Source of the DNA: Desulfobacca acetoxidans DSM 11109
GTDB lineage: Bacteria; Desulfobacterota; Desulfobaccia; Desulfobaccales; Desulfobaccaceae
NCBI RefSeq assembly: GCF_000195295.1
Contig: NC_015388.1
Coordinates: forward strand, 1,364,001 to 1,428,000
Direction of reading: 5' to 3'
Length of the DNA stretch: 64,000 bases
Below the pieces are notes generated by a model that saw nothing but the letters and a program-made list of their open reading frames with translations, was not told the DNA's origin and ran no database searches. This document shows positions 1-64,000 of the stretch, one piece after another (the first letter of the stretch is position 1; every line of letters begins with the position of its first letter). The position numbers and the translations under genes were made by a program.

Positions 1-1835
1 ATTTTCAGAAGGCCGTCTTGCGCATCGGAGATTTTCTCATATATCTCAGCCTGGGACTGGTGGCGGTGCTGGTGCTGGTGCAGTTGCACCGGGGTGCCTC
101 GGTTCTCGAACTGGTCCAGTTCGCCCTGATTCTCACCGTGGCCTCCATCCCGGTGGCCATGCCGGCGGTGCTCTCCGTCACCATGGCCATGGGCGCCCTG
201 ACCCTCTCCAAGATCCAGGCCATTGTCTCGAGGCTGGAATCCATCGAGGAAATGGCTGGCATCGACATTCTCTGTTCCGACAAAACCGGCACCCTGACCC
301 AGAATAAGCTCACCCTGGGAGAGGCTGTAGTCTTCGCGGCCAAAGATGACCAAGAATTGATCCTTTGGGGTGCCCTGGCTTCCAAGGAGGAGGATCGGGA
401 CCCTATTGATCTGGCGGTGATTGCTGGGTTACCCGATGCCGGAATACTCAGCCGGTATCATCAACAACGGTTTATCCCCTTCGATCCGGTGAGTAAGCGT
501 ACGGAAAGCCTGATAACGGATTCCCGGAACCAGACCTTCACGGTGGCCAAAGGGGCCCCCCAGGTAATTATAGGCCTGTGTCGGCTGACCCCTGATGAAT
601 CCGCCCGCGCTGAAAAAACCGTGAACGAACTGGCTGCCCGGGGCTACCGGACCCTGGGGGTGGCTCGCACCCAGAATGGCAGTGTGTGGGAGTTCCTCGG
701 AATCTTGTCCCTCTACGACCCGCCCCGGGAGGATTCTGCGGCTACTGTCGCCAACGCCAAGACCCACGGAATTACCATCAAAATGGTCACGGGAGATAAT
801 GTGGCCATCGGTCGAGAGGTTTCCAGACAGTTGGGGTTGGGAAGCAATATACAGCCCGCTGATCGCCTTTTCCGAAAGGGTGAGGTGTCTGAACAGCTCA
901 GTACGCTGGCCGCAGCCCAGATTGAGACAGCCGACGGGTATGCCCAGGTCTTCCCGGAACATAAATACGGTATTGTCAAGGCCCTGCAGACCAAAGGGCA
1001 CATCGTGGGTATGACCGGGGACGGAGTCAACGACGCCCCTGCCATCAAACAGGCGGATGTGGGCATCGCGGTGAGCGGCGCCACCGATGCCGCCCGTGCC
1101 GCCGCCGCCTTGATTCTTACGGCTCCTGGCCTATCGGTGATCATCAACGCCGTGGAAGAGGCCCGTAAGATTTTTGAGCGCATGAACAGTTATGCCATCT
1201 TCCGCATCACTGAAACCATCCGCATCATGTTCTTCGTGGTATTGGCCATGATCTGCTACAATTTTTATCCTATTACCGCCATCATGATCATCCTATTGGC
1301 CTTTTTCAACGATGTACCCATTATGGCTATCGCCTTTGACAATACCCGGATAGACCCGCAGCCGGTGAGTTGGGACATGCACCGGGTGCTGACCGTGTCC
1401 ACCGTTCTGGGGCTCATCGGAGTGGGGGAAACCTTCGGTCTGCTGATCATTGCCCAGAACTGGCTGCGCCTGGATGTCGTCCAGGTGCAGACCTTTATCT
1501 TTTTAAAGCTGGCGGTGGCCGGGCATCTTACCCTCTTTGTCGCCCGCACCCCCTGTTTCTTTTTGTCGCGTCCTTTCCCTGCTCCGGCACTCTTGTGGTC
1601 CGCCGTTGTCACCAAAATCCTGGCCACCCTCTTTGTGGTCTATCCTTTTGGGATCATTGCTCCTCTAACCTGGTCTCAAGTGGGTCTAGTCTGGGGTTAC
1701 TGCCTGGTATGGGTATTTGTGGAAGATGTGGCCAAACTGATGGTCTATCGTCATCTTGACATGGTGGGTCCTCGGCACCAACGGTTTCTGGGTTTGCTGA
1801 AACAACGTCTCACCCACTACGCCCATCGCTCTTAG
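1..1835 (+). CDS. P-type cation ATPase, C-terminal part (P3A proton-pump-like)
   Basis: Cation-transporting P-type ATPase cut by the left window edge: the frame is open to base 3, so the TTG at 18 is not a real start. Numbering from that TTG, it shows the membrane motif IPVAMPA (about 44-50), the phosphorylation loop CSDKTGTLTQ with phospho-acceptor Asp88, the P-domain motif MVTGDN, the hinge GDGVNDAPAIK, and then a C-terminal bundle of hydrophobic helices. The order and the IPVAMP variant resemble plasma-membrane H+-ATPases (P3A) rather than heavy-metal pumps; no CPx motif is visible in what remains. The actuator domain lies outside the window. The ion specificity is inferred from family resemblance only. 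Confidence 0.9.
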   Translation, partial: FQKAVLRIGDFLIYLSLGLVAVLVLVQLHRGASVLELVQFALILTVASIPVAMPAVLSVTMAMGALTLSKIQAIVSRLESIEEMAGIDILCSDKTGTLTQNKLTLGEAVVFAAKDDQELILWGALASKEEDRDPIDLAVIAGLPDAGILSRYHQQRFIPFDPVSKRTESLITDSRNQTFTVAKGAPQVIIGLCRLTPDESARAEKTVNELAARGYRTLGVARTQNGSVWEFLGILSLYDPPREDSAATVANAKTHGITIKMVTGDNVAIGREVSRQLGLGSNIQPADRLFRKGEVSEQLSTLAAAQIETADGYAQVFPEHKYGIVKALQTKGHIVGMTGDGVNDAPAIKQADVGIAVSGATDAARAAAALILTAPGLSVIINAVEEARKIFERMNSYAIFRITETIRIMFFVVLAMICYNFYPITAIMIILLAFFNDVPIMAIAFDNTRIDPQPVSWDMHRVLTVSTVLGLIGVGETFGLLIIAQNWLRLDVVQVQTFIFLKLAVAGHLTLFVARTPCFFLSRPFPAPALLWSAVVTKILATLFVVYPFGIIAPLTWSQVGLVWGYCLVWVFVEDVAKLMVYRHLDMVGPRHQRFLGLLKQRLTHYAHRS

Positions 1836-1836
1836 G

Positions 1837-1899
1837 GGCTGGCTGCAAACCGGTTTTATCCGTGTGGCACAGGCTTCCAGCCAGGGTAGAATTTTTTTC
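1837..1899 (+). terminator. weak intrinsic terminator candidate after the ATPase gene
   Basis: A GGCTGG/CCAGCC inverted repeat (1837-1842 with 1877-1882) is followed, after a short gap, by seven Ts at about 1893-1899. The loop is long and the T-tract is not adjacent to the stem, so this is only a possibility. Confidence 0.25.
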
Positions 1900-2152
1900 T
1901 TATTAGCTCGAAGCTTATTTTCCTGGTAATCTCGAAACTAAAAACTCGAAAATCCAAACTATGCTGATATTTTCAGGTTAGAAATTTTTATTTCAAAGAT
2001 GAACGGAAAGGCAAAATATTCTATAATTATCCGGTAAATACTTACACTGGTTTCAGCGTCCAGTTAAAATAAGACGTTTGCCGCGGCAGAGGGCGACCTT
2101 GGGAACGTCGAAATCCGGCAGACCCCCGCAAATATGGAGTGATCACAAACTC

Positions 2153-3406
2153 ATGTCATACCCAGAAGGCAGCATCATCCCCAGACCCGAACATCCCATC
2201 TCCCGAGCCGATATCGACGTTGATGTCTTAAAGGTGCTCTACCGCCTGCATCACAAGGGACATCTGGCGTATCTGGTGGGAGGCGGAATCAGAGACCTCT
2301 GGTTAGGGAAGCAACCCAAAGATTTTGATATTGCTACGGACGCCCATCCCCAGGAAATCCGCCGTATTTTCCGTAACAGCCGCATCATCGGCAAACGGTT
2401 TCGCCTGGTGCAGGTATTTTTCAAAGGGGGCAAGATCGTCGAGGTCTCCACCTTTCGCAGCCGGTCGGAATTCGACGCCGAAGTAGATATGTTGGCTCCA
2501 AACAACACCTTCGGTTCTCCGGTGGAGGATGCCCAGCGGCGTGACCTGACCATTAATGCCCTGTTCTATAATATCGCTGATTTCTCCATCCTGGATTATG
2601 TAGGAGGCGTCAAGGATCTTCAGGATGGCATCATCAGGGTTGTCGGACCGCCGGAAATCCGCTTTCAACGGGATCCGGTGCGGATGCTCAGAGTCTTACG
2701 CCATGCCTCTCGCACCGGTTTTCAGATCGATCCCACCGCATGGTCCGCCATCCAGTCCTACCGGCATCTCATCCGTTTATGCTCCCCGGCCCGGGTGCGA
2801 GATGAGCTTTTGAAAGATTTTAGAAGCGGTTACTGCAGGGATTTCTTTCAGCTCATGCTGGCGAGCGGGTTACTGGCGGCCATCTTCCCGCACATTGAGG
2901 AGACGACAGATGGCGCCGCCTTTAGTGGTCTGCAGCCGCGGATGCAGGCGGTGTTTGGAACGATTGATCTTCTAACTATGGGAGGCCTGTCTCTCAGCGA
3001 AGCGTTTTTTTGGACCGCGTTTCTCATTCCATTTCTTGAAAAAGTTACGGTCTTGCCTTTCCAGCAGATAGAACCGGAGACCGTCGCCAAATACGTGGAC
3101 GAATCCTTGAGCCCGCTGGAGTTTGCCCGCGGCCGCCGGGATGAGGTGATCATGCGATTGGTCACTGTTTCCCAATTAATGCATCAACTTGGCGCCGGGC
3201 GTCGTGTCTCGGCCCGTCTCAAACGGCGCCTTTGCCTGCCCGAAGCCTGGCTGCTGTATCATATCCTCACAGGTGCTTCACAAAAATTCTTTGAAGACAT
3301 TATAGCCCAACAATCGGTGAAGCCGGTCCTGCCCGAGAAGCCACCAACCACAAAGCGGCGCCGAGGTCGACGCCGCACCCACCGGAAAAAAGTTTCTCCT
3401 ATCTAA
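2153..3406 (+). CDS. pcnB: poly(A) polymerase I / tRNA nucleotidyltransferase family protein
   Basis: Class II nucleotidyltransferase that adds template-independent A tails (or CCA ends) to RNA. Near the N-terminus it has LVGGGIRDLWLG and the catalytic DFDIATDAHP with Asp57/Asp59, then RRDLTINALFYN and RDPVRMLRVLRHASR of the neck and body. The segment RIIGKRFRLVQVFF fits the signature separating poly(A) polymerases from CCA-adding enzymes, and the tail is very basic (KRRRGRRRTHRKK), as in bacterial PcnB. The open frame reaches back to a TTG at 2078, but those 25 codons do not look like family sequence, so the ATG at 2153 is chosen (417 aa). It stands alone between two non-coding stretches. 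Confidence 0.88.
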   Translation: MSYPEGSIIPRPEHPISRADIDVDVLKVLYRLHHKGHLAYLVGGGIRDLWLGKQPKDFDIATDAHPQEIRRIFRNSRIIGKRFRLVQVFFKGGKIVEVSTFRSRSEFDAEVDMLAPNNTFGSPVEDAQRRDLTINALFYNIADFSILDYVGGVKDLQDGIIRVVGPPEIRFQRDPVRMLRVLRHASRTGFQIDPTAWSAIQSYRHLIRLCSPARVRDELLKDFRSGYCRDFFQLMLASGLLAAIFPHIEETTDGAAFSGLQPRMQAVFGTIDLLTMGGLSLSEAFFWTAFLIPFLEKVTVLPFQQIEPETVAKYVDESLSPLEFARGRRDEVIMRLVTVSQLMHQLGAGRRVSARLKRRLCLPEAWLLYHILTGASQKFFEDIIAQQSVKPVLPEKPPTTKRRRGRRRTHRKKVSPI

Positions 3407-3455
3407 TCGGTTTGTTGAGTTCTAGGCCGAAATTAAGTAACTCTAGAGTTGCCTG

Positions 3456-3497
3456 AGAGAATAGAGCAATGAATGGTGGGCGGTGCCTACCCTACGT
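3456..3497 (+). repeat. partial copy of the ~107-bp dispersed repeat (family R2)
   Basis: The stretch GAGAATAGAGCAATGAATGG followed by the near-palindrome GGTGGGCGGTGCCTACC matches the first ~40 bases of the longer copies at 35060-35167 and 49612-49717. Only the head of the element is present here. Confidence 0.6.
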
Positions 3498-3525
3498 TTA
3501 AAAACCTCGATTTCTCGATATCGCA

Positions 3526-3560
3526 GCATTCTAGAAGGCGGGATGCGCTCCGCTTTGGCT
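3526..3560 (-). repeat. short GC-rich dispersed repeat (family R3), inverted copy
   Basis: The core GAAGGCGGGATGCGCTCCGC at about 3534-3553 matches, in reverse orientation, the stretch at about 11795-11830. The rest of 3407-3662 shows no gene. Confidence 0.5.
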
Positions 3561-3662
3561 TACGCCGATCTGCGATTCCCGCTACAACACGGCAGAGCAG
3601 GTTCCCGCTTGGATCGGTGATTTATGAGGAATTGGTGGAGCAATGGGTGGTAACCGATGATA

Positions 3663-4838
3663 TCAACCATGTCTGGCTAGAAATTCGTCAATGTAGCCGA
3701 AGATGACCTCATCATCGGACATTACCATATCCATCTGTTTGGTAAAAACCTCCAGACGTCCTAAAATCTCCAGGAGTTTTAGTAACGCTTTCTGGTCCTG
3801 GCCGCTCTGGCGGGCGTCCAGGAGGTCCCCCTCAATGGCAACTTGAAAATTCAGACGGGTCAGGACGCCCTGAATCAGCCGCAGCCGCCGGACCCGGCGC
3901 TCCACCGAGGCGGCGCCTCCCTGGTAATGAAAGCGGATATAATTGCGCCGCACCAGATCATCGACGTAAGACTCTATGGTAGAAGCGTGGTAACCTAAAC
4001 AGAGGCTGAAGTTCATGTAGTTCTGGGCCAGGAGGGCTAAACTGACTTTTTGGAGCTGATCTTCGGCCCGGGGTGTGGTGGAGGTGACGCCGATCACCGA
4101 AATAAAGCCCTTCATGTCCAGGGGGCGGGCTTTAGGCCAGGGTATGGACATCATGCCGGCCAGAAAGGAGCGGAAGGGCAGGGAGGTAACATCGTCTAAA
4201 TGCACAGTAGCGGCGGGGCGCGCCAGGCCGCCGCCGACGTCGATAACCAAGATAGGCACCAGCCGGCCGGTTATGAGGCTGGCCGCCTGGTTTTTCGTAA
4301 CCTGACCCCGCAGACTGAGGCAGAACATCTCGTTCAGACGTTGTTCGGCGATGCCGTTCAGGAGGTCTTGAAGGTTGGAATAGGCACCCGCTTTTTCAAA
4401 ATCGGTTGGAACGTCCTTTGCCTCGGCGGCAAAAAGGAGGGCCCGCATTGCTTCCCACCGGTACCGGCTATCCCCCTGGACCTGATCGCCCGTGGCTTCA
4501 AGAGATTGAAGTTCCTGGTGCAGACGGTTGGTAAGATCAACAGAGGCATTGATCAGACCCTCGGGGGGGGTCTTACAGAAATCCTGGAGCAGGTCCATGG
4601 CCTGACGGGTGTGCTGCAGGAGGCCGGCCCCCAAACCCTGCAGTTGGGAGAGATTGACCTTATCCGGAACTGTCATAAGGTGGTACAGGCGGTCCAGTAG
4701 TTCCTGGGCTGCTTCGGTTGCAGCCATGATCGCCATAAAACACTGGAACTTTTTCTGGTATTGGTCGGCCAGGCTGAGACGGGTCCTAACAGGTTCAGCG
4801 GCGCCTCCCTTTTTAAAAAATTTTCTCCAGAAGGCCAC
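3663..4838 (-). CDS. conserved hypothetical protein, similar to the C-terminal region of PEP-synthase-like proteins
   Basis: A 391-residue soluble protein of unrecognised function. Its second half (VPILVIDVGGG..., FRSFLAGMMSIPWPKARPLD, YMNFSLCLGYHASTIESYVD, NYIRFHYQGGAA followed by an Arg-rich helix) resembles the C-terminal region of large PEP-synthase/pyruvate-phosphate-dikinase-like proteins of Desulfobacterota, but no phosphohistidine or nucleotide-binding domain is present. The N-terminal third is helical. The frame can be read from an ATG at 4889, but that codon lies inside the terminator hairpin of the upstream operon; the GTG at 4838 follows a perfect AAGGAGC at a 6-base spacing and is chosen. 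A single-gene unit. The relationship to PEP synthase is recalled from sequence pattern and is not verified. Confidence 0.65.
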   Translation of the reverse strand: MAFWRKFFKKGGAAEPVRTRLSLADQYQKKFQCFMAIMAATEAAQELLDRLYHLMTVPDKVNLSQLQGLGAGLLQHTRQAMDLLQDFCKTPPEGLINASVDLTNRLHQELQSLEATGDQVQGDSRYRWEAMRALLFAAEAKDVPTDFEKAGAYSNLQDLLNGIAEQRLNEMFCLSLRGQVTKNQAASLITGRLVPILVIDVGGGLARPAATVHLDDVTSLPFRSFLAGMMSIPWPKARPLDMKGFISVIGVTSTTPRAEDQLQKVSLALLAQNYMNFSLCLGYHASTIESYVDDLVRRNYIRFHYQGGAASVERRVRRLRLIQGVLTRLNFQVAIEGDLLDARQSGQDQKALLKLLEILGRLEVFTKQMDMVMSDDEVIFGYIDEFLARHG

Positions 4839-4868
4839 AATCGGGCTCCTTGCATGAGGTAACAGTCG

Positions 4869-4907
4869 AAAAAAAACCAGGATAGCCATATTATACGGCT
4901 ATCCTGG
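4869..4907 (-). terminator. intrinsic terminator of the TSUP operon
   Basis: Read on the minus strand: an 11-bp perfect stem (CCAGGATAGCC with GGCTATCCTGG), a 9-base loop, then eight Ts (4876 down to 4869). It lies about 90 bases past the stop of the gene ending at 4997 and before the GTG start of the next minus-strand gene. Confidence 0.9.
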
Positions 4908-4996
4908 CCAGTCCAGCAAGCTTAGTCTTAACGAATTCTGCGCGATAATACCAAATCTCTTAACCGGGAACCGGGAACCAGCTTACCGGGGCTGCT

Positions 4997-5722
4997 TCAG
5001 ACTTCTTCTTTATGTCCCGCCTCTGCCCCCATGCCAAAGCCCTCGAAGATCTCAAAAACGCCGTAGCCATACCAGAGGGTGTAGACCACATAGAAGACCA
5101 GCATGAAGGTCAAAAGTAAAATGTTGTTACTTACCGGTTCGGGTGAGATGCCGTAGAAATTATATCCGGGTTCAATCGACCGTTTGGAAATTTCGATGAG
5201 GGCGGCGGCCTGCTTAAAGGAGGCGGGGGTCGCCTGTTTTTTCAAGGCCTTATCCATTTCCTGGAATGAAATCCACCAGGTCTTCAGGGCTGCCTTGGGT
5301 TCAAGGTTATATTTGGCCGTGAGCCTGTCACCGTGATTGTGAAACATCACTTCGGCATCGTAAATGGCGGCGAGCATCACCTGCCCCATATCACCCTTGA
5401 TCTTTAACACCTGATTGTTTAATTCGACGGCGGCCCCAGCTTGCGTATACAATAATTCCGCCTTTTGGGCCACTTCGGCGTCTTTGAATTTCAATTGTAC
5501 CTCAAAAGTTTGCCCCTTAAAACCGACGGCCACTTTCCGCATATCAGCCATATAGTTGCTGGAGCCTTTGGCCAGAGAGTTGAAGAAGTCATCGGAAAAC
5601 TCCAAACCATTGCGGTCCCTGCCATTGGCGCCTTTGCCATACCAGGGCATGAAGATGGCAATCAACACTGCGAGAAAGGTAGCCAGGAGGATGATTCCGG
5701 TAGTAAGCTTCTTTTTGTTCAT
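4997..5722 (-). CDS. hypothetical membrane-anchored protein, TSUP partner
   Basis: A 241-residue protein with one N-terminal membrane segment (about 8-27), a large mostly hydrophilic middle domain predicted to sit outside the membrane (about 30-195), and a second hydrophobic segment near the C-terminus (about 198-220) followed by an acidic tail. I do not recognise the family. It starts 3 bases after the stop of the TSUP exporter gene, and its ribosome binding site (GGGGGAGG) is built from the last codons of that gene, so the two are almost certainly cotranslated and may form one transport unit. An intrinsic terminator closes the pair. Confidence 0.75.
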   Translation of the reverse strand: MNKKKLTTGIILLATFLAVLIAIFMPWYGKGANGRDRNGLEFSDDFFNSLAKGSSNYMADMRKVAVGFKGQTFEVQLKFKDAEVAQKAELLYTQAGAAVELNNQVLKIKGDMGQVMLAAIYDAEVMFHNHGDRLTAKYNLEPKAALKTWWISFQEMDKALKKQATPASFKQAAALIEISKRSIEPGYNFYGISPEPVSNNILLLTFMLVFYVVYTLWYGYGVFEIFEGFGMGAEAGHKEEV

Positions 5723-5725
5723 CGG

Positions 5726-7009
5726 TTATGCCTCCCCCCTTAACTTTTTAATATTCGCAAAGAACATATAGAACACCCAGATGGCAAAAGAGCCGGCGAT
5801 GGCAAAGAAGATGATGAGTCCAGCGGTATCAAAGATATTTGCCGTGGTCGCTGAGATATCGATATACTCCATATCTCTAAGCTTCTTCGGCAGGGCAAAA
5901 AAGCGGTTGAAGAATCCGGCCAGAATAGTGATAGCGTAGAACCCCCGGATATAGATGCCCTTGACAACCTTGGTGGTGAGGGCGCCCACCTGGATGCCAA
6001 ATAAGGAGCCCAACAGCATTCCCATGGCCAAGGTATAGAAGATGAAGCCGTAGATGGCGTATTGGCTGATGGCGGCATAACCGGCGGTGAAGATGATTTG
6101 GAGAATATCGGTCCCGACAGTGGTGAAGGATGAGACTCCCAAGAGATACACGAACATCGGGAAGGCCAGGAATCCGCCGCCAACGCCCATGATAGCGGCG
6201 ACGACACCGACGACGAAGCCGCACAAGGCCACAAAAACCCCCGAGATATGGTTGCCGCCTGGAACTATATCTTCGTCAAAAGTGATCATGGGTGGCAGGT
6301 GGACGGCCTGGAGTTTCTGGGCCAGGCCAGTGGTGCCAGAAGGTGCAGCGGGTTTGCCTTCGCCATGGCTGTGGGGGTCCTGGATCTTGGTGTCGGATCC
6401 AGCCCGGCGCAGCTTCAAAAAGTCGGTCATGGCGTAGAATCCCAGAAAGCCCAAGAGGAAGACATACACCAGCGAAATGAAGAGGTCGCTCAATACCGGA
6501 TTGGTCTCGTAAATCCAGCGGTTAAGGACGCCGCCGCCGGTGGCGCCCAAAAGTGAGCCGAAGAGGAAGGCGATGGCAAGTTTGACCGATACATTCCCCA
6601 TTTTTCTGTGGACTGCCGTGCCCATGATGGCCTTGGCGAAAATGTGGAAGAGGTCGGTACCTACGGCCAGAATCCCTTTGATTCCGGCGCTCATCAGGGC
6701 CGGGGTGATGATAAAGCCGCCGCCGGCGCCGATGCAGCCGGTGACCAGACCGGCAGCCAGCCCGATAAAGATGGTGGCGAAAAAGATCCCCGGGGTGTAA
6801 AACGCCGGTGCATAGGCGCTCTTGCTGCCGATTAAATCTCCCGCCGCCCAGGTGTAGCCCATGACTCCAAGAATGGGCAGGCAGAGAACCAAAAGGAGCA
6901 GTAACTTTTTGCGGTTGCGGACGATATGGTTGGAAGTTTCTATCTCCCAACGGGCATGGGCCTCCGCAGCCAGCTTCAACATGGTGAATAAACGTCGGCC
7001 GCGACTCAT
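5726..7009 (-). CDS. TauE/SafE-type (TSUP) anion exporter
   Basis: A 427-residue polytopic inner-membrane protein of the sulfite/sulfoacetate exporter (TSUP) superfamily. Both characteristic half-repeats are visible: GLAAGLVTGCIGAGGGFIIT near residues 80-100 and GFVVGVVAAIMGVGGGFLAF in the second half, each followed by small-residue-rich helices. A hydrophilic loop with PHSHGEGKPAAPSG separates the halves. A 30-40 residue cytoplasmic N-terminal extension precedes the first helix. The ATG at 7009 follows AAAGGAGGT. It is the first gene of a two-gene operon. In sulfur-metabolising bacteria such proteins move sulfite, sulfonates or related anions; the substrate here is unknown. Confidence 0.85.
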   Translation of the reverse strand: MSRGRRLFTMLKLAAEAHARWEIETSNHIVRNRKKLLLLLVLCLPILGVMGYTWAAGDLIGSKSAYAPAFYTPGIFFATIFIGLAAGLVTGCIGAGGGFIITPALMSAGIKGILAVGTDLFHIFAKAIMGTAVHRKMGNVSVKLAIAFLFGSLLGATGGGVLNRWIYETNPVLSDLFISLVYVFLLGFLGFYAMTDFLKLRRAGSDTKIQDPHSHGEGKPAAPSGTTGLAQKLQAVHLPPMITFDEDIVPGGNHISGVFVALCGFVVGVVAAIMGVGGGFLAFPMFVYLLGVSSFTTVGTDILQIIFTAGYAAISQYAIYGFIFYTLAMGMLLGSLFGIQVGALTTKVVKGIYIRGFYAITILAGFFNRFFALPKKLRDMEYIDISATTANIFDTAGLIIFFAIAGSFAIWVFYMFFANIKKLRGEA

Positions 7010-7600
7010 AAGCAGAATAACCTCCTTTATTCCTTAAATTATTGCTTTGCCACGGTCTCAGCCCTTAAGCCCCAGGCTCAAGAGGAGAGCTGTTCATTAT
7101 GGAGATACAGTAAATTATTGCCGGCTTATTAAACCTCATGCCTCGGCAACGCCAGCAACCTTTCTGCCAGATAAGTGCAATCGATATGCCAATTTCAGCC
7201 AAGGTCTAATCCACCTAATAAAGAGAGAGAATGGCTGCTTTGAGATGGTCGGGCCCTCCAGTTGTGCCAGATTTTTTTACGGAGTGTAAAATCTGATGGC
7301 AAAAGCAGCCGGATAAATCTCCAACCCAAGGCTAGTGCCAGCGAGCCATGACAAAGGGAAGGGTTAAATCTGGGCTCAAGAGTATTGCCCGTTGGGGTGC
7401 CGCTGAGGAAATCCGACTCCGAAAGCGGAGAGACTGTATCCTTGAGCATGTATTCTTTCCGGTTTACGACTCGCTCGCGTCCGGTCCTTTCACCTTGACA
7501 GTCTTGGCCAAACCGGATAAAAATCTGGCATATTGAAGAGCTGGTTTTCATGGTGTAGCCCCTGGGATCCGGCAGTTATAAACGGCAGGAGAACTGTTAC
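7010..7600. other. intergenic region between divergent genes, with one hairpin
   Basis: A 591-base non-coding stretch between the divergent TSUP operon and the CoA ligase gene. The only clear structure is an imperfect inverted repeat at 7265-7300, with inner arms CAGATTTT and AAAATCTG (7268-7275 and 7288-7295). The minus-strand frame across 7195-7551 has no recognisable protein character. Confidence 0.5.
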
Positions 7601-8896
7601 GTGTATTGGAATTGCGAGATTGAGACTTTAACCACTGATAACCTCAAAGGTCTGCAACTGGAGAGGCTGCGGCGGACGGTTGCCCGAGCCGGCCAGAGTC
7701 AATTTTACGGCCAGCGGCTGGAACAGGCTGGCATTGTTCCGGATGACCTGGGATCTTTGGAGGACATCCGCATGCTGCCATTCACCACGAAAGACGATTT
7801 GCGGACGAGCAGCCTCCAAATGCTTACGACCCCATTAAAAGAGATCATCAGACTGCATGCCTCTTCGGGGACCACCGGTCAGGCCACGGTAATCTACTAT
7901 ACCCGGACTGATATTGAACTGTGGGCCGACTTGGTGGCCCGTTCCCTGTACATGACCGGAATGCGGCAAGAGGACGTCTTTCAAAATATGATGGGTTACG
8001 GCTTGTTCACCGGCGGGCTGGGCTTCCACTATGGGGCTGAGCGGTTGGGCGCCTTGACCATCCCGGCAGGGGCTGGCAACAGCAAACGCCAGGTACAGCT
8101 CATGCGGCAGTTTAACGTTACTGCTATTCATATCATCCCGAGCTATGCCCTTTTTCTGCTCCAAACCTTTGAAGAGTTAGGAGTTGATCCTCGGGACCTG
8201 CCTCTACGCCTGGCTTATATCGGGGCTGAACCGTACTCCGATGCCACCCGCCGGCGCATCGAAGCAGCGTATGGCGTAAAAGCATATAATTGTTATGGCC
8301 TGTCAGAATTGAACGGGCCGGGAGTAGCCTTTGAGTGCCCGGAGCAGAACGGTTCCCATGTTTGGGAGGACAGCTACCTAATAGAGGTCCTGGATCCATC
8401 CACCCTTGATCCGGTCCCGCCCGGAACCGTGGGTGAATTAGTCTTCACCAACCTTACCCGTCAGGGAATGCCGTTATTACGCTACCGCTCCCGTGACCTC
8501 GCTTCCTATGATGACCGCCCCTGCCCCTGTGGCCGGAGCAGTCGCCGCATCTCCCGCATCCAGGGCCGCACCGACGACATGATCATTCTTAAAGGGGTCA
8601 ACATCTTTCCTATTCAAATCGATCGGGTGCTTATGAGGCTTCCCGAAGTGGCTTCCAATTATCTCATCGAAATGCAGCAGACCGGAGGGAATGATCAGAT
8701 GGTCATTAAGGTGGAGGTCAAACAGGAGTATTTCAGCGAAGATTTGGCGTATCTCAAAGGACTGCAAAAACGGATTACAGAAGCCCTGAAGAGTGAACTG
8801 TTAGTTACCCCCAGGGTTGATTTAGTGGAGCACAACTCCCTGCCTCGGACCGAAGGCAAGGCAGTCAGGGTAGTCGATTCTCGTCCGAAGGCTTGA
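7601..8896 (+). CDS. phenylacetate-CoA ligase family protein
   Basis: An adenylate-forming acyl/aryl-CoA ligase of the PaaK type (431 aa, normal length). It has the ATP/AMP motif ASSGTTGQ at 87-94, YGLSELNGPGVAFEC in the middle, then LRYRSRDLA and the Cys-rich CPCGRSSRRISRIQGRTDD that introduces the mobile C-terminal domain, with ILKGVNIFP. The GTG at 7601 is preceded by AGGAG. In anaerobes such paralogues activate phenylacetate or related aromatic or indolic acids; in Desulfobacterota many copies exist whose substrates are not known. It is a single-gene unit, so context does not narrow the substrate. Confidence 0.88.
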   Translation: MYWNCEIETLTTDNLKGLQLERLRRTVARAGQSQFYGQRLEQAGIVPDDLGSLEDIRMLPFTTKDDLRTSSLQMLTTPLKEIIRLHASSGTTGQATVIYYTRTDIELWADLVARSLYMTGMRQEDVFQNMMGYGLFTGGLGFHYGAERLGALTIPAGAGNSKRQVQLMRQFNVTAIHIIPSYALFLLQTFEELGVDPRDLPLRLAYIGAEPYSDATRRRIEAAYGVKAYNCYGLSELNGPGVAFECPEQNGSHVWEDSYLIEVLDPSTLDPVPPGTVGELVFTNLTRQGMPLLRYRSRDLASYDDRPCPCGRSSRRISRIQGRTDDMIILKGVNIFPIQIDRVLMRLPEVASNYLIEMQQTGGNDQMVIKVEVKQEYFSEDLAYLKGLQKRITEALKSELLVTPRVDLVEHNSLPRTEGKAVRVVDSRPKA

Positions 8897-9006
8897 TTGT
8901 CGACCCGGCTGCCGTCGCTGGTGATGTCCAAGGGCAGGACTGACGCAATTTTTGTGGAACACGCGGCGGTTTTCGCATAGTACGCCGTCGTTGGGCGGTT
9001 AAGCGG

Positions 9007-9540
9007 CTATTCTTTGCTTCCCAGATATGCCCGTAGACGCTCCAAACCCTCCTGTCGAGTAATTTCTCCGCGAAAGCGGAAAGGGACCTTCATACCTCCT
9101 AAAAGTGATGCCAGGCGAAAGCCGCCGGCGATTTCGTAGCGTAACTTCTCCTGCCGCAATAAGACGCCCAAGGTTTTGGGGATTGCCGGCAGCTTCAGTA
9201 AGATTGGTATATCAACCTGGTTTGTGCCACCGGCTGGCAGAGTGATGGCATCGGTGCTGTCGCCCTGCACCAGATTTTCGCCCTCCAGGGCAACTTCGTA
9301 GTCGTAGCCTAATATCCTCATAGGCTCCGGATTGGGGTTGGTCAATTGCACCCTGGCGCTCAGAGGCCAACACTCGCTTTCCGGCGGATAAATTGTCAGT
9401 CCTTGAAACCCCACTTCCGGAGGAGCAAGCTTTCCAGAGGCCAACTCCCTGACTCCACACCCGGTCATCAGATTGATTAGGATGACGCACCAGAAAAAAA
9501 CGCTCACAACCGGGGGTGGTCCGTAAAAAAGTTTTGACAT
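9007..9540 (-). CDS. LEA type 2 / WHy-domain lipoprotein
   Basis: A 177-residue lipoprotein: positively charged start, hydrophobic stretch ending in the lipobox LMTGC (Cys28), then a beta-rich domain containing ARVQLTNPNPEPMRILGYDYEV, the hallmark of the water-stress/hypersensitive-response (LEA14-like) fold. Members are membrane-anchored beta-sandwich proteins of unclear role, often tied to envelope stress. The ATG at 9540 is chosen over a GTG six bases earlier because GAGG lies 5 bases before it. It is transcribed divergently from the PagL-like gene. Confidence 0.75.
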   Translation of the reverse strand: MSKLFYGPPPVVSVFFWCVILINLMTGCGVRELASGKLAPPEVGFQGLTIYPPESECWPLSARVQLTNPNPEPMRILGYDYEVALEGENLVQGDSTDAITLPAGGTNQVDIPILLKLPAIPKTLGVLLRQEKLRYEIAGGFRLASLLGGMKVPFRFRGEITRQEGLERLRAYLGSKE

Positions 9541-9601
9541 AATCACCTCTTTGTTATTACAGTAAAGAACAATTTCCTATAGTTCAAGGAGGAAGACCGC
9601 A

Positions 9602-10204
9602 ATGGCCCCAGGCACATGCTCCAGGCTCGCTCTTGTACTTATGGTATCGGTATGGGTTGCCCTTGTTGGGATTATGGGATTTGCGCAATCAAGCGCCGCG
9701 GCTCCGGCCTTTGGAGACTCCCGGTACGAAATGGGCCTGCGATTCGGCTATGGCCAAACGTATAATGCCGGGGAAACCGTCCGTTTTTATGACTGGCTAC
9801 CCCGCTGGGGCATCTTCCTGACCCAGCCGGGCAATTCTGTTTTAGGTAATCTCCGGCTTTCTTTGGTTATCGAAGGTGTCATCGGGGTCCTGGAGGCCGG
9901 CCACTCGGGTTGGGAGCTGGGATTTACTCCCCTGTTAAAAGTCAGCTATCCCCTGAGTTCACGGGTCCTGGGCTATATTGAGGGCGGGGCCGGGATTGTC
10001 TGGGAGAATATCGACTCTCCTACCTACGCCCATGTTTTCAATTTCAGTCCCCAGATCGGAGCAGGGTTGGACATCAAGATTGTCGGCAACTTTGCCCTTA
10101 CCTTGGCGTACCGGTTTCGGCATACTTCTAATGCCGGAATCTATGATGAAAATCGTGGCGTCAACTCAAATTTTGGCATGGTTGGCGTAAATTATTACTA
10201 TTAA
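9602..10204 (+). CDS. PagL-like lipid A deacylase / acyloxyacyl hydrolase family barrel protein
   Basis: A 200-residue outer-membrane beta-barrel protein with a cleavable signal peptide (about 1-33, ending SSAAA). The C-terminal strand region YRFRHTSNAGIYDENRG carries the PagL-type H-x-S-N signature: His174 and Ser176 match the catalytic His/Ser of lipid A 3-O-deacylase, with Glu183 a plausible acid although its spacing is shorter than in PagL itself. The protein ends VGVNYYY, an aromatic barrel terminus. The ATG follows AAGGAGG at a 9-base spacing. The role inferred is trimming of lipid A acyl chains in the outer membrane. Confidence 0.75.
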   Translation: MAPGTCSRLALVLMVSVWVALVGIMGFAQSSAAAPAFGDSRYEMGLRFGYGQTYNAGETVRFYDWLPRWGIFLTQPGNSVLGNLRLSLVIEGVIGVLEAGHSGWELGFTPLLKVSYPLSSRVLGYIEGGAGIVWENIDSPTYAHVFNFSPQIGAGLDIKIVGNFALTLAYRFRHTSNAGIYDENRGVNSNFGMVGVNYYY

Positions 10205-10407
10205 ATCTGAGAGTTTCGCGTCCCGTGAAAAGCTCATAATAACCCTGGCTATTCGATAACTAGAGGGTGTGTTTCTAGCTATTTTAATCTCGGAGCCCAG
10301 AACTCTGATCCATACTTATTATTAACCGAATCATGCCTTAAACCTACACGTTCAGCGGTCAACTTTCAATCTATTAGCATACGTGGAAAGAATTCTATCG
10401 GCCATCC

Positions 10408-10440
10408 TTGACAGTAATAATTATTATAGGATAAAAATTG
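10408..10440 (+). promoter_or_regulatory. perR promoter with embedded palindromic operator
   Basis: TTGACA at 10408-10413 and GATAAA at 10430-10435 (16-base spacer) form a plausible sigma-70 promoter. The spacer contains the perfect palindrome TAATAATTATTA (10415-10426), close to the PerR-box consensus, which suggests autoregulation. Transcription would begin very near the start codon. Confidence 0.45.
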
Positions 10441-10443
10441 ACT

Positions 10444-10869
10444 ATGAAGTATTCTATGGACCGTTTGGTTAACTGTCTGAAAGAGCAGCATATCTCTGTA
10501 ACGCCGCAACGGCTTGAGATCCTGAAGAATATAATCTCCCGCTATGATCATCCTAGTGCCGATAGTATCTATCAGGAAGTACGCCGGCATCTGCCGATGA
10601 TTTCATTCAATACGGTTTATAAAACCTTGGAGACTTTTTGTCAGCTGGGTCTCATTACCAAGATCAATCCGCTTCATGAAGTGGCCCGATATGACGGCAA
10701 TGTTGCCCCTCATGCCCACCTCGTGTGTACCCGCTGCCATAAAGTGGAAGACTTCGATTGGTCCTGGCCCGACGATATTCCATTGCCGGACGCCTCGCCC
10801 GAGGGTTTCAAGATAGAGTCAGTTTCAGTGCAGTTTTTCGGCTTGTGCCAACAATGCCAGCAACAGTGA
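10444..10869 (+). CDS. perR: Fur-family peroxide-responsive regulator (PerR-type)
   Basis: A 141-residue metal-dependent repressor: winged helix at the N-terminus (VTPQRLEILKNI..., ISFNTVYKTLETF), then a dimerisation domain with two zinc-binding CxxC pairs (Cys95/98 and Cys135/138). The five regulatory-metal ligands of Bacillus PerR (His37, Asp85, His91, His93, Asp104) have exact counterparts one residue earlier here: His36, Asp84, His90, His92, Asp103. Asp rather than Glu at position 84 favours PerR over Fur. A TTG at 10438 is an alternative start. It is a single gene, convergent with rnc. Peroxide-defence regulation is inferred from these residues. Confidence 0.85.
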   Translation: MKYSMDRLVNCLKEQHISVTPQRLEILKNIISRYDHPSADSIYQEVRRHLPMISFNTVYKTLETFCQLGLITKINPLHEVARYDGNVAPHAHLVCTRCHKVEDFDWSWPDDIPLPDASPEGFKIESVSVQFFGLCQQCQQQ

Positions 10870-10909
10870 GATGTTGTTCTGACCTATTCCAAACAACTCC
10901 TGGCAATGG

Positions 10910-11605
10910 TTAATCCTTCTCCAAGACCGCGAGCGCCAGCCGGGCGGCTTCCTGAGCGGCCTGTTTTTTGGACTTACCCTGTCCACGTCCCCAAGGCTGA
11001 TCAGCCAGCCACACCTCTACCTCAAAGGTTCTGGCGTGGGCCGGACCGGTTGCCGTCACGACCCGATAAGTTGGGGTGACTTTCAAGTTTTTCTGGGCAT
11101 ATTCCTGCAATAAGGTCTTGAAATCCTGCATGCTAGCCTTGTCTTCCAGTCGGGTCAAACTTGCCTGGAATAACAGTTTAACGACACCTCGCGCGGCTGC
11201 AAAGCCTCCGTCCAGATAAACTGCCGCTAACACCGCTTCCAGAGCATCGGCTAGCACCGACGGTTTGCGCCGGCCGGATTGCTGTTCTTCTCCTCGACCT
11301 AACCGTAAATGACCTCCCAAATCCAAACTTCGGGCAATCCCAGCTAAATGTCGGGCGTTGACCAGAGAGGCTCGCCAACGCGAGAGCAGTCCTTCCCCGG
11401 CTTGGGGATAGTATTCCATTAAGAAATCGCTGATAAATAAACTCAGGACCGCATCACCGAAAAATTCCAGGCGCTCGTTGCTGGGACCCTGCAGGGGAAA
11501 TTCATAGGCGTAGGAGCTGTGTACCAAGGCCTGCTCCAGCCAGCGCCGGTTCTTAAAACTGTATCTCAGTTGTCTTTCTAGTTCCGTTAGGTGGATATCT
11601 GTCAT
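10910..11605 (-). CDS. rnc: ribonuclease III
   Basis: Double-strand-specific endoribonuclease (231 aa, normal length) that processes rRNA precursors and structured mRNAs. The signature NERLEFFGDAVL (43-54) supplies Glu44, Glu47 and Asp51, and the second catalytic pair is Asp120/Glu123 in ADALEAVLAAVY. A double-stranded RNA-binding domain covers about 155-228, ending in GKSKKQAAQEAARLAL. It stands alone; the usual neighbours era and recO are not adjacent in this window. Confidence 0.95.
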   Translation of the reverse strand: MTDIHLTELERQLRYSFKNRRWLEQALVHSSYAYEFPLQGPSNERLEFFGDAVLSLFISDFLMEYYPQAGEGLLSRWRASLVNARHLAGIARSLDLGGHLRLGRGEEQQSGRRKPSVLADALEAVLAAVYLDGGFAAARGVVKLLFQASLTRLEDKASMQDFKTLLQEYAQKNLKVTPTYRVVTATGPAHARTFEVEVWLADQPWGRGQGKSKKQAAQEAARLALAVLEKD

Positions 11606-12291
11606 TCTTGCATCTACGCCGATTGATAGCGGTTTACAGCTATTTTACCTTACAGCTAAAGATGAGGGGTAATTTTTTTGTCGGCTTCTCCCAAACTCTA
11701 TGTTTATACTCAGGAAACAAGTTTCCAGTTTCTGGTTAGTCATGCGGTAGGGGCAGGTCTGAGACCCGCTACGGATGCAGTGCCTAAGGGCGGGAAAGCG
11801 GAGCGCCTCCCGCCTTCCGGAATGCTCCAACGCCAATTTTCAGGGTACGCAAGTGTCTTGCAGGTAATAAATATAACTACAGCAATTGTCATTCTTAAAA
11901 AAGCACGTAATAGATTGTAAAGATCATCTGCTGTTGGTCCAGGCTTGCTATCCAGGTCATAAATTATTCTTGATGAAATATATTGTTCTCTTGTGAATAT
12001 CGGCTGGGCATTATGTTAAATCAATATTTTTGTTGCATCAAGTAATCGTGATTATTAATAAAGAAGATTCGATAGACTATAATTTATTTAGAAAATGGTT
12101 GACTTTTATCTCGTTTTGTAATAAGTATGACAAAACTTTGGGCCAGAAGGCCAGAATATGAAATCTAGGGGCGACAAGCACTTTGGTCACAAAGAATTAC
12201 CTCGGCATCATATTTTTTCATATCGTCTCTTGGCAACAAGCTTGTAACCCCTAACCCTGACTGAAATCATGGTCTTGCCGAAAGGAGGTCT
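11606..12291. other. 686-base AT-rich intergenic region with R3 repeat
   Basis: No gene found. Positions 11749-11772 carry a GTAGGGGCAGG-type mini-repeat and about 11795-11830 the R3 element that recurs inverted near 3526-3560. The rest (11840-12240) is AT-rich leader sequence in front of the NlpC/P60 gene, with a small CTTTG/CAAAG inverted repeat at 12181-12194. No promoter was clear enough to call. Confidence 0.5.
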
Positions 12292-12294
12292 ATG

Positions 12295-13155
12295 ATGGTG
12301 GGTCGGCTTATTCTTGGCACTACCATAAGCTTGGCTCTGGTATTGTGTCCGTATTTTCTCAGCGACGCACACGCCAAATCAACCCGTAAGAAACCTTCCC
12401 GTGTCACTGCCAAGGCAAAGGTGAAGAGCAGCAAGAAGTACAGCTCTCGTAGCCGCAGCAGCCGCTATTACCGGGACCGGAGAACTTACGAACCACCACT
12501 CAATGGCCAGCAAGAGGGGCGCGATTTTATCCCGAAATATTATCGCGCTGGCGTTGGTGAAACGGGTCCCCTGATGAAGATAATTCCGCAGAGGGATGGC
12601 CGTTTTGTCCTGGAACCTTTGCGCCCCAAGAAACCGTCGGGTAGTTACGCGCCGACCATCACGGATGACCGGAAGGTAGCGCCTATACCCCGGAGCAACG
12701 ATGATTATTCCGCCTTGTCGGGGGAAAATGCCCCGATTTGTCCGAGGTGGAATTTTAACGATCTGGTCCTTACCTTGGCCAAAAGGTATCAAGGCGCCTC
12801 ATACAGTCGGGGGGCGAGCCTGATGACCGGTTCCTCGACCGACTGTTCCGGCTTTGTGCAATATGTCTGCCATAACTTTATGGTAGACCTGCCGCGCTCT
12901 AGCAGTGAACAGGCGCAGGTAGGCAAAACTATTACTTCGGAGATGGATTTCTCCAAGATGCTGCCGGGTGATCTGCTTTTTTTCCGCCGTGGGGGCCGCG
13001 GCATCGGACATGTCGGCATTTATCTCGGCAGCGGTAAGATGATCCACGCCTCAAGCCGCAGGACTGGTGTTACTATCACTGACCTGAAAGAGCCCTATTA
13101 TATCAATACCTTCGTGGTCGCCAAGCGCGTCTTCGAGGTCAAGTACCCGCACTAA
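12295..13155 (+). CDS. NlpC/P60 family cell-wall hydrolase, secreted
   Basis: A peptidoglycan endopeptidase of the NlpC/P60 cysteine-peptidase family. From the upstream ATG at 12292 the 287-residue product has a signal peptide (about 1-28, ending DAHA), a basic Ser/Arg/Tyr-rich linker (about 30-65), an unassigned middle, and a C-terminal catalytic domain with Cys185 (STDCSGFV), His240 (GIGHVGIYLG) and His252 (KMIHASS). The basic low-complexity linker may hold it to the wall or outer membrane. AAAGGAGGT lies 3 and 6 bases before two adjacent ATGs (12292, 12295); the second has the better spacing. Monocistronic. Confidence 0.88.
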   Translation: MVGRLILGTTISLALVLCPYFLSDAHAKSTRKKPSRVTAKAKVKSSKKYSSRSRSSRYYRDRRTYEPPLNGQQEGRDFIPKYYRAGVGETGPLMKIIPQRDGRFVLEPLRPKKPSGSYAPTITDDRKVAPIPRSNDDYSALSGENAPICPRWNFNDLVLTLAKRYQGASYSRGASLMTGSSTDCSGFVQYVCHNFMVDLPRSSSEQAQVGKTITSEMDFSKMLPGDLLFFRRGGRGIGHVGIYLGSGKMIHASSRRTGVTITDLKEPYYINTFVVAKRVFEVKYPH

Positions 13156-13372
13156 CCTGTAACCAGGTTGCATCGAACAGATTACGGCAACGATAATCTG
13201 GCATTCCTAGAGTCTCCTCCGGAAGCACCCTGATCCTCCGCCCCACGAGCGGGGGTTAGGGGTGAGATGCCGTCTCTAGCACGTTTGTGTTCGGGGTGTC
13301 AAAAACGCACTTCTTCCTTAGATCCGGTCAGTAGGGCGCTGAGCCACTATTCGTTAGGAGAGCAGATAAACC

Positions 13373-13614
13373 TTATATAAAAACAGTGAGCAGTGAGCCG
13401 TGAGCCGTGAGCAGCAAAAACATTATTGTGAGCAGCCGCCACGATTCTGTTTTTATGCTTCGTTGTGTTCGGCAGAACATGTGGACTTGTATAAAAACAG
13501 TGAGCCGTGAGCTGTGAGCCGTGAGCAGCAAAAACATTATTGTGAGCAGCCGCCACGATTCTGTTTTTATGCTTCGTTGTGTTCTTGAGAACATGTGAAC
13601 TTATATAAAAACAG
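13373..13614. repeat. tandem 114-bp repeat (family R1), two full copies plus a partial third
   Basis: The unit begins at 13373, 13487 and 13601 (period 114). Each complete unit contains 10-bp arms ATAAAAACAG (13377-13386, 13491-13500) and CTGTTTTTAT (13447-13456, 13561-13570), a GTGAGC-rich centre, the conserved tail GCTTCGTTGTGTTC, and a small GTTC-N4-GAAC hairpin. A further copy lies at 43562-43669. Open frames across it (for example 13347-13556 on the minus strand) are translations of the repeat, not genes. The remainder of 13156-13372 shows nothing recognisable. Confidence 0.85.
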
Positions 13615-13649
13615 TGAGCGGTGAGCAGTGGGCGAGTCGTGTATGTGCC

Positions 13650-14306
13650 CTAAACTTTACCTGCCCGCCATAACTCCCGGGCGACGACGTTCAATAAGGC
13701 CCAGACGCCGTCCAGAGCCCAGAAACGCTCCAGTGTTGCCGGGGCCGTGAGGACCACCTGGGGGGGAAATTCTTCATCTCCCAACCACAAAATAACCTCA
13801 ATCTTCAGGTTCGGATAAGGCGTCAGGGCTACGGCGGCATCTCCTTGCGCCAGCTCTTTTCCGCCTAGACGTCGACCGGCGGTTAGAAAGAGAGAGCGAT
13901 CGGTGCCGAACCTGGCCTCCAGGCGGGTAGTGGGGATGATATGCGGTCCCTGAAAAAACGTTATGCCGCCTTTATATTCTTTGGGGCTGACCTGGCGGGA
14001 AGAGAGCCGGGCGGCGTCAACTTTTAGAAGAAACAGCAGGGCAGTAAGGCAGAGTTGAAATTCTGGTTCCCTCGTGGTCTTCTGATCGCTCAACCAGAGT
14101 CGGCGTTTGGCCGGCTGGATAAGCAGCTCTTGATTCAAAAACGGCAGGCAATAAGTATCACCTTGGTGGCGGGTCATAGTCCGGTCCGTCACCTCGGCAG
14201 GATCAGCCGCAGCCAGGGCCTCCCAGAGAGCCCCGTCGACATCCTCGCATCTCTGGTAGAGGATGTTGGCTTCCGGGTCATTTACAATATCATAGTCGTT
14301 GTCCAT
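13650..14306 (-). CDS. DUF3786 domain protein
   Basis: A 218-residue soluble protein matching the DUF3786 pattern: an acidic N-terminus, CLPFLNQELLIQPAKRRLWL, a helical segment, a region with FFQGPHIIPTTRLEARFG, GRRLGGKELAQGDAAVALTPYPNLKIEVILWLGDEEFPPQ and a C-terminal helix. Members are common in anaerobic bacteria and archaea, often near corrinoid or methyltransferase genes, but their function is not established. The ATG at 14306 is the natural start; a TTG immediately precedes it. It lies 58 bases downstream of the stop of the GH57 gene on the same strand and may be cotranscribed with it. Confidence 0.72.
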   Translation of the reverse strand: MDNDYDIVNDPEANILYQRCEDVDGALWEALAAADPAEVTDRTMTRHQGDTYCLPFLNQELLIQPAKRRLWLSDQKTTREPEFQLCLTALLFLLKVDAARLSSRQVSPKEYKGGITFFQGPHIIPTTRLEARFGTDRSLFLTAGRRLGGKELAQGDAAVALTPYPNLKIEVILWLGDEEFPPQVVLTAPATLERFWALDGVWALLNVVARELWRAGKV

Positions 14307-14364
14307 CAAGGTCTTCTCTGGCCAACATGGTGCCGCTCGCCCTGCTCATAATAAATCCGGATTG

Positions 14365-16887
14365 TTAAGGGGCGGCAAGCAGGTGCGTCTGCCACCGAGC
14401 CGGGTTAAATTTGAGGTGTAAGGCGATTTCCAGTAAAACGGTTGCCAGACCCTTGGGGTAAGACTTGCTTCTGGGGCTCATGGCGGCCAGTTTTGGGGAA
14501 AGCTCCTCCATGAACTGGAAAAAGACATTCTGGGCCTCCATAAGATCGATATCCAGGGGCAGTTGAGCGGCGAGCGTCAGGAGACCCCGTACCTCTTGGG
14601 CCCTGGTCAGGGTCAAATCCTTGGCCAAACCTGCCAACCGCTGTTCTAAAATAGTTGCCATTTTCTTGGCGGCGGGATCCCCCACCAGGTGAATCTGTAA
14701 GATTTTGGCTGCCTTAATAACCTCGGCCAACGCCCATTTGGGTTGCAGCTTCTCTTCGCCCGTTTCCCAAGCCTCCAGAATCTCAGCTACCCTTTTGCTG
14801 ATTGTGGCGGTAGCTGCCAGCCGGAACAGGGGCGCAATGACCAGTCCCTCCTCGGACATGGTAAACAACAGCGGCTCTACGGCGCTAAAAGCATGCAGTA
14901 ACTGGCTCTCCGCTTCCTGCCGGACTTTTTGCAGCAGGGTTTGAAACAGGTCTCGCTTCTCCCGTTTAAACATGTCCCGTACGGTATAGTAGTCAGGGCC
15001 GAAATAGCTGGCCATTGCGCCGGTGATATCCTCGGGGGCGTCTTCCAGGGCATTACACAACTCCACCACCATGTCGGCGAATCCTGCCGCTGTCTGGCCT
15101 TCTTTTACCTGAGTGCGGTAGAGATAACTTCCTAAGAAAAGAGTGGCATACCCCAATATCTTAGTTTCCTGGGTCACTCCTGAGGTCAGTTTGACCCTTC
15201 CGAAAGACAGGTCAAGCCCGCCGTGGCTTCTTTCTTCGTAATTCAGTAGTTCGGAGCGGTAATGGTAAATGCAATACTGGCATTGACGGGTCCGATTCTG
15301 GAGCAGCGAGATGCTAAATTGGTTGACTAACTTAGGAAAAGTGATCACCGAGGGGCGAATTTTCGTCAGATAGAGATCTCGACCGCTGCCCAGCTCTTTG
15401 ATATTGCTTCGGGCCCGGTCCAGAATGGCTAGAAAAGGCGTTTCCAGGTCTTCGCTGACAAACTCCTGTCCCAACTGGAGAGCGCGCGCTGCGTATTTCA
15501 TCACCTGCAAGGTCTCAAGACCGCTCAAATCGGCAAAAAACCAGCCGCAACTGGTGTACATCAGCAAGGCATGCCGCTCCATCTCCAGGAGTTTGAGTAC
15601 GTTGATGCGATCCTGACTCTTCAGATCGGGAATGCCGTGGCGGCTGAAAAAAGCTTCGCGGCTTTCTTCGCTCCGGTCCAGGATAACGTCGATGTAATCG
15701 TGGCGCGCTGCCCAGGGATCGGCCAGGTATCGGCCGCCTGCCTGAGTGAAAATCTGAGCCAGCTTCTCATTAAGGAAATCGAAGGACTGCCGCAATGGCG
15801 CCCGCCAACTCTGGCGCCATCCCGCCTGGCCGCCGGTGGAACAGCCGCAATCACGCTGCCAGCGTCCTACCCCATGGGCACAGCTCCAGGAACTACCCTC
15901 ACCCTGGGGACCCAACGAGATTTCTACTTCATAGACCGGTGCCCGGACCTCTAAGTAGGCCCGGTAGTTGGTGACGCTCCAGCCTCGTTCGGGGCAGAGC
16001 CGGGCCAGTGCGTAGGCCAGCCCCATTTCGCCGAAGGGTTTATGGTGTCCAAAAGTCTCTCCATCCGTGGCCACATTCAGAAGCTGGGGACCCGCCGCGG
16101 AAGATAGCTTTGAAGCAAGCTGGTTCAATAATCGGTTACTGTCAGATAATAATTCCCCAAAACTAAGCTCCGCCGCACTCTGCCCATCATAGAAAAAAAT
16201 GTCGATAAACCGCTTGCCGGTTTTCCCGTCAGGTGCGGGTACGAAACAACGGTAGGGCTGGGTCGGGTCAATCGAACCATCGTTGACCTCCTGCCAGGCT
16301 CCACCGCCTAGAGGGCGTAGGCGCCGCGCCTGCCAGGGCGAAAGTATCACATACTTCATGCCATGCTCAATCAACGCCGCCAGAACCGCCAGATTGACTG
16401 CGGTCTCCGGGAGCCACATGGCCTCGGCCGGTCTTTGGAAACGGTGGCTAAAATCCTTTAGCCCCCAGATAATTTCCGTCTCCAGGTCACGGGGATGGGC
16501 CAACGGCAGAATAACATGGTTATAGGCTTGGGCTATGGCGTTGCCAAATCCCAGCCGGACCTGACTCTCTCTATCAGCCGTCAGGATACGTTGATATGTT
16601 GCCGGGGCGTTCACCTCCAACCAGGAGAGCAGGGTAGGACCGATGTTAAAATTAATATAGCTGAAATTATTGATGATATCTAAGATGTGAAGGTCATCGT
16701 CCCGGATACGGGCGCAGCTATTGGGAGTGTAGCAATCACGGGTAATGCGGGCATTCCAATCCGGGAAGGGATAGGCGCTCTCTTCTAACTCGATCTCCTC
16801 AATCCAGGGATTTTCCCGCGGTGGCTGGTAAAAGTGGCCATGTAACACCACAAAGATACGGCTGCCGGGAATAAGTGGGCGGTCCAT
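14365..16887 (-). CDS. glycoside hydrolase family 57 protein with DUF3536 domain
   Basis: An 840-residue cytoplasmic alpha-glucan-type enzyme. The N-terminal GH57 barrel starts with LHGHFYQPPRENPW (about 15-28); the predicted nucleophile is Glu161 in MWLPETAV, and the acid/base aspartate is in ATDGETFGHH (Asp275). The C-terminal half (from about 420) is the helical DUF3536 region, including CQYCIYHYRSELLNYEERSH. Families of this length act on glycogen-like or maltodextrin substrates or remain uncharacterised. It lies 9 bases downstream of the HAD gene on the minus strand, so 18187-13650 probably forms one transcription unit. Confidence 0.82.
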   Translation of the reverse strand: MDRPLIPGSRIFVVLHGHFYQPPRENPWIEEIELEESAYPFPDWNARITRDCYTPNSCARIRDDDLHILDIINNFSYINFNIGPTLLSWLEVNAPATYQRILTADRESQVRLGFGNAIAQAYNHVILPLAHPRDLETEIIWGLKDFSHRFQRPAEAMWLPETAVNLAVLAALIEHGMKYVILSPWQARRLRPLGGGAWQEVNDGSIDPTQPYRCFVPAPDGKTGKRFIDIFFYDGQSAAELSFGELLSDSNRLLNQLASKLSSAAGPQLLNVATDGETFGHHKPFGEMGLAYALARLCPERGWSVTNYRAYLEVRAPVYEVEISLGPQGEGSSWSCAHGVGRWQRDCGCSTGGQAGWRQSWRAPLRQSFDFLNEKLAQIFTQAGGRYLADPWAARHDYIDVILDRSEESREAFFSRHGIPDLKSQDRINVLKLLEMERHALLMYTSCGWFFADLSGLETLQVMKYAARALQLGQEFVSEDLETPFLAILDRARSNIKELGSGRDLYLTKIRPSVITFPKLVNQFSISLLQNRTRQCQYCIYHYRSELLNYEERSHGGLDLSFGRVKLTSGVTQETKILGYATLFLGSYLYRTQVKEGQTAAGFADMVVELCNALEDAPEDITGAMASYFGPDYYTVRDMFKREKRDLFQTLLQKVRQEAESQLLHAFSAVEPLLFTMSEEGLVIAPLFRLAATATISKRVAEILEAWETGEEKLQPKWALAEVIKAAKILQIHLVGDPAAKKMATILEQRLAGLAKDLTLTRAQEVRGLLTLAAQLPLDIDLMEAQNVFFQFMEELSPKLAAMSPRSKSYPKGLATVLLEIALHLKFNPARWQTHLLAAP

Positions 16888-16896
16888 GCGCCTCTC

Positions 16897-17490
16897 CTAA
16901 AACAAGATTCGGTCCAAATCCCGCCAGCTATAAATCACCGGGAAAGAGTGGTGGCGGCGACGATTCCAAGGCTGATCGAATACCAGCGGTTGTATGCCGT
17001 GGTGGGCGAGCTGAAAGCAGGTCTCTAGTCTATCCTCTACAAAATAAGCAATTTTGTGGGTCTGCAGGTAGTCTAATTTCAAATCCGGATCTCCGGTGGC
17101 AATCACCCGGATAGCCGTTGGCGATGCCTCCGGCAGATTTTTAATCAGCCAGTTGAAAATGGGTTCGGCCCTGTCCCTGGCAGTGACAAAAAGCAGGGGA
17201 TTTTCTTTGGCCAACCGCGTCAATACCGGAGCCGCATGAGGCATGAGCGCTATCGCCAGCTCATCCGGCCGGTTCAGCAGCAGCTCAAGAATTTCCCAGA
17301 TAACCGCCTCATCCATCTGTAGGCAACGCGCCAGATCGAAATCCACGATGTCTTCATAACGCAGATGATGCAGTTTATAGCGTTCACGGGCCAGATCGAT
17401 AAAAGTGGTCATGATGTCAGCCACCACGCCGTCAATATCGAACGCCAGGCGCTGCGGGTCAAGCTTATCCGGGAGGAGCGCTGTCGCCAT
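16897..17490 (-). CDS. HAD-superfamily hydrolase (5'-nucleotidase-like)
   Basis: A 197-residue haloacid-dehalogenase-type phosphatase. Motif I is FDIDGVVAD (Asp18, Asp20), motif II is the Thr in FVTARDR (Thr103), and the acidic motif IV is YFVEDRLETC (Glu152, Asp153). The cap is a short helical insertion after motif I, as in deoxyribonucleotidase-like members. The substrate is unknown. It overlaps the upstream phosphoribosyltransferase gene by 26 bases, which implies translational coupling and perhaps a shared nucleotide or sugar-phosphate pathway. Confidence 0.78.
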   Translation of the reverse strand: MATALLPDKLDPQRLAFDIDGVVADIMTTFIDLARERYKLHHLRYEDIVDFDLARCLQMDEAVIWEILELLLNRPDELAIALMPHAAPVLTRLAKENPLLFVTARDRAEPIFNWLIKNLPEASPTAIRVIATGDPDLKLDYLQTHKIAYFVEDRLETCFQLAHHGIQPLVFDQPWNRRRHHSFPVIYSWRDLDRILF

Positions 17491-18187
17491 CCTTTGCCTT
17501 GGAAGATAAAGACTGAAATTTCTGCAGGATCGTTAAGACTTCGCTATCGGTTACATCATACCAATTTCGATAGGCCGCAGCAACCGCAAAAGGCCGCCGC
17601 TGGCGAACGTTCAAGCAAACCACCATCTCGACTTCCCGCCGGATCAGTTGTATTGTGTCCAGGAGCCCTGTAGGGACCGCCACGATGATCTTGTCAGAAC
17701 CGCACTTCTTTAAAAATCTCAGGGCGGCCAACATGGTGAAACCCGAAGCCAGACCGTCATCCACCACAATGGCCTCCAATCCCTGCAGATCGCCATACGG
17801 CCGGTTACTCCTAAAAAGCGCTTCCCTCTGCTCCAGGGTGGTGCGAGTCTTGGCAATCTGGGATGTGATCTCGTTTTTACTCAAACCCAAACGCTGTACC
17901 AGCGGTTCATTGAGAATAACCTTCCCATCCGGTGCCAGGGCGCCAAAACCGGCTTCGGAACTCCAAGGGATTTGGATCTTGCGGACAATAACCAGGTCTA
18001 AAGGCAGTCGGAGAGCGCCAGCCACCTGTGCCGCCACTGGCACTCCTCCGGCCGGAATGGCAAACACTACGGCCTTGCCGAGGGTGAGATCAGCCAGTTT
18101 TCGGGCCAGAAGCCGTCCTGCCGCCACCCGATCCGAAAAGACATAACTCCGGTCTCTAAATGCTGCCTCCTCAATGATATCGAGCAT
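17465..18187 (-). CDS. phosphoribosyltransferase-family protein
   Basis: A 240-residue type I phosphoribosyltransferase fold with the PRPP-binding motif AIVVDDGLASGFTM, an N-terminal FSDRVAAGRLLARKLADL, and VFAIPAGGVPVAAQVAGAL typical of the PRTase-like proteins often fused to or placed near hydrolases. The base or substrate is not predictable. The frame is open from an ATG at 18223, but the ATG at 18187 has GGTGGAGGGG upstream and is preferred. The stop of a decayed upstream frame (TGA at 18222-18220) overlaps the ATG at 18223, which suggests an older coupled gene order. Confidence 0.78.
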   Translation of the reverse strand: MLDIIEEAAFRDRSYVFSDRVAAGRLLARKLADLTLGKAVVFAIPAGGVPVAAQVAGALRLPLDLVIVRKIQIPWSSEAGFGALAPDGKVILNEPLVQRLGLSKNEITSQIAKTRTTLEQREALFRSNRPYGDLQGLEAIVVDDGLASGFTMLAALRFLKKCGSDKIIVAVPTGLLDTIQLIRREVEMVVCLNVRQRRPFAVAAAYRNWYDVTDSEVLTILQKFQSLSSKAKDGDSAPPG

Positions 18188-18219
18188 TAGATCTTTCCCC
18201 TCCACCTCTTTTGAGCTAA

Positions 18220-18549
18220 TCATAATTTCATTTTTTGATCGATGAGCTTTTTAAAAGGCTTGGGTTGGTGATCGATCATGGCATTGAACGTCTCCAGGAA
18301 ATCTACGACCAGATCAAGATCCAGACGGCCATCGGCAATAAAAAAAGAGAGTCGGGACCGGCAGAGCGCGTCCATTTCCTATCTGAACGAGTCGGAAGCG
18401 GCAAGTTCCCGGAGCTCCTGGTCAGTGAGGGAGAGAATATATTTTTTGAACCTCTGCAGCAGTGCGTCGTGCCCAAAAAGGTGAAAATATGCTGGTAAGA
18501 GATTCCAATCCAACAAGGAATTGTTGACCCGGATGCAAGCATCGACCGC
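18220..18549 (-). pseudogene. remnant of an unidentified gene, in-frame TAG
   Basis: One minus-strand frame reads as protein-like sequence for about 110 codons (for example LLDWNLLPAYFHLFGHDALL and LDLDLVVDFLETFNAMIDHQ), interrupted by a TAG at 18379-18381 and lacking a start after an upstream TAG at 18550-18552. Its final TGA overlaps an ATG of the phosphoribosyltransferase frame. A 51-codon piece from the ATG at 18375 could still be translated. I do not recognise the family. The coding character is judged by eye from residue composition and from the precise junction with the next gene. Confidence 0.4.
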
Positions 18550-18780
18550 CTAACCCGAAGATATTATACCAACAACCGAATAATCTGTCCTTCAATTTCC
18601 CGGAGACAGCCCAAAAACCTGATTTACCCTTCGGGGGGCTAAGGCAACTAAAGGGGAATGAATATTATGGTTGACATTTGATTTTTAATATGCTTTTTAA
18701 GACATACATAAATAGTGCTAATATTCACATATTCTAATAGAATAATTGTTATTATTCAAGAAGTTACTGGCTAAATCCCG

Positions 18781-18870
18781 CAGGTCTTATGGGGGTGCCC
18801 CCGCCTAGGGCCATAATTCCCTAACAAGACGGTGCCTTAAACCATGCGAACCGTCCTCCGGGTGTGCCAA
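18781..18870 (+). promoter_or_regulatory. structured leader RNA candidate upstream of the CcsA-like gene
   Basis: Several short helices are nested: GGGGG/CCCCC (18791-18795 with 18798-18802) and TAGGG/CCCTA (18806-18810 with 18819-18823) are enclosed by GTCTT/AAGAC (18784-18788 with 18826-18830). A further helix, GACGGT/ACCGTC (18828-18833 with 18850-18855), shares bases 18828-18830 with the enclosing helix, so the two cannot form together. This resembles a switchable leader 23-110 bases before the start codon. No known riboswitch class was recognised. Confidence 0.35.
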
Positions 18871-18892
18871 AGAACTCTAGTGGAGAGCAAAA

Positions 18893-19663
18893 ATGGAATT
18901 GAAATGTTTTATTGAGGTCTCATTCTGGGCATTTTGTGGTTTTGTCGTTTTGGCGGCGGTTTCGGTAAGATTTTTCCGGTTACCTCTCGTCAGGGTCATG
19001 GGGTTTCTGGCCCTGTTGGCCGGCCTGTTCCTGGTCGCCGGCATCTGCCTGCAGATCGGCCGGCCTCCTCTCAGTGGGGCCTTTGAGTCTTTTTCTTATA
19101 TGGCTCTGGTGTTGTCCTTCCTGGCTTTGACTTCCCTGTTCGGGAAAGAGGCCAGTCCGCTGTTGGCCGCGGTGTCTTGGGGAACAGCGGCGTTGTTGCT
19201 GGCGATCCTGGTGATAATGCCGCGCCAGGTAAATCCCGATTGGTTTATCTACGAATACGGCTGGACGAGATCCTTCTTTTTCTGCCGCCTCTCTTCTATG
19301 GCGCTGTTGATCTATTCCTCCCTGACCGCGCTGTCCTGGCCCCGCGGCTCCCAGGATACCGAGACGAGGCGAGCCATGGTGAGCAGATCGCGTCGTTTTC
19401 TGATATTGGGCACGGCTCTGTTTCTGGTAGGTGAGGCATCGGGCTTTTACTGGTGTCTCGTCTGGCGGGGAGACTACTGGCGTTGGAGCCGCAATTTTCT
19501 TGAGTCCACCATGATCTTTCTCCTGGCCAGCGCCGCCTTGCATCTGCCCCCGAAGCTGGCGGTCAGACCCCAGATCCTGCGTCTGGCCTACAGCCTGCCC
19601 GGTTTCCTATCCATGACCGCCTATCTGGTGCATGTCATTACCGAGACAACCAAATGCAACTGA
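18893..19663 (+). CDS. divergent CcsA/ResC-like cytochrome c assembly membrane protein
   Basis: A 256-residue protein with about seven to eight membrane helices resembling the CcsA/ResC core of System II cytochrome c maturation. The early loop ICLQIGRPPLSGAFESFSY matches the family. The tryptophan-rich (WWD) region is recognisable but altered: VWRGDYWRWSRNFLEST replaces the usual W-G-x-Y-W-x-W-D-P-K-E-T. A His lies in the last helix (LVHVITE). The ATG follows GGAG. It overlaps the ResB-like gene by 10 bases and is followed by a TonB receptor. Classical haem ligation to apocytochrome is uncertain because of the altered motif. Confidence 0.72.
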   Translation: MELKCFIEVSFWAFCGFVVLAAVSVRFFRLPLVRVMGFLALLAGLFLVAGICLQIGRPPLSGAFESFSYMALVLSFLALTSLFGKEASPLLAAVSWGTAALLLAILVIMPRQVNPDWFIYEYGWTRSFFFCRLSSMALLIYSSLTALSWPRGSQDTETRRAMVSRSRRFLILGTALFLVGEASGFYWCLVWRGDYWRWSRNFLESTMIFLLASAALHLPPKLAVRPQILRLAYSLPGFLSMTAYLVHVITETTKCN

Positions 19664-20505
19664 AGCGGCTTTCCTCCCTCGTTTTGACCTTGTATGCCTT
19701 GAGTGCAGTAGTGCTCTTTCTTGCCGTGGGCATCGTCCTGGCCCAGGTGGAGCCTTACGCCACTGCCATGAATAGGATGGATGACGGGCTGCTCTTGGAT
19801 TGGCTGCTGACGGAGTGGGGCAGAGGACCGGGCTCGAAGGTATTGACCGTCTGGTTTTTGGGGCTGTGCGCCGCCGTAGCGGTTCTGATGCTCAATTTGT
19901 GTGCCTGCACCTGGACCAAACTTCTCCCCCGTCTGAAGAATGAATCTCGTTTTCACGCCTGGCTCCTGCTCTTGGCTCATGTGCTCATGCTCCTGATTCT
20001 TTTAGGGCATCTTTCCCAGATGACTATGGGTTTTAAGGAAGAGGGGGTCAAGCTGCTGTCCGGCCAAAGCAAAACCTTTCCCGGAGACCTTCTTATCACC
20101 GTCGAACGGGTGCATTTTGTCAATGATCCTGCCTTTCTCAACCTTACCTACCGCCAGGGTCGCCGGGTCCACACCCGAGAGGTCTTCAACCGGGCGGAGA
20201 ACACGGTAAGGCTTTCAATCTGGCAGGGTCCGCAGAAGCTGGCTGAAGGCGACCTGCGTATGCTGGAACCACTGCTGGCAGGGAAGATACGGGTGACCCT
20301 GTCAGACTTCTTCCGCGCTGACACCGGGGAGAAGAACCGGGTGGGTGCCGTACTGGCCGTTGTCTCCAATCCGTTGACCAATTTCTTTTTCGCCTTTTAC
20401 TTTGCCTGGATCGTAGTCTACCTGCTGTTGACCGTCAAAGCCTTCCTGCGAGGAAGTACATTGCCAACCAATGATCAGGAGTCCGATTGCCGCAACTCAC
20501 TCTAA
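19654..20505 (+). CDS. ResB-like cytochrome c biogenesis protein
   Basis: A 283-residue membrane protein: two or three N-terminal helices (about 8-30, 65-82, 100-120), a periplasmic domain (about 125-250: TFPGDLLITVERVHFVND..., with a beta-rich pattern), and a C-terminal helix (FFFAFYFAWIVVYLLLTV). This matches a short form of ResB/Ccs1, the apocytochrome/haem chaperone partner of CcsA. Full ResB is normally longer, so this is a reduced version. It overlaps the CcsA-like gene (start inside its last codons), so the two are expected to form one complex. Confidence 0.7.
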   Translation: MQLKRLSSLVLTLYALSAVVLFLAVGIVLAQVEPYATAMNRMDDGLLLDWLLTEWGRGPGSKVLTVWFLGLCAAVAVLMLNLCACTWTKLLPRLKNESRFHAWLLLLAHVLMLLILLGHLSQMTMGFKEEGVKLLSGQSKTFPGDLLITVERVHFVNDPAFLNLTYRQGRRVHTREVFNRAENTVRLSIWQGPQKLAEGDLRMLEPLLAGKIRVTLSDFFRADTGEKNRVGAVLAVVSNPLTNFFFAFYFAWIVVYLLLTVKAFLRGSTLPTNDQESDCRNSL

Positions 20506-20522
20506 ATTACGGAGATTACGTC

Positions 20523-22598
20523 ATGAAAAAACTGTTTCCGGTGGTTACCCTGGCTATTCTATCGGTTTTCTGCCTCTTTAAGGCGGTCTTGGCCCAAGAC
20601 CAGAAAGAGTCTCCCGACTATCAGGTTTTCACGTTGGGCGAAGTGGTAATTTCGGGAGAAAAGGATGCCAGCAGCCAAACGACCACGATCAGCACCTTCA
20701 GCGCCCAGGATATCAAGGAGACGCACAGTCTTACCGTGCCCGAAGCCTTATCCTATATCCCCGGCGTAACCGTGACCACGGGTTTTAAGAATGAGCCGGA
20801 TATCAGGATTCATGGCTTTCAACAGTATGAAGCCCTGATCCTCATTGATGGGGTGCCTTATTATGAATCCAATTACGGCAAGCTGAACCTGAACCAGCTT
20901 CCCACGGATATGATCGCCCGCATCGATGTGGTCAAGGGCGCTCCTTCGGTGCTCTATGGCCCCGGTGCCATGGGCGGGGTGATCAATATCATCACCAAGA
21001 CTGCCGGAGATCGGGCAACCTTTTCCGGCACCGGCGAGGCCGGCAGTGACTGCGCCTATCATGTATCCGCTACCCACGGCAATAGCCTGGACAGATTTAA
21101 GTACTGGTTGAACGTCAGCCGCCGAGGTATGGATGGCTGGCCGATGTCCGATGGCTTTACACCCCGCGACGGTAAGATTATCAAGAAGCCGGGAGGCACT
21201 ACAAATGCCATCCTGGAGGATGGCGGCCAACGCAATAACTCGGACCTCGAACAGACCAGCCTCTGGGGCAAGGCCGGAATAGAACTGGGACCGGAATCCA
21301 AATGCTATCTCAGTTCCTATTTTATCGATTCTTCCTGGGGCTTTCCCGTCTCTACCCGGGAAGTGATCATCTTTCCCAAACGGCCATCTTTTTCCCGGTT
21401 TGCCCGGATGGACAAATACCGGGATTGGGGTATGGACCTGAACGGAGAGCACAGAGTAAACGATATCATCCGATTGCGGGCAAAGTTTTTCTATCATAAC
21501 CATGTAGACGACTTTGTTTCCTACCCCGACCTGAATATGATCAATCCGATTGCGGTTAGCACCTACCAGGATTATATTGCCGGGACCTCCCTGTTTGCAG
21601 ACCTGGACCCAGTGTCCTGGGACAGCCTGCGCTTTGCCTTCCATTTCCGGGGCGACTCCCACGAGGAACGGGACGATGTTTATCTTCCCTTTGCAAAATC
21701 CTTATCATACACCGGCTCGGTGGCGGTGGAAAACGAATGGCGTCCCCTGGATCGGCTCCCAGTAGTTGTTGGCCTGAGTTATGACTGGTTCCAGGTGGAT
21801 AAGGCCGAGCACAACATCACCGATAAACAGGGGAACTGGTTGTATACCGAGAGCCTTCCCACCGGCAACACCAAGGACGCCCTCAACCCCATGGTAGGCG
21901 TCAGCTACTCTTTTCTTGACCAGACCAGGGTCTACGGTTCGATAGCCCGCAAGACTCGCTTTCCTACCTTGCAGCAATTGTTCTCCTCCAAGGGGGGCAA
22001 TGTGAATTTGAAGCCCCAGAGAAGCATCAACTATACCCTGGGGCTAACGCGGCCTTTTGGTAAATGGGCCTCAGGCGAGGCATCGATATTTTTTTACGAC
22101 ATCGAAAACCGTATCAGCCGCGACGCCCCCTACCCGGATGCCCTGTATCGCAACTATGCCCAGGTCGAGATCTACGGCCTGGAGCTGGTCGGCAAGCTGA
22201 TCCCCCGGCAAGACCTCAATCTGAGGCTCGGATATACCCTCATGCAGGCCAAAGACAGGAGTACATTCCGGGTCACCGATTATGTGATCGGAGTTCCCAA
22301 GAATAAAATAGATCTGGGCATCAACTACCGAGTTCCGCGGCTGGCCACCCGCCTGCACCTGGAGGGCATGTTCCTGGCCGGGCAGTGGGATCAACTTCCT
22401 TCTCCGGCCAGTCCGACCACCGAGGCACTGAAGACCGGCAGCTATTTTTTACTCAATGCTCAGATTAATCAGCCTATAGGCAATCATCTTGAGGCTTTTG
22501 CGTTTTTAAGCAACCTCCTTGACAAAAACTATGAAAGCCAGAGCGGCTTCCCGGGGCCGGGGCGCACTTTTTGGCTGGGGATCAATACCAAATTCTGA
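20523..22598 (+). CDS. TonB-dependent outer-membrane receptor
   Basis: A 691-residue receptor: signal peptide about 1-24 (ending AVLA), TonB-box-like EVVISG soon after, a plug domain (ALSYIPGVTV, IRIHGFQQYEALILIDGVP, IDVVKGAPSVLYGPGAMGGV) and a beta-barrel ending in FWLGINTKF, with a terminal Phe as expected for Bam-dependent insertion. The ATG at 20523 has GGAG upstream; an in-frame TTG at 20487 is inside the preceding gene. It forms one operon with the CcsA/ResB-like pair, so haem, iron-siderophore or another metal complex is a reasonable substrate, but that is inference from context. Confidence 0.9.
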   Translation: MKKLFPVVTLAILSVFCLFKAVLAQDQKESPDYQVFTLGEVVISGEKDASSQTTTISTFSAQDIKETHSLTVPEALSYIPGVTVTTGFKNEPDIRIHGFQQYEALILIDGVPYYESNYGKLNLNQLPTDMIARIDVVKGAPSVLYGPGAMGGVINIITKTAGDRATFSGTGEAGSDCAYHVSATHGNSLDRFKYWLNVSRRGMDGWPMSDGFTPRDGKIIKKPGGTTNAILEDGGQRNNSDLEQTSLWGKAGIELGPESKCYLSSYFIDSSWGFPVSTREVIIFPKRPSFSRFARMDKYRDWGMDLNGEHRVNDIIRLRAKFFYHNHVDDFVSYPDLNMINPIAVSTYQDYIAGTSLFADLDPVSWDSLRFAFHFRGDSHEERDDVYLPFAKSLSYTGSVAVENEWRPLDRLPVVVGLSYDWFQVDKAEHNITDKQGNWLYTESLPTGNTKDALNPMVGVSYSFLDQTRVYGSIARKTRFPTLQQLFSSKGGNVNLKPQRSINYTLGLTRPFGKWASGEASIFFYDIENRISRDAPYPDALYRNYAQVEIYGLELVGKLIPRQDLNLRLGYTLMQAKDRSTFRVTDYVIGVPKNKIDLGINYRVPRLATRLHLEGMFLAGQWDQLPSPASPTTEALKTGSYFLLNAQINQPIGNHLEAFAFLSNLLDKNYESQSGFPGPGRTFWLGINTKF

Positions 22599-22913
22599 AC
22601 TAGAGCTGCACTGTCCCATAAGGTTGCTCAACCTCTTGGCATTACCCAGGCATGCGTCAGCAGCGATAGTATGCCTGGATAAACCTATGGCCCGGGCGAA
22701 GCCATCGAGGCCGAGCAGAAAAAGAATGCCAGGATAATGAGCCGCGGCCTCGTTTACACCATCTCTATAATATAACTATACCATGCATATCCTCATAATA
22801 TTATTATACAAGCCGATTATATCCGCTCACGCCGCTTGACTCAATGATCGTGCTGCCTTTCTAAAATTAAAAAAGTCACAAATAAAAAAATCCCACAAAC
22901 AAAATTTAGATGC
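22599..22913. other. intergenic region before the nuo operon
   Basis: No gene. There are two small hairpins after the receptor gene: AGGTT-GCTC-AACCT (22621-22633 region) and CCAGGCAT (22646-22653) with ATGCCTGG (22671-22678). Neither is followed by a T-tract, so they are not called as terminators. The last 100 bases are strongly AT-rich, ending in the nuo promoter. Confidence 0.5.
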
Positions 22914-22942
22914 TTGACAATGAAGAATATGCTTGCTATACC
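22914..22942 (+). promoter_or_regulatory. sigma-70-type promoter of the nuo operon
   Basis: TTGACA (22914-22919), 17-base spacer, TATACC (22937-22942). Transcription would start near 22949. This rules out the in-frame starts at 22914 and 22920 for nuoA and supports initiation at 22980 or 22992. Confidence 0.7.
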
Positions 22943-22979
22943 CATAAAGAATGTTTTCACAAACATCATGACCTGCGGT

Positions 22980-23384
22980 ATGGAGGTACAGGTGGATATT
23001 ACCTCGGTTCTGCACGATTACGCTTATGTGCTCATATTTCTTCTGGTGGGCGCCGGCTTCGCCTTCGGACCATTAGTAATTGCCCACTTCGTCGCGCCGC
23101 GCAGCTTCGGTCGTTCCCGGAGCGAAACCTATGAGTGCGGCATTCCCACCTTTGGCAGCGCTTGGGTGCAGGTGGCCGTCATCTATTATCTCTTTGCATT
23201 GATTTTTCTGGCCTTCGATGTGGACGTGATTTTCCTCTTTCCGGTCCTGTTGGCTTTTGGCAAGGGATATGTCTGGCGGGACTTTGTTGAAATTTTTCTC
23301 TTCATCGGCATCCTATCCCTGGTGATTGTATATGCTTGGTGCAGGGGGGTTTTTTCGTGGAAAAGAAAACCGGAGAGCCGCTGA
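22980..23384 (+). CDS. nuoA: complex I subunit NuoA
   Basis: Small membrane subunit of NADH-quinone-oxidoreductase-type complex I (134 aa) with three helices. The conserved loop [19 protein letters not shown] and the acidic helix [20 protein letters not shown] are intact. An ATG at 22980 is used; a GTG at 22992 sits behind GGAGGT and is an equally good start. Earlier in-frame codons overlap the promoter. First gene of the 11-gene operon; its 3' end overlaps nuoB by 28 bases. Confidence 0.9.
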
Positions 23385-23845
23385 TCCAGTTTGCGGTTCT
23401 GGAAGAAGTCTTAAACCTATGCCGGGCAAACTCGCTCTGGCCCATAACCTTTGGGTTGGCGTGTTGTGCCATTGAGATGATGGCTGCGGGCGCCTCCCGG
23501 TTTGATCTGGACCGTTTTGGGGCGGGCGTCTTCCGGCCTTCGCCCCGCCAGTCCGACCTGATGATTGTGGCCGGAACCATTTCTAAGAAAATGGCTGATC
23601 CGGTGATCCGGCTGTATGAGCAGATGCCCGCACCCAAGTGGGTGATTGCCATGGGCAATTGCGCCATTTCCGGCGGGCCTTTCCTGTATGAAGGGCAGTA
23701 TGCCATCGTGCCGGGGGCCGATCAGATCATTCCGGTAGATGTGTATGTTCCCGGCTGCCCGCCCCGGCCCGAAGGCCTCTTAGAGGGTATTTTGCAGTTG
23801 GAAGAGAAGATCACTAACCGACCGCGTTTAAGAAAGTATAGATAA
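23357..23845 (+). CDS. nuoB: complex I subunit NuoB (cluster N2 carrier)
   Basis: Peripheral-arm subunit (162 aa) that holds the terminal 4Fe-4S cluster N2 next to the quinone site. Its ligands are the paired Cys36/Cys37 ([10 protein letters not shown]), Cys102 ([10 protein letters not shown]) and Cys134 (VPGCPPRPE). The GTG at 23357 is preceded by a run of six Gs. It overlaps nuoA and ends one base before nuoC. Confidence 0.95.
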
Positions 23846-23846
23846 G

Positions 23847-24287
23847 ATGACGCCTCAAACGATTATACAGAGTCTGCAATCCATCCTCGGTCCAGACAAG
23901 GCGATGGAGGCGGAGTATGTCAAAACCGGCTGCCATGTGCGGGCGGAGGCCGAACTTCAGCAGATGGCGGCGGTGGCTGAAGCTATGCTCAAGCACGAAT
24001 GTTTTTTGGAATCTCTAACGGCGCTTGATCTGGTGGAATCCTTTGACCTGGTATACTTTTTTGCCTCGTATCGCTATCTCTGCCGTACCGTGGTGCATGC
24101 ATCCCTGGCCAAGGGGGTTGCGGCACCCTCCATCAGCCATATTTATCCCGCCGCCGACTGGTTTGAGCGGGAGGTCTTCGAGATGTTCGGCATCACCTTT
24201 ACGGGTCATCCGAATCTGAAAAATCTGATTCTGCCCGAGGATGCCGATTTCCACCCGCTTCTCAAAGATTTCGTTGCGAGCAGTTAA
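23847..24287 (+). CDS. nuoC: complex I subunit NuoC
   Basis: 30-kDa-type subunit of the peripheral arm, here a separate 146-residue protein rather than the fused NuoCD of Escherichia coli. The conserved C-terminal region is HIYPAADWFEREVFEMFGITFTGHP followed by LILPEDADFHPLLKDF. It starts one base after nuoB ends and stops one base before nuoD starts. Confidence 0.93.
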   Translation: MTPQTIIQSLQSILGPDKAMEAEYVKTGCHVRAEAELQQMAAVAEAMLKHECFLESLTALDLVESFDLVYFFASYRYLCRTVVHASLAKGVAAPSISHIYPAADWFEREVFEMFGITFTGHPNLKNLILPEDADFHPLLKDFVASS

Positions 24288-24288
24288 G

Positions 24289-25404
24289 ATGATGCTGGAA
24301 AAAGGTGTTGAAGAGAAGACTTTCTATTTGAATCTGGGGCCGCAGCATCCCAGCACCCATGGTGTCCTGCGCATCGTGCTGGAGATGGATGGCGAATTTA
24401 TTATCAACTCCGATCCGGTAATCGGCTATGGGCATCGGGCGCATGAAAAGATGGCCGAATTGCGGACCTATCAACAGTATCTGCCCAACATGGGGCGGGT
24501 GGATTATCTGCATGCCCTGGCCTATAACCAGTGCTACTGCATGGCGGTGGAGAAGCTGGCCGGGATTACCCCGCCGGAGCGGGCGGAGTTTATCCGGGTC
24601 ATCACCAGTGAACTGAACCGCCTTTCCTCCCACCTCCTCTGGTTCGGCGCCTACCTGATGGACCTGGGGGCTTTTACTCCCTTTCTCTATTGCTTCGATG
24701 ACCGGGAGCAGATCTTGGACCTACTGGATCGGCTTACCGGTTCCCGTTTGACCTATTGTTTTTATCGTTTCGGCGGAGTGCCGGTGGATATTGACGATGA
24801 ATTCACCGCCGGGTGCCGAGCCTTTATTCAACGTCTACGCAGCCGCTGGGACGATTATGACGATCTGGTTACCAAGAACGTCATCTTTATCCATCGTACA
24901 CGGGATGTGGGCATCCTGACCCCGGAATTGGCTCTGAAGTACGGCGTCACCGGCCCGAACCTGCGCGGCAGTGGCATCGCCTACGATATCCGCCGCAGTG
25001 AACCGTTTTCCGCCTATCCCCTGTTCGATTTTGAGATTCCCACCGGGGAGCGGGGGGATATCATGGATCGTTATCTCGTCCGGTTGCGGGAAATGGAACA
25101 GAGCCTGAGGATTATCGAGCAGGCCCTGGATAAGATTCCCAACGGCCCGATTATGGCGGAGAAGGTGCCGAAACGTCTGAAACCGGCCGAAGGTGAAGTG
25201 TACACTGCCGTTGAGACGGCCAGGGGGGAGTTTGGCTGCTATATCGTGAGCAAGGGTGACGTCAAGCCGTATCGGATAAAGCTTCGGGTACCCTGTTTCT
25301 CAAACCTGAGTATCTTGCCGGAGCTCATTAAAAATACCATGGTGGCCGATGCAGTTGCCATTTTAGGCTCTATTGACCTGGTGATTCCAGAGATTGATCG
25401 ATAA
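24289..25404 (+). CDS. nuoD: complex I subunit NuoD
   Basis: 49-kDa-type subunit (371 aa) forming the quinone pocket with NuoB. The N-terminal LGPQHPSTHGVLRIVLEMDGE, the HDALAYN-equivalent DYLHALAYNQCYC and the C-terminal DVKPYRIKLRVPCFSNLSIL are all present, and it has lost the Cys ligands of its hydrogenase ancestors, as expected. An ATG at 24289 (followed by a second at 24292) is the start. The next gene is nuoH: no nuoE, nuoF or nuoG occurs between them. Confidence 0.95.
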   Translation: MMLEKGVEEKTFYLNLGPQHPSTHGVLRIVLEMDGEFIINSDPVIGYGHRAHEKMAELRTYQQYLPNMGRVDYLHALAYNQCYCMAVEKLAGITPPERAEFIRVITSELNRLSSHLLWFGAYLMDLGAFTPFLYCFDDREQILDLLDRLTGSRLTYCFYRFGGVPVDIDDEFTAGCRAFIQRLRSRWDDYDDLVTKNVIFIHRTRDVGILTPELALKYGVTGPNLRGSGIAYDIRRSEPFSAYPLFDFEIPTGERGDIMDRYLVRLREMEQSLRIIEQALDKIPNGPIMAEKVPKRLKPAEGEVYTAVETARGEFGCYIVSKGDVKPYRIKLRVPCFSNLSILPELIKNTMVADAVAILGSIDLVIPEIDR

Positions 25405-25485
25405 GCGCGGTTGACAGGTAATGGCGGTTATACACGGTTAATCACCACCCGCCATACCGGAATCTGATGTGATGAGGATAACTCG

Positions 25486-26448
25486 ATGCAGTTCTTAGTA
25501 GCCGAAGGAGCGAGATTGGTGGTCAGCCTGATCGGGGTTATCGGCCTGGTCTCCGTCAACGCCCTGTTCTTAATCTGGATGGAACGGAAAGTCTCGGCGC
25601 ACATTCAGCTCCGGCCGGGGCCGATGGAAGTAGGGTTCCACGGGGCCTTGCAGACTATCGCCGACGCCCTCAAACTGATCGGGAAGGAATTGATTACGCC
25701 GGAAGACGTCGACAAAATAATCTATCTGTTGGCCCCGATTGTGATGTTCCTCCCCGTGCTGGTCAGCTTTCTGGTCATTCCCTTTTCACCTGCCCTCGTA
25801 ATCCGAGACATAAATGTCGGTCTGCTGCTGATTTTCGCCTTCGGGGCCTTATCGGTGTTGGCCATCCTCATGGCCGGATGGTCTTCCAATAACAAATATG
25901 CCCTTCTCGGCGCCATCCGCTCGGTAGCCCAGAATGTTGCCTATGAAATTCCTTTACTGATCACTGCCATGAGCATTATTCTGATGGCCGGTTCCTTCAG
26001 GTTGTCGGATATTGTGGCGCAACAATCCGTGCTCTGGAATATCTTCCTACAGCCTTTGGCCTTCATCCTGTATATTACCTGCGCTACAGCGGAGACCAAC
26101 CGGGCCCCCTTTGATATTCCGGAGGCCGAATCAGAGTTGGTGGCCGGTTTCCATACGGAATATTCCGGTATGCGTTTCGCCATCTTCTTCCTGGCGGAAT
26201 ATACCAATATGTTTATCGTCTCGGCGGTGGCCACCGTCCTCTTCCTGGGCGGATGGCGGGGCCCCGTCCTTCCTCCCGTGGTCTGGTTTTTAATCAAAGT
26301 TTACCTGATGATTTTCATTATAATGTGGTTCCGTTGGACCTTTCCGCGGCTGCGGTTTGATCAACTCATCACTTTTTCGTGGAAGGTTTTAATACCTCTA
26401 GCCTTTGTGAATCTCCTTGTGACGGCCCTGGTCATTAAGATCTTATAA
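25486..26448 (+). CDS. nuoH: complex I subunit NuoH
   Basis: Membrane subunit linking the peripheral and membrane arms (320 aa, about eight helices). Diagnostic segments are [44 protein letters not shown] and [20 protein letters not shown] with the charged E-channel residues. GAGG precedes the ATG. An 81-base gap separates it from nuoD, the widest in the first half of the operon. Confidence 0.95.
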
Positions 26449-26503
26449 TTCGGTCAGGTGGGAGCATTACTCTAAAGTCGTGTACATGTAAAGGTTTGCT
26501 GCA

Positions 26504-27037
26504 ATGATGGCCTATGTTAAGGAAACCGTAAACGGATTTATAAGCCTGCTGGCGGGTTTGGCGGTAACGATCCGCTATTTCGTTAAGCCGATCGTAACAG
26601 TGCAATATCCCCGGGAGAAATTAACTCTCAGCCCGCGCTACCGGGGACATATAGAATTTATCATTGACGAGGAGACTGGGTCGCATCGGTGCACCGCCTG
26701 CGAGAACTGTATGCGCACCTGCCCCTCTAAGGTGATTACCGTCACCGGGGTCAAGGTGGCCGGTAGTAAAAAGAAACGGGCAGTGACCTATCAACTCGAT
26801 TATTCTTTATGCAGCCTGTGTGGTCTATGCGTTGAAGTCTGTCCTACCAACGCCCTCAAATTTTCGGATGAATACCGGCTTGCCGGCTATAGCCGGAAAG
26901 ATATGGTGATTGACGTCATGGCCAGGTTGCAGGCGCAACAGCGGGCCTTGGGTTTGGCGGAGGAGGTTCCCCCCATACCCGAACCTGAAGAACCTAAGGT
27001 TAAGGCTGAAGTCGCCACTGGGGAGGGTGCAGCATGA
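26504..27037 (+). CDS. nuoI: complex I subunit NuoI (two 4Fe-4S clusters)
   Basis: Ferredoxin-like peripheral subunit (177 aa) carrying clusters N6a and N6b: Cys63/66/69/73 (CTACENCMRTCP) and Cys103/106/109/113 (CSLCGLCVEVCP). An N-terminal amphipathic helix anchors it at the membrane. The C-terminal tail is rich in Glu and Pro (about 153-177). In complexes without NuoEFG, this is the most exposed iron-sulfur subunit of the operon and could accept electrons from ferredoxin. The last four bases overlap nuoJ (ATGA). Confidence 0.95.
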   Translation: MMAYVKETVNGFISLLAGLAVTIRYFVKPIVTVQYPREKLTLSPRYRGHIEFIIDEETGSHRCTACENCMRTCPSKVITVTGVKVAGSKKKRAVTYQLDYSLCSLCGLCVEVCPTNALKFSDEYRLAGYSRKDMVIDVMARLQAQQRALGLAEEVPPIPEPEEPKVKAEVATGEGAA

Positions 27038-27555
27038 GCGCCATTTTTGATCTTTCCAATCTCAGTTTCCTCGGGGTTCTGGCCGTCACCTTCGGCGGCG
27101 CGATCATCGCCGTGGGCGCCCGCAACATCTTCCATAACGTTTTGGGACTGGCCTTGTCGCTCTTCGGGGTGGCCGGCATTTTCGTATATCTCAATAGTCC
27201 GTTCTTGGCTATGATGGAAATCTTGATTTACGTGGGGGCTATTTGTATTGCCATCTGTTTTGCTATTATGCTCTCCGAACCGCTCTATTTACCCAAGCCC
27301 CCGCGTAAGCCTCTTAAAATTGCCGGTGCCGGTCTGGGAGCGGGGGTGGTCTTTTTGATGCTCAGCCTGCTCATCAAGAAAACCGACTGGATTCCGGCCT
27401 CAGTGCGGGGTGATGATTGGTCAATAGCCACCATCGGGCATTATCTGCTTACCCGCTATGCCCTCATCTTTGAGGTTATCTCTTTAGTGCTGCTGGTTGC
27501 CATGCTGGGCGCCATCGTCAATGCCCGCAATGGCCGCAACCGGGCTGATTCTTAA
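27034..27555 (+). CDS. nuoJ: complex I subunit NuoJ
   Basis: Membrane subunit (173 aa, five helices) with the conserved third helix FLAMMEILIYVGAICIAICFAIML. It starts inside the nuoI stop codon region, which implies translational coupling. Confidence 0.92.
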   Translation: MSAIFDLSNLSFLGVLAVTFGGAIIAVGARNIFHNVLGLALSLFGVAGIFVYLNSPFLAMMEILIYVGAICIAICFAIMLSEPLYLPKPPRKPLKIAGAGLGAGVVFLMLSLLIKKTDWIPASVRGDDWSIATIGHYLLTRYALIFEVISLVLLVAMLGAIVNARNGRNRADS

Positions 27556-27580
27556 GCGTCCGAGGTGATAGGATTCGACT

Positions 27581-27892
27581 ATGTATGACAATCTCCAAAC
27601 CTATCTCTATATTGCGGTGCTGCTGTTCGCCATCGGGATGTATGGTGTCCTGGCGAGGCGCTCCTTCATCGCCGTGCTGATCTCCGTGGAGCTGATGCTC
27701 AATGCCGCCGGTATTAATTTTATGGCCTTTAACCGGTTTCTGGCACCCGACCCGGCGGTAGGGCAGATCTTTACCCTGTTCATCATGGCGGTAGCTGCGG
27801 CAGAGGCGGCCATTGCTTTGAGTATTATTGTCGCGGTTTATCGCAAGCTCAAGTCCATCAACGCTGAAAATGTCAACGAACTGCGAGGTTAA
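27581..27892 (+). CDS. nuoK: complex I subunit NuoK
   Basis: Small proton-channel subunit (103 aa, three helices) with the conserved glutamates in ISVELMLNAAGINF and AAAEAAIALSIIVAVYR. It ends two bases before nuoL. Confidence 0.93.
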   Translation: MYDNLQTYLYIAVLLFAIGMYGVLARRSFIAVLISVELMLNAAGINFMAFNRFLAPDPAVGQIFTLFIMAVAAAEAAIALSIIVAVYRKLKSINAENVNELRG

Positions 27893-27894
27893 GG

Positions 27895-29805
27895 ATGGCG
27901 GTTCAGTTTTTCGATGCTACGTTTCAGGCATGTTTGTTGGTTTCGATTCTTCCTATACTCTGTTTTGGCGTAATTATGATCTTCACCCGGGAGAATCCGA
28001 AACTCTCTTTAGGGATATCGTTGACGGGGTCCACCATTCCCCTGGTTATCGCCTGGTGGCTGCTCATTAAATACTGGGGTATAGAGAAGCCTCTCATTTA
28101 TAACCTGCAGTGGCTTTATTCCGACATGGTGAAGATACCCTTTGGGTTTCTGCTGGATCCCACCAGTCTGCTTATGCTTACCATCGTGGCTACGATCAGT
28201 TGGCTGGTGCAGGTCTACTCTATCGGCTATATGGGCGGCGACCCCGGCTTCGGCCGGTTCTACGCCTTTCTGTCTCTGTTCGCCTTTTCCATGTTGACCT
28301 TGAGCATCTCCAGCGGTCTGTTGCAGCTTTATATCTGCTGGGAGATGGTCGGTCTGGCCTCCTACCTGCTCATCGGTTTCTGGTATGAAAAATTCTCGGC
28401 CTCCGAGGCCGGCAAAAAGGCCTTTGTGGTGACACGTTTCGGAGACGTCGGTTTCTTCATGGGTCTGGCCTTTTTAACCATTTATTATGGCAACCTGGAG
28501 ATAAACCAGGTGAACAGCGCTGCCGTGGCTCAATCGATGCCCGGCTGGCTCATTACCACTGCGGCCCTGTTGATATTCTGCGGTATCATGGGTAAGAGCG
28601 CCCAGTTTCCGATCCATGTCTGGCTTCCCGACGCCATGGAAGGCCCGACGCCGGTCAGCGCCCTGCTCCATTCTGCTACCATGGTGGCCGCCGGGGTTTA
28701 TCTCATGGCCCGCATATATCCCTTCTTCAGCGCCTCATCCGAAGCCATGATGGTGGCGCTGATTATTGGGACAATCACCCTCCTGCTATCCTCCACAATC
28801 GGTATGGTAGCCTCCGATATTAAGCAGGTCTGGGCTTATTCCACGGTCAGCCAGCTTGGGTTCATGGTCATGGGGCTGGCTGCCGGGAGTTATTTCGCCG
28901 GTTATTATCATCTTACTACCCATGCCTCCTTTAAGGCGCTATTGTTCCTCTGTTCCGGGGTCTTCATACACCATTTTGGCACCAATGACTTCTTTATAAT
29001 GGCAGCCCAAGGTGGGAAGAAATTGAAAATCCCTATGATCACCATAACCATTGCCGCCCTGTCTCTGGCCGGGATCTTCCCACTGGCCGGTTTCTTCAGT
29101 AAAGAAGGCATCTTGGGGGCGTTAGCCCATTTAGACAACAAGTTCTTCCTCTTTGCCGGTCTGTTTGGCGCTTTTCTCACCGCCTATTACACCTTCCGGG
29201 TAATTTTTGTCATGCTCTTTCCGCGCGAACCGATTTTTAAGATTGCCGAGGCCCACGGCCATGCCGAGGAACACGGTCATGGTCACGGTCATGCAGAAGC
29301 GCATGGCGGCGATTGGGCCATGAACATACCGCTGCTTATATTAGCCTGCTTCACCCTGACGCTCGGGTTTATGCAAGGCCACCTGGAAAAGTTCCTTACC
29401 GGCCATGCCGGTCACCATGAGATCAGTATTCCCCTGCTGGTTAGCGCTGTGAGCGCCGCTTTGCTCGGCATCGGCTTGGCTTGGCGGGACTGGGGAGCGA
29501 AAAAGGCCAAGTGTGTTGGGTTCCTGAGTTATGTTCCGGTATTGGAAAACTTTTTTATCCAAAAGTGGTATATGGATCATTTCTGGCGCTGGTTTTTAAA
29601 TGCATTTATTTACGGCACGTTCTCCAAGTGGTTTACGTACAATGACCGCCGGGTGGTAGATGGCGGCGTTGATGCGGTGGCTTTTTCCACTGTGGGGAGT
29701 GGCCGTTATCTGTCTCGTTTTCAGACTGCTCTACTCCAACTTAACCTACTTTTCATGGTGCTGGTGGTGGCGGGAGTGGGCCTGTACCTGGTCACGGGCC
29801 GATAA
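27895..29805 (+). CDS. nuoL: complex I subunit NuoL
   Basis: Largest antiporter-like subunit (636 aa). Proton-path motifs are visible: CWEMVGLASYLLIGFWYE, the lysine region GKSAQFPIHVWLPDAMEGPTPVSALLHSATMV, and LTTHASFKALLFLCSG. A long C-terminal lateral helix follows. A histidine-rich segment (AHGHAEEHGHGHGHAEAHGG, about 452-471) sits in a loop before the last helices; it is unusual in length and could bind metal or be neutral. It starts two bases after nuoK ends. Confidence 0.95.
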   Translation: MAVQFFDATFQACLLVSILPILCFGVIMIFTRENPKLSLGISLTGSTIPLVIAWWLLIKYWGIEKPLIYNLQWLYSDMVKIPFGFLLDPTSLLMLTIVATISWLVQVYSIGYMGGDPGFGRFYAFLSLFAFSMLTLSISSGLLQLYICWEMVGLASYLLIGFWYEKFSASEAGKKAFVVTRFGDVGFFMGLAFLTIYYGNLEINQVNSAAVAQSMPGWLITTAALLIFCGIMGKSAQFPIHVWLPDAMEGPTPVSALLHSATMVAAGVYLMARIYPFFSASSEAMMVALIIGTITLLLSSTIGMVASDIKQVWAYSTVSQLGFMVMGLAAGSYFAGYYHLTTHASFKALLFLCSGVFIHHFGTNDFFIMAAQGGKKLKIPMITITIAALSLAGIFPLAGFFSKEGILGALAHLDNKFFLFAGLFGAFLTAYYTFRVIFVMLFPREPIFKIAEAHGHAEEHGHGHGHAEAHGGDWAMNIPLLILACFTLTLGFMQGHLEKFLTGHAGHHEISIPLLVSAVSAALLGIGLAWRDWGAKKAKCVGFLSYVPVLENFFIQKWYMDHFWRWFLNAFIYGTFSKWFTYNDRRVVDGGVDAVAFSTVGSGRYLSRFQTALLQLNLLFMVLVVAGVGLYLVTGR

Positions 29806-29855
29806 CCGCATTTGGCGTTAATTATTATTGCAAATACGTTCTAGGATGGCTTTCT

Positions 29856-31328
29856 ATGGTGGAGCATCTAGCTAGTTTTCCTTATCTGACCTGCATGGTA
29901 TTGTCGCCGGCCATAGGCCTCTTTATTATTGTGCTTCTCAAGGAGGAGCAGAAATTCCTCATCCGCGCCGTTTCCTTGGTCTCGGCGGGAATTTCTCTGG
30001 GCCTATCAATCTACACGTTCGTCGGTTATGACAAGGTCTTAGGGGGATTGCAGTTTGTCGAAAAATACGAATGGGTGAAGTCGTTCGGCATAACCTTTTT
30101 CGTCGGTGTCGATGGTATTAACGCGCCGCTGTTGCTGCTTACCGGTATCGTCATATTTACCGGTGTGCTTACCATGTGGGAGTTGGAAAATCGGGTCAAA
30201 GAATACTTTGCCTTTATGTTGTTCCTGGTCACCGGCGTCTTCGGTGTCTTCATGTCGATGGACATTTTTTTCTTTTTTCTGTTCTATGAAATCGCCGTTG
30301 TCCCGATGTATATTCTTATCCTGATCTGGGGTTCCACACGGAAAGAATATGCGGCTATGAAGCTGACCCTCTATCTGATGGCGGGCAGCGGGTTGATTAT
30401 TCCTGGAATTCTGTTGTTATACTCCACATCCGGGCTATACACCTTCGATCTGATTAAATTGCATGGGGTGCATTTCCCGCCAGAAATGCAAAAGATCATC
30501 TTTGTCCTGCTCCTGTTCGGATTTGGTGTTTTGGCGGCGATGTGGCCGTTCCACACGTGGTCGCCGGTAGGCCATGTGGCCGCTCCCACCGCAGTCAGTA
30601 TGCTGCACGCCGGCGTGTTGATGAAGCTCGGCTCCTATGGCATCCTAAGGGTTCCGATGTATCTCTGCCCGGAAGGATTCCAGTATTGGTCGCAACTTAT
30701 GGGGCTCCTGGCTATCTGCGGTATTGTCTATGGGGTCTTCGTTGGGTTGGCCCAGACTGATCTAAAATACGTTATCGGCTACTCGTCAGTTTCTCACATG
30801 GGAATCGTGGCCTTGGGGTTGGCCACCGGAACTATGGACGGCCTCAATGGCTCGGTGTTTCAGATGTTCTCCCACGGCGTCATGACGGCCCTCTTCTTCT
30901 CTGCCGTGGGATACATTTATGATCGCACGCACGTTCGAGACATTCACCTATTAGGAGGGTTTAGTAAGATCATGCCGGTGGCCTCGGCCTTCTTTATCAC
31001 CGCGGCGTTGTGCGGCGCCGGCCTTCCTGGATTCGCCAGTTTCTGGGCCGAACTGCTGGTCTTCATTGCTGCGGTAAAGGTATTCGGCATAGGCGGCTTG
31101 ATCGCGCTGGCTTCAATTGTCGTCGGCGCTCTTTTTGCCCTGCGGGTGGTTCAAACATCCTTCTATAATGAACCCAATCCAAAATTTATACACTTTGAGG
31201 ACGTCAGCCCCTTCCTGGGGTTGCCCCGGATGATTCTTATTGCCACATTGATCTTGTTCGGCATCTTCCCGAGCCTGATGTTGGACGTCATCAAAACGGC
31301 GGTGGCGCCGTTCATAAGTGGGTTGTAA
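29856..31328 (+). CDS. nuoM: complex I subunit NuoM
   Basis: Antiporter-like proton-pumping subunit (490 aa, about 14 helices). Conserved elements include FFLFYEIAVVPMYILILIWG, FGFGVLAAMWPFHTWSPVGH with HAPTAVSMLHAGVL-like APTAVSMLHAGVLMKLG, and YSSVSHMGIVALGL. It ends three bases before nuoN. Confidence 0.95.
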   Translation: MVEHLASFPYLTCMVLSPAIGLFIIVLLKEEQKFLIRAVSLVSAGISLGLSIYTFVGYDKVLGGLQFVEKYEWVKSFGITFFVGVDGINAPLLLLTGIVIFTGVLTMWELENRVKEYFAFMLFLVTGVFGVFMSMDIFFFFLFYEIAVVPMYILILIWGSTRKEYAAMKLTLYLMAGSGLIIPGILLLYSTSGLYTFDLIKLHGVHFPPEMQKIIFVLLLFGFGVLAAMWPFHTWSPVGHVAAPTAVSMLHAGVLMKLGSYGILRVPMYLCPEGFQYWSQLMGLLAICGIVYGVFVGLAQTDLKYVIGYSSVSHMGIVALGLATGTMDGLNGSVFQMFSHGVMTALFFSAVGYIYDRTHVRDIHLLGGFSKIMPVASAFFITAALCGAGLPGFASFWAELLVFIAAVKVFGIGGLIALASIVVGALFALRVVQTSFYNEPNPKFIHFEDVSPFLGLPRMILIATLILFGIFPSLMLDVIKTAVAPFISGL

Positions 31329-31331
31329 GCT

Positions 31332-32747
31332 ATGAATGCTGCTCTGTTCGCACCGGAACTCTACTATTTGCTCATGGGGTTGGCGTTATTCTTTCGTACC
31401 TTGCGCCAACAGGTGAATGTAAAGCGTGACTTTCAGATTTTTCTCGCACTAGCTGGAGGCGGCGTTCTCGTTTCTTCCCTGTGCCTCTTTCAGCAAGGAG
31501 AACTCTTTTTCGCGGCTTACAAGGTCGATCTCTTCAGCCAGATATTTAAAGCAGCTCTGGCCCTGGGCCTGTTTCTGGTAGCCCTTATCTCCCACAATCT
31601 GGCGGATGTCGAAGAGCGCTCCCATGCAGAGTTTTATTTATTCCTGACTACCTGTACGGTTGGGATGATGATGCTGGTCAGCGCCGTAGAGCTTCTGACC
31701 GTATACGTCTCCCTCGAACTGGCTTCGTATTCCCTATATATCCTGGTGCCGATGCGCCGGGGAGACGGCATCGACGTAGAGGCGGGCATCAAATACCTCT
31801 TTATCGGCGCCGTTTCCTCCTGTTTTATGCTCTTCGGTCTCAGCTACATCTTCGGGGCGGTGCACAGCACTTATATTGCCGATGTCATGATGAGGCTGCC
31901 GGCACTGGTGCATAGCCCTGTTGGCCTATTAGGGATTGTCCTCTCGCTGGCCGGTTTTTTCTTTAAATTGTCCATTTTCCCTATCCACTTCTGGGCGCCG
32001 GATGTCTACCAAGGGGGCACCAATCAATTAGTGGCTTATATCGCCACCGCCTCCAAGGCGGCGGCTGTGGCCGTACTGTTGCGTTTTGCGGCGTTGGGCG
32101 GCCCCTATGGCTACTCCTTTGCCAAGGTCCTGGTATTTTTGTCGATTATTTCTATGACCCTGGGCAATCTGGTGGCAATTATTCAAAAAGACTTCAAGCG
32201 TATGCTGGCCTACTCCTCAATTGCCCATGCCGGCTATATAATGATGGGGATCTTGACACTGAGTGAACCTGGATACACCGGTGTGATATATTATGCGGTA
32301 GCATACCTTATCATGAACTTCACCTGTTTCATGGTGCTTTCCGAAGTAGCAGGTGATGGAAGAGACCTCAAGATTGTAGAGTTTGCCGGACTTTATCAAC
32401 GCTCTCCGCTGTTGGCTTTGGCCTTAATGCTCGGTCTGTTCTCATTGGCGGGTGTACCCCCGTCAATCGGATTCACTGGAAAGCTCCTTATCTTCACCTC
32501 AGCCATGAGTCAAGGCTATTTCTGGCTGGTCCTTATTGGCGCCGTCAACGGCACGATATCTCTTTACTACTATTTGAAAGTGGTATATGCGGCCTACTTT
32601 TTGGAACCAGGCGACCTGCCGGTTATTCAGCCATCAAATGTTATCCGCCTGACCAGCGTTGGTCTGATCGGGATCATTATCGGTTTTGGCGTATTCCCAA
32701 ATCAGGTTGTGGAGTTAGCCCGTATGGCAGTAAAATATGTACTCTAA
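31332..32747 (+). CDS. nuoN: complex I subunit NuoN
   Basis: Third antiporter-like subunit (471 aa) with VELLTVYVSLELASYSLYIL, FKLSIFPIHFWAPDVYQGG, and RMLAYSSIAHAGYIMMG. It is the last gene of the nuo operon; an intrinsic terminator begins about 30 bases after its stop codon. Confidence 0.95.
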   Translation: MNAALFAPELYYLLMGLALFFRTLRQQVNVKRDFQIFLALAGGGVLVSSLCLFQQGELFFAAYKVDLFSQIFKAALALGLFLVALISHNLADVEERSHAEFYLFLTTCTVGMMMLVSAVELLTVYVSLELASYSLYILVPMRRGDGIDVEAGIKYLFIGAVSSCFMLFGLSYIFGAVHSTYIADVMMRLPALVHSPVGLLGIVLSLAGFFFKLSIFPIHFWAPDVYQGGTNQLVAYIATASKAAAVAVLLRFAALGGPYGYSFAKVLVFLSIISMTLGNLVAIIQKDFKRMLAYSSIAHAGYIMMGILTLSEPGYTGVIYYAVAYLIMNFTCFMVLSEVAGDGRDLKIVEFAGLYQRSPLLALALMLGLFSLAGVPPSIGFTGKLLIFTSAMSQGYFWLVLIGAVNGTISLYYYLKVVYAAYFLEPGDLPVIQPSNVIRLTSVGLIGIIIGFGVFPNQVVELARMAVKYVL

Positions 32748-32778
32748 GCCGAGAAAAGAAAATTTCACAAAAAAAGCC

Positions 32779-32802
32779 GGCCAGAGGGCTGGTTTTTTTT
32801 TT
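32779..32802 (+). terminator. intrinsic terminator of the nuo operon
   Basis: Stem GGCCAG/CTGGTT (two G-U pairs), loop AGGG, followed by an uninterrupted run of Ts (32793-32802). Confidence 0.85.
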
Positions 32803-33001
32803 GGCTCGTCGGTGTGCCTGCTGGAAAAATGCAGCTCTCCTCATTAAGGTCCGTTTTTAGGGAATCACGAAACCATCGCGGTTATTACCTTTCTGGGTGC
32901 AAAGAGTTTTCATATCACCTCGGATGCGGGGGGAGGGCGACTATCGTAAGAGTCAAGAGTTTAAGACATTGAAATTACGCTGGGCTGATAAAAAATCGGT
33001 C

Positions 33002-33030
33002 TTGATATTGATTATCTTCTCCGATATAAT
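33002..33030 (+). promoter_or_regulatory. sigma-70-type promoter of the NifX/NifU-like operon
   Basis: TTGATA (33002-33007), 17-base spacer, TATAAT (33025-33030), giving a start near 33037 and a leader of about 70 bases. No other feature was seen in 32803-33107. Confidence 0.7.
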
Positions 33031-33107
33031 TATATATTTGAGTTAAGGTGTCGGTTCGGGCTACAAACCAGTACGCTGACGCCCTAAAATAATACTTGTA
33101 GGAGAAT

Positions 33108-33515
33108 ATGATGCAAAGTGTAGTTGTTGCCATCCCTTCGTCTTTTCCTGGTGGACTTGAGGCCCATCTCGGCGCCCATTTCGGTCATTGTGATCTCTAC
33201 ACGGTGGTAAAAATTACTGACGGCCAGGTGCAGGAAGTGGCCACGTTACCCAATGTACCGCACGAGCAGGGGGGGTGCATGGCTCCGGTCAATCATTTAG
33301 CACGGCATGGCGTGCAGGTTCTCATTGCCGGTGGTATGGGGATGCGACCTCTCATGGGGTTCAATCAGGTAGGGATTGACGTCTTATACGGCGGGGAGAC
33401 GCAAACGGTGGGAGAGGCCCTGGATGCCCTGATAAATGGAAGGTTACCGCGGTTTACTACTGAATTTACCTGCGGTGGGGGCGGTGGCGGCATGATGCAC
33501 ATGGGAAGATTCTGA
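33108..33515 (+). CDS. NifX/NifB-C-terminal-like (dinitrogenase cofactor-type) domain protein
   Basis: A 135-residue single-domain protein of the dinitrogenase iron-molybdenum-cofactor biosynthesis family: VVVAIPSS...LGAHFGHCDLYTVV at the N-terminus, GGCMAPVNHLARHGVQVLIAGGMGMRPL in the middle, and a Gly/Met/His-rich tail (CGGGGGGMMHMG) that may bind a metal cluster. Such stand-alone proteins are frequent in sulfate reducers and methanogens outside nif clusters and are thought to carry or scavenge Fe-S or Mo clusters. AGGAG precedes two adjacent ATGs (33108 and 33111); the second has better spacing. First gene of a three-gene operon. Confidence 0.85.
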   Translation: MMQSVVVAIPSSFPGGLEAHLGAHFGHCDLYTVVKITDGQVQEVATLPNVPHEQGGCMAPVNHLARHGVQVLIAGGMGMRPLMGFNQVGIDVLYGGETQTVGEALDALINGRLPRFTTEFTCGGGGGGMMHMGRF

Positions 33516-33537
33516 TCATCAGAAAAGGAGATCTACC

Positions 33538-33969
33538 GTGTCTGATGATGATTTTCCGGTGCCGGGTGAAGTAGGAGAGCAGTTCTTCCGAATAGCGAAA
33601 TATCCAAAAAATATCGGTGCTATAAAAAACCCGAGTGGCAGAGGTACTGCTGTCGGCGTCTGCGGCGATTCTATAGAGGTATCGCTGCAGATCGAGATGG
33701 AAAACATTGCAGATATCAAGGTCCTTCCTCGGGGGTGTGTGTATACCCTGGTCTGCGCTAGCGCCATGAGCGAATTGGCCAAAGGTCGAAATGTGGATCA
33801 AGCCTTGGACTTGGAGCCCCAAGATGTGGTGAACGCCCTGGGAGGGCTGCCGGAAGACCACTTGCATTGTGCCCGCCTAGCGGTAAACACCTTAGGAGAG
33901 GCCATTGCCGATTATTACCGGAGAGTTTCGCAATCTGGGATTATAATCACGCCTCTGACGGATGGATGA
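33538..33969 (+). CDS. NifU/IscU-like iron-sulfur scaffold protein
   Basis: A 143-residue homologue of the IscU/NifU N-terminal scaffold. The cluster ligands are visible as Cys42 with Asp44 (VCGDSIEV), Cys67 (RGCVYTLV) and Cys111 with His110 (LPEDHLHCARLAVNTL). An additional Cys73 is present. GTG start with AAAAGGAG in front. It is placed 22 bases after the NifX-like gene and 3 bases before the receiver-like gene. No cysteine desulfurase lies nearby, so it may act on clusters delivered from elsewhere. Confidence 0.85.
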   Translation: MSDDDFPVPGEVGEQFFRIAKYPKNIGAIKNPSGRGTAVGVCGDSIEVSLQIEMENIADIKVLPRGCVYTLVCASAMSELAKGRNVDQALDLEPQDVVNALGGLPEDHLHCARLAVNTLGEAIADYYRRVSQSGIIITPLTDG

Positions 33970-33972
33970 AGA

Positions 33973-34350
33973 ATGCTCAATATAATTCTTACTACTACAC
34001 GCCCGGAGGCTTTTAAGACCTTCTCCGAAGCCCTGTCGTCTGACCAAGAGGTAAACCTCAGGCTGGTCCAATCCGGTGCCGAGGCCCTTGAAGCCGGTCG
34101 TGCGCCTTCGGTGCACCTCATAGTGTTTGACGCTGATCTGCCTGATGGTAGCCCTTTGGATCTTGTTCAAAAGCTTCTGGCAATAAATGCCATGGTAAAT
34201 ACAGTCGTAGTCAGTCCGTTGTCAGATGAAGAGTTTCATGAACAGAGCGAGGGTTTAGGAGTTCTCGGCCGGCTGCCGCAATTGCCAGGTCCGAGCGATG
34301 CCACCGATCTGCTGCACAAGCTGAGAAGGGTTATCGGATACAGCAGCTAG
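33973..34350 (+). CDS. degenerate response-regulator receiver-like protein
   Basis: A 125-residue stand-alone protein with the alternating hydrophobic pattern of a CheY-like receiver. The phospho-acceptor position is kept (Asp53 in LIVFDADLPDG), but the N-terminal acidic pair is missing (NIILTTTRPEA), and the conserved Lys near the end of strand 5 is replaced by Arg (VLGRLP). It is probably not phosphorylated in the normal way. It is the third gene of the NifX/NifU-like operon, closed by a strong terminator, so its role is likely tied to cluster handling rather than to a kinase. Confidence 0.65.
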   Translation: MLNIILTTTRPEAFKTFSEALSSDQEVNLRLVQSGAEALEAGRAPSVHLIVFDADLPDGSPLDLVQKLLAINAMVNTVVVSPLSDEEFHEQSEGLGVLGRLPQLPGPSDATDLLHKLRRVIGYSS

Positions 34351-34390
34351 TGACGATGGCGGAATGATATATCCCGTATCCTCTTTCCAG

Positions 34391-34421
34391 CCCTCTTCTT
34401 ACCAGGAAGAGGGTTTTTTTT
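34391..34421 (+). terminator. intrinsic terminator of the NifX/NifU-like operon
   Basis: 8-bp perfect stem CCCTCTTC/GAAGAGGG, 7-base loop, followed by eight Ts. The remainder of the gap up to 34681 shows nothing recognisable. Confidence 0.92.
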
Positions 34422-34681
34422 GCCTCTATCCGGCCAACCGGGCAATCCTTTCGGCTCACCCCTGCGTTGGCCGTTAAGCTGGGAGGAATTGTGTAGAGGC
34501 CGTAACCCGCTGCCCCCAATACCGACTTTTAACAAGGGACCTTGGACCCTGATCCATGGCACCATTGGCGTATCTCCGCCAATAAGAGGCATTAAATGCT
34601 GAAAGGCTCGCTCCCAGATAGCATCTTTCCTGATTAAAGCGAATATGTTAGACTTTTAAAAACAGCGAAAGGACGTTAAAC

Positions 34682-35053
34682 ATGCCGGGAATGGAAAGCA
34701 ATCGGAGCGTTAAGGCAATCCTGATCGGACTGGCGTCGGCAGCATTAATACTGCTCGGATTGGTTCGGAGCGACCTCGGGGCTGTTACGACGGGCGATGC
34801 CGAATGCACCCAATCCTCGAAGGTATTTAACTATCTGTGCGAAGATGGCAAGAGTTTCACCCTGACCTTGCTGCCCGATGAGGACAGCGTTTTACTCACT
34901 TTAGAGGGCAAACCTATGAAACTTCCGAGGGTTGTTTCGGCCTCAGGGGATCGGTACAGCAATGGCAGGACCTCAGTATGGTTGAAGGGCAATGAGGCAT
35001 TTATCGAGATTGACGGCAAAATCATCATTAAAAACTGCCGGAGGAGGGATTGA
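34682..35053 (+). CDS. MliC/PliC-like C-type lysozyme inhibitor family protein
   Basis: A 123-residue exported protein: an N-terminal hydrophobic segment (about 11-30) and a C-terminal beta-barrel domain (about 42-119). The pattern YLCEDGKSFTLTLLPDEDSV, then SASGDRYS and the WLKGNEA motif, matches the MliC family, whose Ser and Lys in SGxxY and WxKG contact the lysozyme active site. Cys53 and Cys119 would form the family disulfide. AAAGGA precedes the ATG. No lipobox is seen, so a periplasmic or membrane-anchored form is expected. Confidence 0.75.
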   Translation: MPGMESNRSVKAILIGLASAALILLGLVRSDLGAVTTGDAECTQSSKVFNYLCEDGKSFTLTLLPDEDSVLLTLEGKPMKLPRVVSASGDRYSNGRTSVWLKGNEAFIEIDGKIIIKNCRRRD

Positions 35054-35059
35054 GGAAGA

Positions 35060-35167
35060 GAATAGATCAAGGAATGCTGGGCGGTGCCCACCCTACAGCA
35101 CTACAGCACCGACCGGCCCATCCGTAGCGGTGAATCTTGTATTCGCTAAAAAAAACTGAAGTGTTAC
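35060..35167 (+). repeat. dispersed ~107-bp repeat (family R2), full copy
   Basis: From GAATAGATCAAGGAATGC through the near-palindrome GCTGGGCGGTGCCCACC to AACTGAAGTGTTAC. It aligns over its full length with 49612-49717 and, at its head, with 3456-3497. It occupies most of the leader of the sensor kinase gene. Confidence 0.75.
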
Positions 35168-35212
35168 GAAAAGCGATGCTTTCCAAGTTGGACCGCCAAA
35201 GGAGTTAAGGCA

Positions 35213-36688
35213 ATGACCGGTTGGCTCTTGCCATTTTCATTAAATATTCGGCAGAAAGTAATAGTTGGTTTAGTGGTTAGTATTATGGCAGTGGTGGCCA
35301 TTGCGGCAATTTCATATTATTATCTGCATCAGATCGAACTGAAACAACATGTGGTGGAGATTGCCGATGACTTAAGTAATACAACGTTAGAGATCCGGAG
35401 GTATGAAAAGAATTATCTCCTCTATGGCTCTTCAGCCGATCTTAGAGAGAATCTGCAATATCTGCAAGCGGCTCAGAGGGTTCTGGATAACCTGGTTTTC
35501 GAGGGGCAGAAATTAAAGCTGTTGCCGCAGTTTGATCTCATGAAGAAAGCCCTGGGGGCCTATAAAGAGACTGTGGACAAAATAGCGTCCCTATCAGAAG
35601 TTATGGATCAGGCTGATAGAAAGAAGCGAGAGGCCCTGGAAGAAAAATTGCGGGAACATGGTAAGATCCTCGTGGAGCTATCGTCCCAGGTTGTGGTCTA
35701 CGAACGGCAGCGCATCTTGGAGATTTTGCGCACATTGAAGACGCAGCTCCTCTATTCTCTATCAATTTTTCTGGTATTCGGAGTTTTTTTGACCTTCATT
35801 GTCAGCCGCAAGGTTATTAAACCCTTGGAGGTTATTGAGAAGACCACCCTCCGCATTGCCCAGGGGAATTTCCGCCCCTTACCGGTATTGAATACCCGTG
35901 ACGAAACGCAACAGGTGGTGACGGCTTTTAACCGTATGATTGCTGAATTGGAAAAACGGCAGAACCAATTGGTGCAGATTAAAAAGATGTCTTCCTTGGG
36001 GGTTTTGACGGCAGGCATCGCCCATCAATTAAATAACCCCTTGAATAATATTTCCACTTCTTGCCAGATTGTCCTCGAAGAATTGGATATCTGCAATCAT
36101 GAATTTATGCACAAGATGCTGACCAATGTGATACAGGAAGTCCACCGGGCGCGTGATATTGTCAAAGGTCTGCTTGAATTTTCCCGGGTGCGGGATTTTT
36201 CCCTGAATCCGACGGTTTTAAGGGACGTCATTGCCCGAGCGGTACGTCTGGTGGCAAGTCAGGCGCCGCCGGGCGTAGAAATAATCCAACAGGTGCCGGA
36301 TGACTTGATTCTCGATCTAGACGTGCAACGCATGCAGGAGGTGTTTATCAATCTGTTGCTCAATGCCACCCAAGCTATCGAGGAACTGCCCGGGCAGATC
36401 AAGATTGCGGCTTGGGCAGATGAAGCCAGACAACAGGCGATGATTACGGTAGAAGATACCGGGGTTGGCATTCCACCAGAGGCTTTGGATAAGATTTTTG
36501 ACCCATTCTTCACCACTAAAGAAGTAGGTCTCGGTACCGGTTTGGGTTTATCGATTGCGTACGGGATTGTGGAAAAACATCGGGGCACCATCACCGTGGA
36601 AAGTAAACCGGGGGAAGGAACGCGTTTTACTATCAGCCTGCCCCTGCCACCGAAGTCTAAACCCGAACCGGAGGTTTTAGCGGCATGA
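35213..36688 (+). CDS. membrane sensor histidine kinase (HAMP, HisKA, HATPase)
   Basis: A 491-residue kinase: helix 1 at about 15-37, a helical periplasmic sensor (about 40-175), helix 2 at about 180-198, a HAMP segment (199-250), then the dimerisation/phospho-transfer domain with His271 (AGIAHQLNNPLNN). The ATP-binding domain has MQEVFINLLLNATQAIEE (N box), VEDTGVGIPPE (G1), IFDPFFTTK (F) and GTGLGLSIAYGIVEKH (G2). The NPLNN H-box places it among NtrB-type kinases that pair with sigma-54 activators. It overlaps the next gene by 4 bases, so they form a dedicated two-component system. The stimulus is unknown. Confidence 0.92.
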   Translation: MTGWLLPFSLNIRQKVIVGLVVSIMAVVAIAAISYYYLHQIELKQHVVEIADDLSNTTLEIRRYEKNYLLYGSSADLRENLQYLQAAQRVLDNLVFEGQKLKLLPQFDLMKKALGAYKETVDKIASLSEVMDQADRKKREALEEKLREHGKILVELSSQVVVYERQRILEILRTLKTQLLYSLSIFLVFGVFLTFIVSRKVIKPLEVIEKTTLRIAQGNFRPLPVLNTRDETQQVVTAFNRMIAELEKRQNQLVQIKKMSSLGVLTAGIAHQLNNPLNNISTSCQIVLEELDICNHEFMHKMLTNVIQEVHRARDIVKGLLEFSRVRDFSLNPTVLRDVIARAVRLVASQAPPGVEIIQQVPDDLILDLDVQRMQEVFINLLLNATQAIEELPGQIKIAAWADEARQQAMITVEDTGVGIPPEALDKIFDPFFTTKEVGLGTGLGLSIAYGIVEKHRGTITVESKPGEGTRFTISLPLPPKSKPEPEVLAA

Positions 36689-38034
36689 ACCCAGCCCGCA
36701 TCCTGATCGTCGAAGATGAAACCATCAGTCGGGAAAACCTGCAACACGTCCTGGAGAAGGAGGGGTATGAGACCGTCGCGGTAGAGAACGGCTCCTTGGC
36801 TTATGAAGAGCTGGCCCAGGGCGAGTTTGACCTGGTTCTGACGGATTTGCGTATGCAGCAGATTGACGGTTTACAGGTGCTGGCCAGAGCCAAAGAACTC
36901 CAACCTGATATCGAAGTGATTGTAATTACCGGTTACGCCACAGTGACTTCGGCGGTGGAGGCCATGCAGAAAGGGGCCTACCACTATCTGGCCAAACCTT
37001 ATAAAATCGAAGAAGTTCGCATTCTCGTGCGAAAGGCCCTCGAAAAGAGATGGCTCAGACAGGAAGTAAGCCAACTGAAGCGCCAGGTGCAGCAGGGTTT
37101 TCCCTGGTTGGTCGGCAAGAGTACCAAGATGTTGGCCCTGGAGGAAACCATCCGCCAGATTGCGCCTACGGACTGTACTGTCCTGATCCAGGGAGAGACC
37201 GGCACCGGCAAGGAACTGGTGGCTAAAGCCGTTCACCATCTCAGCAATCGGGCTGAAAAACGGTTTTTGGCTATCAACTGCGGCTCTTTTACCGCCGAAC
37301 TATTAGCCAATGAACTCTTCGGCCATGAACGGGAGGCCTTTACCGGCGCCCGCGGGATTAAACGGGGTCTGCTGGAAGCCGCCAACGGCGGCACGCTCTT
37401 TCTTGATGAGATCGGGGATATGCCGCCCGTGATGCAGGTCAAGTTACTGCGAGTTTTGCAAGAGAAGACCTTCCTGCGGGTTGGAGGAACCGAAGAGCTG
37501 CCGGTAGATGTGCGGATTATTGCCGCCAGCAATAAAGATCTGAAACAAGAGGTGGATCTGGGAACTTTTCGGCAGGACCTCTTCTTCCGTCTGAATGTCA
37601 TTACCCTTTACGTTCCACCGCTGGTAGAGCGCCGGGATGATATCCCGCTATTGTGTCAACATTTCCTCACGAAGTTTGCCGAAAGCCAGAAAAAACGTGT
37701 GGAAGGTATCTCGCCTGAAGTTATGACCATTCTCATGAACTACGAATATCCCGGCAACGTTCGGGAATTAGAAAATATTATCGAGCGGGCGGTAACCCTG
37801 TCAACCGGACCGATTATTGAAATCGGCCACCTCTCCCCCGATCTTCAGAAACACCAATATCACGTCCAGCGGCATCGGAAAAAGGAGTTTCATACCCTGG
37901 AAGAGAATGAAAGGGACTATATTGAATGGGTGTTGGCCCAGGTAGAGGGCAATAAGACTAAGGCAGCGGAAATATTAGGAATTGACCGCGTCTCACTCTG
38001 GCGCAAGCTAAAACGGTTTGATCTGGAACCTTAA
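36685..38034 (+). CDS. NtrC-type sigma-54-dependent response regulator
   Basis: A 449-residue activator: receiver (1-120, Asp54 in LTDLRM), AAA+ domain (about 140-370) and Fis-type helix-turn-helix (about 410-445, KTKAAEILGIDRVSLWRKL). Walker A is GETGTGKE (170-177); the Walker B-type motif is LFLDEIGD. The sigma-54-contacting loop reads EAFTGA (217-222) instead of GAFTGA. The receiver is very similar in sequence to the one inside the neighbouring Lon-like protein. It activates transcription from sigma-54 promoters after phosphorylation by the upstream kinase; one candidate target lies at 40402-40597. Confidence 0.93.
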   Translation: MNPARILIVEDETISRENLQHVLEKEGYETVAVENGSLAYEELAQGEFDLVLTDLRMQQIDGLQVLARAKELQPDIEVIVITGYATVTSAVEAMQKGAYHYLAKPYKIEEVRILVRKALEKRWLRQEVSQLKRQVQQGFPWLVGKSTKMLALEETIRQIAPTDCTVLIQGETGTGKELVAKAVHHLSNRAEKRFLAINCGSFTAELLANELFGHEREAFTGARGIKRGLLEAANGGTLFLDEIGDMPPVMQVKLLRVLQEKTFLRVGGTEELPVDVRIIAASNKDLKQEVDLGTFRQDLFFRLNVITLYVPPLVERRDDIPLLCQHFLTKFAESQKKRVEGISPEVMTILMNYEYPGNVRELENIIERAVTLSTGPIIEIGHLSPDLQKHQYHVQRHRKKEFHTLEENERDYIEWVLAQVEGNKTKAAEILGIDRVSLWRKLKRFDLEP

Positions 38035-38106
38035 ATCCTCGGCCTTATTTGGGTACGCCGCGACGATAAGGCTGCAGCAAATAGACCAGTTTCAAACCGG
38101 TTGACC

Positions 38107-40119
38107 TTATGGGGCGGGGAGCAGAACTACATCTACTAATGGATCGATCTCTTCTGCCAATACAATTTCCAGCTCCTTTTTGACATCTTCCTCCAGGTTT
38201 TGAATATCGACTTCGTTAGGTTTGGGAAACACCACCGTACGCACCCCGGCCCGGCTGGCGGCCAATATCTTTTCCCTGACCCCGCTGACCGGGAGGATGC
38301 GGCCGCTCAAGGTTATCTCTCCGGTGAGAGCCACCGTCCGACGGGCTGGCCGGCCCGTTAGAAGTGAGATCAGGGCCAGAGCGATGGTTACCCCCGCCGA
38401 GGGTCCGTCTTTCGGAATGGCGCCGGACGGGAAATGAATGTGAATATCGCTGCCGGCGAAAAAGTCGGGGTCGACCCCGAGGTTGGTGGCGTTGCTACGA
38501 ACGTAGCTTAAGGCGGTTTGCGCCGACTCCTGCATGACGTTTCCCAGGGATCCGGTCAAGATAAGCTGTTTGTTGCCCTTCATACCGGTTGCTTCCACAA
38601 AGATAATTTCGCCGCCAAATTCTGTCCAGACCAGGCCGGTGGTGACGCCTACGCGGTTTTCCGCCTCCGCCACTTCATGGGTGTATTTTCTGGGACCCAG
38701 TAAAGTTTCTACCAGTTCAGCATCCACGACCAGCTCGCCGGGTGTAGTTTTACTCTGGAGACAGACCCGAGCCAGCTTGCGGCAGACATTGGCGATCTCC
38801 CTCTCCAGATTCCTTAGACCCGCTTCCCGGGTATAATCGGAGATGATCCTAACAATGGCCTCATCAGTGAAAACCGGCGCCATAGCGGTCAGGCCGGAGT
38901 CCCGCAAGGTTTGGGGAATGATAAAATCGCGGGCAATGTGGAGTTTTTCGTTCTCTGTATAACCTGAAAAGTTAATCACCTCGAGGCGGTCCAGCAGGGG
39001 GCCAGGAAGGTTTTCCACTACATTGGCGGTAGTGATGAACATGACACTCGATAGATCGAAGGGGACGTCTACGTAATGATCAACAAAGTGGCTGTTCTGC
39101 TGGGGATCGAGAATCTCCAGCAACACCGAGGCCGGGTCGCCGCGAAAATCCTGGCCGATCTTGTCTATCTCATCGAGCATGAAGACTGGATTTTTAACCC
39201 CCAGGCGGCGAATCTCATTAATGATGCGGCCAGGCATGGCCCCTACATATGTCCGCCGATGCCCCCGCAATTCCGCCTCATCCCGCAGGCCGGCTAGAGA
39301 CATGCGCACGAATTTGCGCTCCAAGGCTTCTGCTATGGCCTGTCCGATGGAAGTCTTGCCGGTACCCGGCGGCCCGGCAAAACAGAGAATAGGTCCCCGC
39401 GTCAGTTGAAAATGCCGCTTGCGGTCTACGAGTTCCCTTACCGTCTGACGCAGTTCCTCCAACTTGATCGGTTTGGAGAGATAGTGGGCAGCCCCTTTCT
39501 TCAGGGCATCCACCGCTGTGCTTACCGTGGCGAACCCTGTGACCATGATTACTTCGGAATGAGGCGAAACCCTTTTGACATTTTCCAACAACTGCAGGCC
39601 ATCCATCTGATCCATCTTCAGGTCCGTGACAATAACGTCAAAGTTCTGAGCCTTCACCTTCTCTAAAGCTTCGGCGCCATTGGCCGCCGTACTGACTTGA
39701 TGCCCTTCTTTACGCAAGATATACTCAAGGTTGGTTCGGGCTATCTCCTCATCATCCACTACCAGGAGGTTGGAACTCTGCAGGCTGCAGAGGGTGCGCA
39801 CTGCCAGGTATTCCAGGATGCGCTCTTTGATGTGCCCCAGGCCGTAATGCTTGAAGGCGAGAACTCGCTCAGCCCGCCGGAGATCCAGATTATCCTCGGT
39901 GAAGCTGTTCCAGGGAAGAGAAATGAGATAATCCAGGTAGTTGAGACCGATGGAATACTCCGCCACGGAGGGATCGGTCTTCTCTACCCGCTCCAGCTCC
40001 TTTAAGGCTATTGCAGCCACCGACTCCGGCAGATTGGCTTTTTGAATAGCCGCTCGGACGTCACTCAACTCCTGAGCCGAGCGGGGTCGATCCTCGTCAG
40101 ACCTGCGAAAGAAGATCAT
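38107..40119 (-). CDS. Lon-like ATP-dependent protease with an inserted receiver domain
   Basis: A 670-residue AAA+ protease with unusual layout. Residues about 15-110 match the helical neck of LonA (NYLDYLISLPWN, GHIKERILEYLAVRTL); the N-terminal substrate domain is missing. A complete receiver follows (about 115-235: Asp122/123, phospho-acceptor Asp166, Thr194, Lys216), inserted where LonA passes directly into GPILCFAGPPGTGKTS (Walker A 249-256, Asp316/Glu317). The C-terminal protease has the Ser574-Lys617 dyad (DGPSAGVT; GVREKILAA). The ATG at 40119 with AAGGAAAGG upstream is chosen over a TTG at 40152. All key residues of both modules are intact. It is convergent with the kinase/activator pair. 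Confidence 0.92.
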   Translation of the reverse strand: MIFFRRSDEDRPRSAQELSDVRAAIQKANLPESVAAIALKELERVEKTDPSVAEYSIGLNYLDYLISLPWNSFTEDNLDLRRAERVLAFKHYGLGHIKERILEYLAVRTLCSLQSSNLLVVDDEEIARTNLEYILRKEGHQVSTAANGAEALEKVKAQNFDVIVTDLKMDQMDGLQLLENVKRVSPHSEVIMVTGFATVSTAVDALKKGAAHYLSKPIKLEELRQTVRELVDRKRHFQLTRGPILCFAGPPGTGKTSIGQAIAEALERKFVRMSLAGLRDEAELRGHRRTYVGAMPGRIINEIRRLGVKNPVFMLDEIDKIGQDFRGDPASVLLEILDPQQNSHFVDHYVDVPFDLSSVMFITTANVVENLPGPLLDRLEVINFSGYTENEKLHIARDFIIPQTLRDSGLTAMAPVFTDEAIVRIISDYTREAGLRNLEREIANVCRKLARVCLQSKTTPGELVVDAELVETLLGPRKYTHEVAEAENRVGVTTGLVWTEFGGEIIFVEATGMKGNKQLILTGSLGNVMQESAQTALSYVRSNATNLGVDPDFFAGSDIHIHFPSGAIPKDGPSAGVTIALALISLLTGRPARRTVALTGEITLSGRILPVSGVREKILAASRAGVRTVVFPKPNEVDIQNLEEDVKKELEIVLAEEIDPLVDVVLLPAP

Positions 40120-40401
40120 CGGTTTGGCCTTTCCTTTTCTTCTGGGTCCCAAGACCTAATTAACCCTGATTATAAAAGTATTTTCAGCTCGGAGCAAGTG
40201 TCAATAGCACAGGCTGAAATTTCTTGTCGGCAGGAATTTTAGGGCCAACATACCATTTCCCCTAAGGCTGCTGCTGAACTCATTTCCCCCGCTTCGGTCA
40301 TTTGGAGCGTAGTAAGGAATCTTAGGGCTCTGGGAGGTTAAGGTCATTCACTGTGTTCCGGTCGATAATAATGGCTATTTGGCAAGACGGTCCACTAATT
40401 G

Positions 40402-40502
40402 TTGCAATTTGCAATGGAAGTTAACTTCTGGTGTTGCTTTGATTAACTGTTTGTTTAAACAGGGTTATTTAGCTTGTAACTAAGTTGCGTTGCAGATTGC
40501 AA
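40402..40502 (+). promoter_or_regulatory. twin palindromes TTGCA-N3-TGCAA (activator-site candidates)
   Basis: Two copies of the same inverted repeat, at 40402-40414 (spacer ATT) and 40490-40502 (spacer GAT), centres 88 bases apart, about 110 and 200 bases upstream of a possible sigma-54 promoter. This placement is typical of enhancer sites for NtrC-type activators. An unrelated CTGTTT/AAACAG hairpin lies between them (about 40447-40462). Confidence 0.4.
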
Positions 40503-40582
40503 CTAGGGCTGTCAGGGAGACACTATCTTGCGATATATTAATTATGTAGTTATATTATAGAGATATCGTATATAGAATGGAC

Positions 40583-40597
40583 TGGCATGACATTTGA
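40583..40597 (+). promoter_or_regulatory. weak sigma-54-type promoter candidate
   Basis: TGGCAT-N5-TTGA matches the -24 element (TGGCAC) well but has GA instead of GC in the -12 element. It lies 75 bases before the USP/membrane-protein gene. It is offered only because of the twin palindromes upstream and the sigma-54 activator nearby. Confidence 0.25.
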
Positions 40598-40671
40598 ATA
40601 TAAACAAAGTAAGAATTGGCGGACATATGGAGAAGTAGGGTGACGCTAACCATATTAGAAGGGTTCAAACC

Positions 40672-41505
40672 ATGAGGCGTCGTATAGATCAACCACAGAA
40701 ACGGGATAAGAACAGGGTGAACCGAGAGTCCGGCATTCAAAGTAGTCGGATGGCCACCGCAACGGCGGTTATCTCTCCTCACAGTCGGAAGATTCTCTTG
40801 GTCAGTGACGGGGAGAAGTTTGATCGGGCGGCTACGGAGTATGCCCTCAATGTCGCCCAACGGTTGAACAATGACATCATTGCCATGAATGTCTGTCCCT
40901 CTTTAGCGCCCCTAAAAAACCGTTTTTCCCCTTTTCGCCTGTCTCGCCAGGAGCTCTTTAAGCGTCGGGCGGCCAGCGGCTTTACCGATCTGCAGCGCCA
41001 GGCGGCTGCCAAAGGCGTGCAGTGTTGGCACCTAATAAATTTCGGGGAGCTCAATCAGGCGGTAGAGGAATTAAACCAGGAAGTAAAAAGAATCGAGTTT
41101 GTCATCACCGGAGCAGAAACCGGGGATGAAAAAGGTACTGAAGCAGTAACCCTGCCAATGTTTTTAATTACCGGGAAAAAAGGAGATATGGTCATGGCGA
41201 AGCAGAATGCAAGCAGAAGGAAAAACCTGATCCAGGTAGTCGGTTTCGGCGCCCTTTCGGCGGTTATGTATGCCGCAGTTTTCTTGAATACGGATACGGT
41301 GATGAAATATTTTACCCGGGGGGCCTGGTATGCGGCATTGCCGATCATTACGGTCTTTGCGGTTTCTTTTGTTCACGGCGCCTTCGCCAACTACTTCTGG
41401 TCGGCCTTAGGTATTGAGGCGCCCAAACAGACGGTCCAGCCGACGGCTGCCAAGCGGCCTGTGGCGAGGAAACGCCCCCGGCCGGAGCTGCGCCTGAACG
41501 CTTAA
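40672..41505 (+). CDS. USP-like domain joined to a two-helix membrane protein
   Basis: A 277-residue protein: a basic N-terminus, a universal-stress-protein-like alpha/beta domain (about 38-168, beginning KILLVSDGEKFDRAATEYAL), and a C-terminal part with two hydrophobic helices (about 185-205 and 215-235: RGAWYAALPIITVFAVSFVHG) and a Lys/Arg/Pro-rich tail. The C-terminal part is found as a separate small protein next to TSUP exporters in related organisms, from memory. Here an in-frame ATG at 41194 sits 8 bases after a perfect AAAGGAG, so a separate 103-residue membrane protein may be made from the same frame. It heads a cluster with a TSUP exporter and a tandem USP. Confidence 0.75.
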   Translation: MRRRIDQPQKRDKNRVNRESGIQSSRMATATAVISPHSRKILLVSDGEKFDRAATEYALNVAQRLNNDIIAMNVCPSLAPLKNRFSPFRLSRQELFKRRAASGFTDLQRQAAAKGVQCWHLINFGELNQAVEELNQEVKRIEFVITGAETGDEKGTEAVTLPMFLITGKKGDMVMAKQNASRRKNLIQVVGFGALSAVMYAAVFLNTDTVMKYFTRGAWYAALPIITVFAVSFVHGAFANYFWSALGIEAPKQTVQPTAAKRPVARKRPRPELRLNA

Positions 41506-41537
41506 TCCTGCAGAAACATTATTCGTCATCGAATCGT

Positions 41538-41560
41538 AGGAGCGGGGTTACCCCGCTCCT
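41538..41560. repeat. GC-rich hairpin mini-repeat
   Basis: Perfect 10-bp stem AGGAGCGGGG/CCCCGCTCCT with a TTA loop, preceded by GT. It resembles the GTAGGGGC-type mini-repeats at 11749 and 45938. No T-tract follows, so it is not a terminator. Confidence 0.55.
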
Positions 41561-41652
41561 CCACAGGTCCCTGAGAAGGGCTGGCATTAGCGTGGAGTGT
41601 ATCACCCTTATCATATTCCCTGTTACAGCGGATCACTTTAAAGGAGGCGACA

Positions 41653-42720
41653 GTGGAAGGAGAAGTTATTAATTTCATCGATCTTAATGTGCTCAACATC
41701 AGTTTCTTGTTTATTGTTGGCTTTATTGGCGGTCTGGTAAGCGGTTTTATCGGCTCCGGCGGGGCTTTTGTCCTGACGCCCGGCATGATGAGCCTGGGGG
41801 TCGCCGGGCCGGTAGCGGTAGCCAGCAACATGTGCCATAAATTCCCCAAGGCCATGGTAGGCGCCTATAAACGCTGGAAGTATGGCCAGGTAGATATCAA
41901 AATGGGATTGATCATGGCCTCTTCGGCGTCCGTGGGGGTATATCTGGGTATCAAGGTTCAGGAAATGATTCTGGCGGCCTGGGGGCAGGCCGGCTCCAAC
42001 CTGTACGTGAGCATTTCGTTTGTCGTCGTGCTCATTGTGGTAGGCGGGTATGTCTTCTGGGATGCCATGAAGAGTGATAGGTCGGAGAAGACCGAGTTGA
42101 CGGTAACGCTGGCGCAAAAGCTCCAGAAAATTAACCTACCTCCCATGATCTACTTTAAAACCGCTGATGTAAATATCTCGTTATGGTTTGTGCTGCCCGT
42201 GGGTTTTGCCACCGGCGTGCTGGCTGCCACTATTGCCGTGGGGGGATTTATCGGCGTGCCCGGTATGATCTATGTGATCGGCGCCTCCTCTCTGATCTCT
42301 TCGGCTACCGAGCTGGTGGTTGCCTTTATCATGGGTTTCGGCGGAACTGTTAAGTGGGCGATTATGGGCATGGTGGATATCCGCCTGACCCTGATTATTC
42401 TGGCCGGCTCTCTTTTAGGAGTGCAGTTGGGCGCCATCGGCACTACCTATGTCAAAGAGCACATGATCAAAATCGTCATGGGAACAATTATGCTCATCGT
42501 GGCGGTAAGTCGTGGTCTGGCCATTCCCAAGTATCTCAAGCAACTCGGAGTGCTAAACTGGGATGACGGTCTCCTCACGATATTAAACTCGGCCAGCTTT
42601 ATCTCTATGTGCATTGCTCTGCTCACCGGTGCAGTGATCATCATCGGGGCGATGGTAAAGGCCAAAAGGGCAGAGAGGCTGCATCTTACCGTAGGTAGCG
42701 AAAATTATGGCAAAATATAA
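41653..42720 (+). CDS. TauE/SafE-type (TSUP) anion exporter
   Basis: A 355-residue polytopic membrane protein, second TSUP member in the window. The half-repeats are GFIGGLVSGFIGSGGAFVLT (N-terminal) and a degenerate GFATGVLAATIAVGGFIGVP (C-terminal), with VASNMCHKFPKAMVGAYKRW following the first. The GTG start has AGGAGG in front. It overlaps the downstream tandem USP gene by 14 bases, and a USP-like/membrane gene precedes it, so the three form a transport module. Export of sulfite or another small sulfur anion is the usual family role; the substrate is unproven. Confidence 0.87.
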   Translation: MEGEVINFIDLNVLNISFLFIVGFIGGLVSGFIGSGGAFVLTPGMMSLGVAGPVAVASNMCHKFPKAMVGAYKRWKYGQVDIKMGLIMASSASVGVYLGIKVQEMILAAWGQAGSNLYVSISFVVVLIVVGGYVFWDAMKSDRSEKTELTVTLAQKLQKINLPPMIYFKTADVNISLWFVLPVGFATGVLAATIAVGGFIGVPGMIYVIGASSLISSATELVVAFIMGFGGTVKWAIMGMVDIRLTLIILAGSLLGVQLGAIGTTYVKEHMIKIVMGTIMLIVAVSRGLAIPKYLKQLGVLNWDDGLLTILNSASFISMCIALLTGAVIIIGAMVKAKRAERLHLTVGSENYGKI

Positions 42721-43549
42721 GAAAATACTGGTGCCGGTTGATGGGGCTGCATCAAGTCTGCACGCCTTGCAGGAAACCTTCAAACTGACCCAAAACGGTA
42801 TCTCGGTTATTTCGGTTGTGCCGCCCTATCATGGTGACCTGCGGTTTGCCGGGGTGGGTGAGATAGAGAAGCTCATGCGAGCCCCGTGTGACCAAGCCGC
42901 GTCCCTGGCCCTGGACCTGGCCGCCGAGGCGGGGGTAGAAATATCGGTAGCCTGTCCGGTGGGCGAGCCTCATGAGGTAATTGCCGACATCGCTGCCAGT
43001 GAAGACTTTGACCTGGTTGTTATGGGTTTACGCGAAGACCAGGGAATTATACGATTCTTTATGAGTGGCCCCACGGCCAAGGTTATCGGCTACAGCACAA
43101 AGGATGTGCTGGTTATTCCGGAACATGCGAGCCTGAACTGGAAAAAGATCTTGCTGGCCGTGGATGGTTCGGAAGCCAGCGTCAAGATCGTAGATCGCGC
43201 CCTGGACCTGGCGAAGTCATATAACAGCGAATTGCTGATCCTCTCAGCCCTGGACCTGCCATTTCAACTGTATGGCGACGTCAACCTCAAAGATAATCTA
43301 ATGCGGGGCGTCAAAGGCTACCTTTCCGAAGTCAAGACCGAGGCCGAGGCCATGGGCATCGCCACCCGCGAATTCCTGCGGGTAAGCAAGGCCCCAAAAG
43401 CCATTGTGGACCTTGGCCGGGAAGAGCAGGTTAATCTTATAATCATGGGTTCCCACGGCCGGACGGGCCTCAAGCGCCTCTTCATGGGAAGCGTTACCGA
43501 GCAGGTGATGACCCAGGCGCCCTGTCCGCTGCTCATCGTCAAGACCTAA
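42707..43549 (+). CDS. tandem universal stress protein
   Basis: A 280-residue cytoplasmic protein with two USP domains (about 3-140 and 143-280). The second has the complete nucleotide-binding signature GSHGRTGLKRLFMGSVTEQV and ends CPLLIVKT; the first lacks it (MGLREDQGIIRFFMSGPTAK). One ATP-binding and one regulatory half is common in tandem USPs. Its start lies inside the TSUP gene, implying translational coupling and a role in controlling the exporter. Confidence 0.88.
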   Translation: MAKYKKILVPVDGAASSLHALQETFKLTQNGISVISVVPPYHGDLRFAGVGEIEKLMRAPCDQAASLALDLAAEAGVEISVACPVGEPHEVIADIAASEDFDLVVMGLREDQGIIRFFMSGPTAKVIGYSTKDVLVIPEHASLNWKKILLAVDGSEASVKIVDRALDLAKSYNSELLILSALDLPFQLYGDVNLKDNLMRGVKGYLSEVKTEAEAMGIATREFLRVSKAPKAIVDLGREEQVNLIIMGSHGRTGLKRLFMGSVTEQVMTQAPCPLLIVKT

Positions 43550-43561
43550 ACCTCATTGTCG

Positions 43562-43669
43562 TTATATGAAAACAGTGGGCGGTGAGCGGTGGGCAGTGGG
43601 CCGAAAAGGCATTATTGTGAGCAGCCGCCACGGTTCTGTTTTCATGCTTCGTTGTGTTCCTTAGAACCT
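43562..43669. repeat. dispersed copy of the 114-bp repeat (family R1)
   Basis: Same order of parts as 13373-13614: arms ATGAAAACAG (43566-43575) and CTGTTTTCAT (43636-43645), a GTGGGC/GTGAGC-rich segment, CATTATTGTGAGCAGCCGCC, the GCTTCGTTGTGTTC tail and a GTTC-N4-GAAC hairpin. Compared with the tandem copies, both arms have changed at the paired position, so the stem is preserved. Confidence 0.8.
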
Positions 43670-43708
43670 ATTGCTATAGGGGCGAATCCTGTGTTCTGCT
43701 AAAGATGT

Positions 43709-43738
43709 GGGCGAACACAAGGTTCGCCCTGCTTTTTT
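43709..43738 (+). terminator. intrinsic terminator of the TSUP/USP cluster
   Basis: 8-bp perfect stem GGGCGAAC/GTTCGCCC, 5-base loop, then TGC and six Ts. It lies beyond the R1 repeat that follows the tandem USP gene. Confidence 0.75.
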
Positions 43739-43798
43739 AATTGGGGATTGGTATAAGTTGTTCTCCAATTGGAAACCCGGAGATTGGGATCGAATAGG

Positions 43799-45202
43799 TC
43801 AGATAGATGATATGGTGGGGAGAGCAAAACTCTGTTCGGTACCCTCCTTCCAGCCATCCCAAACATAGTTGTCTACTTGACCAGCGGCAATGACCCGGAA
43901 AGCGAACTTGGCCTGCTCCACATAAAATTCGCAGTATGGAGCCGGAGCATGCAGGGTTTGAGAGCACATATAAATCTCCGCAGGGCAGGGAGCACCGCAG
44001 AAATGGCGAATGGCGCAGCTTCGGCAGGGTTCGAAATCCTCCACCTTGCGGCTGGTCATGTCCTGGAAGGGGCGGGTTCTGAGGATGTCCTCCACCGGAG
44101 TGTTGAAGAGATTGCCCCCCCTAAATTCCGGGATGCCGATGAACTCGCTGCAGGGGAAGAGGTCACCTCTGGCTGACAGGGCAAAGAAACAGCGTCCGCC
44201 GCCGCAGGGAGAGATGTCGCACATCAGGCGGCGGGCCAACGGTGCTACGATGCCTATGAGGATATTGGCAAAATTGGCGATGACCAGTTTGCGGCCGGTG
44301 GCCTGAAACAGATCATGGCTCCGCTCTAGGGCGGCACTGAAGTGTCGGGCAAAGACTTGGTCATCCGGTTTGAGATCACGGCCTCCGGGTTGAGTGCAAC
44401 GTACCGGATTGAGCATGGCCACCCTGACACCGGCGCCATGAAGAAATTCTACCATGTCTGTCAAACGGTCTACATTGGTTTGGGTGACGGTGCAGATGAC
44501 ACTGTAGTTTGGGTAATCTGCTAACCGGTCCAAGAGAGGAGCTACTACACCGTATACCCCGCGGCCCTGCCAGTTTTTCCGCGTTTGATCAGCAATATCC
44601 GCTACCGGAGCGTCCAGGGAGAGGCCCAGGCTGACCTGGTGCGCCTGGATAAAAGCTAATGCTGCATCGTCCAGCATAGTGCCATTGGTCTGGATGCCGA
44701 AGCGAAAGCGGTTGCCGTATCGTTCAATCCCGGCAAAAACCGCATCCCTGACCATCATCGGTTCGCTGCCATGAAATATAATCTGCGGCATGACACCCTC
44801 CGGCAGGGTACGGCCGAAGTAATCCGACAACATCTCTAATGCTTGGAGGAGCCGCAACGGCGGCATATCCATCCCGCCGAGCCGGATGTCGCTGGGGATA
44901 TAACAGTAGGAGCAATTTAGGTTGCATCGTTCTGTAGGGTTAAAATAGACCGCCGAGGGGATCAGCTCAAAGCGCAGGGTTTGCATCTCCCGCTGAAAGT
45001 GTTCCTGGTGTTCCATGAATATCTGGGGTATGAAGTTGCCTAATAAGTATTCTCCAGCCTCGGCCCGGGGAACCAGGGTCCAGAAACCGGTATCCCCTTC
45101 GATGAGGACGGCGTAATCGGGATGACCGATATCCATCAGGGAAAAGCGGGGGCCCTGCCCCACATTGGCAGAGACCCCGGCAAGCGATGTTGCAGGTTTC
45201 AA
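43799..45202 (-). CDS. cbpB: peptide-modifying radical SAM/SPASM enzyme (CbpB-like)
   Basis: A 467-residue radical SAM maturase. The 4Fe-4S/SAM motif is CNLNCSYC (Cys93, 97, 100) within VYFNPTERCNLNCSYCYIP, followed by the barrel (HGSEPMM, IQTNGTML, GLSLDAP). The C-terminal SPASM-like region (about 325-440) holds many cysteines: CDISPCGGGRC, LFPCSEF, CRSCAIRHFCGAPCPAEIYMC and YCEFY, enough for two auxiliary clusters. The TTG start has AAGGA at a 7-base spacing; the neighbouring ATG reads into a stop. It follows the 42-residue cbpA-like precursor by 15 bases and shares its riboswitch. It matches my recollection of the CbpA/CbpB predicted RiPP pair; product and role are unknown. Confidence 0.82.
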   Translation of the reverse strand: MKPATSLAGVSANVGQGPRFSLMDIGHPDYAVLIEGDTGFWTLVPRAEAGEYLLGNFIPQIFMEHQEHFQREMQTLRFELIPSAVYFNPTERCNLNCSYCYIPSDIRLGGMDMPPLRLLQALEMLSDYFGRTLPEGVMPQIIFHGSEPMMVRDAVFAGIERYGNRFRFGIQTNGTMLDDAALAFIQAHQVSLGLSLDAPVADIADQTRKNWQGRGVYGVVAPLLDRLADYPNYSVICTVTQTNVDRLTDMVEFLHGAGVRVAMLNPVRCTQPGGRDLKPDDQVFARHFSAALERSHDLFQATGRKLVIANFANILIGIVAPLARRLMCDISPCGGGRCFFALSARGDLFPCSEFIGIPEFRGGNLFNTPVEDILRTRPFQDMTSRKVEDFEPCRSCAIRHFCGAPCPAEIYMCSQTLHAPAPYCEFYVEQAKFAFRVIAAGQVDNYVWDGWKEGTEQSFALPTISSI

Positions 45203-45217
45203 GAGTGCATCCTTATC

Positions 45218-45346
45218 TTACTTCTTGTTGTCCAACAGAATGTAGTGGGATAGGCCAGTGTTGGTGCCATCGGATTTGCAGCTATAGCGGTAACCGATGG
45301 GGGCAAGTTTTTTGGAAGAATCTGGGGTAATGACCTTTTGTTGCAT
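45218..45346 (-). CDS. cbpA: 42-residue RiPP precursor peptide (CbpA-like)
   Basis: A small gene directly upstream of the radical SAM enzyme. The product starts MQQKVITPDSSKKLAP (leader-like, charged) and continues GYRYSCKSDGTNTGLSHY, then ILLDNKK to the end. The single Cys, flanked by Tyr, Ser, Lys, Asp, Thr and Asn, is a likely modification core. The ATG has AAGGAGG 7 bases upstream, a textbook ribosome binding site. An overlapping out-of-frame ATG three codons earlier is ignored. The gene lies between the riboswitch terminator and cbpB, so its expression should be controlled by cobalamin. The identity as CbpA is recalled, not searched. Confidence 0.82.
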   Translation of the reverse strand: MQQKVITPDSSKKLAPIGYRYSCKSDGTNTGLSHYILLDNKK

Positions 45347-45370
45347 CTTCCATCCTCCTTAGGATTAAAA

Positions 45371-45407
45371 TAAAAAAGGGAATCCCGTATGATACGGAAC
45401 TCCCTTT
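45371..45407 (-). terminator. riboswitch-controlled intrinsic terminator
   Basis: On the minus strand: outer stem AAAGGGA/TCCCTTT (45407-45401 with 45381-45375), inner stem CCGTA/TACGG around a TCA loop, then a T-run (45377-45372) and further Ts. It separates the B12 aptamer from cbpA and is the probable expression platform. Confidence 0.82.
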
Positions 45408-45439
45408 ACCATAAGCAGTTCACTAAATTGTGTCTGGAA

Positions 45440-45598
45440 CAGCAGGTCTTCTGGCTTTCGGATTAACCGTTGAAGGCGCAACCTTCCCACCGCAGTGGCC
45501 TGCGGCAGTGGCCGGGATATTCCCTTCGCCCTCCTCGTCCCCGATTACAGCGGCGGGACCGCCACGGATTTACACCGTGTTCCGGGATGCTGACCAAC
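45440..45598 (-). ncRNA. cobalamin (B12) riboswitch
   Basis: Read on the minus strand the element contains, in order, GTCAGCATCCCGG, CACGGTGTAAATCCGTGGC, GGTCCCGCCGCTGTAATCGG, GGCCACTGCGGTGGGAAGG and finally the B12 box AAGCCAGAAGACCTG (45457-45443). These are the conserved blocks of the adenosylcobalamin-class aptamer. With a promoter just upstream and an intrinsic terminator just downstream, it should switch off the cbpA-cbpB genes by transcription termination when cobalamin is plentiful. Confidence 0.93.
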
Positions 45599-45604
45599 AT
45601 CTAA

Positions 45605-45633
45605 TTCATACTTAATCCTCCCGCCTTTGTCAA
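45605..45633 (-). promoter_or_regulatory. sigma-70-type promoter of the riboswitch-cbpA-cbpB unit
   Basis: On the minus strand TTGACA (45633-45628), 17-base spacer, TATGAA (45610-45605). The predicted start (about 45598) coincides with the beginning of the aptamer. Confidence 0.72.
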
Positions 45634-46019
45634 TGATAAACCGGCTTCGGTGTGCGATAAATATTTCTACAACCGGTTTGCCTTTGGCCTATCGCGCCCA
45701 TCGTTTTCTATAATTGTGGAAAGGATTGTATCTCTGCTGATCGCATGATAAAAAATAATCGTTCGAAGGACTTTCATGCGCCTTGTTAAGGGGCTTATTT
45801 GGGCTGCTTGAGGTTCGCGCAACTTAAACCGTATCAGAAAAGAGGCTGCCCGCGTTATTTGTAAGATATTCAAATGTTCAAATAACTCTTTGATAGTCTC
45901 CACCCGGAAAGTCCTTTATTTTTGGAGTTATCCCTTGTAGGGGCAGGCTAATCCCGCTCCGACAAATATGATTTTCGTTTTTCTCTTTGTGCTGCAAGGG
46001 GCAGCAACGCAGTTTGCGG
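45634..46019. other. intergenic region with a GTAGGGGC mini-repeat
   Basis: No convincing gene. A GTAGGGGCAGGCTAATCCCG repeat lies at 45938-45957, related to the hairpin at 41538-41560. The minus-strand frame 45667-45903 starts with an unsupported GTG and shows no family features. Confidence 0.45.
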
Positions 46020-46784
46020 ATGAACATTAATTATGAAACACGGCGTCAGATTTCGTACTTTGACCGGCAATCGTGGCAGGTGGAACCTCAGGACACCATG
46101 ATCGGATTTGATGCCGCCGCGATCCTGTTCAGCGACCCCAACCAGAGAGATTATGTCTGGATATTAGTGAGTCTAGCGGTGATTCTCCTGGTATTGGGAG
46201 GATTATATTATTTTATTGCCAGACTTACCCGCAAGGTTGCCGCAGCCCAAGAGAAATTAGTGAAAATGGCCTCCGTGGATGATCTTACCAGGTTGCACAA
46301 TCGCCGTTTCTTTTTTGAGCAATTCGGTCAGGAGGTGGAGCGGGCCAAACGCTACCGCCGTTCTCTGAGCTGTATTATGTTGGACATCGACCATTTCAAG
46401 GCCATCAATGACACGTATGGGCATCTCCTGGGTGATCAGTTGCTCATCGATATTGCCCAAATATTACACGATAACTGTCGTCTGAGTGATCTGGCCGCCC
46501 GTTACGGAGGCGATGAACTGATTGTTTTGCTGCCGGAAACCGAGGCGGCGGGGGCAATAGCTATCGCCGAAAGAATCCGAAAACTGGTGGCGCAGCATCA
46601 GATTGTAGGTGAAAAAGGAGAGGTGATTCGGGCAACAGTCAGTATCGGGGTAGCCAGCCTGGGGGCAGGCCAATTGCAGGATATTGATCACTATGATCGC
46701 ATTATCCGGTATGCCGACGATGCCCTCTACCGCGCCAAAACAGGCGGTCGCAACCGAACTGAGCATTATCAGCAGACTGTGTAA
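46020..46784 (+). CDS. membrane-anchored GGDEF diguanylate cyclase
   Basis: A 254-residue protein that would make cyclic di-GMP from GTP. One membrane helix (about 46-68) follows a short N-terminal region; the cyclase domain runs from about 85 to the end, with SVDDLTRLHNRRFF, LDIDHFKAINDTYGH and the active-site loop RYGGDEL (163-167, Leu replacing the last Phe). An inhibitory product-binding I-site RLSD (154-157) lies exactly five residues before it. No sensor domain is evident. The ATG at 46020 is used because the codons between the TTG at 45987 and this ATG have no supporting ribosome binding site or family pattern. Confidence 0.87.
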   Translation: MNINYETRRQISYFDRQSWQVEPQDTMIGFDAAAILFSDPNQRDYVWILVSLAVILLVLGGLYYFIARLTRKVAAAQEKLVKMASVDDLTRLHNRRFFFEQFGQEVERAKRYRRSLSCIMLDIDHFKAINDTYGHLLGDQLLIDIAQILHDNCRLSDLAARYGGDELIVLLPETEAAGAIAIAERIRKLVAQHQIVGEKGEVIRATVSIGVASLGAGQLQDIDHYDRIIRYADDALYRAKTGGRNRTEHYQQTV

Positions 46785-46900
46785 AGGTCAACAATTGTTT
46801 GGATAAAGTTTTTGGTTAAATCAGGCGGCCAGGGGCAGCACTTGAAGTTGTCCCTGCCGCACCTCGTCCGAGGTTTTGTAGCCGTGACGGTAAAAAAGTG

Positions 46901-46931
46901 AGGCCCGACAAGGTTAAAACCTGCCGGGCCT
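46901..46931. terminator. terminator hairpin between convergent genes
   Basis: Stem AGGCCCG/CGGGCCT with an inner AGGT/ACCT stem and TAAA loop. On the minus strand it is followed, after three bases, by six Ts; on the plus strand by only three Ts. It lies between the GGDEF gene and vapC. Confidence 0.6.
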
Positions 46932-47016
46932 TTACGTCCATGGAATTGAACTCCCATACTTTCTGATGCCAGACCCGGCCCCCAGCGCCGCTAAAGCCAA
47001 ACCCCTGCTTGGCCCC

Positions 47017-47442
47017 TCACGGAACCACGACAATATCAACTACAGTGCTGGCAACCCGGGCCAGACGCTGATCAGCAGTCCAAAGTTCTGCCCCCAACCG
47101 TTTGGCGAGAGCTAGATAATGAGCATCATAAGCCGCCGGTAATGCCAGTTCTTCCGCCATCCTGAAGGCCTGGTGGTGTATATCCAGCTCGCTGTGCAAT
47201 TCAATTTCGAGATCAAGGGCCAGTTCCAGAAGTTGCCTGGCTTCCGCTGCCGTCAATTGACCTTTGACCACATACCGGTGCAAGGCGTTTACCACCTCAT
47301 AATACAATAGTCCGGGCGCCACAGCGATTTTTCCTTGCTCATGACTCTCTACCCACATTTGTACCGGCGCTGCTTCAGGACTGGCACTGCCCAGGAGTCG
47401 AAGCACATAGCTGGCGTCAACACACACTATTGAGTTGGGCAT
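47017..47442 (-). CDS. vapC: PIN-domain (VapC-type) toxin
   Basis: A 141-residue PIN-fold ribonuclease. The four acidic metal ligands are at expected places: Asp9 (CVDASYVL), Glu49 (YYEVVNAL), Asp106 (AAYDAHYLALA) and Asp124 (LWTADQRLA). It overlaps the antitoxin gene by 26 bases on the minus strand, the classic type II toxin-antitoxin order (antitoxin first). The target RNA is unknown. Confidence 0.88.
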   Translation of the reverse strand: MPNSIVCVDASYVLRLLGSASPEAAPVQMWVESHEQGKIAVAPGLLYYEVVNALHRYVVKGQLTAAEARQLLELALDLEIELHSELDIHHQAFRMAEELALPAAYDAHYLALAKRLGAELWTADQRLARVASTVVDIVVVP

Positions 47443-47725
47443 CCCGTTCCTCCCGGATTTCCTGAATAATTTCTGCTGGCGGCGTCAAAGGCAACGTACC
47501 TCCTGGGCGCGCCTGTATTCGGGCGTTGAGCTGAAAAATCTTCTCCAATGTCTCCCTCCAGCCCCGCTGACGTTTCGCTTTGAGTTTTGTATACTCCTCT
47601 ACTGAAAGAACCACCACGGCAGGTTTGCCGATATGTTCAATTACAACCACTTCACCAGCCAAAACCTGCCTGATGAGCTTGCCGAGATGAATACGCGCCT
47701 GGGTTGCACTTACCACGCTTTCCAT
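47417..47725 (-). CDS. vapB: Phd/YefM-type antitoxin
   Basis: A 102-residue antitoxin with the Phd/YefM N-terminal DNA-binding pattern (VSATQARIHLGKLIRQVLAGEVVVIEHIGKPAVVVLS) and a C-terminal toxin-neutralising tail. The ATG at 47725 is chosen; the frame extends seven codons upstream without a start signal. The gene precedes vapC and overlaps it. A palindrome just upstream may be the autoregulatory operator. Confidence 0.82.
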   Translation of the reverse strand: MESVVSATQARIHLGKLIRQVLAGEVVVIEHIGKPAVVVLSVEEYTKLKAKRQRGWRETLEKIFQLNARIQARPGGTLPLTPPAEIIQEIREERDAQLNSVC

Positions 47726-47747
47726 ACCTCGTCTCCCCCAACACAAT

Positions 47748-47759
47748 AATTGATCAATT
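47748..47759. promoter_or_regulatory. palindromic operator candidate of the toxin-antitoxin pair
   Basis: The perfect 12-base palindrome AATTGATCAATT lies 23 bases upstream of the antitoxin start and continues into further TTGATT/AATTA repeats. This is the usual place for binding of an antitoxin/toxin complex. No promoter elements were assigned. Confidence 0.45.
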
Positions 47760-47964
47760 GATTGATTAATTATAATCCATGCTCAGATCGTCCGCAAGAA
47801 CTTCACACTGCGAGTTTGCAGCTTGTAGAAAATTGTGCCGAAGATACACTAGAAGGACAACCGGAAGGAAAACATGATACTACTGACATTTTTTCTCTTT
47901 TAACTGCTTATTGAAAAGTTTTCAACACATAATTAGATAAGCGGCCAACCCCCATGAGCATCAA

Positions 47965-49560
47965 TTATTGAGTCAATTTGGGGTTTTTCTCACCTAAGGG
48001 CTTGCCGTCAACCTGTTTATAATCTTCAATGAGACGCCCTATGAAGGTCCGCACGGTCCTTATTGTCCCGGTTACCCCTGCTTCCTGTCTTAAACTGGCA
48101 TTGGCGGAATGGCCCGCATACGGCGGATTTCCCAAGATTACTTCTATGGGGTCTTCCTTCTTAATTCGGGCGGCGCTATTACTTTCCTCAGTGATGAACC
48201 CAGCAAGGGGTAAGACTTCTGCTCTTTTAAAGCCTTCATCTAAGGTATTAGTGAGATAGACCCCCAAACGTTGGCCAGGTGGAAAATCAAAGCCCTTTTC
48301 CAGCAAGAGCAACCCCAGCTTGAGGTGAGCCACGGCATAAGGGGCCATCAGAAGCTCAAAGCCAAATATCCGGGGCAAGAGGCTTTGGGAGACATACGAA
48401 GGCCAGCCCCCGGCCTGTCCTTGGGTGCATAAGGTAGCATAAATCAAGGAAATAACACTGTGAAGAAAAGTTCCCGTGCCGCAAGCCGGGTCAAGAATCA
48501 GGGTATGCCTATCAGCTACCCCCCATGGGCGGCCAAAGCGGTTTTTAAGTAAAAAATCAATCGCTCTGACAATATAGGAAACTACAGGTTCAGGAGTATA
48601 GTAAACCCCACGGACCTTACGCTTTTGGGGGTCGTAAACAGCCAGGAAGGTTTCATAGAAGTGAACTACCGGGTCTTTCTCCAATGACCCCCGGCCGAAA
48701 TCGGACATAACTGCTTCAAGGTCCGCAGAGTTAAGCAGGGCTACCATATCATCGACCACCCATGACACCGTAAGGGGAACCTCTGGTCCGGCAAGATGAT
48801 AGAAGAGCCTTTTGAGGAAAGGGTTGGTTTCCGGCAATAACGCGGCGGCCGTATCCCGGCGCAAATTTTGGCCCGCCCCGACACTTACCTTGGCGGCAAA
48901 AAGGCCATAGGTGAGGGTTTGAGCATACATATCGGAAAATTGTTCCGGGGAGAGGCTGGGAACCAGGGTCTTTTCAAAGGCCGCCAGCCAGCCCTTAAGG
49001 GTTCCCGTATCCGGCTCAATTTCCAGGGTCTTGAGGGCGGCATTGTGCATTAACCCAGCTAAATTTGCCATTCTTAGGGCTAATTCTTTGGCCGTGCTGA
49101 TAGAGGGAAGCTTTAGGGCCAGGAATTGGGCCAGCAAATCTCCCACGGCGGCAAGATCTTCTTTCTTGACCTTAACCTTGCCATCTGGTTCTATGTGGCC
49201 CAAGGAAACCGTTGACCGTCGTTCACCGTGCACATACCAGCGAAACTCGAGGTAGTCAGTCAGAATGAGGTTTGGCAAGGCTTCCCGGTAACGTTTTAGC
49301 TGGGGGCTCTTTTCTTCAGTCGCAAGATTTACCCCAACATCCTTTGTTTCCTAATAACCAAGAAGCACTGGCCCTTGATAAACCGCCATGTCGGGCTTGC
49401 CGCAATCGGTAACTTGCCGGGGTTCATTCGTGGCGGTGAGGTGTTTCCCTAAGGATTCCAAGAGGGTCTTGAGAGTAGGCCGGTGGGTATGCTCTGAGGC
49501 GTTCACCCTGGCCAGATCGGTTTGCAGGGATTTGAGATAAGTTTTTAAGGCATTGGTCAT
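47965..49560 (-). pseudogene. decayed restriction-modification enzyme (nuclease plus N6-adenine methylase)
   Basis: A single minus-strand frame runs from the ATG at 49560 to 47965, broken once by TAG at 49353-49351. Before the stop comes KPDMAVYQGPVLLGY, and directly after it ETKDVG, which together form a PD-(D/E)xK nuclease motif with the stop one residue before the Glu. Downstream come a helical region, VYYTPEPVVSYIVRAID and the SAM motif LDPACGTGTFLHSV, then the catalytic LGNPPYAGHSAN. The frame ends after GEKNPKLTQ, where complete enzymes of this kind continue for hundreds of residues including the target-recognition domain, so the 3' part is also lost. It lies beside tRNA-Pro. Confidence 0.82.
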
Positions 49561-49611
49561 GTATGCCCTCACAAGACCATTTAACCCAATGTAATACTTC
49601 AGCTATCTGAG

Positions 49612-49717
49612 ATAATAGATCAAAGCATGGTGGGCGGCGCCCACCCTAAAGCTCTACAACACCAACAGGCCTATTCGTAGGGGAATCTTATATTTGCCCC
49701 AAACAACTGAAGTGTCA
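49612..49717 (+). repeat. dispersed ~107-bp repeat (family R2), full copy
   Basis: Begins ATAATAGATCAAAGCATGG, contains the perfect hairpin GGTGGGCGGCGCCCACC and ends AACTGAAGTGTCAC. It aligns over its length with 35060-35167. It lies between the broken restriction-modification gene and tRNA-Pro. Confidence 0.75.
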
Positions 49718-49944
49718 CAATCCAACTATATATTTGGAGCAAATGTTTTTTTATAGCACAAAGTAGAGAGCAAGGGGAAAGAGAACTTCATGAAATTAAA
49801 GATATACTGAAAAATCAGTGTGCGATTGCAAGCGCGGCAATGGTATTTAAAAGTTTTTGGTGCACGTTATGTGCACGTCAAAAGAAAATTAAAAAAGGCA
49901 AATTCAGATTAGCTCTGTAACTTGCCTTGATTTTAATCAAATTT

Positions 49945-50021
49945 TGGTCGGGACGAGAGGATTTGAACCTCCGACCCCCTGAACCCCATTCAGGTGCGCT
50001 ACCAGGCTGCGCTACGTCCCG
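49945..50021 (-). tRNA. tRNA-Pro (anticodon GGG)
   Basis: Acceptor stem CGGGACG/CGTCCCG with encoded A-CCA end (77 bases including CCA). D-arm AGCGCAGCCTGGTAGCGC; anticodon stem CCTGA/TCAGG around loop ATGGGGT with anticodon GGG (49987-49985); T-arm GGAGG-TTCAAAT-CCTCT. Gene remnants and a dispersed repeat lie on both sides, but no repeated tRNA 3' end was found. Confidence 0.95.
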
Positions 50022-50172
50022 ACTTAACCATAACTTCGAGTTTGCTCTCGACAGCGCAGATATATGCAGCCATGCTGTCAAGTCCAATATTTTATATAAA
50101 TTTATGATATCTTTAGGAGCGAGGGTTGTCAATAGTTTAACTTGCCATTCGCAGGGTGATTAGAAGGTTACT

Positions 50173-50439
50173 TCAATACTGCAGCGGGGCTAGGTCCTTG
50201 CCTTGCTGTCTGTAGGTCAGATTAAGCATGTGACCCTCGTCATAAATCGCGTCGGAACCGCAGCCATCGGGGCGCAGGAAATGGCCCAAGAACTCACGGT
50301 ACCAATCGCTGTGATAATCCACCCGCTCGATGAGGGCCATGCCAATGGGGGGATGCATTTCCTGGCAGTTATCTTACAGAGAAATCTCGACTTCCCTTCC
50401 GGTGCCAGGGATTAGCTGAGGTTTGGAATAGGCAAGCAT
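50173..50439 (-). pseudogene. remnant of a small unidentified gene, in-frame TAA
   Basis: An 88-codon minus-strand frame begins at the ATG at 50439 (GGAG in front) and reads MLAYSKPQLIPGTGREVEISL, then TAA (50376-50374), then DNCQEMHPPIGMALIERVDY and WYREFLGHFLRPDGC to a stop at 50173. Composition on both sides is protein-like and the frame is continuous. A 61-codon piece starting at the ATG at 50358 could still be expressed. No family recognised. Confidence 0.45.
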
Positions 50440-50600
50440 CCGTTTCTCCGATTATCTATATGGAGTCGGATCAACTCCCTGTCGAATGGTTTAAGTGGGG
50501 TTCCGGTTGGCCGGCCCGAGTCTTTTCTTGTGTGCTTAGAAGATTGGAGGTAAGATTCCTCTATTTTTTTGCCGGGGTCTGACTATTTTTCTTGCTAATA

Positions 50601-50619
50601 TAGTTAAGCTACTTTACTA
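50601..50619. promoter_or_regulatory. MarR operator, copy 1 (in front of the marR fragment)
   Basis: TAGTTAAG-CTA-CTTTACTA, an imperfect inverted repeat that also occurs at 54710-54728 and, as GTTAAGCTACTTAAC, at 55231-55245. It overlaps a degenerate promoter (TTGCTA at 50592-50597, TACTAT at 50615-50620). Confidence 0.65.
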
Positions 50620-50627
50620 TAATGTTT

Positions 50628-50743
50628 ATGGAGACTAAGGCAGAATATATCGCCGCCATGAGGCAGAAACTCCTGCGAATCCTCAACAGGCAGGCGCAAA
50701 TCGAGGAGATTCGCATTCGTTTTGATGAAGGCGTGAAGTGCGC
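50628..50743 (+). pseudogene. truncated 5' duplicate of the marR gene
   Basis: The first ~37 codons are nearly identical to the marR gene at 54738, including KLLRILNRQAQIEEIRIRFD, together with about 40 bases of upstream promoter/operator sequence. Homology stops after DEGV; the rest of the open frame (to 50843) is unrelated. It lacks the DNA-binding domain and cannot be a functional repressor. With the intact copy it brackets the TonB receptor/methylase pair. Confidence 0.85.
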
Positions 50744-50895
50744 ATTCCATCAAAACTCACATCAATTTGATAAGAAAACTCTGCCTCTAAAGTCTCCTGC
50801 GCAATTCCCTGGGAAAATACAGTTCTTCCCAACGGCCGTATAATCCGCGGCGATATTTTTTTAAGACCCTTCAAGAAGTTGGTAGTCATTTATTG

Positions 50896-50920
50896 AGGGG
50901 GATGAACCCCCTGGATTTTT
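50896..50920 (+). terminator. intrinsic terminator candidate
   Basis: Stem AGGGGG/CCCCCT, loop ATGAA, then GGA and five Ts. Confidence 0.5.
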
Positions 50921-50943
50921 AAGCGCAGTAAGTTTCGTAATTG

Positions 50944-50993
50944 AGCCACGAAGGCCACTACGTCAGCGTAGAGGACAGAGCGTGGCTTTTTTT
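50944..50993 (+). terminator. intrinsic terminator upstream of the TonB receptor gene
   Basis: Outer stem AGCCACG (50944-50950) with CGTGGCT (50981-50987), an inner CTACG-TCAG-CGTAG hairpin, then seven Ts. It sits 180 bases before the receptor start, so it may close upstream transcription or act as a leader attenuator. Confidence 0.7.
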
Positions 50994-51176
50994 GTCGTCT
51001 ATGTGATATATCCTATAGTATTTACTAACAAAACAGAAGGCGTCCCCCCTGCCAAGAAGAGCCGCCTTCTGAGGAATCGCACCTCTTAACCGCGACCCCC
51101 TATCTCTTTTCTATCAGAGATGGAGGGCGCTGTCAAAAAGTGTGTTCCATCATTATACGGGGAAAGGAGATTGGAG

Positions 51177-53399
51177 ATGTGGAGGGTTAATTGGGCAAAG
51201 ATTTTCGGGTGTGTGGGATTATGGCTGGTCCTGCTGTCGATGCTGGCCCTGGGGGAGGAAACAGGGTCGGTTGAAAGCCCGCCGGGGCAGGAAGAGGAAA
51301 CCCGGGCGGACAAACCGGTCACGGTGGAGGAACTGCCTCAGATTGAGGTTCATTCCTTTGCCGAAAAAGCGGCCACCAGCAGCGTCGTTACCAAAGAAGA
51401 CATCAGCCTCGGACCATATCAAAATCTGCCCGGATACCTGGAAGATCAGGCCGGTCTGGATATGACTCGCCGCTCCCTGTTGGGGGTGAAAGCCAACCAG
51501 GTATCCATCCGGGGATTTGATGAAGGCCGGTACCAGGTTTACCTAAATGGCCGGTCTTGGAAAGGCTCCGGGGTAAAGGGCGGTTTTTTCGTTGATTGGG
51601 CTACCATCACCACCGAGGACCTGGAACGCCTGGAAATTATCCGGGGGCCGCTGTCGGCGGAATATCCCAACACCCTGGGAGGGGTAATCACCATCAACAC
51701 GCAAAGGGGAACCAAGGAGCCCAAGATCTCTTTAGACACCTATTGGGGCAGTTGGGCGACGGAGAGCTACCGTTTTTTGACCACAGGCAGCTATGGACCC
51801 GTGCAGTACGCTTTGGGGGTCAACTATGGTAATAGCGACGGGTATCTCAGGAATAATTTTATCCGCGATCGGGGGAACTTTAGTGGCAGCTTCACCTATT
51901 CCTTCCCCTGGGACCTAAGCTTGACCGGCTCGGCCCGCTATTTTACTCAAGAAACCGGTTTGATTATCTATAACTGGCCTGATTCGCCATTTTACAACCC
52001 TGACTATCCTGAGAGCGATGCTGACTGGCTTTATGGACCGTATCTCAACTTTCTGGATCAGATCACCGGTCAAAACGCCCAGACTAAGCAATGGTTGGGA
52101 AGGACTGCCGGAGACAACAGTTACGTTCGTACGCAGCGGTACGAGTTTGACCTGGAAGGCAAGCAAAATTTCTGGTATGGCGCGGGGGAATTTCATCTCT
52201 TTTATTGTCAGGCCACACGGTCAGAACATTATTACGCCATGAACAACCCGAATAAGTTAATCGCGTCGCGCGGGAGCTGGGATGAAGATACCTGGGGTTG
52301 GAACTTCAAGGTTCGCCAAACCCCGGGAAAAGTTCGCCTGGGTTTCGGTCTGGAAGGGAATTATTATGGCTTCGGCGGCGTGCAATATACTGACCTAGAC
52401 CCGAATTATTTTTCTCCGGCAGTATATTTAAATTACATGACCTTCCCCCCCACCCCACGCCCCATCCAAGGCATGAGAAATGCGGCCAAGATGCATGGCG
52501 GCTTCGTGGACGCGTCCCTTCCCCTTACCAAGTACTTTGAGCTCTACCTGGGACTGCGTTATGACAATTATGATGCTGCGGATCCAGGAATCAAAAACTC
52601 CAAAGGTCTACGCGCCGACTTCCTGAGTCCTAAATGTACCTTGACCATCCGGCCCACGGACACCACTGAAGCCTATCTGTCGGCCAATTATAGCAGCCAT
52701 TTTCCCAACCTGACGGAGTGGTGCGCATTTTGGGTCGGTGCCAGCGTCCCCACCGGGCAGCCAGTTGTCTCTCCGGAATTCGGCATGCAATACGAGGCCG
52801 GGATCACCCAGCAGTTGCCCTGGAATTCCATGCTGCGGATCCGGAGTTACTATTACGACATAAACGATTATATCCGACAGATGTTTAGTTCAGCCTTCAG
52901 CCCGGGCGGCAGGGTGGTCTATAACCTCGACCTGGCCAAAATCAGAGGCGTCGAAGTGGAAGGACACATCCCCTTGCCTTACAACCTGGCGGCCTTCGCT
53001 AATTACACCTGGCAGCAGACCAGCACCAGCCCCGATCCTTTGGGCGGCGGGGTGCAAAAGCTCACTGAATATCCGGAGCATAAAGCCAATGTCGGCCTGA
53101 AGTATAAGGCGCCCAACGGGGCGGAAGGCAAGCTTTCCCTGCGCCTGGTCTCCCATCGCAAGCAGTACACCGTCTCCGGGGTTTCTGCGAGTAATGTGGT
53201 CACCGGCGTCACCTTAAGACCGATGAAAGGTTTCTTCAATATTAATCTGGAGGGTCGTTACCCGGTGGTGGAACGCTATGGCGTAAAAACCTTCGCATAT
53301 TGCGGCGTGCAAAACCTCACCGGCGAGTTCTATGAAGAAAGCGCCGGTTATCCCATGCCCAGCGCTACCATCTATGGCGGGTTGCAGGCGCGTTATTAA
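51177..53399 (+). CDS. TonB-dependent outer-membrane receptor
   Basis: A 740-residue receptor: signal peptide about 1-26, an acidic N-terminal extension (VESPPGQEEETRADKP), a TonB-box-like LPQIEVHSF, the plug domain (NLPGYLEDQAGLDMTRRS, VSIRGFDEGRYQVYLNGR, LEIIRGPLSAEYPNTLGGVI) and a large beta-barrel ending in YGGLQARY. The ATG at 51177 has AAAGGAG 7 bases upstream; an earlier in-frame ATG (51120) has no such site. It lies 39 bases before an exported tetrapyrrole-methylase-like gene, suggesting a corrinoid, haem or other tetrapyrrole ligand, which is inference from context only. Confidence 0.9.
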   Translation: MWRVNWAKIFGCVGLWLVLLSMLALGEETGSVESPPGQEEETRADKPVTVEELPQIEVHSFAEKAATSSVVTKEDISLGPYQNLPGYLEDQAGLDMTRRSLLGVKANQVSIRGFDEGRYQVYLNGRSWKGSGVKGGFFVDWATITTEDLERLEIIRGPLSAEYPNTLGGVITINTQRGTKEPKISLDTYWGSWATESYRFLTTGSYGPVQYALGVNYGNSDGYLRNNFIRDRGNFSGSFTYSFPWDLSLTGSARYFTQETGLIIYNWPDSPFYNPDYPESDADWLYGPYLNFLDQITGQNAQTKQWLGRTAGDNSYVRTQRYEFDLEGKQNFWYGAGEFHLFYCQATRSEHYYAMNNPNKLIASRGSWDEDTWGWNFKVRQTPGKVRLGFGLEGNYYGFGGVQYTDLDPNYFSPAVYLNYMTFPPTPRPIQGMRNAAKMHGGFVDASLPLTKYFELYLGLRYDNYDAADPGIKNSKGLRADFLSPKCTLTIRPTDTTEAYLSANYSSHFPNLTEWCAFWVGASVPTGQPVVSPEFGMQYEAGITQQLPWNSMLRIRSYYYDINDYIRQMFSSAFSPGGRVVYNLDLAKIRGVEVEGHIPLPYNLAAFANYTWQQTSTSPDPLGGGVQKLTEYPEHKANVGLKYKAPNGAEGKLSLRLVSHRKQYTVSGVSASNVVTGVTLRPMKGFFNINLEGRYPVVERYGVKTFAYCGVQNLTGEFYEESAGYPMPSATIYGGLQARY

Positions 53400-53438
53400 C
53401 TTCTTACAACCGTCTTGTTGCAATCAAAAGGGGGAAAA

Positions 53439-54380
53439 ATGATGATCAAAGAGAAGTTGCTGCTTATGTTTCTGACCGGTTGCTTATGCCTTGCTTGGGG
53501 GACGATTTCCGGAGTTGCAGCCCCCTCGGCCCCGGGAAAATTTTACCTCGTCGGCACCGGTCCGGCCGGCCCGGAACACGCCACCCTGAAGGCCATGGAT
53601 ACCATAAATAAGGCAGACCTAATCCTCTGTCATCCGGAGCTGCAGAAACTGTTCCAGTCATGTCTCAACGGCAAAAAGGTGGAAGACCCCTGGAAGGAGC
53701 TGTGGTGGCACCAGGGGAAGATGTGGATAATGTTGCTGCCCAATCTCCCTCTGGAGGAAAGACGCGCCTTAGTGGAGGAAAAGATGCGGCAACGGGATAA
53801 ATTTGTCCAGCGGGTCAAGGGTCTCCTGGACCAGGGCCAAAAGGTGGTCCTGTTGGACGGCGGCGACCCTACGGTTTACAGCCGGGCTTATTGGCTCATG
53901 GAAGGGTTGAACGACGATCGGGTGGAGATCATCCCCGGGGTGGGAGCCTTGTCCGCGTGCATGGCCGCCTTAAAGCGCCCGAGCACCGGCGGGGAAGCCC
54001 GCTTCATGTCTCAGACGGCGGGATATTGCTTCTTCGGCAAGCCCGACCGGGATGACCTGGCCCGGGATTTTGCGCGGATTTCCGGCACCCTGGTGGTTTA
54101 CTCGGGTTTAAAAGAAGCCAATGATATTTTTACCACTTTAAAGAAATATAACCCGGAAGACCTGCCAGCGGCGGTGGTCTATTTCGCAGGCTTTCCGGAT
54201 AAAGAAAAAATTGTCAAGGGAACCATGAAGAATATCCGGGAAAAGATCGCCGCCCAAAAGGAGGAATTTATGGGGTTGATTATTGTAGGTCGGTGTCTGG
54301 ACGGCGCCCGTTTCCCCAGGTCGGTGTTGAACCTGCCGGAGCGGTCTTCCGGGGAAAAGCCGAGCAAGGGCCAACCGTAA
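53439..54380 (+). CDS. exported tetrapyrrole (corrin/porphyrin) methylase-like protein
   Basis: A 313-residue protein of the tetrapyrrole methylase fold used by cobalamin and sirohaem methyltransferases. The SAM-binding start is KFYLVGTGPAGPEHATLKAM (about 34-53); the second signature is LLDGGDPTVYSRAYW, followed by VEIIPGVGALSACMAAL. Unlike cytoplasmic family members, the fold is preceded by an export signal: MMIKEK, a hydrophobic stretch, a lipobox-like LTGC (Cys15), and a second possible cleavage site at GVAA. Because SAM is not expected outside the cytoplasm, the protein may bind a tetrapyrrole rather than methylate it. It is in operon with the TonB receptor. A run of Gs precedes the tandem ATGs. 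Confidence 0.8.
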   Translation: MMIKEKLLLMFLTGCLCLAWGTISGVAAPSAPGKFYLVGTGPAGPEHATLKAMDTINKADLILCHPELQKLFQSCLNGKKVEDPWKELWWHQGKMWIMLLPNLPLEERRALVEEKMRQRDKFVQRVKGLLDQGQKVVLLDGGDPTVYSRAYWLMEGLNDDRVEIIPGVGALSACMAALKRPSTGGEARFMSQTAGYCFFGKPDRDDLARDFARISGTLVVYSGLKEANDIFTTLKKYNPEDLPAAVVYFAGFPDKEKIVKGTMKNIREKIAAQKEEFMGLIIVGRCLDGARFPRSVLNLPERSSGEKPSKGQP

Positions 54381-54483
54381 AGGGTTCGTCGCGGTCTAAG
54401 AGATTGGTTCTGCGCGGTTTCGCAGGGGTAACCTCTATTCAGGGGCCCATCTCCCGCAAAGTTTATGGCTTTGGAGAGCGGCG

Positions 54484-54554
54484 GAGAGGCAGAAAAAACT
54501 CGCTGCCTCTCTGTATGGCCGGGAACGGTTTTTTCGTCTTCAAAAAAAGTTCCC
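54484..54554. other. two consecutive hairpins in a 357-base gap
   Basis: GAGAGGCAG/CTGCCTCTC (54484-54492 with 54503-54511) and a longer one with CGGGAAC and TTTTTT pairing to AAAAAAA and GTTCCCG (about 54520-54554). They lie downstream of the methylase gene and could end its transcript, although no terminal T-tract follows. No gene was seen in 54381-54700. Confidence 0.4.
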
Positions 54555-54700
54555 GACGCCAACCTCTGCTTCCGTTTCGACATAGCCGGTGAAACGATGG
54601 TCGATGTCGGGGCGCCCAAGCAGGGGCGCTGGGAAGAGGGTAGTTGGGCTGGTCTCAGAACGATTGAGTCAAAAGAGCTGAGCGTGTTGCAGATTTTTAC

Positions 54701-54729
54701 TTGACAATATAGTTAAGCTCCTTTACTAT
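54701..54729 (+). promoter_or_regulatory. marR promoter overlapped by its operator
   Basis: TTGACA (54701-54706), 17-base spacer, TACTAT (54724-54729). The operator palindrome TAGTTAAG-CTC-CTTTACTA occupies 54710-54728, covering the spacer and -10 element, a direct autorepression layout. The predicted transcription start (about 54736) is only about two bases from the marR ATG. Confidence 0.7.
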
Positions 54730-54737
54730 TAATTAAA

Positions 54738-55214
54738 ATGGAAACTAAGGAAGATTTTATCGTCGCCATCTCTCGGAAGCTCCTGCGAATCCTCAACAGG
54801 CAGGCGCAAATCGAGGAGATCCGCATTCGTTTTGATGAAGGTGTGGAACTTACTCCCAAGGAGATCCATACCGTCCAGGCGATTGGTGAGCCTAAGCAAA
54901 TCAACCTTACAGATTTGGCAGTTCATTTCGGGGTCACCAAGAGCGCGGCTTCACAGATTGTGGCGAAACTGGCAGAGAAAGGCTTTGTGCGAAAGCGTCA
55001 TGCCGCCCACAGCAACAAGGAGTTAGACCTGTCCCTCACGGAATTGGGATGGCGGGCGTTTCACGCGCATGAGCGCTTTCATGGGAAACACTTTGCCGAA
55101 CTAGTCAATCGCTTGAGTGCCTTTTCCCTATCACAGATCGCCACCACGTCTGTTTTGTTGGACGTCATTGAAAGTGTTCTGGAGGAGCGCCTGGTGCGGA
55201 TATTACACGAGTAA
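54738..55214 (+). CDS. MarR-family transcriptional regulator
   Basis: A 158-residue winged-helix repressor: an N-terminal dimerisation helix (KLLRILNRQAQIEEIRIRFDEG), recognition region NLTDLAVHFGVTKSAASQIVAKLAEKGFVRKRH and the wing LSLTELGWRAFHAHERFHG, then C-terminal dimerisation helices. It is divided from the tripartite efflux operon by one more copy of its operator, so it probably represses both itself and the pump and is released by a pump substrate. No ribosome binding site precedes the ATG, fitting a leaderless transcript. A truncated duplicate lies at 50628. Confidence 0.87.
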   Translation: METKEDFIVAISRKLLRILNRQAQIEEIRIRFDEGVELTPKEIHTVQAIGEPKQINLTDLAVHFGVTKSAASQIVAKLAEKGFVRKRHAAHSNKELDLSLTELGWRAFHAHERFHGKHFAELVNRLSAFSLSQIATTSVLLDVIESVLEERLVRILHE

Positions 55215-55230
55215 TTTTTTTATCATAGAA

Positions 55231-55245
55231 GTTAAGCTACTTAAC
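55231..55245. promoter_or_regulatory. MarR operator, copy 3 (in front of the efflux operon)
   Basis: Perfect inverted repeat GTTAAG-CTA-CTTAAC, 74 bases before the adaptor gene; the best palindrome of the three copies. Confidence 0.7.
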
Positions 55246-55318
55246 AATTTTTACAATTTGAAGAAGGATGCCAAATTAACTTTGGAATAGCCTTACGACT
55301 AGACATGTGGGAATACTT

Positions 55319-56530
55319 ATGATGGAACTGCACAAGAAAAGTTACGAACCGTTGAAATGGACCGTGGCTTTGCTGGGGCTGATGATTTTGCTGGGCGGCT
55401 GCGAAAGCGGGTACGGGCGGCAACCTGCCCCAGCTCCGCTCCCGGAAGTGTCCACGGTAACCATTAAGCCGCAGCCGGTGGAGTTGACCACCGAATTGCC
55501 CGGTCGTACTTCTGCCTACCTGGTGGCAGAAATTCGACCCCAAGTTAATGGCATCATCAAGCAGCGCCTGTTTAAAGAGGGTTCCGACGTACAAGCCGGA
55601 CAAGTTCTTTACCAGATAGATCCCGCTCCCTTTCAGGTGGCCCTTGACTCTTCCAGGGCCTCCCTAAGCAAGGCCCAGGCCAATCTACCCTCCATCCGCT
55701 TGAAGGCCGAGCGGCATAAGGAATTGCTGGTCGACAAAGCGGTAAGCCGCCAGGACTACGACGATGCGGTAGCCGCCGAGGACCAGGCCCGGGCGGAAGT
55801 GGCATATTGGCAAGCCCAGGTGACCGGAGCCCGCATCAATCTGGGCTACACCCGGGTCACCGCGCCCATCTCCGGACGCATCGGCAAATCCTCCGTGACC
55901 GACGGCGCCCTGGTGACCGCTTATCAGCCTACATCCCTGGCCACCATTCAGCAGCTTGACCCCATTTACGTGGATGTGACCCAGTCGTCGGCCGAGTTGC
56001 TGCGTTTGAAACGCCACCTGGAAACCGGCCGGCTCAGCGCCGACGGAGCAAACGGGAGAAAAGTCCACATCCTCCTGGAAGACGGAACAGCATATCCCCT
56101 GGAAGGCCTGCTGCAATTCCGCGACATCACTGTGGACCAGGCCACCGGTTCTTTCATCCTGCGGATTGTGGTCCCGAATTCGAAACATCTGCTTCTGCCA
56201 GGCATGTTCGTGCGGGCCGTAGTTCAAGAGGGAATTGCCGAACAAGCCCTGCTGGTCCCTCAACAAGGGGTGAGCCGCAATCCCAAGGGGGAACCCATCG
56301 CCCTGATCGTGGATGAGGCTGGCAAGGTCCAGCAGCGACTGTTGACCCTCGACCGCGCCATCGGGGATAAGTGGCTCATCTCATCAGGTCTGAAGGCTGG
56401 TGAGCGCTTGATTGTCGAAGGCATGATGAATGTGCGGCCGAGCGCCACAGTCATAGCCGTCCCCTGGAAAAACGCCCAGGCCGGCCAAGCCGCCTCGCCT
56501 GCGAACCGCCCCCTGGCAGAATCGCGCTGA
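55319..56530 (+). CDS. RND efflux periplasmic adaptor (AcrA-type) lipoprotein
   Basis: A 403-residue membrane-fusion protein. The lipobox LLGGC places lipidated Cys28 at the inner membrane; then the lipoyl halves (AEIRPQVNGIIKQRLFKEGSDVQAGQVLYQID and INLGYTRVTAPISGRIGKS), the helical hairpin between them, the beta-barrel (LDPIYVDVTQSS) and the membrane-proximal domain. It connects the RND pump to the outer-membrane channel encoded downstream. Two adjacent ATGs (55319, 55322) are possible starts, without a strong ribosome binding site. Confidence 0.92.
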   Translation: MMELHKKSYEPLKWTVALLGLMILLGGCESGYGRQPAPAPLPEVSTVTIKPQPVELTTELPGRTSAYLVAEIRPQVNGIIKQRLFKEGSDVQAGQVLYQIDPAPFQVALDSSRASLSKAQANLPSIRLKAERHKELLVDKAVSRQDYDDAVAAEDQARAEVAYWQAQVTGARINLGYTRVTAPISGRIGKSSVTDGALVTAYQPTSLATIQQLDPIYVDVTQSSAELLRLKRHLETGRLSADGANGRKVHILLEDGTAYPLEGLLQFRDITVDQATGSFILRIVVPNSKHLLLPGMFVRAVVQEGIAEQALLVPQQGVSRNPKGEPIALIVDEAGKVQQRLLTLDRAIGDKWLISSGLKAGERLIVEGMMNVRPSATVIAVPWKNAQAGQAASPANRPLAESR

Positions 56531-56542
56531 CGGAGGATCGAG

Positions 56543-59500
56543 ATGTTATCCAATTTCTTTCTGGACCGCCCGGTCTTCGCCTGGGTTATCGCCATTATCA
56601 TGATGCTGGCGGGCGGTCTGGCAATTTATAATTTGCCCATTTCCCAGTATCCGCCTATCGCCCCTCCCTCCATCGCCATTGAAGCCTTTTATCCCGGGGC
56701 TTCGGCTGAAACCGTGGAGAACAGCGTTATTCAGATCATCGAGCAGAAGATGACCGGCTTTGACAAGTTGCTGTATATGTCCGCTACCAGCGATGCCTCC
56801 GGCGCCGGGAAAATCGAACTCACCTTTGCTCCGGGAACCGATCCGGACCTCGCCTGGGCCCAGGTGCAGAACAAGCTTCAGCTCGCCTTGGCGAGTCTGC
56901 CCGACGTGGTACAACGCCAGGGGGTCAGGGTCAGCAAGTCGACCATCAATTGGCTGCTGGTTACGGGTCTGATCTCAGAAGACGCCAGCATGGACGAGTT
57001 TGACCTGGCGGACTATGCCCAGGCCAACGTCGAGCAGGTGCTGGCCCGGGTGCCGGGGGTAGGTGAAGTGGAAGTCTTTTCTTCCCAATACGCCATGCGG
57101 CTCTGGATTAATCCTGACAGGTTGAATGATTATCGTTTGACCATGGAAGATGTCATCCAGGGGCTTCAGGCCTACAACGTGGAAGTTTCCGCCGGTCAGT
57201 TCGGCGGGGCGCCAGCGGTGGCTGGGCAGCGGCTGAACGCCTCCGTCATCGTCCAGAACCTACTCAAGACTCCGGAGGAGTTCGCCGCCATCCCCTTGCG
57301 GATCAACCCGGATAGTTCCATCGTGCGGGTGCGGGACGTGGGACGGACGGAATTGGGCACCGAGCGCTACGGCCGCCACCAACTTTTCGACGGCAAGCCC
57401 GCAGCCGTGTTGGCCGTCCGGTTGGCCCCCGGCGCCAATGCGCTGAAAACCGCTGATTTAGTCAAGGCGAAAATGCAGGAGTTGGCCAGGTACTTTCCCC
57501 CCGGCATAAAGGTTATCTACCCCTTAGATACCACCCCTTTCGTCAGGGGGGCCATCAACGAGGTGGTCATGACCCTATTGGAAGCGATTCTACTGGTCTT
57601 CCTGGTGATGTACCTTTTTCTGGGGAATATCCGGGCCACGCTGATTCCCACCCTGGCGGTGCCGGTGGTGATCTTGGGGACCTTCGCCGTCCTGGGATTA
57701 TTCGGGTTTTCCATCAACATGCTGACCATGTTCGCTATGGTGCTGGCCATCGGTCTTTTAGTGGACGACGCTATTGTGGTGGTGGAAAACGTGGAGCGGG
57801 TCATGAGTGAGGAGGGACTCCCACCCAAAGAGGCGACCCGCAAATCCATGAGAGAGATCACCAGCGCCTTGATCGGCATCGGGCTGGTGCTGGCGGCGGT
57901 ATTCGGTCCCATGGCCTTCTTCGGCGGCTCTACCGGGGTCATCTACCGCCAGTTTTCGGTGACCATCATTGCCGCCATGCTGCTGTCGGTAGTGGTGGCT
58001 CTCATCCTGACTCCGGTGCTCTGCGCCTCGCTGCTGCAGCCGTTAACCAAGGGACATGAGGCCGCTGAGACCGGCTTTTTTCTCTTTCGCCCCTTTTTCC
58101 GGTGGTTCGACCAGGCGTTTCTGTGGATCAGGAATAGGTACCAAATCCTGGTGGGCCGGATCCTTGCCAAGAAGCTGCGCTACCTGGTTATTTACCTGCT
58201 GATCGTGGCGATATTGGGATTTCTGTACCAGCGCATGCCCATCGCCTATCTTCCCAACGAGGACCAAGGCATCATGTACGTCCAGGCGATGCTGCCGGCG
58301 GGTTCGACCCTGGAGCAGACCAAGCAGGTCTTGGATGAGGTCCGAAACTATCTGCTGGTGGAGGAAAAGAAGGCGGTGGCTTCCTGCTTCACCTTTGCCG
58401 GCCGGGGCTTTTCCGGAGGCGGGCAGAACGTGGGGATTGGATTGGTTAAGCTCAAGGACTGGGAGCTGCGCCCCCAGGCTGATTTGAAAGTAAACGCCCT
58501 GGTGGGACGCGCCATGGCCAGGTTTGCGCAGATCCGCAACGCCAGAGTTTTTGCCTTCCCACCCCCGGCAGTTTTCGAGCTCGGACGGGCGGGTGGGTTC
58601 GACTTTCAATTGCAGGACCGGGGTGGGTTGGGTCATGAGGCCTTGATGGCGGCCCGCAACCGGATGCTCGACATGGCTGCCAAGGACCCGAGGTTGACCC
58701 GCATTCGCCCCAGCGGCCTGGAAGATGTGACCCAATACCACATTGATGTGGATTGGGGAAAGGCGGGCGCCCTGGGGGTTCCCATCAACACCATCCATAA
58801 CACCATCTCCGCGGCCTTCGGCAGTGCCTATGTCAACGACTTCATCCAGGGCGGACGGGTCAAGCGGGTCTATGTTCAGGCCGACGCGCCCTTTCGGATG
58901 CTGCCCCAAGATTTGGAGCGGCTCTATGTTCGCAATATCTCCGGGACGATGACGCCGTTCGCTTCCTTCGCCGGCGGCCACTGGTTCCAGGGGTCGCCGC
59001 TGCTGGAGCGTTTTAACAGCTTCCCGTCATTGAATATCTGGGGTGAACCGGCCGCCGGAAGAAGCTCTGGGGAGGCAATGCAGGCCATGGAAGAAATCGT
59101 CTCGAAGCTTCCCAAGGGCATTGGTTTTGACTGGACCGGACTCTCCTACCAGGAGCGCATGGCCAAGTCACAGGCCCCCTTGCTCTATGCCTTCTCTATT
59201 ATTGTGATTTTTCTCTGCCTGGCGGCCATGTATGAGAGCTGGACCATTCCCATCACTATTCTGCTAGCCTTGCCACTGGGAGTTGTCGGTGGCGTGGTGG
59301 CATCATCACTGCGGGGGCTGCCCAATGACGTCTATTTTCAGATCGGGCTGCTCACCGTTTTGGGGCTTACCAGCAAGAACGCCATTTTGATCGTGCAGTT
59401 CGCCATGGCCAAATCAAAGGAGGGCATGGAGTTGATCCAAGCCACGCTGACCGGGTCGAAACTCAGGTTACGCCCCATTGTCATGACCTCATTGGCCTTC

Positions 59501-59722
59501 GGCTTCGGTGTTCTGCCCCTGGCGCTGGCCACCGGAGCTGGCGCCGGCGCGCAAATCGCCATCGGCACCGGCGTTTTGGGCGGGATGGTAACGGCCACCT
59601 TCCTGGCGATTTTCTTTATCCCCCTTTTTTTTGTGGGAGTAGTGCAATTGTTTGGCAGGAAACATAGCTTCGCCAAGGCAGGGCCGGTTGCGGAGGCCGC
59701 GAGTTTATCAGAGGAGCATTGA
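56543..59722 (+). CDS. RND multidrug efflux pump (AcrB/HAE1-type)
   Basis: A 1059-residue inner-membrane proton/drug antiporter, full length. It begins MLSNFFLDRPVFAWVIAI like AcrB/MexB; the proton-relay aspartates lie in GLLVDDAIVVVENVERVM, and the C-terminal relay lysine region is LTVLGLTSKNAILIVQFA. Two large periplasmic loops follow helices 1 and 7. GGAGG precedes the ATG. It is the middle gene of the adaptor-pump-channel operon under the MarR operator. Substrate range cannot be read from sequence. Confidence 0.95.
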   Translation: MLSNFFLDRPVFAWVIAIIMMLAGGLAIYNLPISQYPPIAPPSIAIEAFYPGASAETVENSVIQIIEQKMTGFDKLLYMSATSDASGAGKIELTFAPGTDPDLAWAQVQNKLQLALASLPDVVQRQGVRVSKSTINWLLVTGLISEDASMDEFDLADYAQANVEQVLARVPGVGEVEVFSSQYAMRLWINPDRLNDYRLTMEDVIQGLQAYNVEVSAGQFGGAPAVAGQRLNASVIVQNLLKTPEEFAAIPLRINPDSSIVRVRDVGRTELGTERYGRHQLFDGKPAAVLAVRLAPGANALKTADLVKAKMQELARYFPPGIKVIYPLDTTPFVRGAINEVVMTLLEAILLVFLVMYLFLGNIRATLIPTLAVPVVILGTFAVLGLFGFSINMLTMFAMVLAIGLLVDDAIVVVENVERVMSEEGLPPKEATRKSMREITSALIGIGLVLAAVFGPMAFFGGSTGVIYRQFSVTIIAAMLLSVVVALILTPVLCASLLQPLTKGHEAAETGFFLFRPFFRWFDQAFLWIRNRYQILVGRILAKKLRYLVIYLLIVAILGFLYQRMPIAYLPNEDQGIMYVQAMLPAGSTLEQTKQVLDEVRNYLLVEEKKAVASCFTFAGRGFSGGGQNVGIGLVKLKDWELRPQADLKVNALVGRAMARFAQIRNARVFAFPPPAVFELGRAGGFDFQLQDRGGLGHEALMAARNRMLDMAAKDPRLTRIRPSGLEDVTQYHIDVDWGKAGALGVPINTIHNTISAAFGSAYVNDFIQGGRVKRVYVQADAPFRMLPQDLERLYVRNISGTMTPFASFAGGHWFQGSPLLERFNSFPSLNIWGEPAAGRSSGEAMQAMEEIVSKLPKGIGFDWTGLSYQERMAKSQAPLLYAFSIIVIFLCLAAMYESWTIPITILLALPLGVVGGVVASSLRGLPNDVYFQIGLLTVLGLTSKNAILIVQFAMAKSKEGMELIQATLTGSKLRLRPIVMTSLAFGFGVLPLALATGAGAGAQIAIGTGVLGGMVTATFLAIFFIPLFFVGVVQLFGRKHSFAKAGPVAEAASLSEEH

Positions 59723-59723
59723 T

Positions 59724-61151
59724 ATGATGAGGGAAATTCTTTCATTTTGCGCCCTAACGGCCCTTTTGCTCACCGGCTGCACCATGGCTCCGCCATACAG
59801 TCGCCCCGAGGCGCCGATCCCCCAGGACTGGCCCAGCGGTCCGGCATATAAAGACGCTTTCTCTAAGCCGGACGCCGCGCTCGCGGTCGAGGTGCAATGG
59901 CGAAAATTCTTCAATGATCACCGGCTGCAAACGGTTATTGCCATGGCCCTGAAAAACAATCGAGATCTGCGGGTAGCCGCCTTGAATGTGGAAAAGGCGC
60001 GCGCCTTGTACCGCGTCCAGCGCGCCGAGCTTTTCCCGACGTTGGAAACCGGCATCAGCGCCAAAAAGGAACGCGTCAAAATCTCGGGAACCCAAGGAAT
60101 GGTAAACCTGGAGGAGTACAGCATCAATCTGGGCATCAGTTCCTGGGAAATTGATTTCTTCGGCCGGATTCGCAGCTTGAAAAAACGGGCCCTAGAAGAA
60201 TACCTGGCCTCGGAACAGGGTCGCCGCAGTGCGGAGATCTTGCTGATATCAGAAGTGGCCAACGCCTATCTGACCCTGGCGGCGGATCGGGAAAACCTCA
60301 AACTGGCTCGATCCACCCTTGAGACCCAGCAGGCTGCTTACAATCTGATCCGACGGAGGTTTGAAGTTGGCTTTGCACCCGAACTGGATCTGCGTCAGGT
60401 ACAAACCAGAGTGGATACAGCCCGAGTGGACGTGGCGCGCTATACTGAATTGACGGCTCAAGATGAAAATGCCTTACACCTGTTGGCCGGATCACCCATT
60501 CCGGCCGACCTGTTGCCGAGAGAATTGAGCCTGGTCAAACCCTTGCCGGATGTATCCCCCGGCACGTCTTCGGAGGTGCTCCTGCGCCGTCCCGATATTC
60601 TTCAGGCAGAGCATGTCCTCAAGGCCGCCAATGCCAATATCGGCGCGGCCCGCGCCGCTTTCTTCCCCCGCATTTCACTTACCTCGGCGATTGGTACCGC
60701 CAGCGGCGACCTATCGGGACTGTTTGAGACCGGTTCCTTTGTCTGGAGTTACGCTCCTCGAATCGTTCTGCCGATCTTCGATGCCCGCACCCGGCCAGCA
60801 TTGGAGGCCACTCAGGTAGCAAGGAAGATTGCCCTGGCGCAATACGAACGATCGATCCAAATCGCTTTTCGGGAAACCGCTGATGCGCTTGCCAGCCGAG
60901 GCACGCTGGGAGACCGGATGGCAGCCCAGCAATCTCTGGTCGATGCCACTGCCAGAACCTACCAGCTCTCCAATGCGCGCTATGAAAAGGGGATCGACAT
61001 CTATCTAAACGTGCTGGATGCGCAACGCTCTCTTTATGCCGCACAGCAGGGTCTCATCGCCATCCGCCTGGCCAAATTAGTCAATCAGGTGCGGCTTTAT
61101 GAGGTGTTGGGAGGGGGCGGCGACGCCAGCACCTCACCTGAAGGTTTATAA
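59724..61151 (+). CDS. outer-membrane efflux channel lipoprotein (NodT/OprM-type)
   Basis: A 475-residue TolC-family channel: lipobox LLTGC (Cys19), MAPPYSRPEAPIPQDW (the typical N-terminal region of OprM/NodT proteins), then two repeats of coiled-coil helices and strands (for example AYLTLAADRENLKLARSTLE and AADALASRGTLGDRMAAQQSLV). The start is one of two adjacent ATGs (59724, 59727) behind AGAGGAG, immediately after the pump gene stop codon. It completes the tripartite efflux system. The long open frame that begins at 59652 is overlap with the pump gene. Confidence 0.93.
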   Translation: MMREILSFCALTALLLTGCTMAPPYSRPEAPIPQDWPSGPAYKDAFSKPDAALAVEVQWRKFFNDHRLQTVIAMALKNNRDLRVAALNVEKARALYRVQRAELFPTLETGISAKKERVKISGTQGMVNLEEYSINLGISSWEIDFFGRIRSLKKRALEEYLASEQGRRSAEILLISEVANAYLTLAADRENLKLARSTLETQQAAYNLIRRRFEVGFAPELDLRQVQTRVDTARVDVARYTELTAQDENALHLLAGSPIPADLLPRELSLVKPLPDVSPGTSSEVLLRRPDILQAEHVLKAANANIGAARAAFFPRISLTSAIGTASGDLSGLFETGSFVWSYAPRIVLPIFDARTRPALEATQVARKIALAQYERSIQIAFRETADALASRGTLGDRMAAQQSLVDATARTYQLSNARYEKGIDIYLNVLDAQRSLYAAQQGLIAIRLAKLVNQVRLYEVLGGGGDASTSPEGL

Positions 61152-61376
61152 TCCTGGATCATTCCGCAGGAAAAGATGGAAATTAGCATATCTATGTAAT
61201 AGAATGGGATAATCTAACAATTCGAGATCTCAAAGATGCTCGATAATGGGAAAAGCCAAAAAGAGATAATCCGACCGGATGTTAACCGGGCCAAGAGGCC
61301 TTAAAACCATTTTTGACTACGGTGGCCAAGGTTGCCGCTTAATCTCGGTTAAAAATAGTTAATATAATAATCAAAT

Positions 61377-62120
61377 ATGAATATGATATTAATCGGAAGT
61401 TTAGCCAGTCTTTTAGCTGGCCTGGCTACTGGCATAGGAGCCATATTAGTTTTTTTTATACCTGAACCTTCTGATAAGTTCCTTGATGCTTCACTCGGAT
61501 TTGCTGCAGGTGTTATGCTGGCAGCAAGTTCATTCAGTTTAATTGTGCCTGCAATTGAAATTGGGGGAATTTGGAAAACAGTAATAGGAATTATTACAGG
61601 AACCGTATTCCTGTTCTACGCGGAAAGACTTATTCCTCATGCACATTATGTAGCAGGAGTTAAGGGTCCCCCAACAAAGCTTAGTAAAATATGGTTATTT
61701 ATTCTGGCTATAACTATTCATAACTTTCCTGAAGGTATGGCTGTTGGAGTAGGTTATGGTGGCGGTGATATTAAAGCGGGAACCAGCTTAGCAATTGGAA
61801 TAGGACTCCAAAATATGCCTGAAGGATTAGCTGTTGCATTCCCTTTGTTAAGAGAGGGAAGTACGAGAAGTAAAGCTTTCCTGATAGCTCTATTGACTGG
61901 TTTGGTGGAACCATTTGGAGGATTTTTGGGAATATCCGTCGTTTCTTTAGGGAAATTCCTTCTTCCTTATGGTTTGGCATTTGCTGCCGGAGCTATGCTT
62001 CTTGTGATAACCGAAGAAATAATACCTGAAACTCATTCTCGAGGCAATGACCGGGAAGCTAGCATAGGTGTGATTCTTGGTTTTATTATTATGATGGTTT
62101 TTGATAATATCTTTAGTTAA
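61377..62120 (+). CDS. ZIP-family divalent metal transporter
   Basis: A 247-residue polytopic protein of the ZIP family (GufA-like), which usually imports Zn2+, Fe2+ or Mn2+. The metal-site helices are intact: ITIHNFPEGMAVGVG (about 112-126) and GIGLQNMPEGLAVAF (141-155), with a histidine-containing loop IPHAHYVAG between helices. Codon use is strongly AT-biased (ATA, AAA, TTA common), unlike the GC-rich genes around it, which points to recent transfer. No ribosome binding site of note precedes the ATG, and the upstream 225 bases are AT-rich without features. Confidence 0.87.
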   Translation: MNMILIGSLASLLAGLATGIGAILVFFIPEPSDKFLDASLGFAAGVMLAASSFSLIVPAIEIGGIWKTVIGIITGTVFLFYAERLIPHAHYVAGVKGPPTKLSKIWLFILAITIHNFPEGMAVGVGYGGGDIKAGTSLAIGIGLQNMPEGLAVAFPLLREGSTRSKAFLIALLTGLVEPFGGFLGISVVSLGKFLLPYGLAFAAGAMLLVITEEIIPETHSRGNDREASIGVILGFIIMMVFDNIFS

Positions 62121-62391
62121 AAAATAAAATAGCATTAACACGATGCAGGGAACTTCTCATTCGTCAATGAAATAAACAAACGAGTTGATGTTAGATGAAG
62201 GCTTTCAAAAATGCTGATTATAAACTTATAGTTGCATAATTGCGGTTAATGAACCAATTTCTTTCAAGAGAATGACATTATTTAATGATCTCAATTCATG
62301 CATAAGTGGTGGAAGTGTATTTCGAGAAATTTGGTGATTGCAACCGGCGCTGCCCGGCAGCGCCCATTAAATCAAGACAAGGAGAAAAACC

Positions 62392-62553
62392 ATGGCAGAC
62401 AAAGAGATCCTTTTTTCGGACAAGGACCAGCAAGAGATCGAAGCTATTGTCATCGACAGGGATAAAGACGAAGCCCTGCGTTTTCTGAACAAACTGCTGG
62501 AATGGATAAAAGGCCATCCCGGCCGTGTCTGCGGCCCGGCGCCCATTCAATAA
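62392..62553 (+). CDS. 53-residue small protein of unknown function
   Basis: A short gene with a good ribosome binding site (GGAG, 7-base spacing). The product begins MADKEILFSDKDQQEIEAIV and contains a charged helix (DEALRFLNKLLEWIKGHP) and a C-terminal RVCGPAPIQ. It is acidic-basic mixed and soluble, with one cysteine. I do not recognise the family. The 271 bases before it (62121-62391) are AT-rich and empty apart from a CCGG-rich stretch just upstream. Confidence 0.65.
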   Translation: MADKEILFSDKDQQEIEAIVIDRDKDEALRFLNKLLEWIKGHPGRVCGPAPIQ

Positions 62554-63025
62554 TTTGCGCCCTTAATGGCTTTCAGAGAGAATCTGGAAAGGCTGGCTCT
62601 GGTGGTTGACACTTATGCCTACCAGGTCGGCCTTTCCGTGTTGTAGGCTTTTGCTGAGTACCAGGATATGCGTTATCTGGCCTGCCTGGGGGATTGCTTT
62701 TTGGTACCTTTCCAGTCCTAACTCCAGATGGATCAGAGGCACCGGTTGTATAAGGTATTCGACGCGTATGGCCCAGGAATGCCCGAGGCCACAGGGCGCA
62801 GTATCGCCTTGAATCTGTCCGATCAGATCTACCTGCCCACACCCCGGCCTTTCTCTGTACTTATTGTCTCTTTCGGGGAATTGAGGAATTTTATATTTTT
62901 TGGATTCCCGGACTGCCTCGCTTCCTCAGAATGACGGGTGTGGAGGCTTTGCAGCGCCTTACTGCAATTATCAGTTGTATCCCCCTGTAAAACCTAACCT
63001 GACTGTGCCTGGTGGTCATCGTTCG
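62554..63025. other. intergenic region without a supported gene
   Basis: A plus-strand frame from the ATG at 62566 (MAFRENLERLALVVDTYAYQ) is protein-like for about 26 codons and then meets TAG, perhaps another gene fragment. The minus-strand frame 62573-62842 is rich in Arg/Pro/Thr and does not look real. Confidence 0.4.
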
Positions 63026-64000
63026 TTAAGCCTTGGTTTGCCCAGAACGTCGTTTGAAAAGGAAGTAAAGGGCCAGGCCCGCTGCGATGGCGGCCAAGCC
63101 GGTGAGTGAAACATAAGGCTTGTTGATGATGGAAAAAAGGATAATCCAGAGATTGCCTGCCATAAACAAGATGGGGGTGAAAGGATACCCCAGGGTTTTA
63201 TAAGGCAAGTCCGGAGCTGGTTGCCGGTGCCGCAAAACCATGAGCCCCGCCACGGTGATCAGGGAGAACAGCGACAGGGTGAAACCGATAAAGATCAGCA
63301 AATTTTCGAAGGAGGCGGTCAGCACCATACCCAGAGCCAGGCTGCCCTGGAGCCAAATGGCGTTGGCCGGGGTGCCGGAGCGGCTGCTCACCCTGCTGAG
63401 GCCCGAGAAAAACAGCCCGTCTTGCGCCATGGCCAGATAGACCCGAGGGCCGGTCATCATCATGGCGCTGATGAGGGACAGGAGGCTTAAAGCGATAACT
63501 GCGGCAAACGTCCGGCTGACCTCGGGGCCAAACAAGGCCAGGGCGGCCTTTTCTCCTACTTCCAGGACGCCGCTCATCTCCTGGACCGGCAGGCCATAGA
63601 GAAAGATCACATTGATAAGCAGGTATAGGACGGTAACCACCAGGGTGCCGCACACTAAAGCCAGGGGAATATTGCGGGTGGGTTGGGAGATTTCACTGCC
63701 CATATAGGCCGCGGCATTCCAGCCGCTGTAGGCGAAAGTAATGAAAATAAGCGAGGTGGCGAAAGAACTGGAAAAATAAAGACCTACCGGCGGCGCCGCG
63801 CCCAAATGGGTCAGAGAACCGCGGCCATACATGAAGCCCAGGAAAATAAAGGCCAGGATGAGGGTGACCTTAAAGAGGGTGAGCAGGTTCTGGACGCGGC
63901 TGCCTAGAAACAGGCTGTGGCGGTGAATCATGGAGAAGACCACGATTATTGCGGAGGCTAACAGGGTAACCGGTGAAATGGTCAGCACCGTCAGCCCCTG
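63026..64000 (-). CDS. APC-family amino acid permease, partial
   Basis: The frame is open to the right window edge (minus-strand 5' end), so the gene is truncated there and the GTG at 63988 is not its start. The 324 visible residues contain about eight to nine membrane helices. ITFAYSGWNAAAYMGSEISQPTRNIP is the core APC-family motif (substrate-binding helix 6 and following loop), and LPYKTLGYPFTPILFM lies near the C-terminus. The substrate is probably an amino acid or amine; the missing N-terminus prevents a closer call. Confidence 0.88.
   Translation of the reverse strand, partial: QGLTVLTISPVTLLASAIIVVFSMIHRHSLFLGSRVQNLLTLFKVTLILAFIFLGFMYGRGSLTHLGAAPPVGLYFSSSFATSLIFITFAYSGWNAAAYMGSEISQPTRNIPLALVCGTLVVTVLYLLINVIFLYGLPVQEMSGVLEVGEKAALALFGPEVSRTFAAVIALSLLSLISAMMMTGPRVYLAMAQDGLFFSGLSRVSSRSGTPANAIWLQGSLALGMVLTASFENLLIFIGFTLSLFSLITVAGLMVLRHRQPAPDLPYKTLGYPFTPILFMAGNLWIILFSIINKPYVSLTGLAAIAAGLALYFLFKRRSGQTKA

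Follow-up and report, generated by a model that had tools for sequence, protein, structure and literature searches.

Architecture of the locus

The window, i.e. the whole 64-kb stretch of the Desulfobacca acetoxidans genome that was analysed, carries on its minus strand (45633 to 43799) a short, probably cobalamin-controlled unit. It consists of a promoter-like site, a cobalamin riboswitch aptamer, an intrinsic terminator, a gene for a 42-aa precursor peptide (cbpA) preceded by a good ribosome binding site and, after a gap of 15 nt, a gene for a radical SAM enzyme (cbpB) (Table 1). A previous sequence-only reading of this DNA had predicted these elements in this order, and direct reading of the sequence finds all of them in their predicted places. 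The promoter is the one element that has to be qualified: its sequence is present, but it is only promoter-like, and a consensus promoter scan did not list it because its final T is missing. The predicted aptamer scores above the gathering threshold of RF00174 in an alignment that spans the full model length (1-189), so that it passes the RF00174 search whose failure the sequence-only reading had named as a refutation. A second covariance model, derived from nine host riboswitches of this class that do not precede cbpA, matches it too (91.7 bits). The terminator hairpin (z = -5.6; 0 shuffles equally stable) is probably the expression platform of the riboswitch.

Table 1 Features of the cbpAB unit in the window
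Feature	Position	Strand	Evidence
Promoter-like site, TTGACA-17-TATGAA	45605..45633	-	Read by eye; plausible only
Cobalamin riboswitch aptamer	45424..45630	-	RF00174, 74.1 bits, E 2e-16, gathering 31.5
Intrinsic terminator, 15-pair stem and T-rich tail	45375..45407	-	Fold -21.6 kcal/mol
cbpA ribosome binding site, TAAGGAGG	45354..45361	-	Sequence; seven bases before ATG
cbpA, 42-aa precursor, MQQKVITPDSSKKLAPIGYRYSCKSDGTNTGLSHYILLDNKK	45218..45346	-	TIGR04164, 60.2 bits, cut-off 35
cbpB, 467-aa radical SAM/SPASM enzyme, TTG start	43799..45202	-	TIGR04163, 643.8 bits, cut-off 375
CbpB radical SAM CxxxCxxC motif, C93, C97, C100	44903..44926	-	Invariant in 50 aligned CbpB
CbpB seven-Cys SPASM region, C333, C351, C393, C396, C402, C406, C424	43931..44206	-	Invariant in 50 aligned CbpB

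The profile searches that the sequence-only reading had proposed for both genes place them far above the cut-offs of two NCBIfam families, TIGR04164 ('cobo_pep', CbpA) and TIGR04163 ('rSAM_cobopep', CbpB), in agreement with the family name and the RiPP-type architecture that it had given. The two genes are adjacent, no difference in kind separates them from these families, and the assignment of the window pair and its architecture to CbpA/CbpB is practically certain. Judged by its sequence, the window copy is intact and in no way unusual for this pair, which NCBIfam catalogues without an assigned product or function; a literature search found no paper on the pair or naming it. What the present analysis adds is the placement of cbpAB in B12 operons across phyla. 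The neighbours in the window itself are unrelated (a universal stress protein, a TauE-type permease and a diguanylate cyclase) and no B12 gene adjoins cbpAB there, an isolation that counts against a role in B12 assembly.

Conservation of the pair and the putative modification

A genome scan retrieved 421 relatives, the best 80 of which were analysed as loci. Three of these 80 end at contig edges before the cbpA position; in the 77 with enough sequence, a CbpA-type ORF always lies directly upstream of cbpB. The same holds for 22/22 further Desulfobacterota matches (partly from the same species as the 80) and for 25/25 untruncated loci of three other phyla. The TIGR04164 profile detects one CbpA in 20 of the 23 Desulfobacterota that have CbpB and in 0/7 genomes of this phylum that lack it; in the remaining 3/23 the peptide was found by pattern search. 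The sequence-only reading had staked itself on this adjacency, and cbpA adjoins cbpB everywhere it was checked. The nearest relatives of the window CbpB include Desulfobacca. The scores of TIGR04163 over 247 Desulfobacterota genomes fall into two well-separated groups, members above 440 bits and other radical SAM enzymes below 124. The next-best matches of the window CbpB, to PapB (NF047865, freyrasin-type ranthipeptide maturases; 122 bits, cut-off 340) and to DynA (NF041298; 110 bits, cut-off 450), are both far below threshold.

The 78 aligned CbpA peptides share the core R-x2-C-x(5-7)-G-L-[SA]-H-[YF]-[ILV]. The search pattern derived from it, in which C, G, L and H are obligatory and R, the S/A position and the aromatic residue vary within small sets, has 78 matches across 0.95 Mb of related loci. 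Of these, 77 are single copies upstream of cbpB, one per locus, and 0/1480 shuffled upstream regions contain the pattern, so chance is excluded for cbpA. With start codons picked by ribosome-binding site, the peptides are 29-55 aa long and Lys-rich, 77/78 have a single Cys, and no signal peptide is evident in them by eye. The window peptide, with its 42 residues and one Cys, matches no Pfam family. The compact motif GYRYSCKSDGTNTGLSHY that the sequence-only reading had highlighted is thus conserved in part: R..C and GL[SA]H[YF] recur in the alignment, while the Asp does not.

CbpB contains the Pfam domains Radical_SAM and SPASM. Its AlphaFold2 model is confident (pLDDT 88.7), and the closest solved structure is CteB (TM 0.67-0.74; profile E 4.5e-34), the likewise radical SAM/SPASM enzyme of the CteA/CteB system (SCIFF/ranthipeptides). 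Both partners differ from that system. SCIFF peptides have six Cys instead of one, and CteB has an RRE, which neither fold nor sequence comparison recognises at the N-terminus of CbpB, a point against the explanation favoured below. The first 82 residues are modelled as three strands followed by two helices, an RRE-like order, and the full-length model aligns to the RRE-bearing CteB; taken alone, the domain hits no Pfam family, and Foldseek finds nothing significant for it in the PDB. CbpA is most probably the substrate of CbpB and modified by it. Since the closest fold is that of CteB but neither Pfam nor Foldseek recognises an RRE, a Cys thioether would only be the favoured chemistry, at slightly less than even chances. 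CteB was reported to link Cys32 to Thr37 or Thr34 (PMC8326336). A Cys-Thr link was rejected as a general feature of CbpA: the Thr is replaced by Val, Ala or Ile in 17/78 peptides, and a divergent Omnitrophota type (CAKTANGLSH) lacks Thr at the CteA-like position. A ranthipeptide link between Cys and Asp at CKSDG was likewise rejected as a family feature. Freyrasin has such a link, but this Asp is missing from most CbpA, and therefore it is not expected in general.

Probable control by cobalamin riboswitches

Among the best 80 of the 421 relatives, 74 loci had at least 600 nt upstream of cbpA or a riboswitch match. The covariance model of the nine host riboswitches places a cobalamin riboswitch directly upstream of cbpA in 66 of them, its core ending 104-331 nt before the gene. 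Seven of the eight others are inside B12-synthesis operons (L059, L062, L072, L078, L083, L085 and L090); L083 was assigned to this group by an upstream cobA and a CbpB near-identical to that of L072, and L059 and L085 have a riboswitch far upstream, near the fragment head. This leaves L066 as the only one of the 74 with neither an adjacent riboswitch nor a B12 operon. The 22 further Desulfobacterota matches have a riboswitch in 21 cases, the exception being an operon-embedded copy (G123) from the same genome as L059. In the Omnitrophota, twelve of the 17 embedded copies have a riboswitch 4-8 kb upstream, at the operon head, and three (L153, L156 and L158) directly before cbpA. Judging from these leaders, cbpAB appears to be controlled together with the B12 pathway nearly everywhere, and it is very likely repressed by corrinoid.

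The host genome (3,282,536 bases, a single contig) has twelve cobalamin riboswitches. One precedes the operon cbiM-cbiK-cbiA-cbiC-cbiD, and others are neighbours of TonB receptors similar to those for B12 or heme, in one case followed by a BtuF-like protein. The host therefore very probably makes its own corrinoid, and its cbpAB belongs to the same regulon as its B12 genes.

Two other regions of this genome may be mentioned. At 900982-906804, three cobalamin riboswitches stand within about 6-7 kb before predicted secreted proteins, one of which has HAF repeats; this cluster was described as logic gates with c-di-GMP and c-AMP-GMP riboswitches (PMC9481103). At 51120-54380 of the window (plus strand), a tetrapyrrole-methylase protein (PF00590, 124.6 bits) comes after a TonB-dependent receptor. 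This methylase has an apparent signal peptide and is possibly exported; no cobalamin riboswitch was found at this place. Tetrapyrrole methyltransferases beside ligand-gated channels have been reported from Pelobacter carbinolicus (PMC3543383).

Cobalamin operons around cbpAB

In several relatives the pair is embedded among B12 genes. The neighbours in exemplar loci were verified partly by NCBIfam/Pfam and the rest by BLAST (including cobA and cbiA of L059), and most gene names in the Omnitrophota loci derive from BLAST to verified exemplars. The arrangements are cobA-cbiA-cbiC-cbpAB-cbiX-cbiM (L059), cobA-cbiA-cbiC-cbpAB-cbiK (L072), cobA-cbiA-cbpAB-cbiC (L078), cbiO-cbpAB-cbiX-cbiD (L085), cbiB-cobD-cbpAB (L062) and cbpAB-cobT (L067 and L068). 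In the Omnitrophota, 17/20 copies lie in a same-strand run with B12 genes, with cobU/T/S, cobD, cbiP and cbiB as recurrent partners, often accompanied by cbi ring genes. The operon of L163-L167 reads cobUTS-cobD-cbiP-cbiB-cbpAB-cbiA-cbiX-cbiC-cbiM-cbiQ-cbiD behind a riboswitch at its head; L153, L156 and L158 show riboswitch-cbpAB-phosphatase-cobU-cobT-cobS-cobD-cbiP-cbiB. Others are of a salvage type, such as cobU-cbpAB-cobT-cobS (L168) and cobU-cobT-cobS-cbiB-cobD-cbpAB-btuF (L152). In the stretch read of L152, L159 and L168 there are uptake and late-assembly genes and no ring or chelatase genes. The exceptions in this phylum are L157 and L161, which have neither a B12 operon nor a riboswitch, and L160, which only has its own riboswitch.

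This embedding is concentrated in one CbpB subclade of the first locus set and the window copy belongs to another, which counts against a role of the window pair in B12 assembly. What supports the transfer of function to the window copy is therefore the riboswitch that it shares, the conservation of the peptide core and the scattered B12 neighbours of cbpAB in other CbpB clades (L029, L057 and L091).

The gene neighbourhoods also bear on what a modified CbpA could do. It might leave the cell to scavenge cobalt or corrinoid, as a cobalophore for example, and be re-imported by TonB/BtuFCD. Methanobactin provides an analogy, and repression by B12 and the BtuF, BtuC or TonB genes beside the pair in some Omnitrophota would be in line with it. 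Nevertheless, no recurrent exporter or leader peptidase was found in the neighbour clusters of the best 80 of the 421 loci, many units are made up of cbpA and cbpB alone, and the short Lys-rich peptides show no signal peptide by eye, which makes export decidedly unlikely. Alternatively, CbpA could be the carrier on which a small molecule for B12 assembly is built by CbpB together with other enzymes, in the manner of PQQ; this molecule might be a redox cofactor or a lower ligand of an unusual kind. The gene after cbpB is cobT, for lower-ligand activation, in L067, L068 and L168, and GL[SA]H[YF] terminates in His and an aromatic residue; yet the same neighbour clusters contain no recurrent additional tailoring or protease gene, and we regard this scenario as highly unlikely. 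A small peptide with a CteB-like maturase could also suggest that CbpA regulates or signals within the B12 regulon, or that it is a thioether peptide involved in quorum-type communication like that suggested for SCIFF peptides. A quorum-sensing role of SCIFF ranthipeptides is indicated by a title cited in PMC8326336. Operon embedding better fits a part of the pathway, however, and no receptor or exporter lies near the pair in the best 80 of the 421 loci, so that signalling is very improbable.

Distribution relative to corrinoid synthesis

CbpB is present in 23/247 Desulfobacterota, 20/193 Omnitrophota, 8/241 genomes of the phylum of L090 and 2/121 of that of L085. All CbpB-positive Desulfobacterota (23/23) have CbiD, against 31/57 CbpB-negative ones (Fisher 3e-5, kinship ignored; the 57 were hand-picked, mostly one per family). 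Outside Desulfobacterota the association is looser, CbiD being found in 14/22 CbpB genomes, mostly drafts of uncertain completeness, which counts against the link; the genome of L062 (G250), for instance, has no CbiD match. Most Desulfobacterota with CbiD are without CbpB, and CbpB is therefore not essential for B12. A link to CODH/ACS is weak (21/23 CbpB-positive, 37/57 CbpB-negative).

No pathway gap that cbpAB would fill is visible among these genomes, which counts against a role of the pair in B12 assembly. Its identity as the missing precorrin-6A reductase was rejected, as CbiJ is absent from 53/54 CbiD-positive Desulfobacterota with or without CbpB, and so was a replacement of cobalt import, as CbiM is present in 21/23 CbpB-positive and 26/31 CbpB-negative genomes. 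The presence of CbiJ, the known precorrin-6A reductase family, in just 1/54 Desulfobacterota genomes with CbiD is an observation in its own right and implies that another enzyme must carry out this reduction.

The sequence-only reading had suggested that the modified peptide helps to acquire, replace or sense cobalamin or cobalt. The position of the relatives inside corrinoid synthesis and salvage operons and the presence of CbiD in all CbpB-bearing Desulfobacterota narrow this to corrinoid assembly or handling and disfavour replacement. A substitute for a B12-dependent reaction under starvation would be expected to be repressed by B12, like alternative isozymes such as MetE, but the operons that contain cbpAB are those of B12 synthesis and salvage, the pair is not placed next to B12-dependent enzymes, and it occurs together with CbiD. 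We consider such a substitution extremely improbable.

Another conceivable role is that of a Co(II) chaperone for the cobalt-early chelatase CbiK/CbiX, i.e. a peptide counterpart of CobW. In line with it are the invariant Cys and His of CbpA, the cbiK, cbiX or cbiM genes directly downstream of cbpB in L059, L072 and L085, and the frequency of CbiK (21/23 CbpB-positive versus 18/31 CbpB-negative Desulfobacterota with CbiD). In the aerobic B12 pathway cobalt is chaperoned by CobW, a G3E GTPase that has a CxCC site and serves CobNST (PMC7689651). Its job, metal supply under limitation, is possibly comparable, but CbpA is an unrelated peptide of 42 aa with one Cys, no Pfam match and none of the G3E GTPase and CxCC features of CobW/COG0523, and membership is not claimed. 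In addition, no cobalt insertion is expected from the operons of L152, L159 and L168, which show uptake and late genes alone, the genome without a CbiD match also has the pair, two CbpB-positive genomes are without CbiK and, according to a review, CbiK itself handles metal supply and insertion (PMC7689651). A chaperone for the chelatase thus seems unlikely. Since several Omnitrophota operons combine cbpAB with just salvage and late genes, the step shared by all these contexts would more probably belong to the late assembly or the handling of the corrinoid than to the insertion of cobalt.

A proposed role in corrinoid handling

The enzyme list of corrinoid biosynthesis is regarded as nearly complete. 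The occurrence of cbpAB in cobalamin operons of Omnitrophota, Verrucomicrobiota, Desulfobacterota and Chloroflexota nevertheless suggests an accessory factor that nobody has assigned, and the B12 regulation of standalone cbpAB almost everywhere supports the same suggestion. Starting from the computed features (family membership, riboswitch and terminator, strict pairing, and placement in the B12 regulon and operons), it is likely that cbpAB serves corrinoid assembly or salvage. The best overall explanation, to which we give a probability of roughly 55%, is that CbpB-modified CbpA is a B12-repressed intracellular factor that handles corrinoid or cobalt. Adenosylcobalamin or a related corrinoid, when abundant, would bind the leader, the terminator would form and the pair would be switched off; under corrinoid shortage, cbpA and cbpB would be transcribed. 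The CteB-like CbpB would then modify CbpA inside the R..C(x5-7)GL[SA]H[YF] core, a radical crosslink or an oxidation being the most likely change, and the small modified peptide would not leave the cell, where it would handle corrinoid or cobalt. It would act in a step common to de novo synthesis and salvage, candidates being the amidation of cobyric acid or cobinamide, aminopropanol attachment, nucleotide-loop assembly, or the transfer of intermediates between these enzymes.

The conserved His and Cys of CbpA would suit a peptide that binds corrinoid or cobalt, and yet the more specific proposal of a binding carrier is doubtful. A broader formulation can be put forward tentatively: in anaerobes of several phyla, a radical-SAM-modified ribosomal peptide may be a working part of the B12 pathway. 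It could be a carrier whose invariant His and Cys bind corrinoid or cobalt and which hands intermediates on among the enzymes of uptake, adenosylation and the nucleotide loop, or it could be the source of an unusual B12 building block. If true, RiPP chemistry would gain a new role in primary metabolism, with the modified peptide acting as a carrier, a cobalt donor or a precursor. In any case, the family-wide context ties cbpAB to corrinoid assembly and salvage, and this makes its function testable.

Other genes of the cobalamin loci

Some further genes near cbpAB deserve mention. CbiK homologues at about 3454-4485 of L029 and at 9711-10601 of L072 start with what resembles a signal peptide or a lipoprotein signal, which would fit a periplasmic chelatase. 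In L163-L165, at +2.9 to +3.9 kb from cbpB in its orientation, CbiX-like chelatases have a Cys-rich N-terminal extension (ACxxFPCHxxLEDCxFCYCPFYPC) ahead of the chelatase domain. Finally, an asparagine-synthase-like protein and a Dph6-like ATP pyrophosphatase flank cbpAB in L152 (7750-8670 and 10395-11060); the two recur in the Omnitrophota salvage operons L152, L155 and L062/L178, and one or the other is present in L159, L169 and L170.
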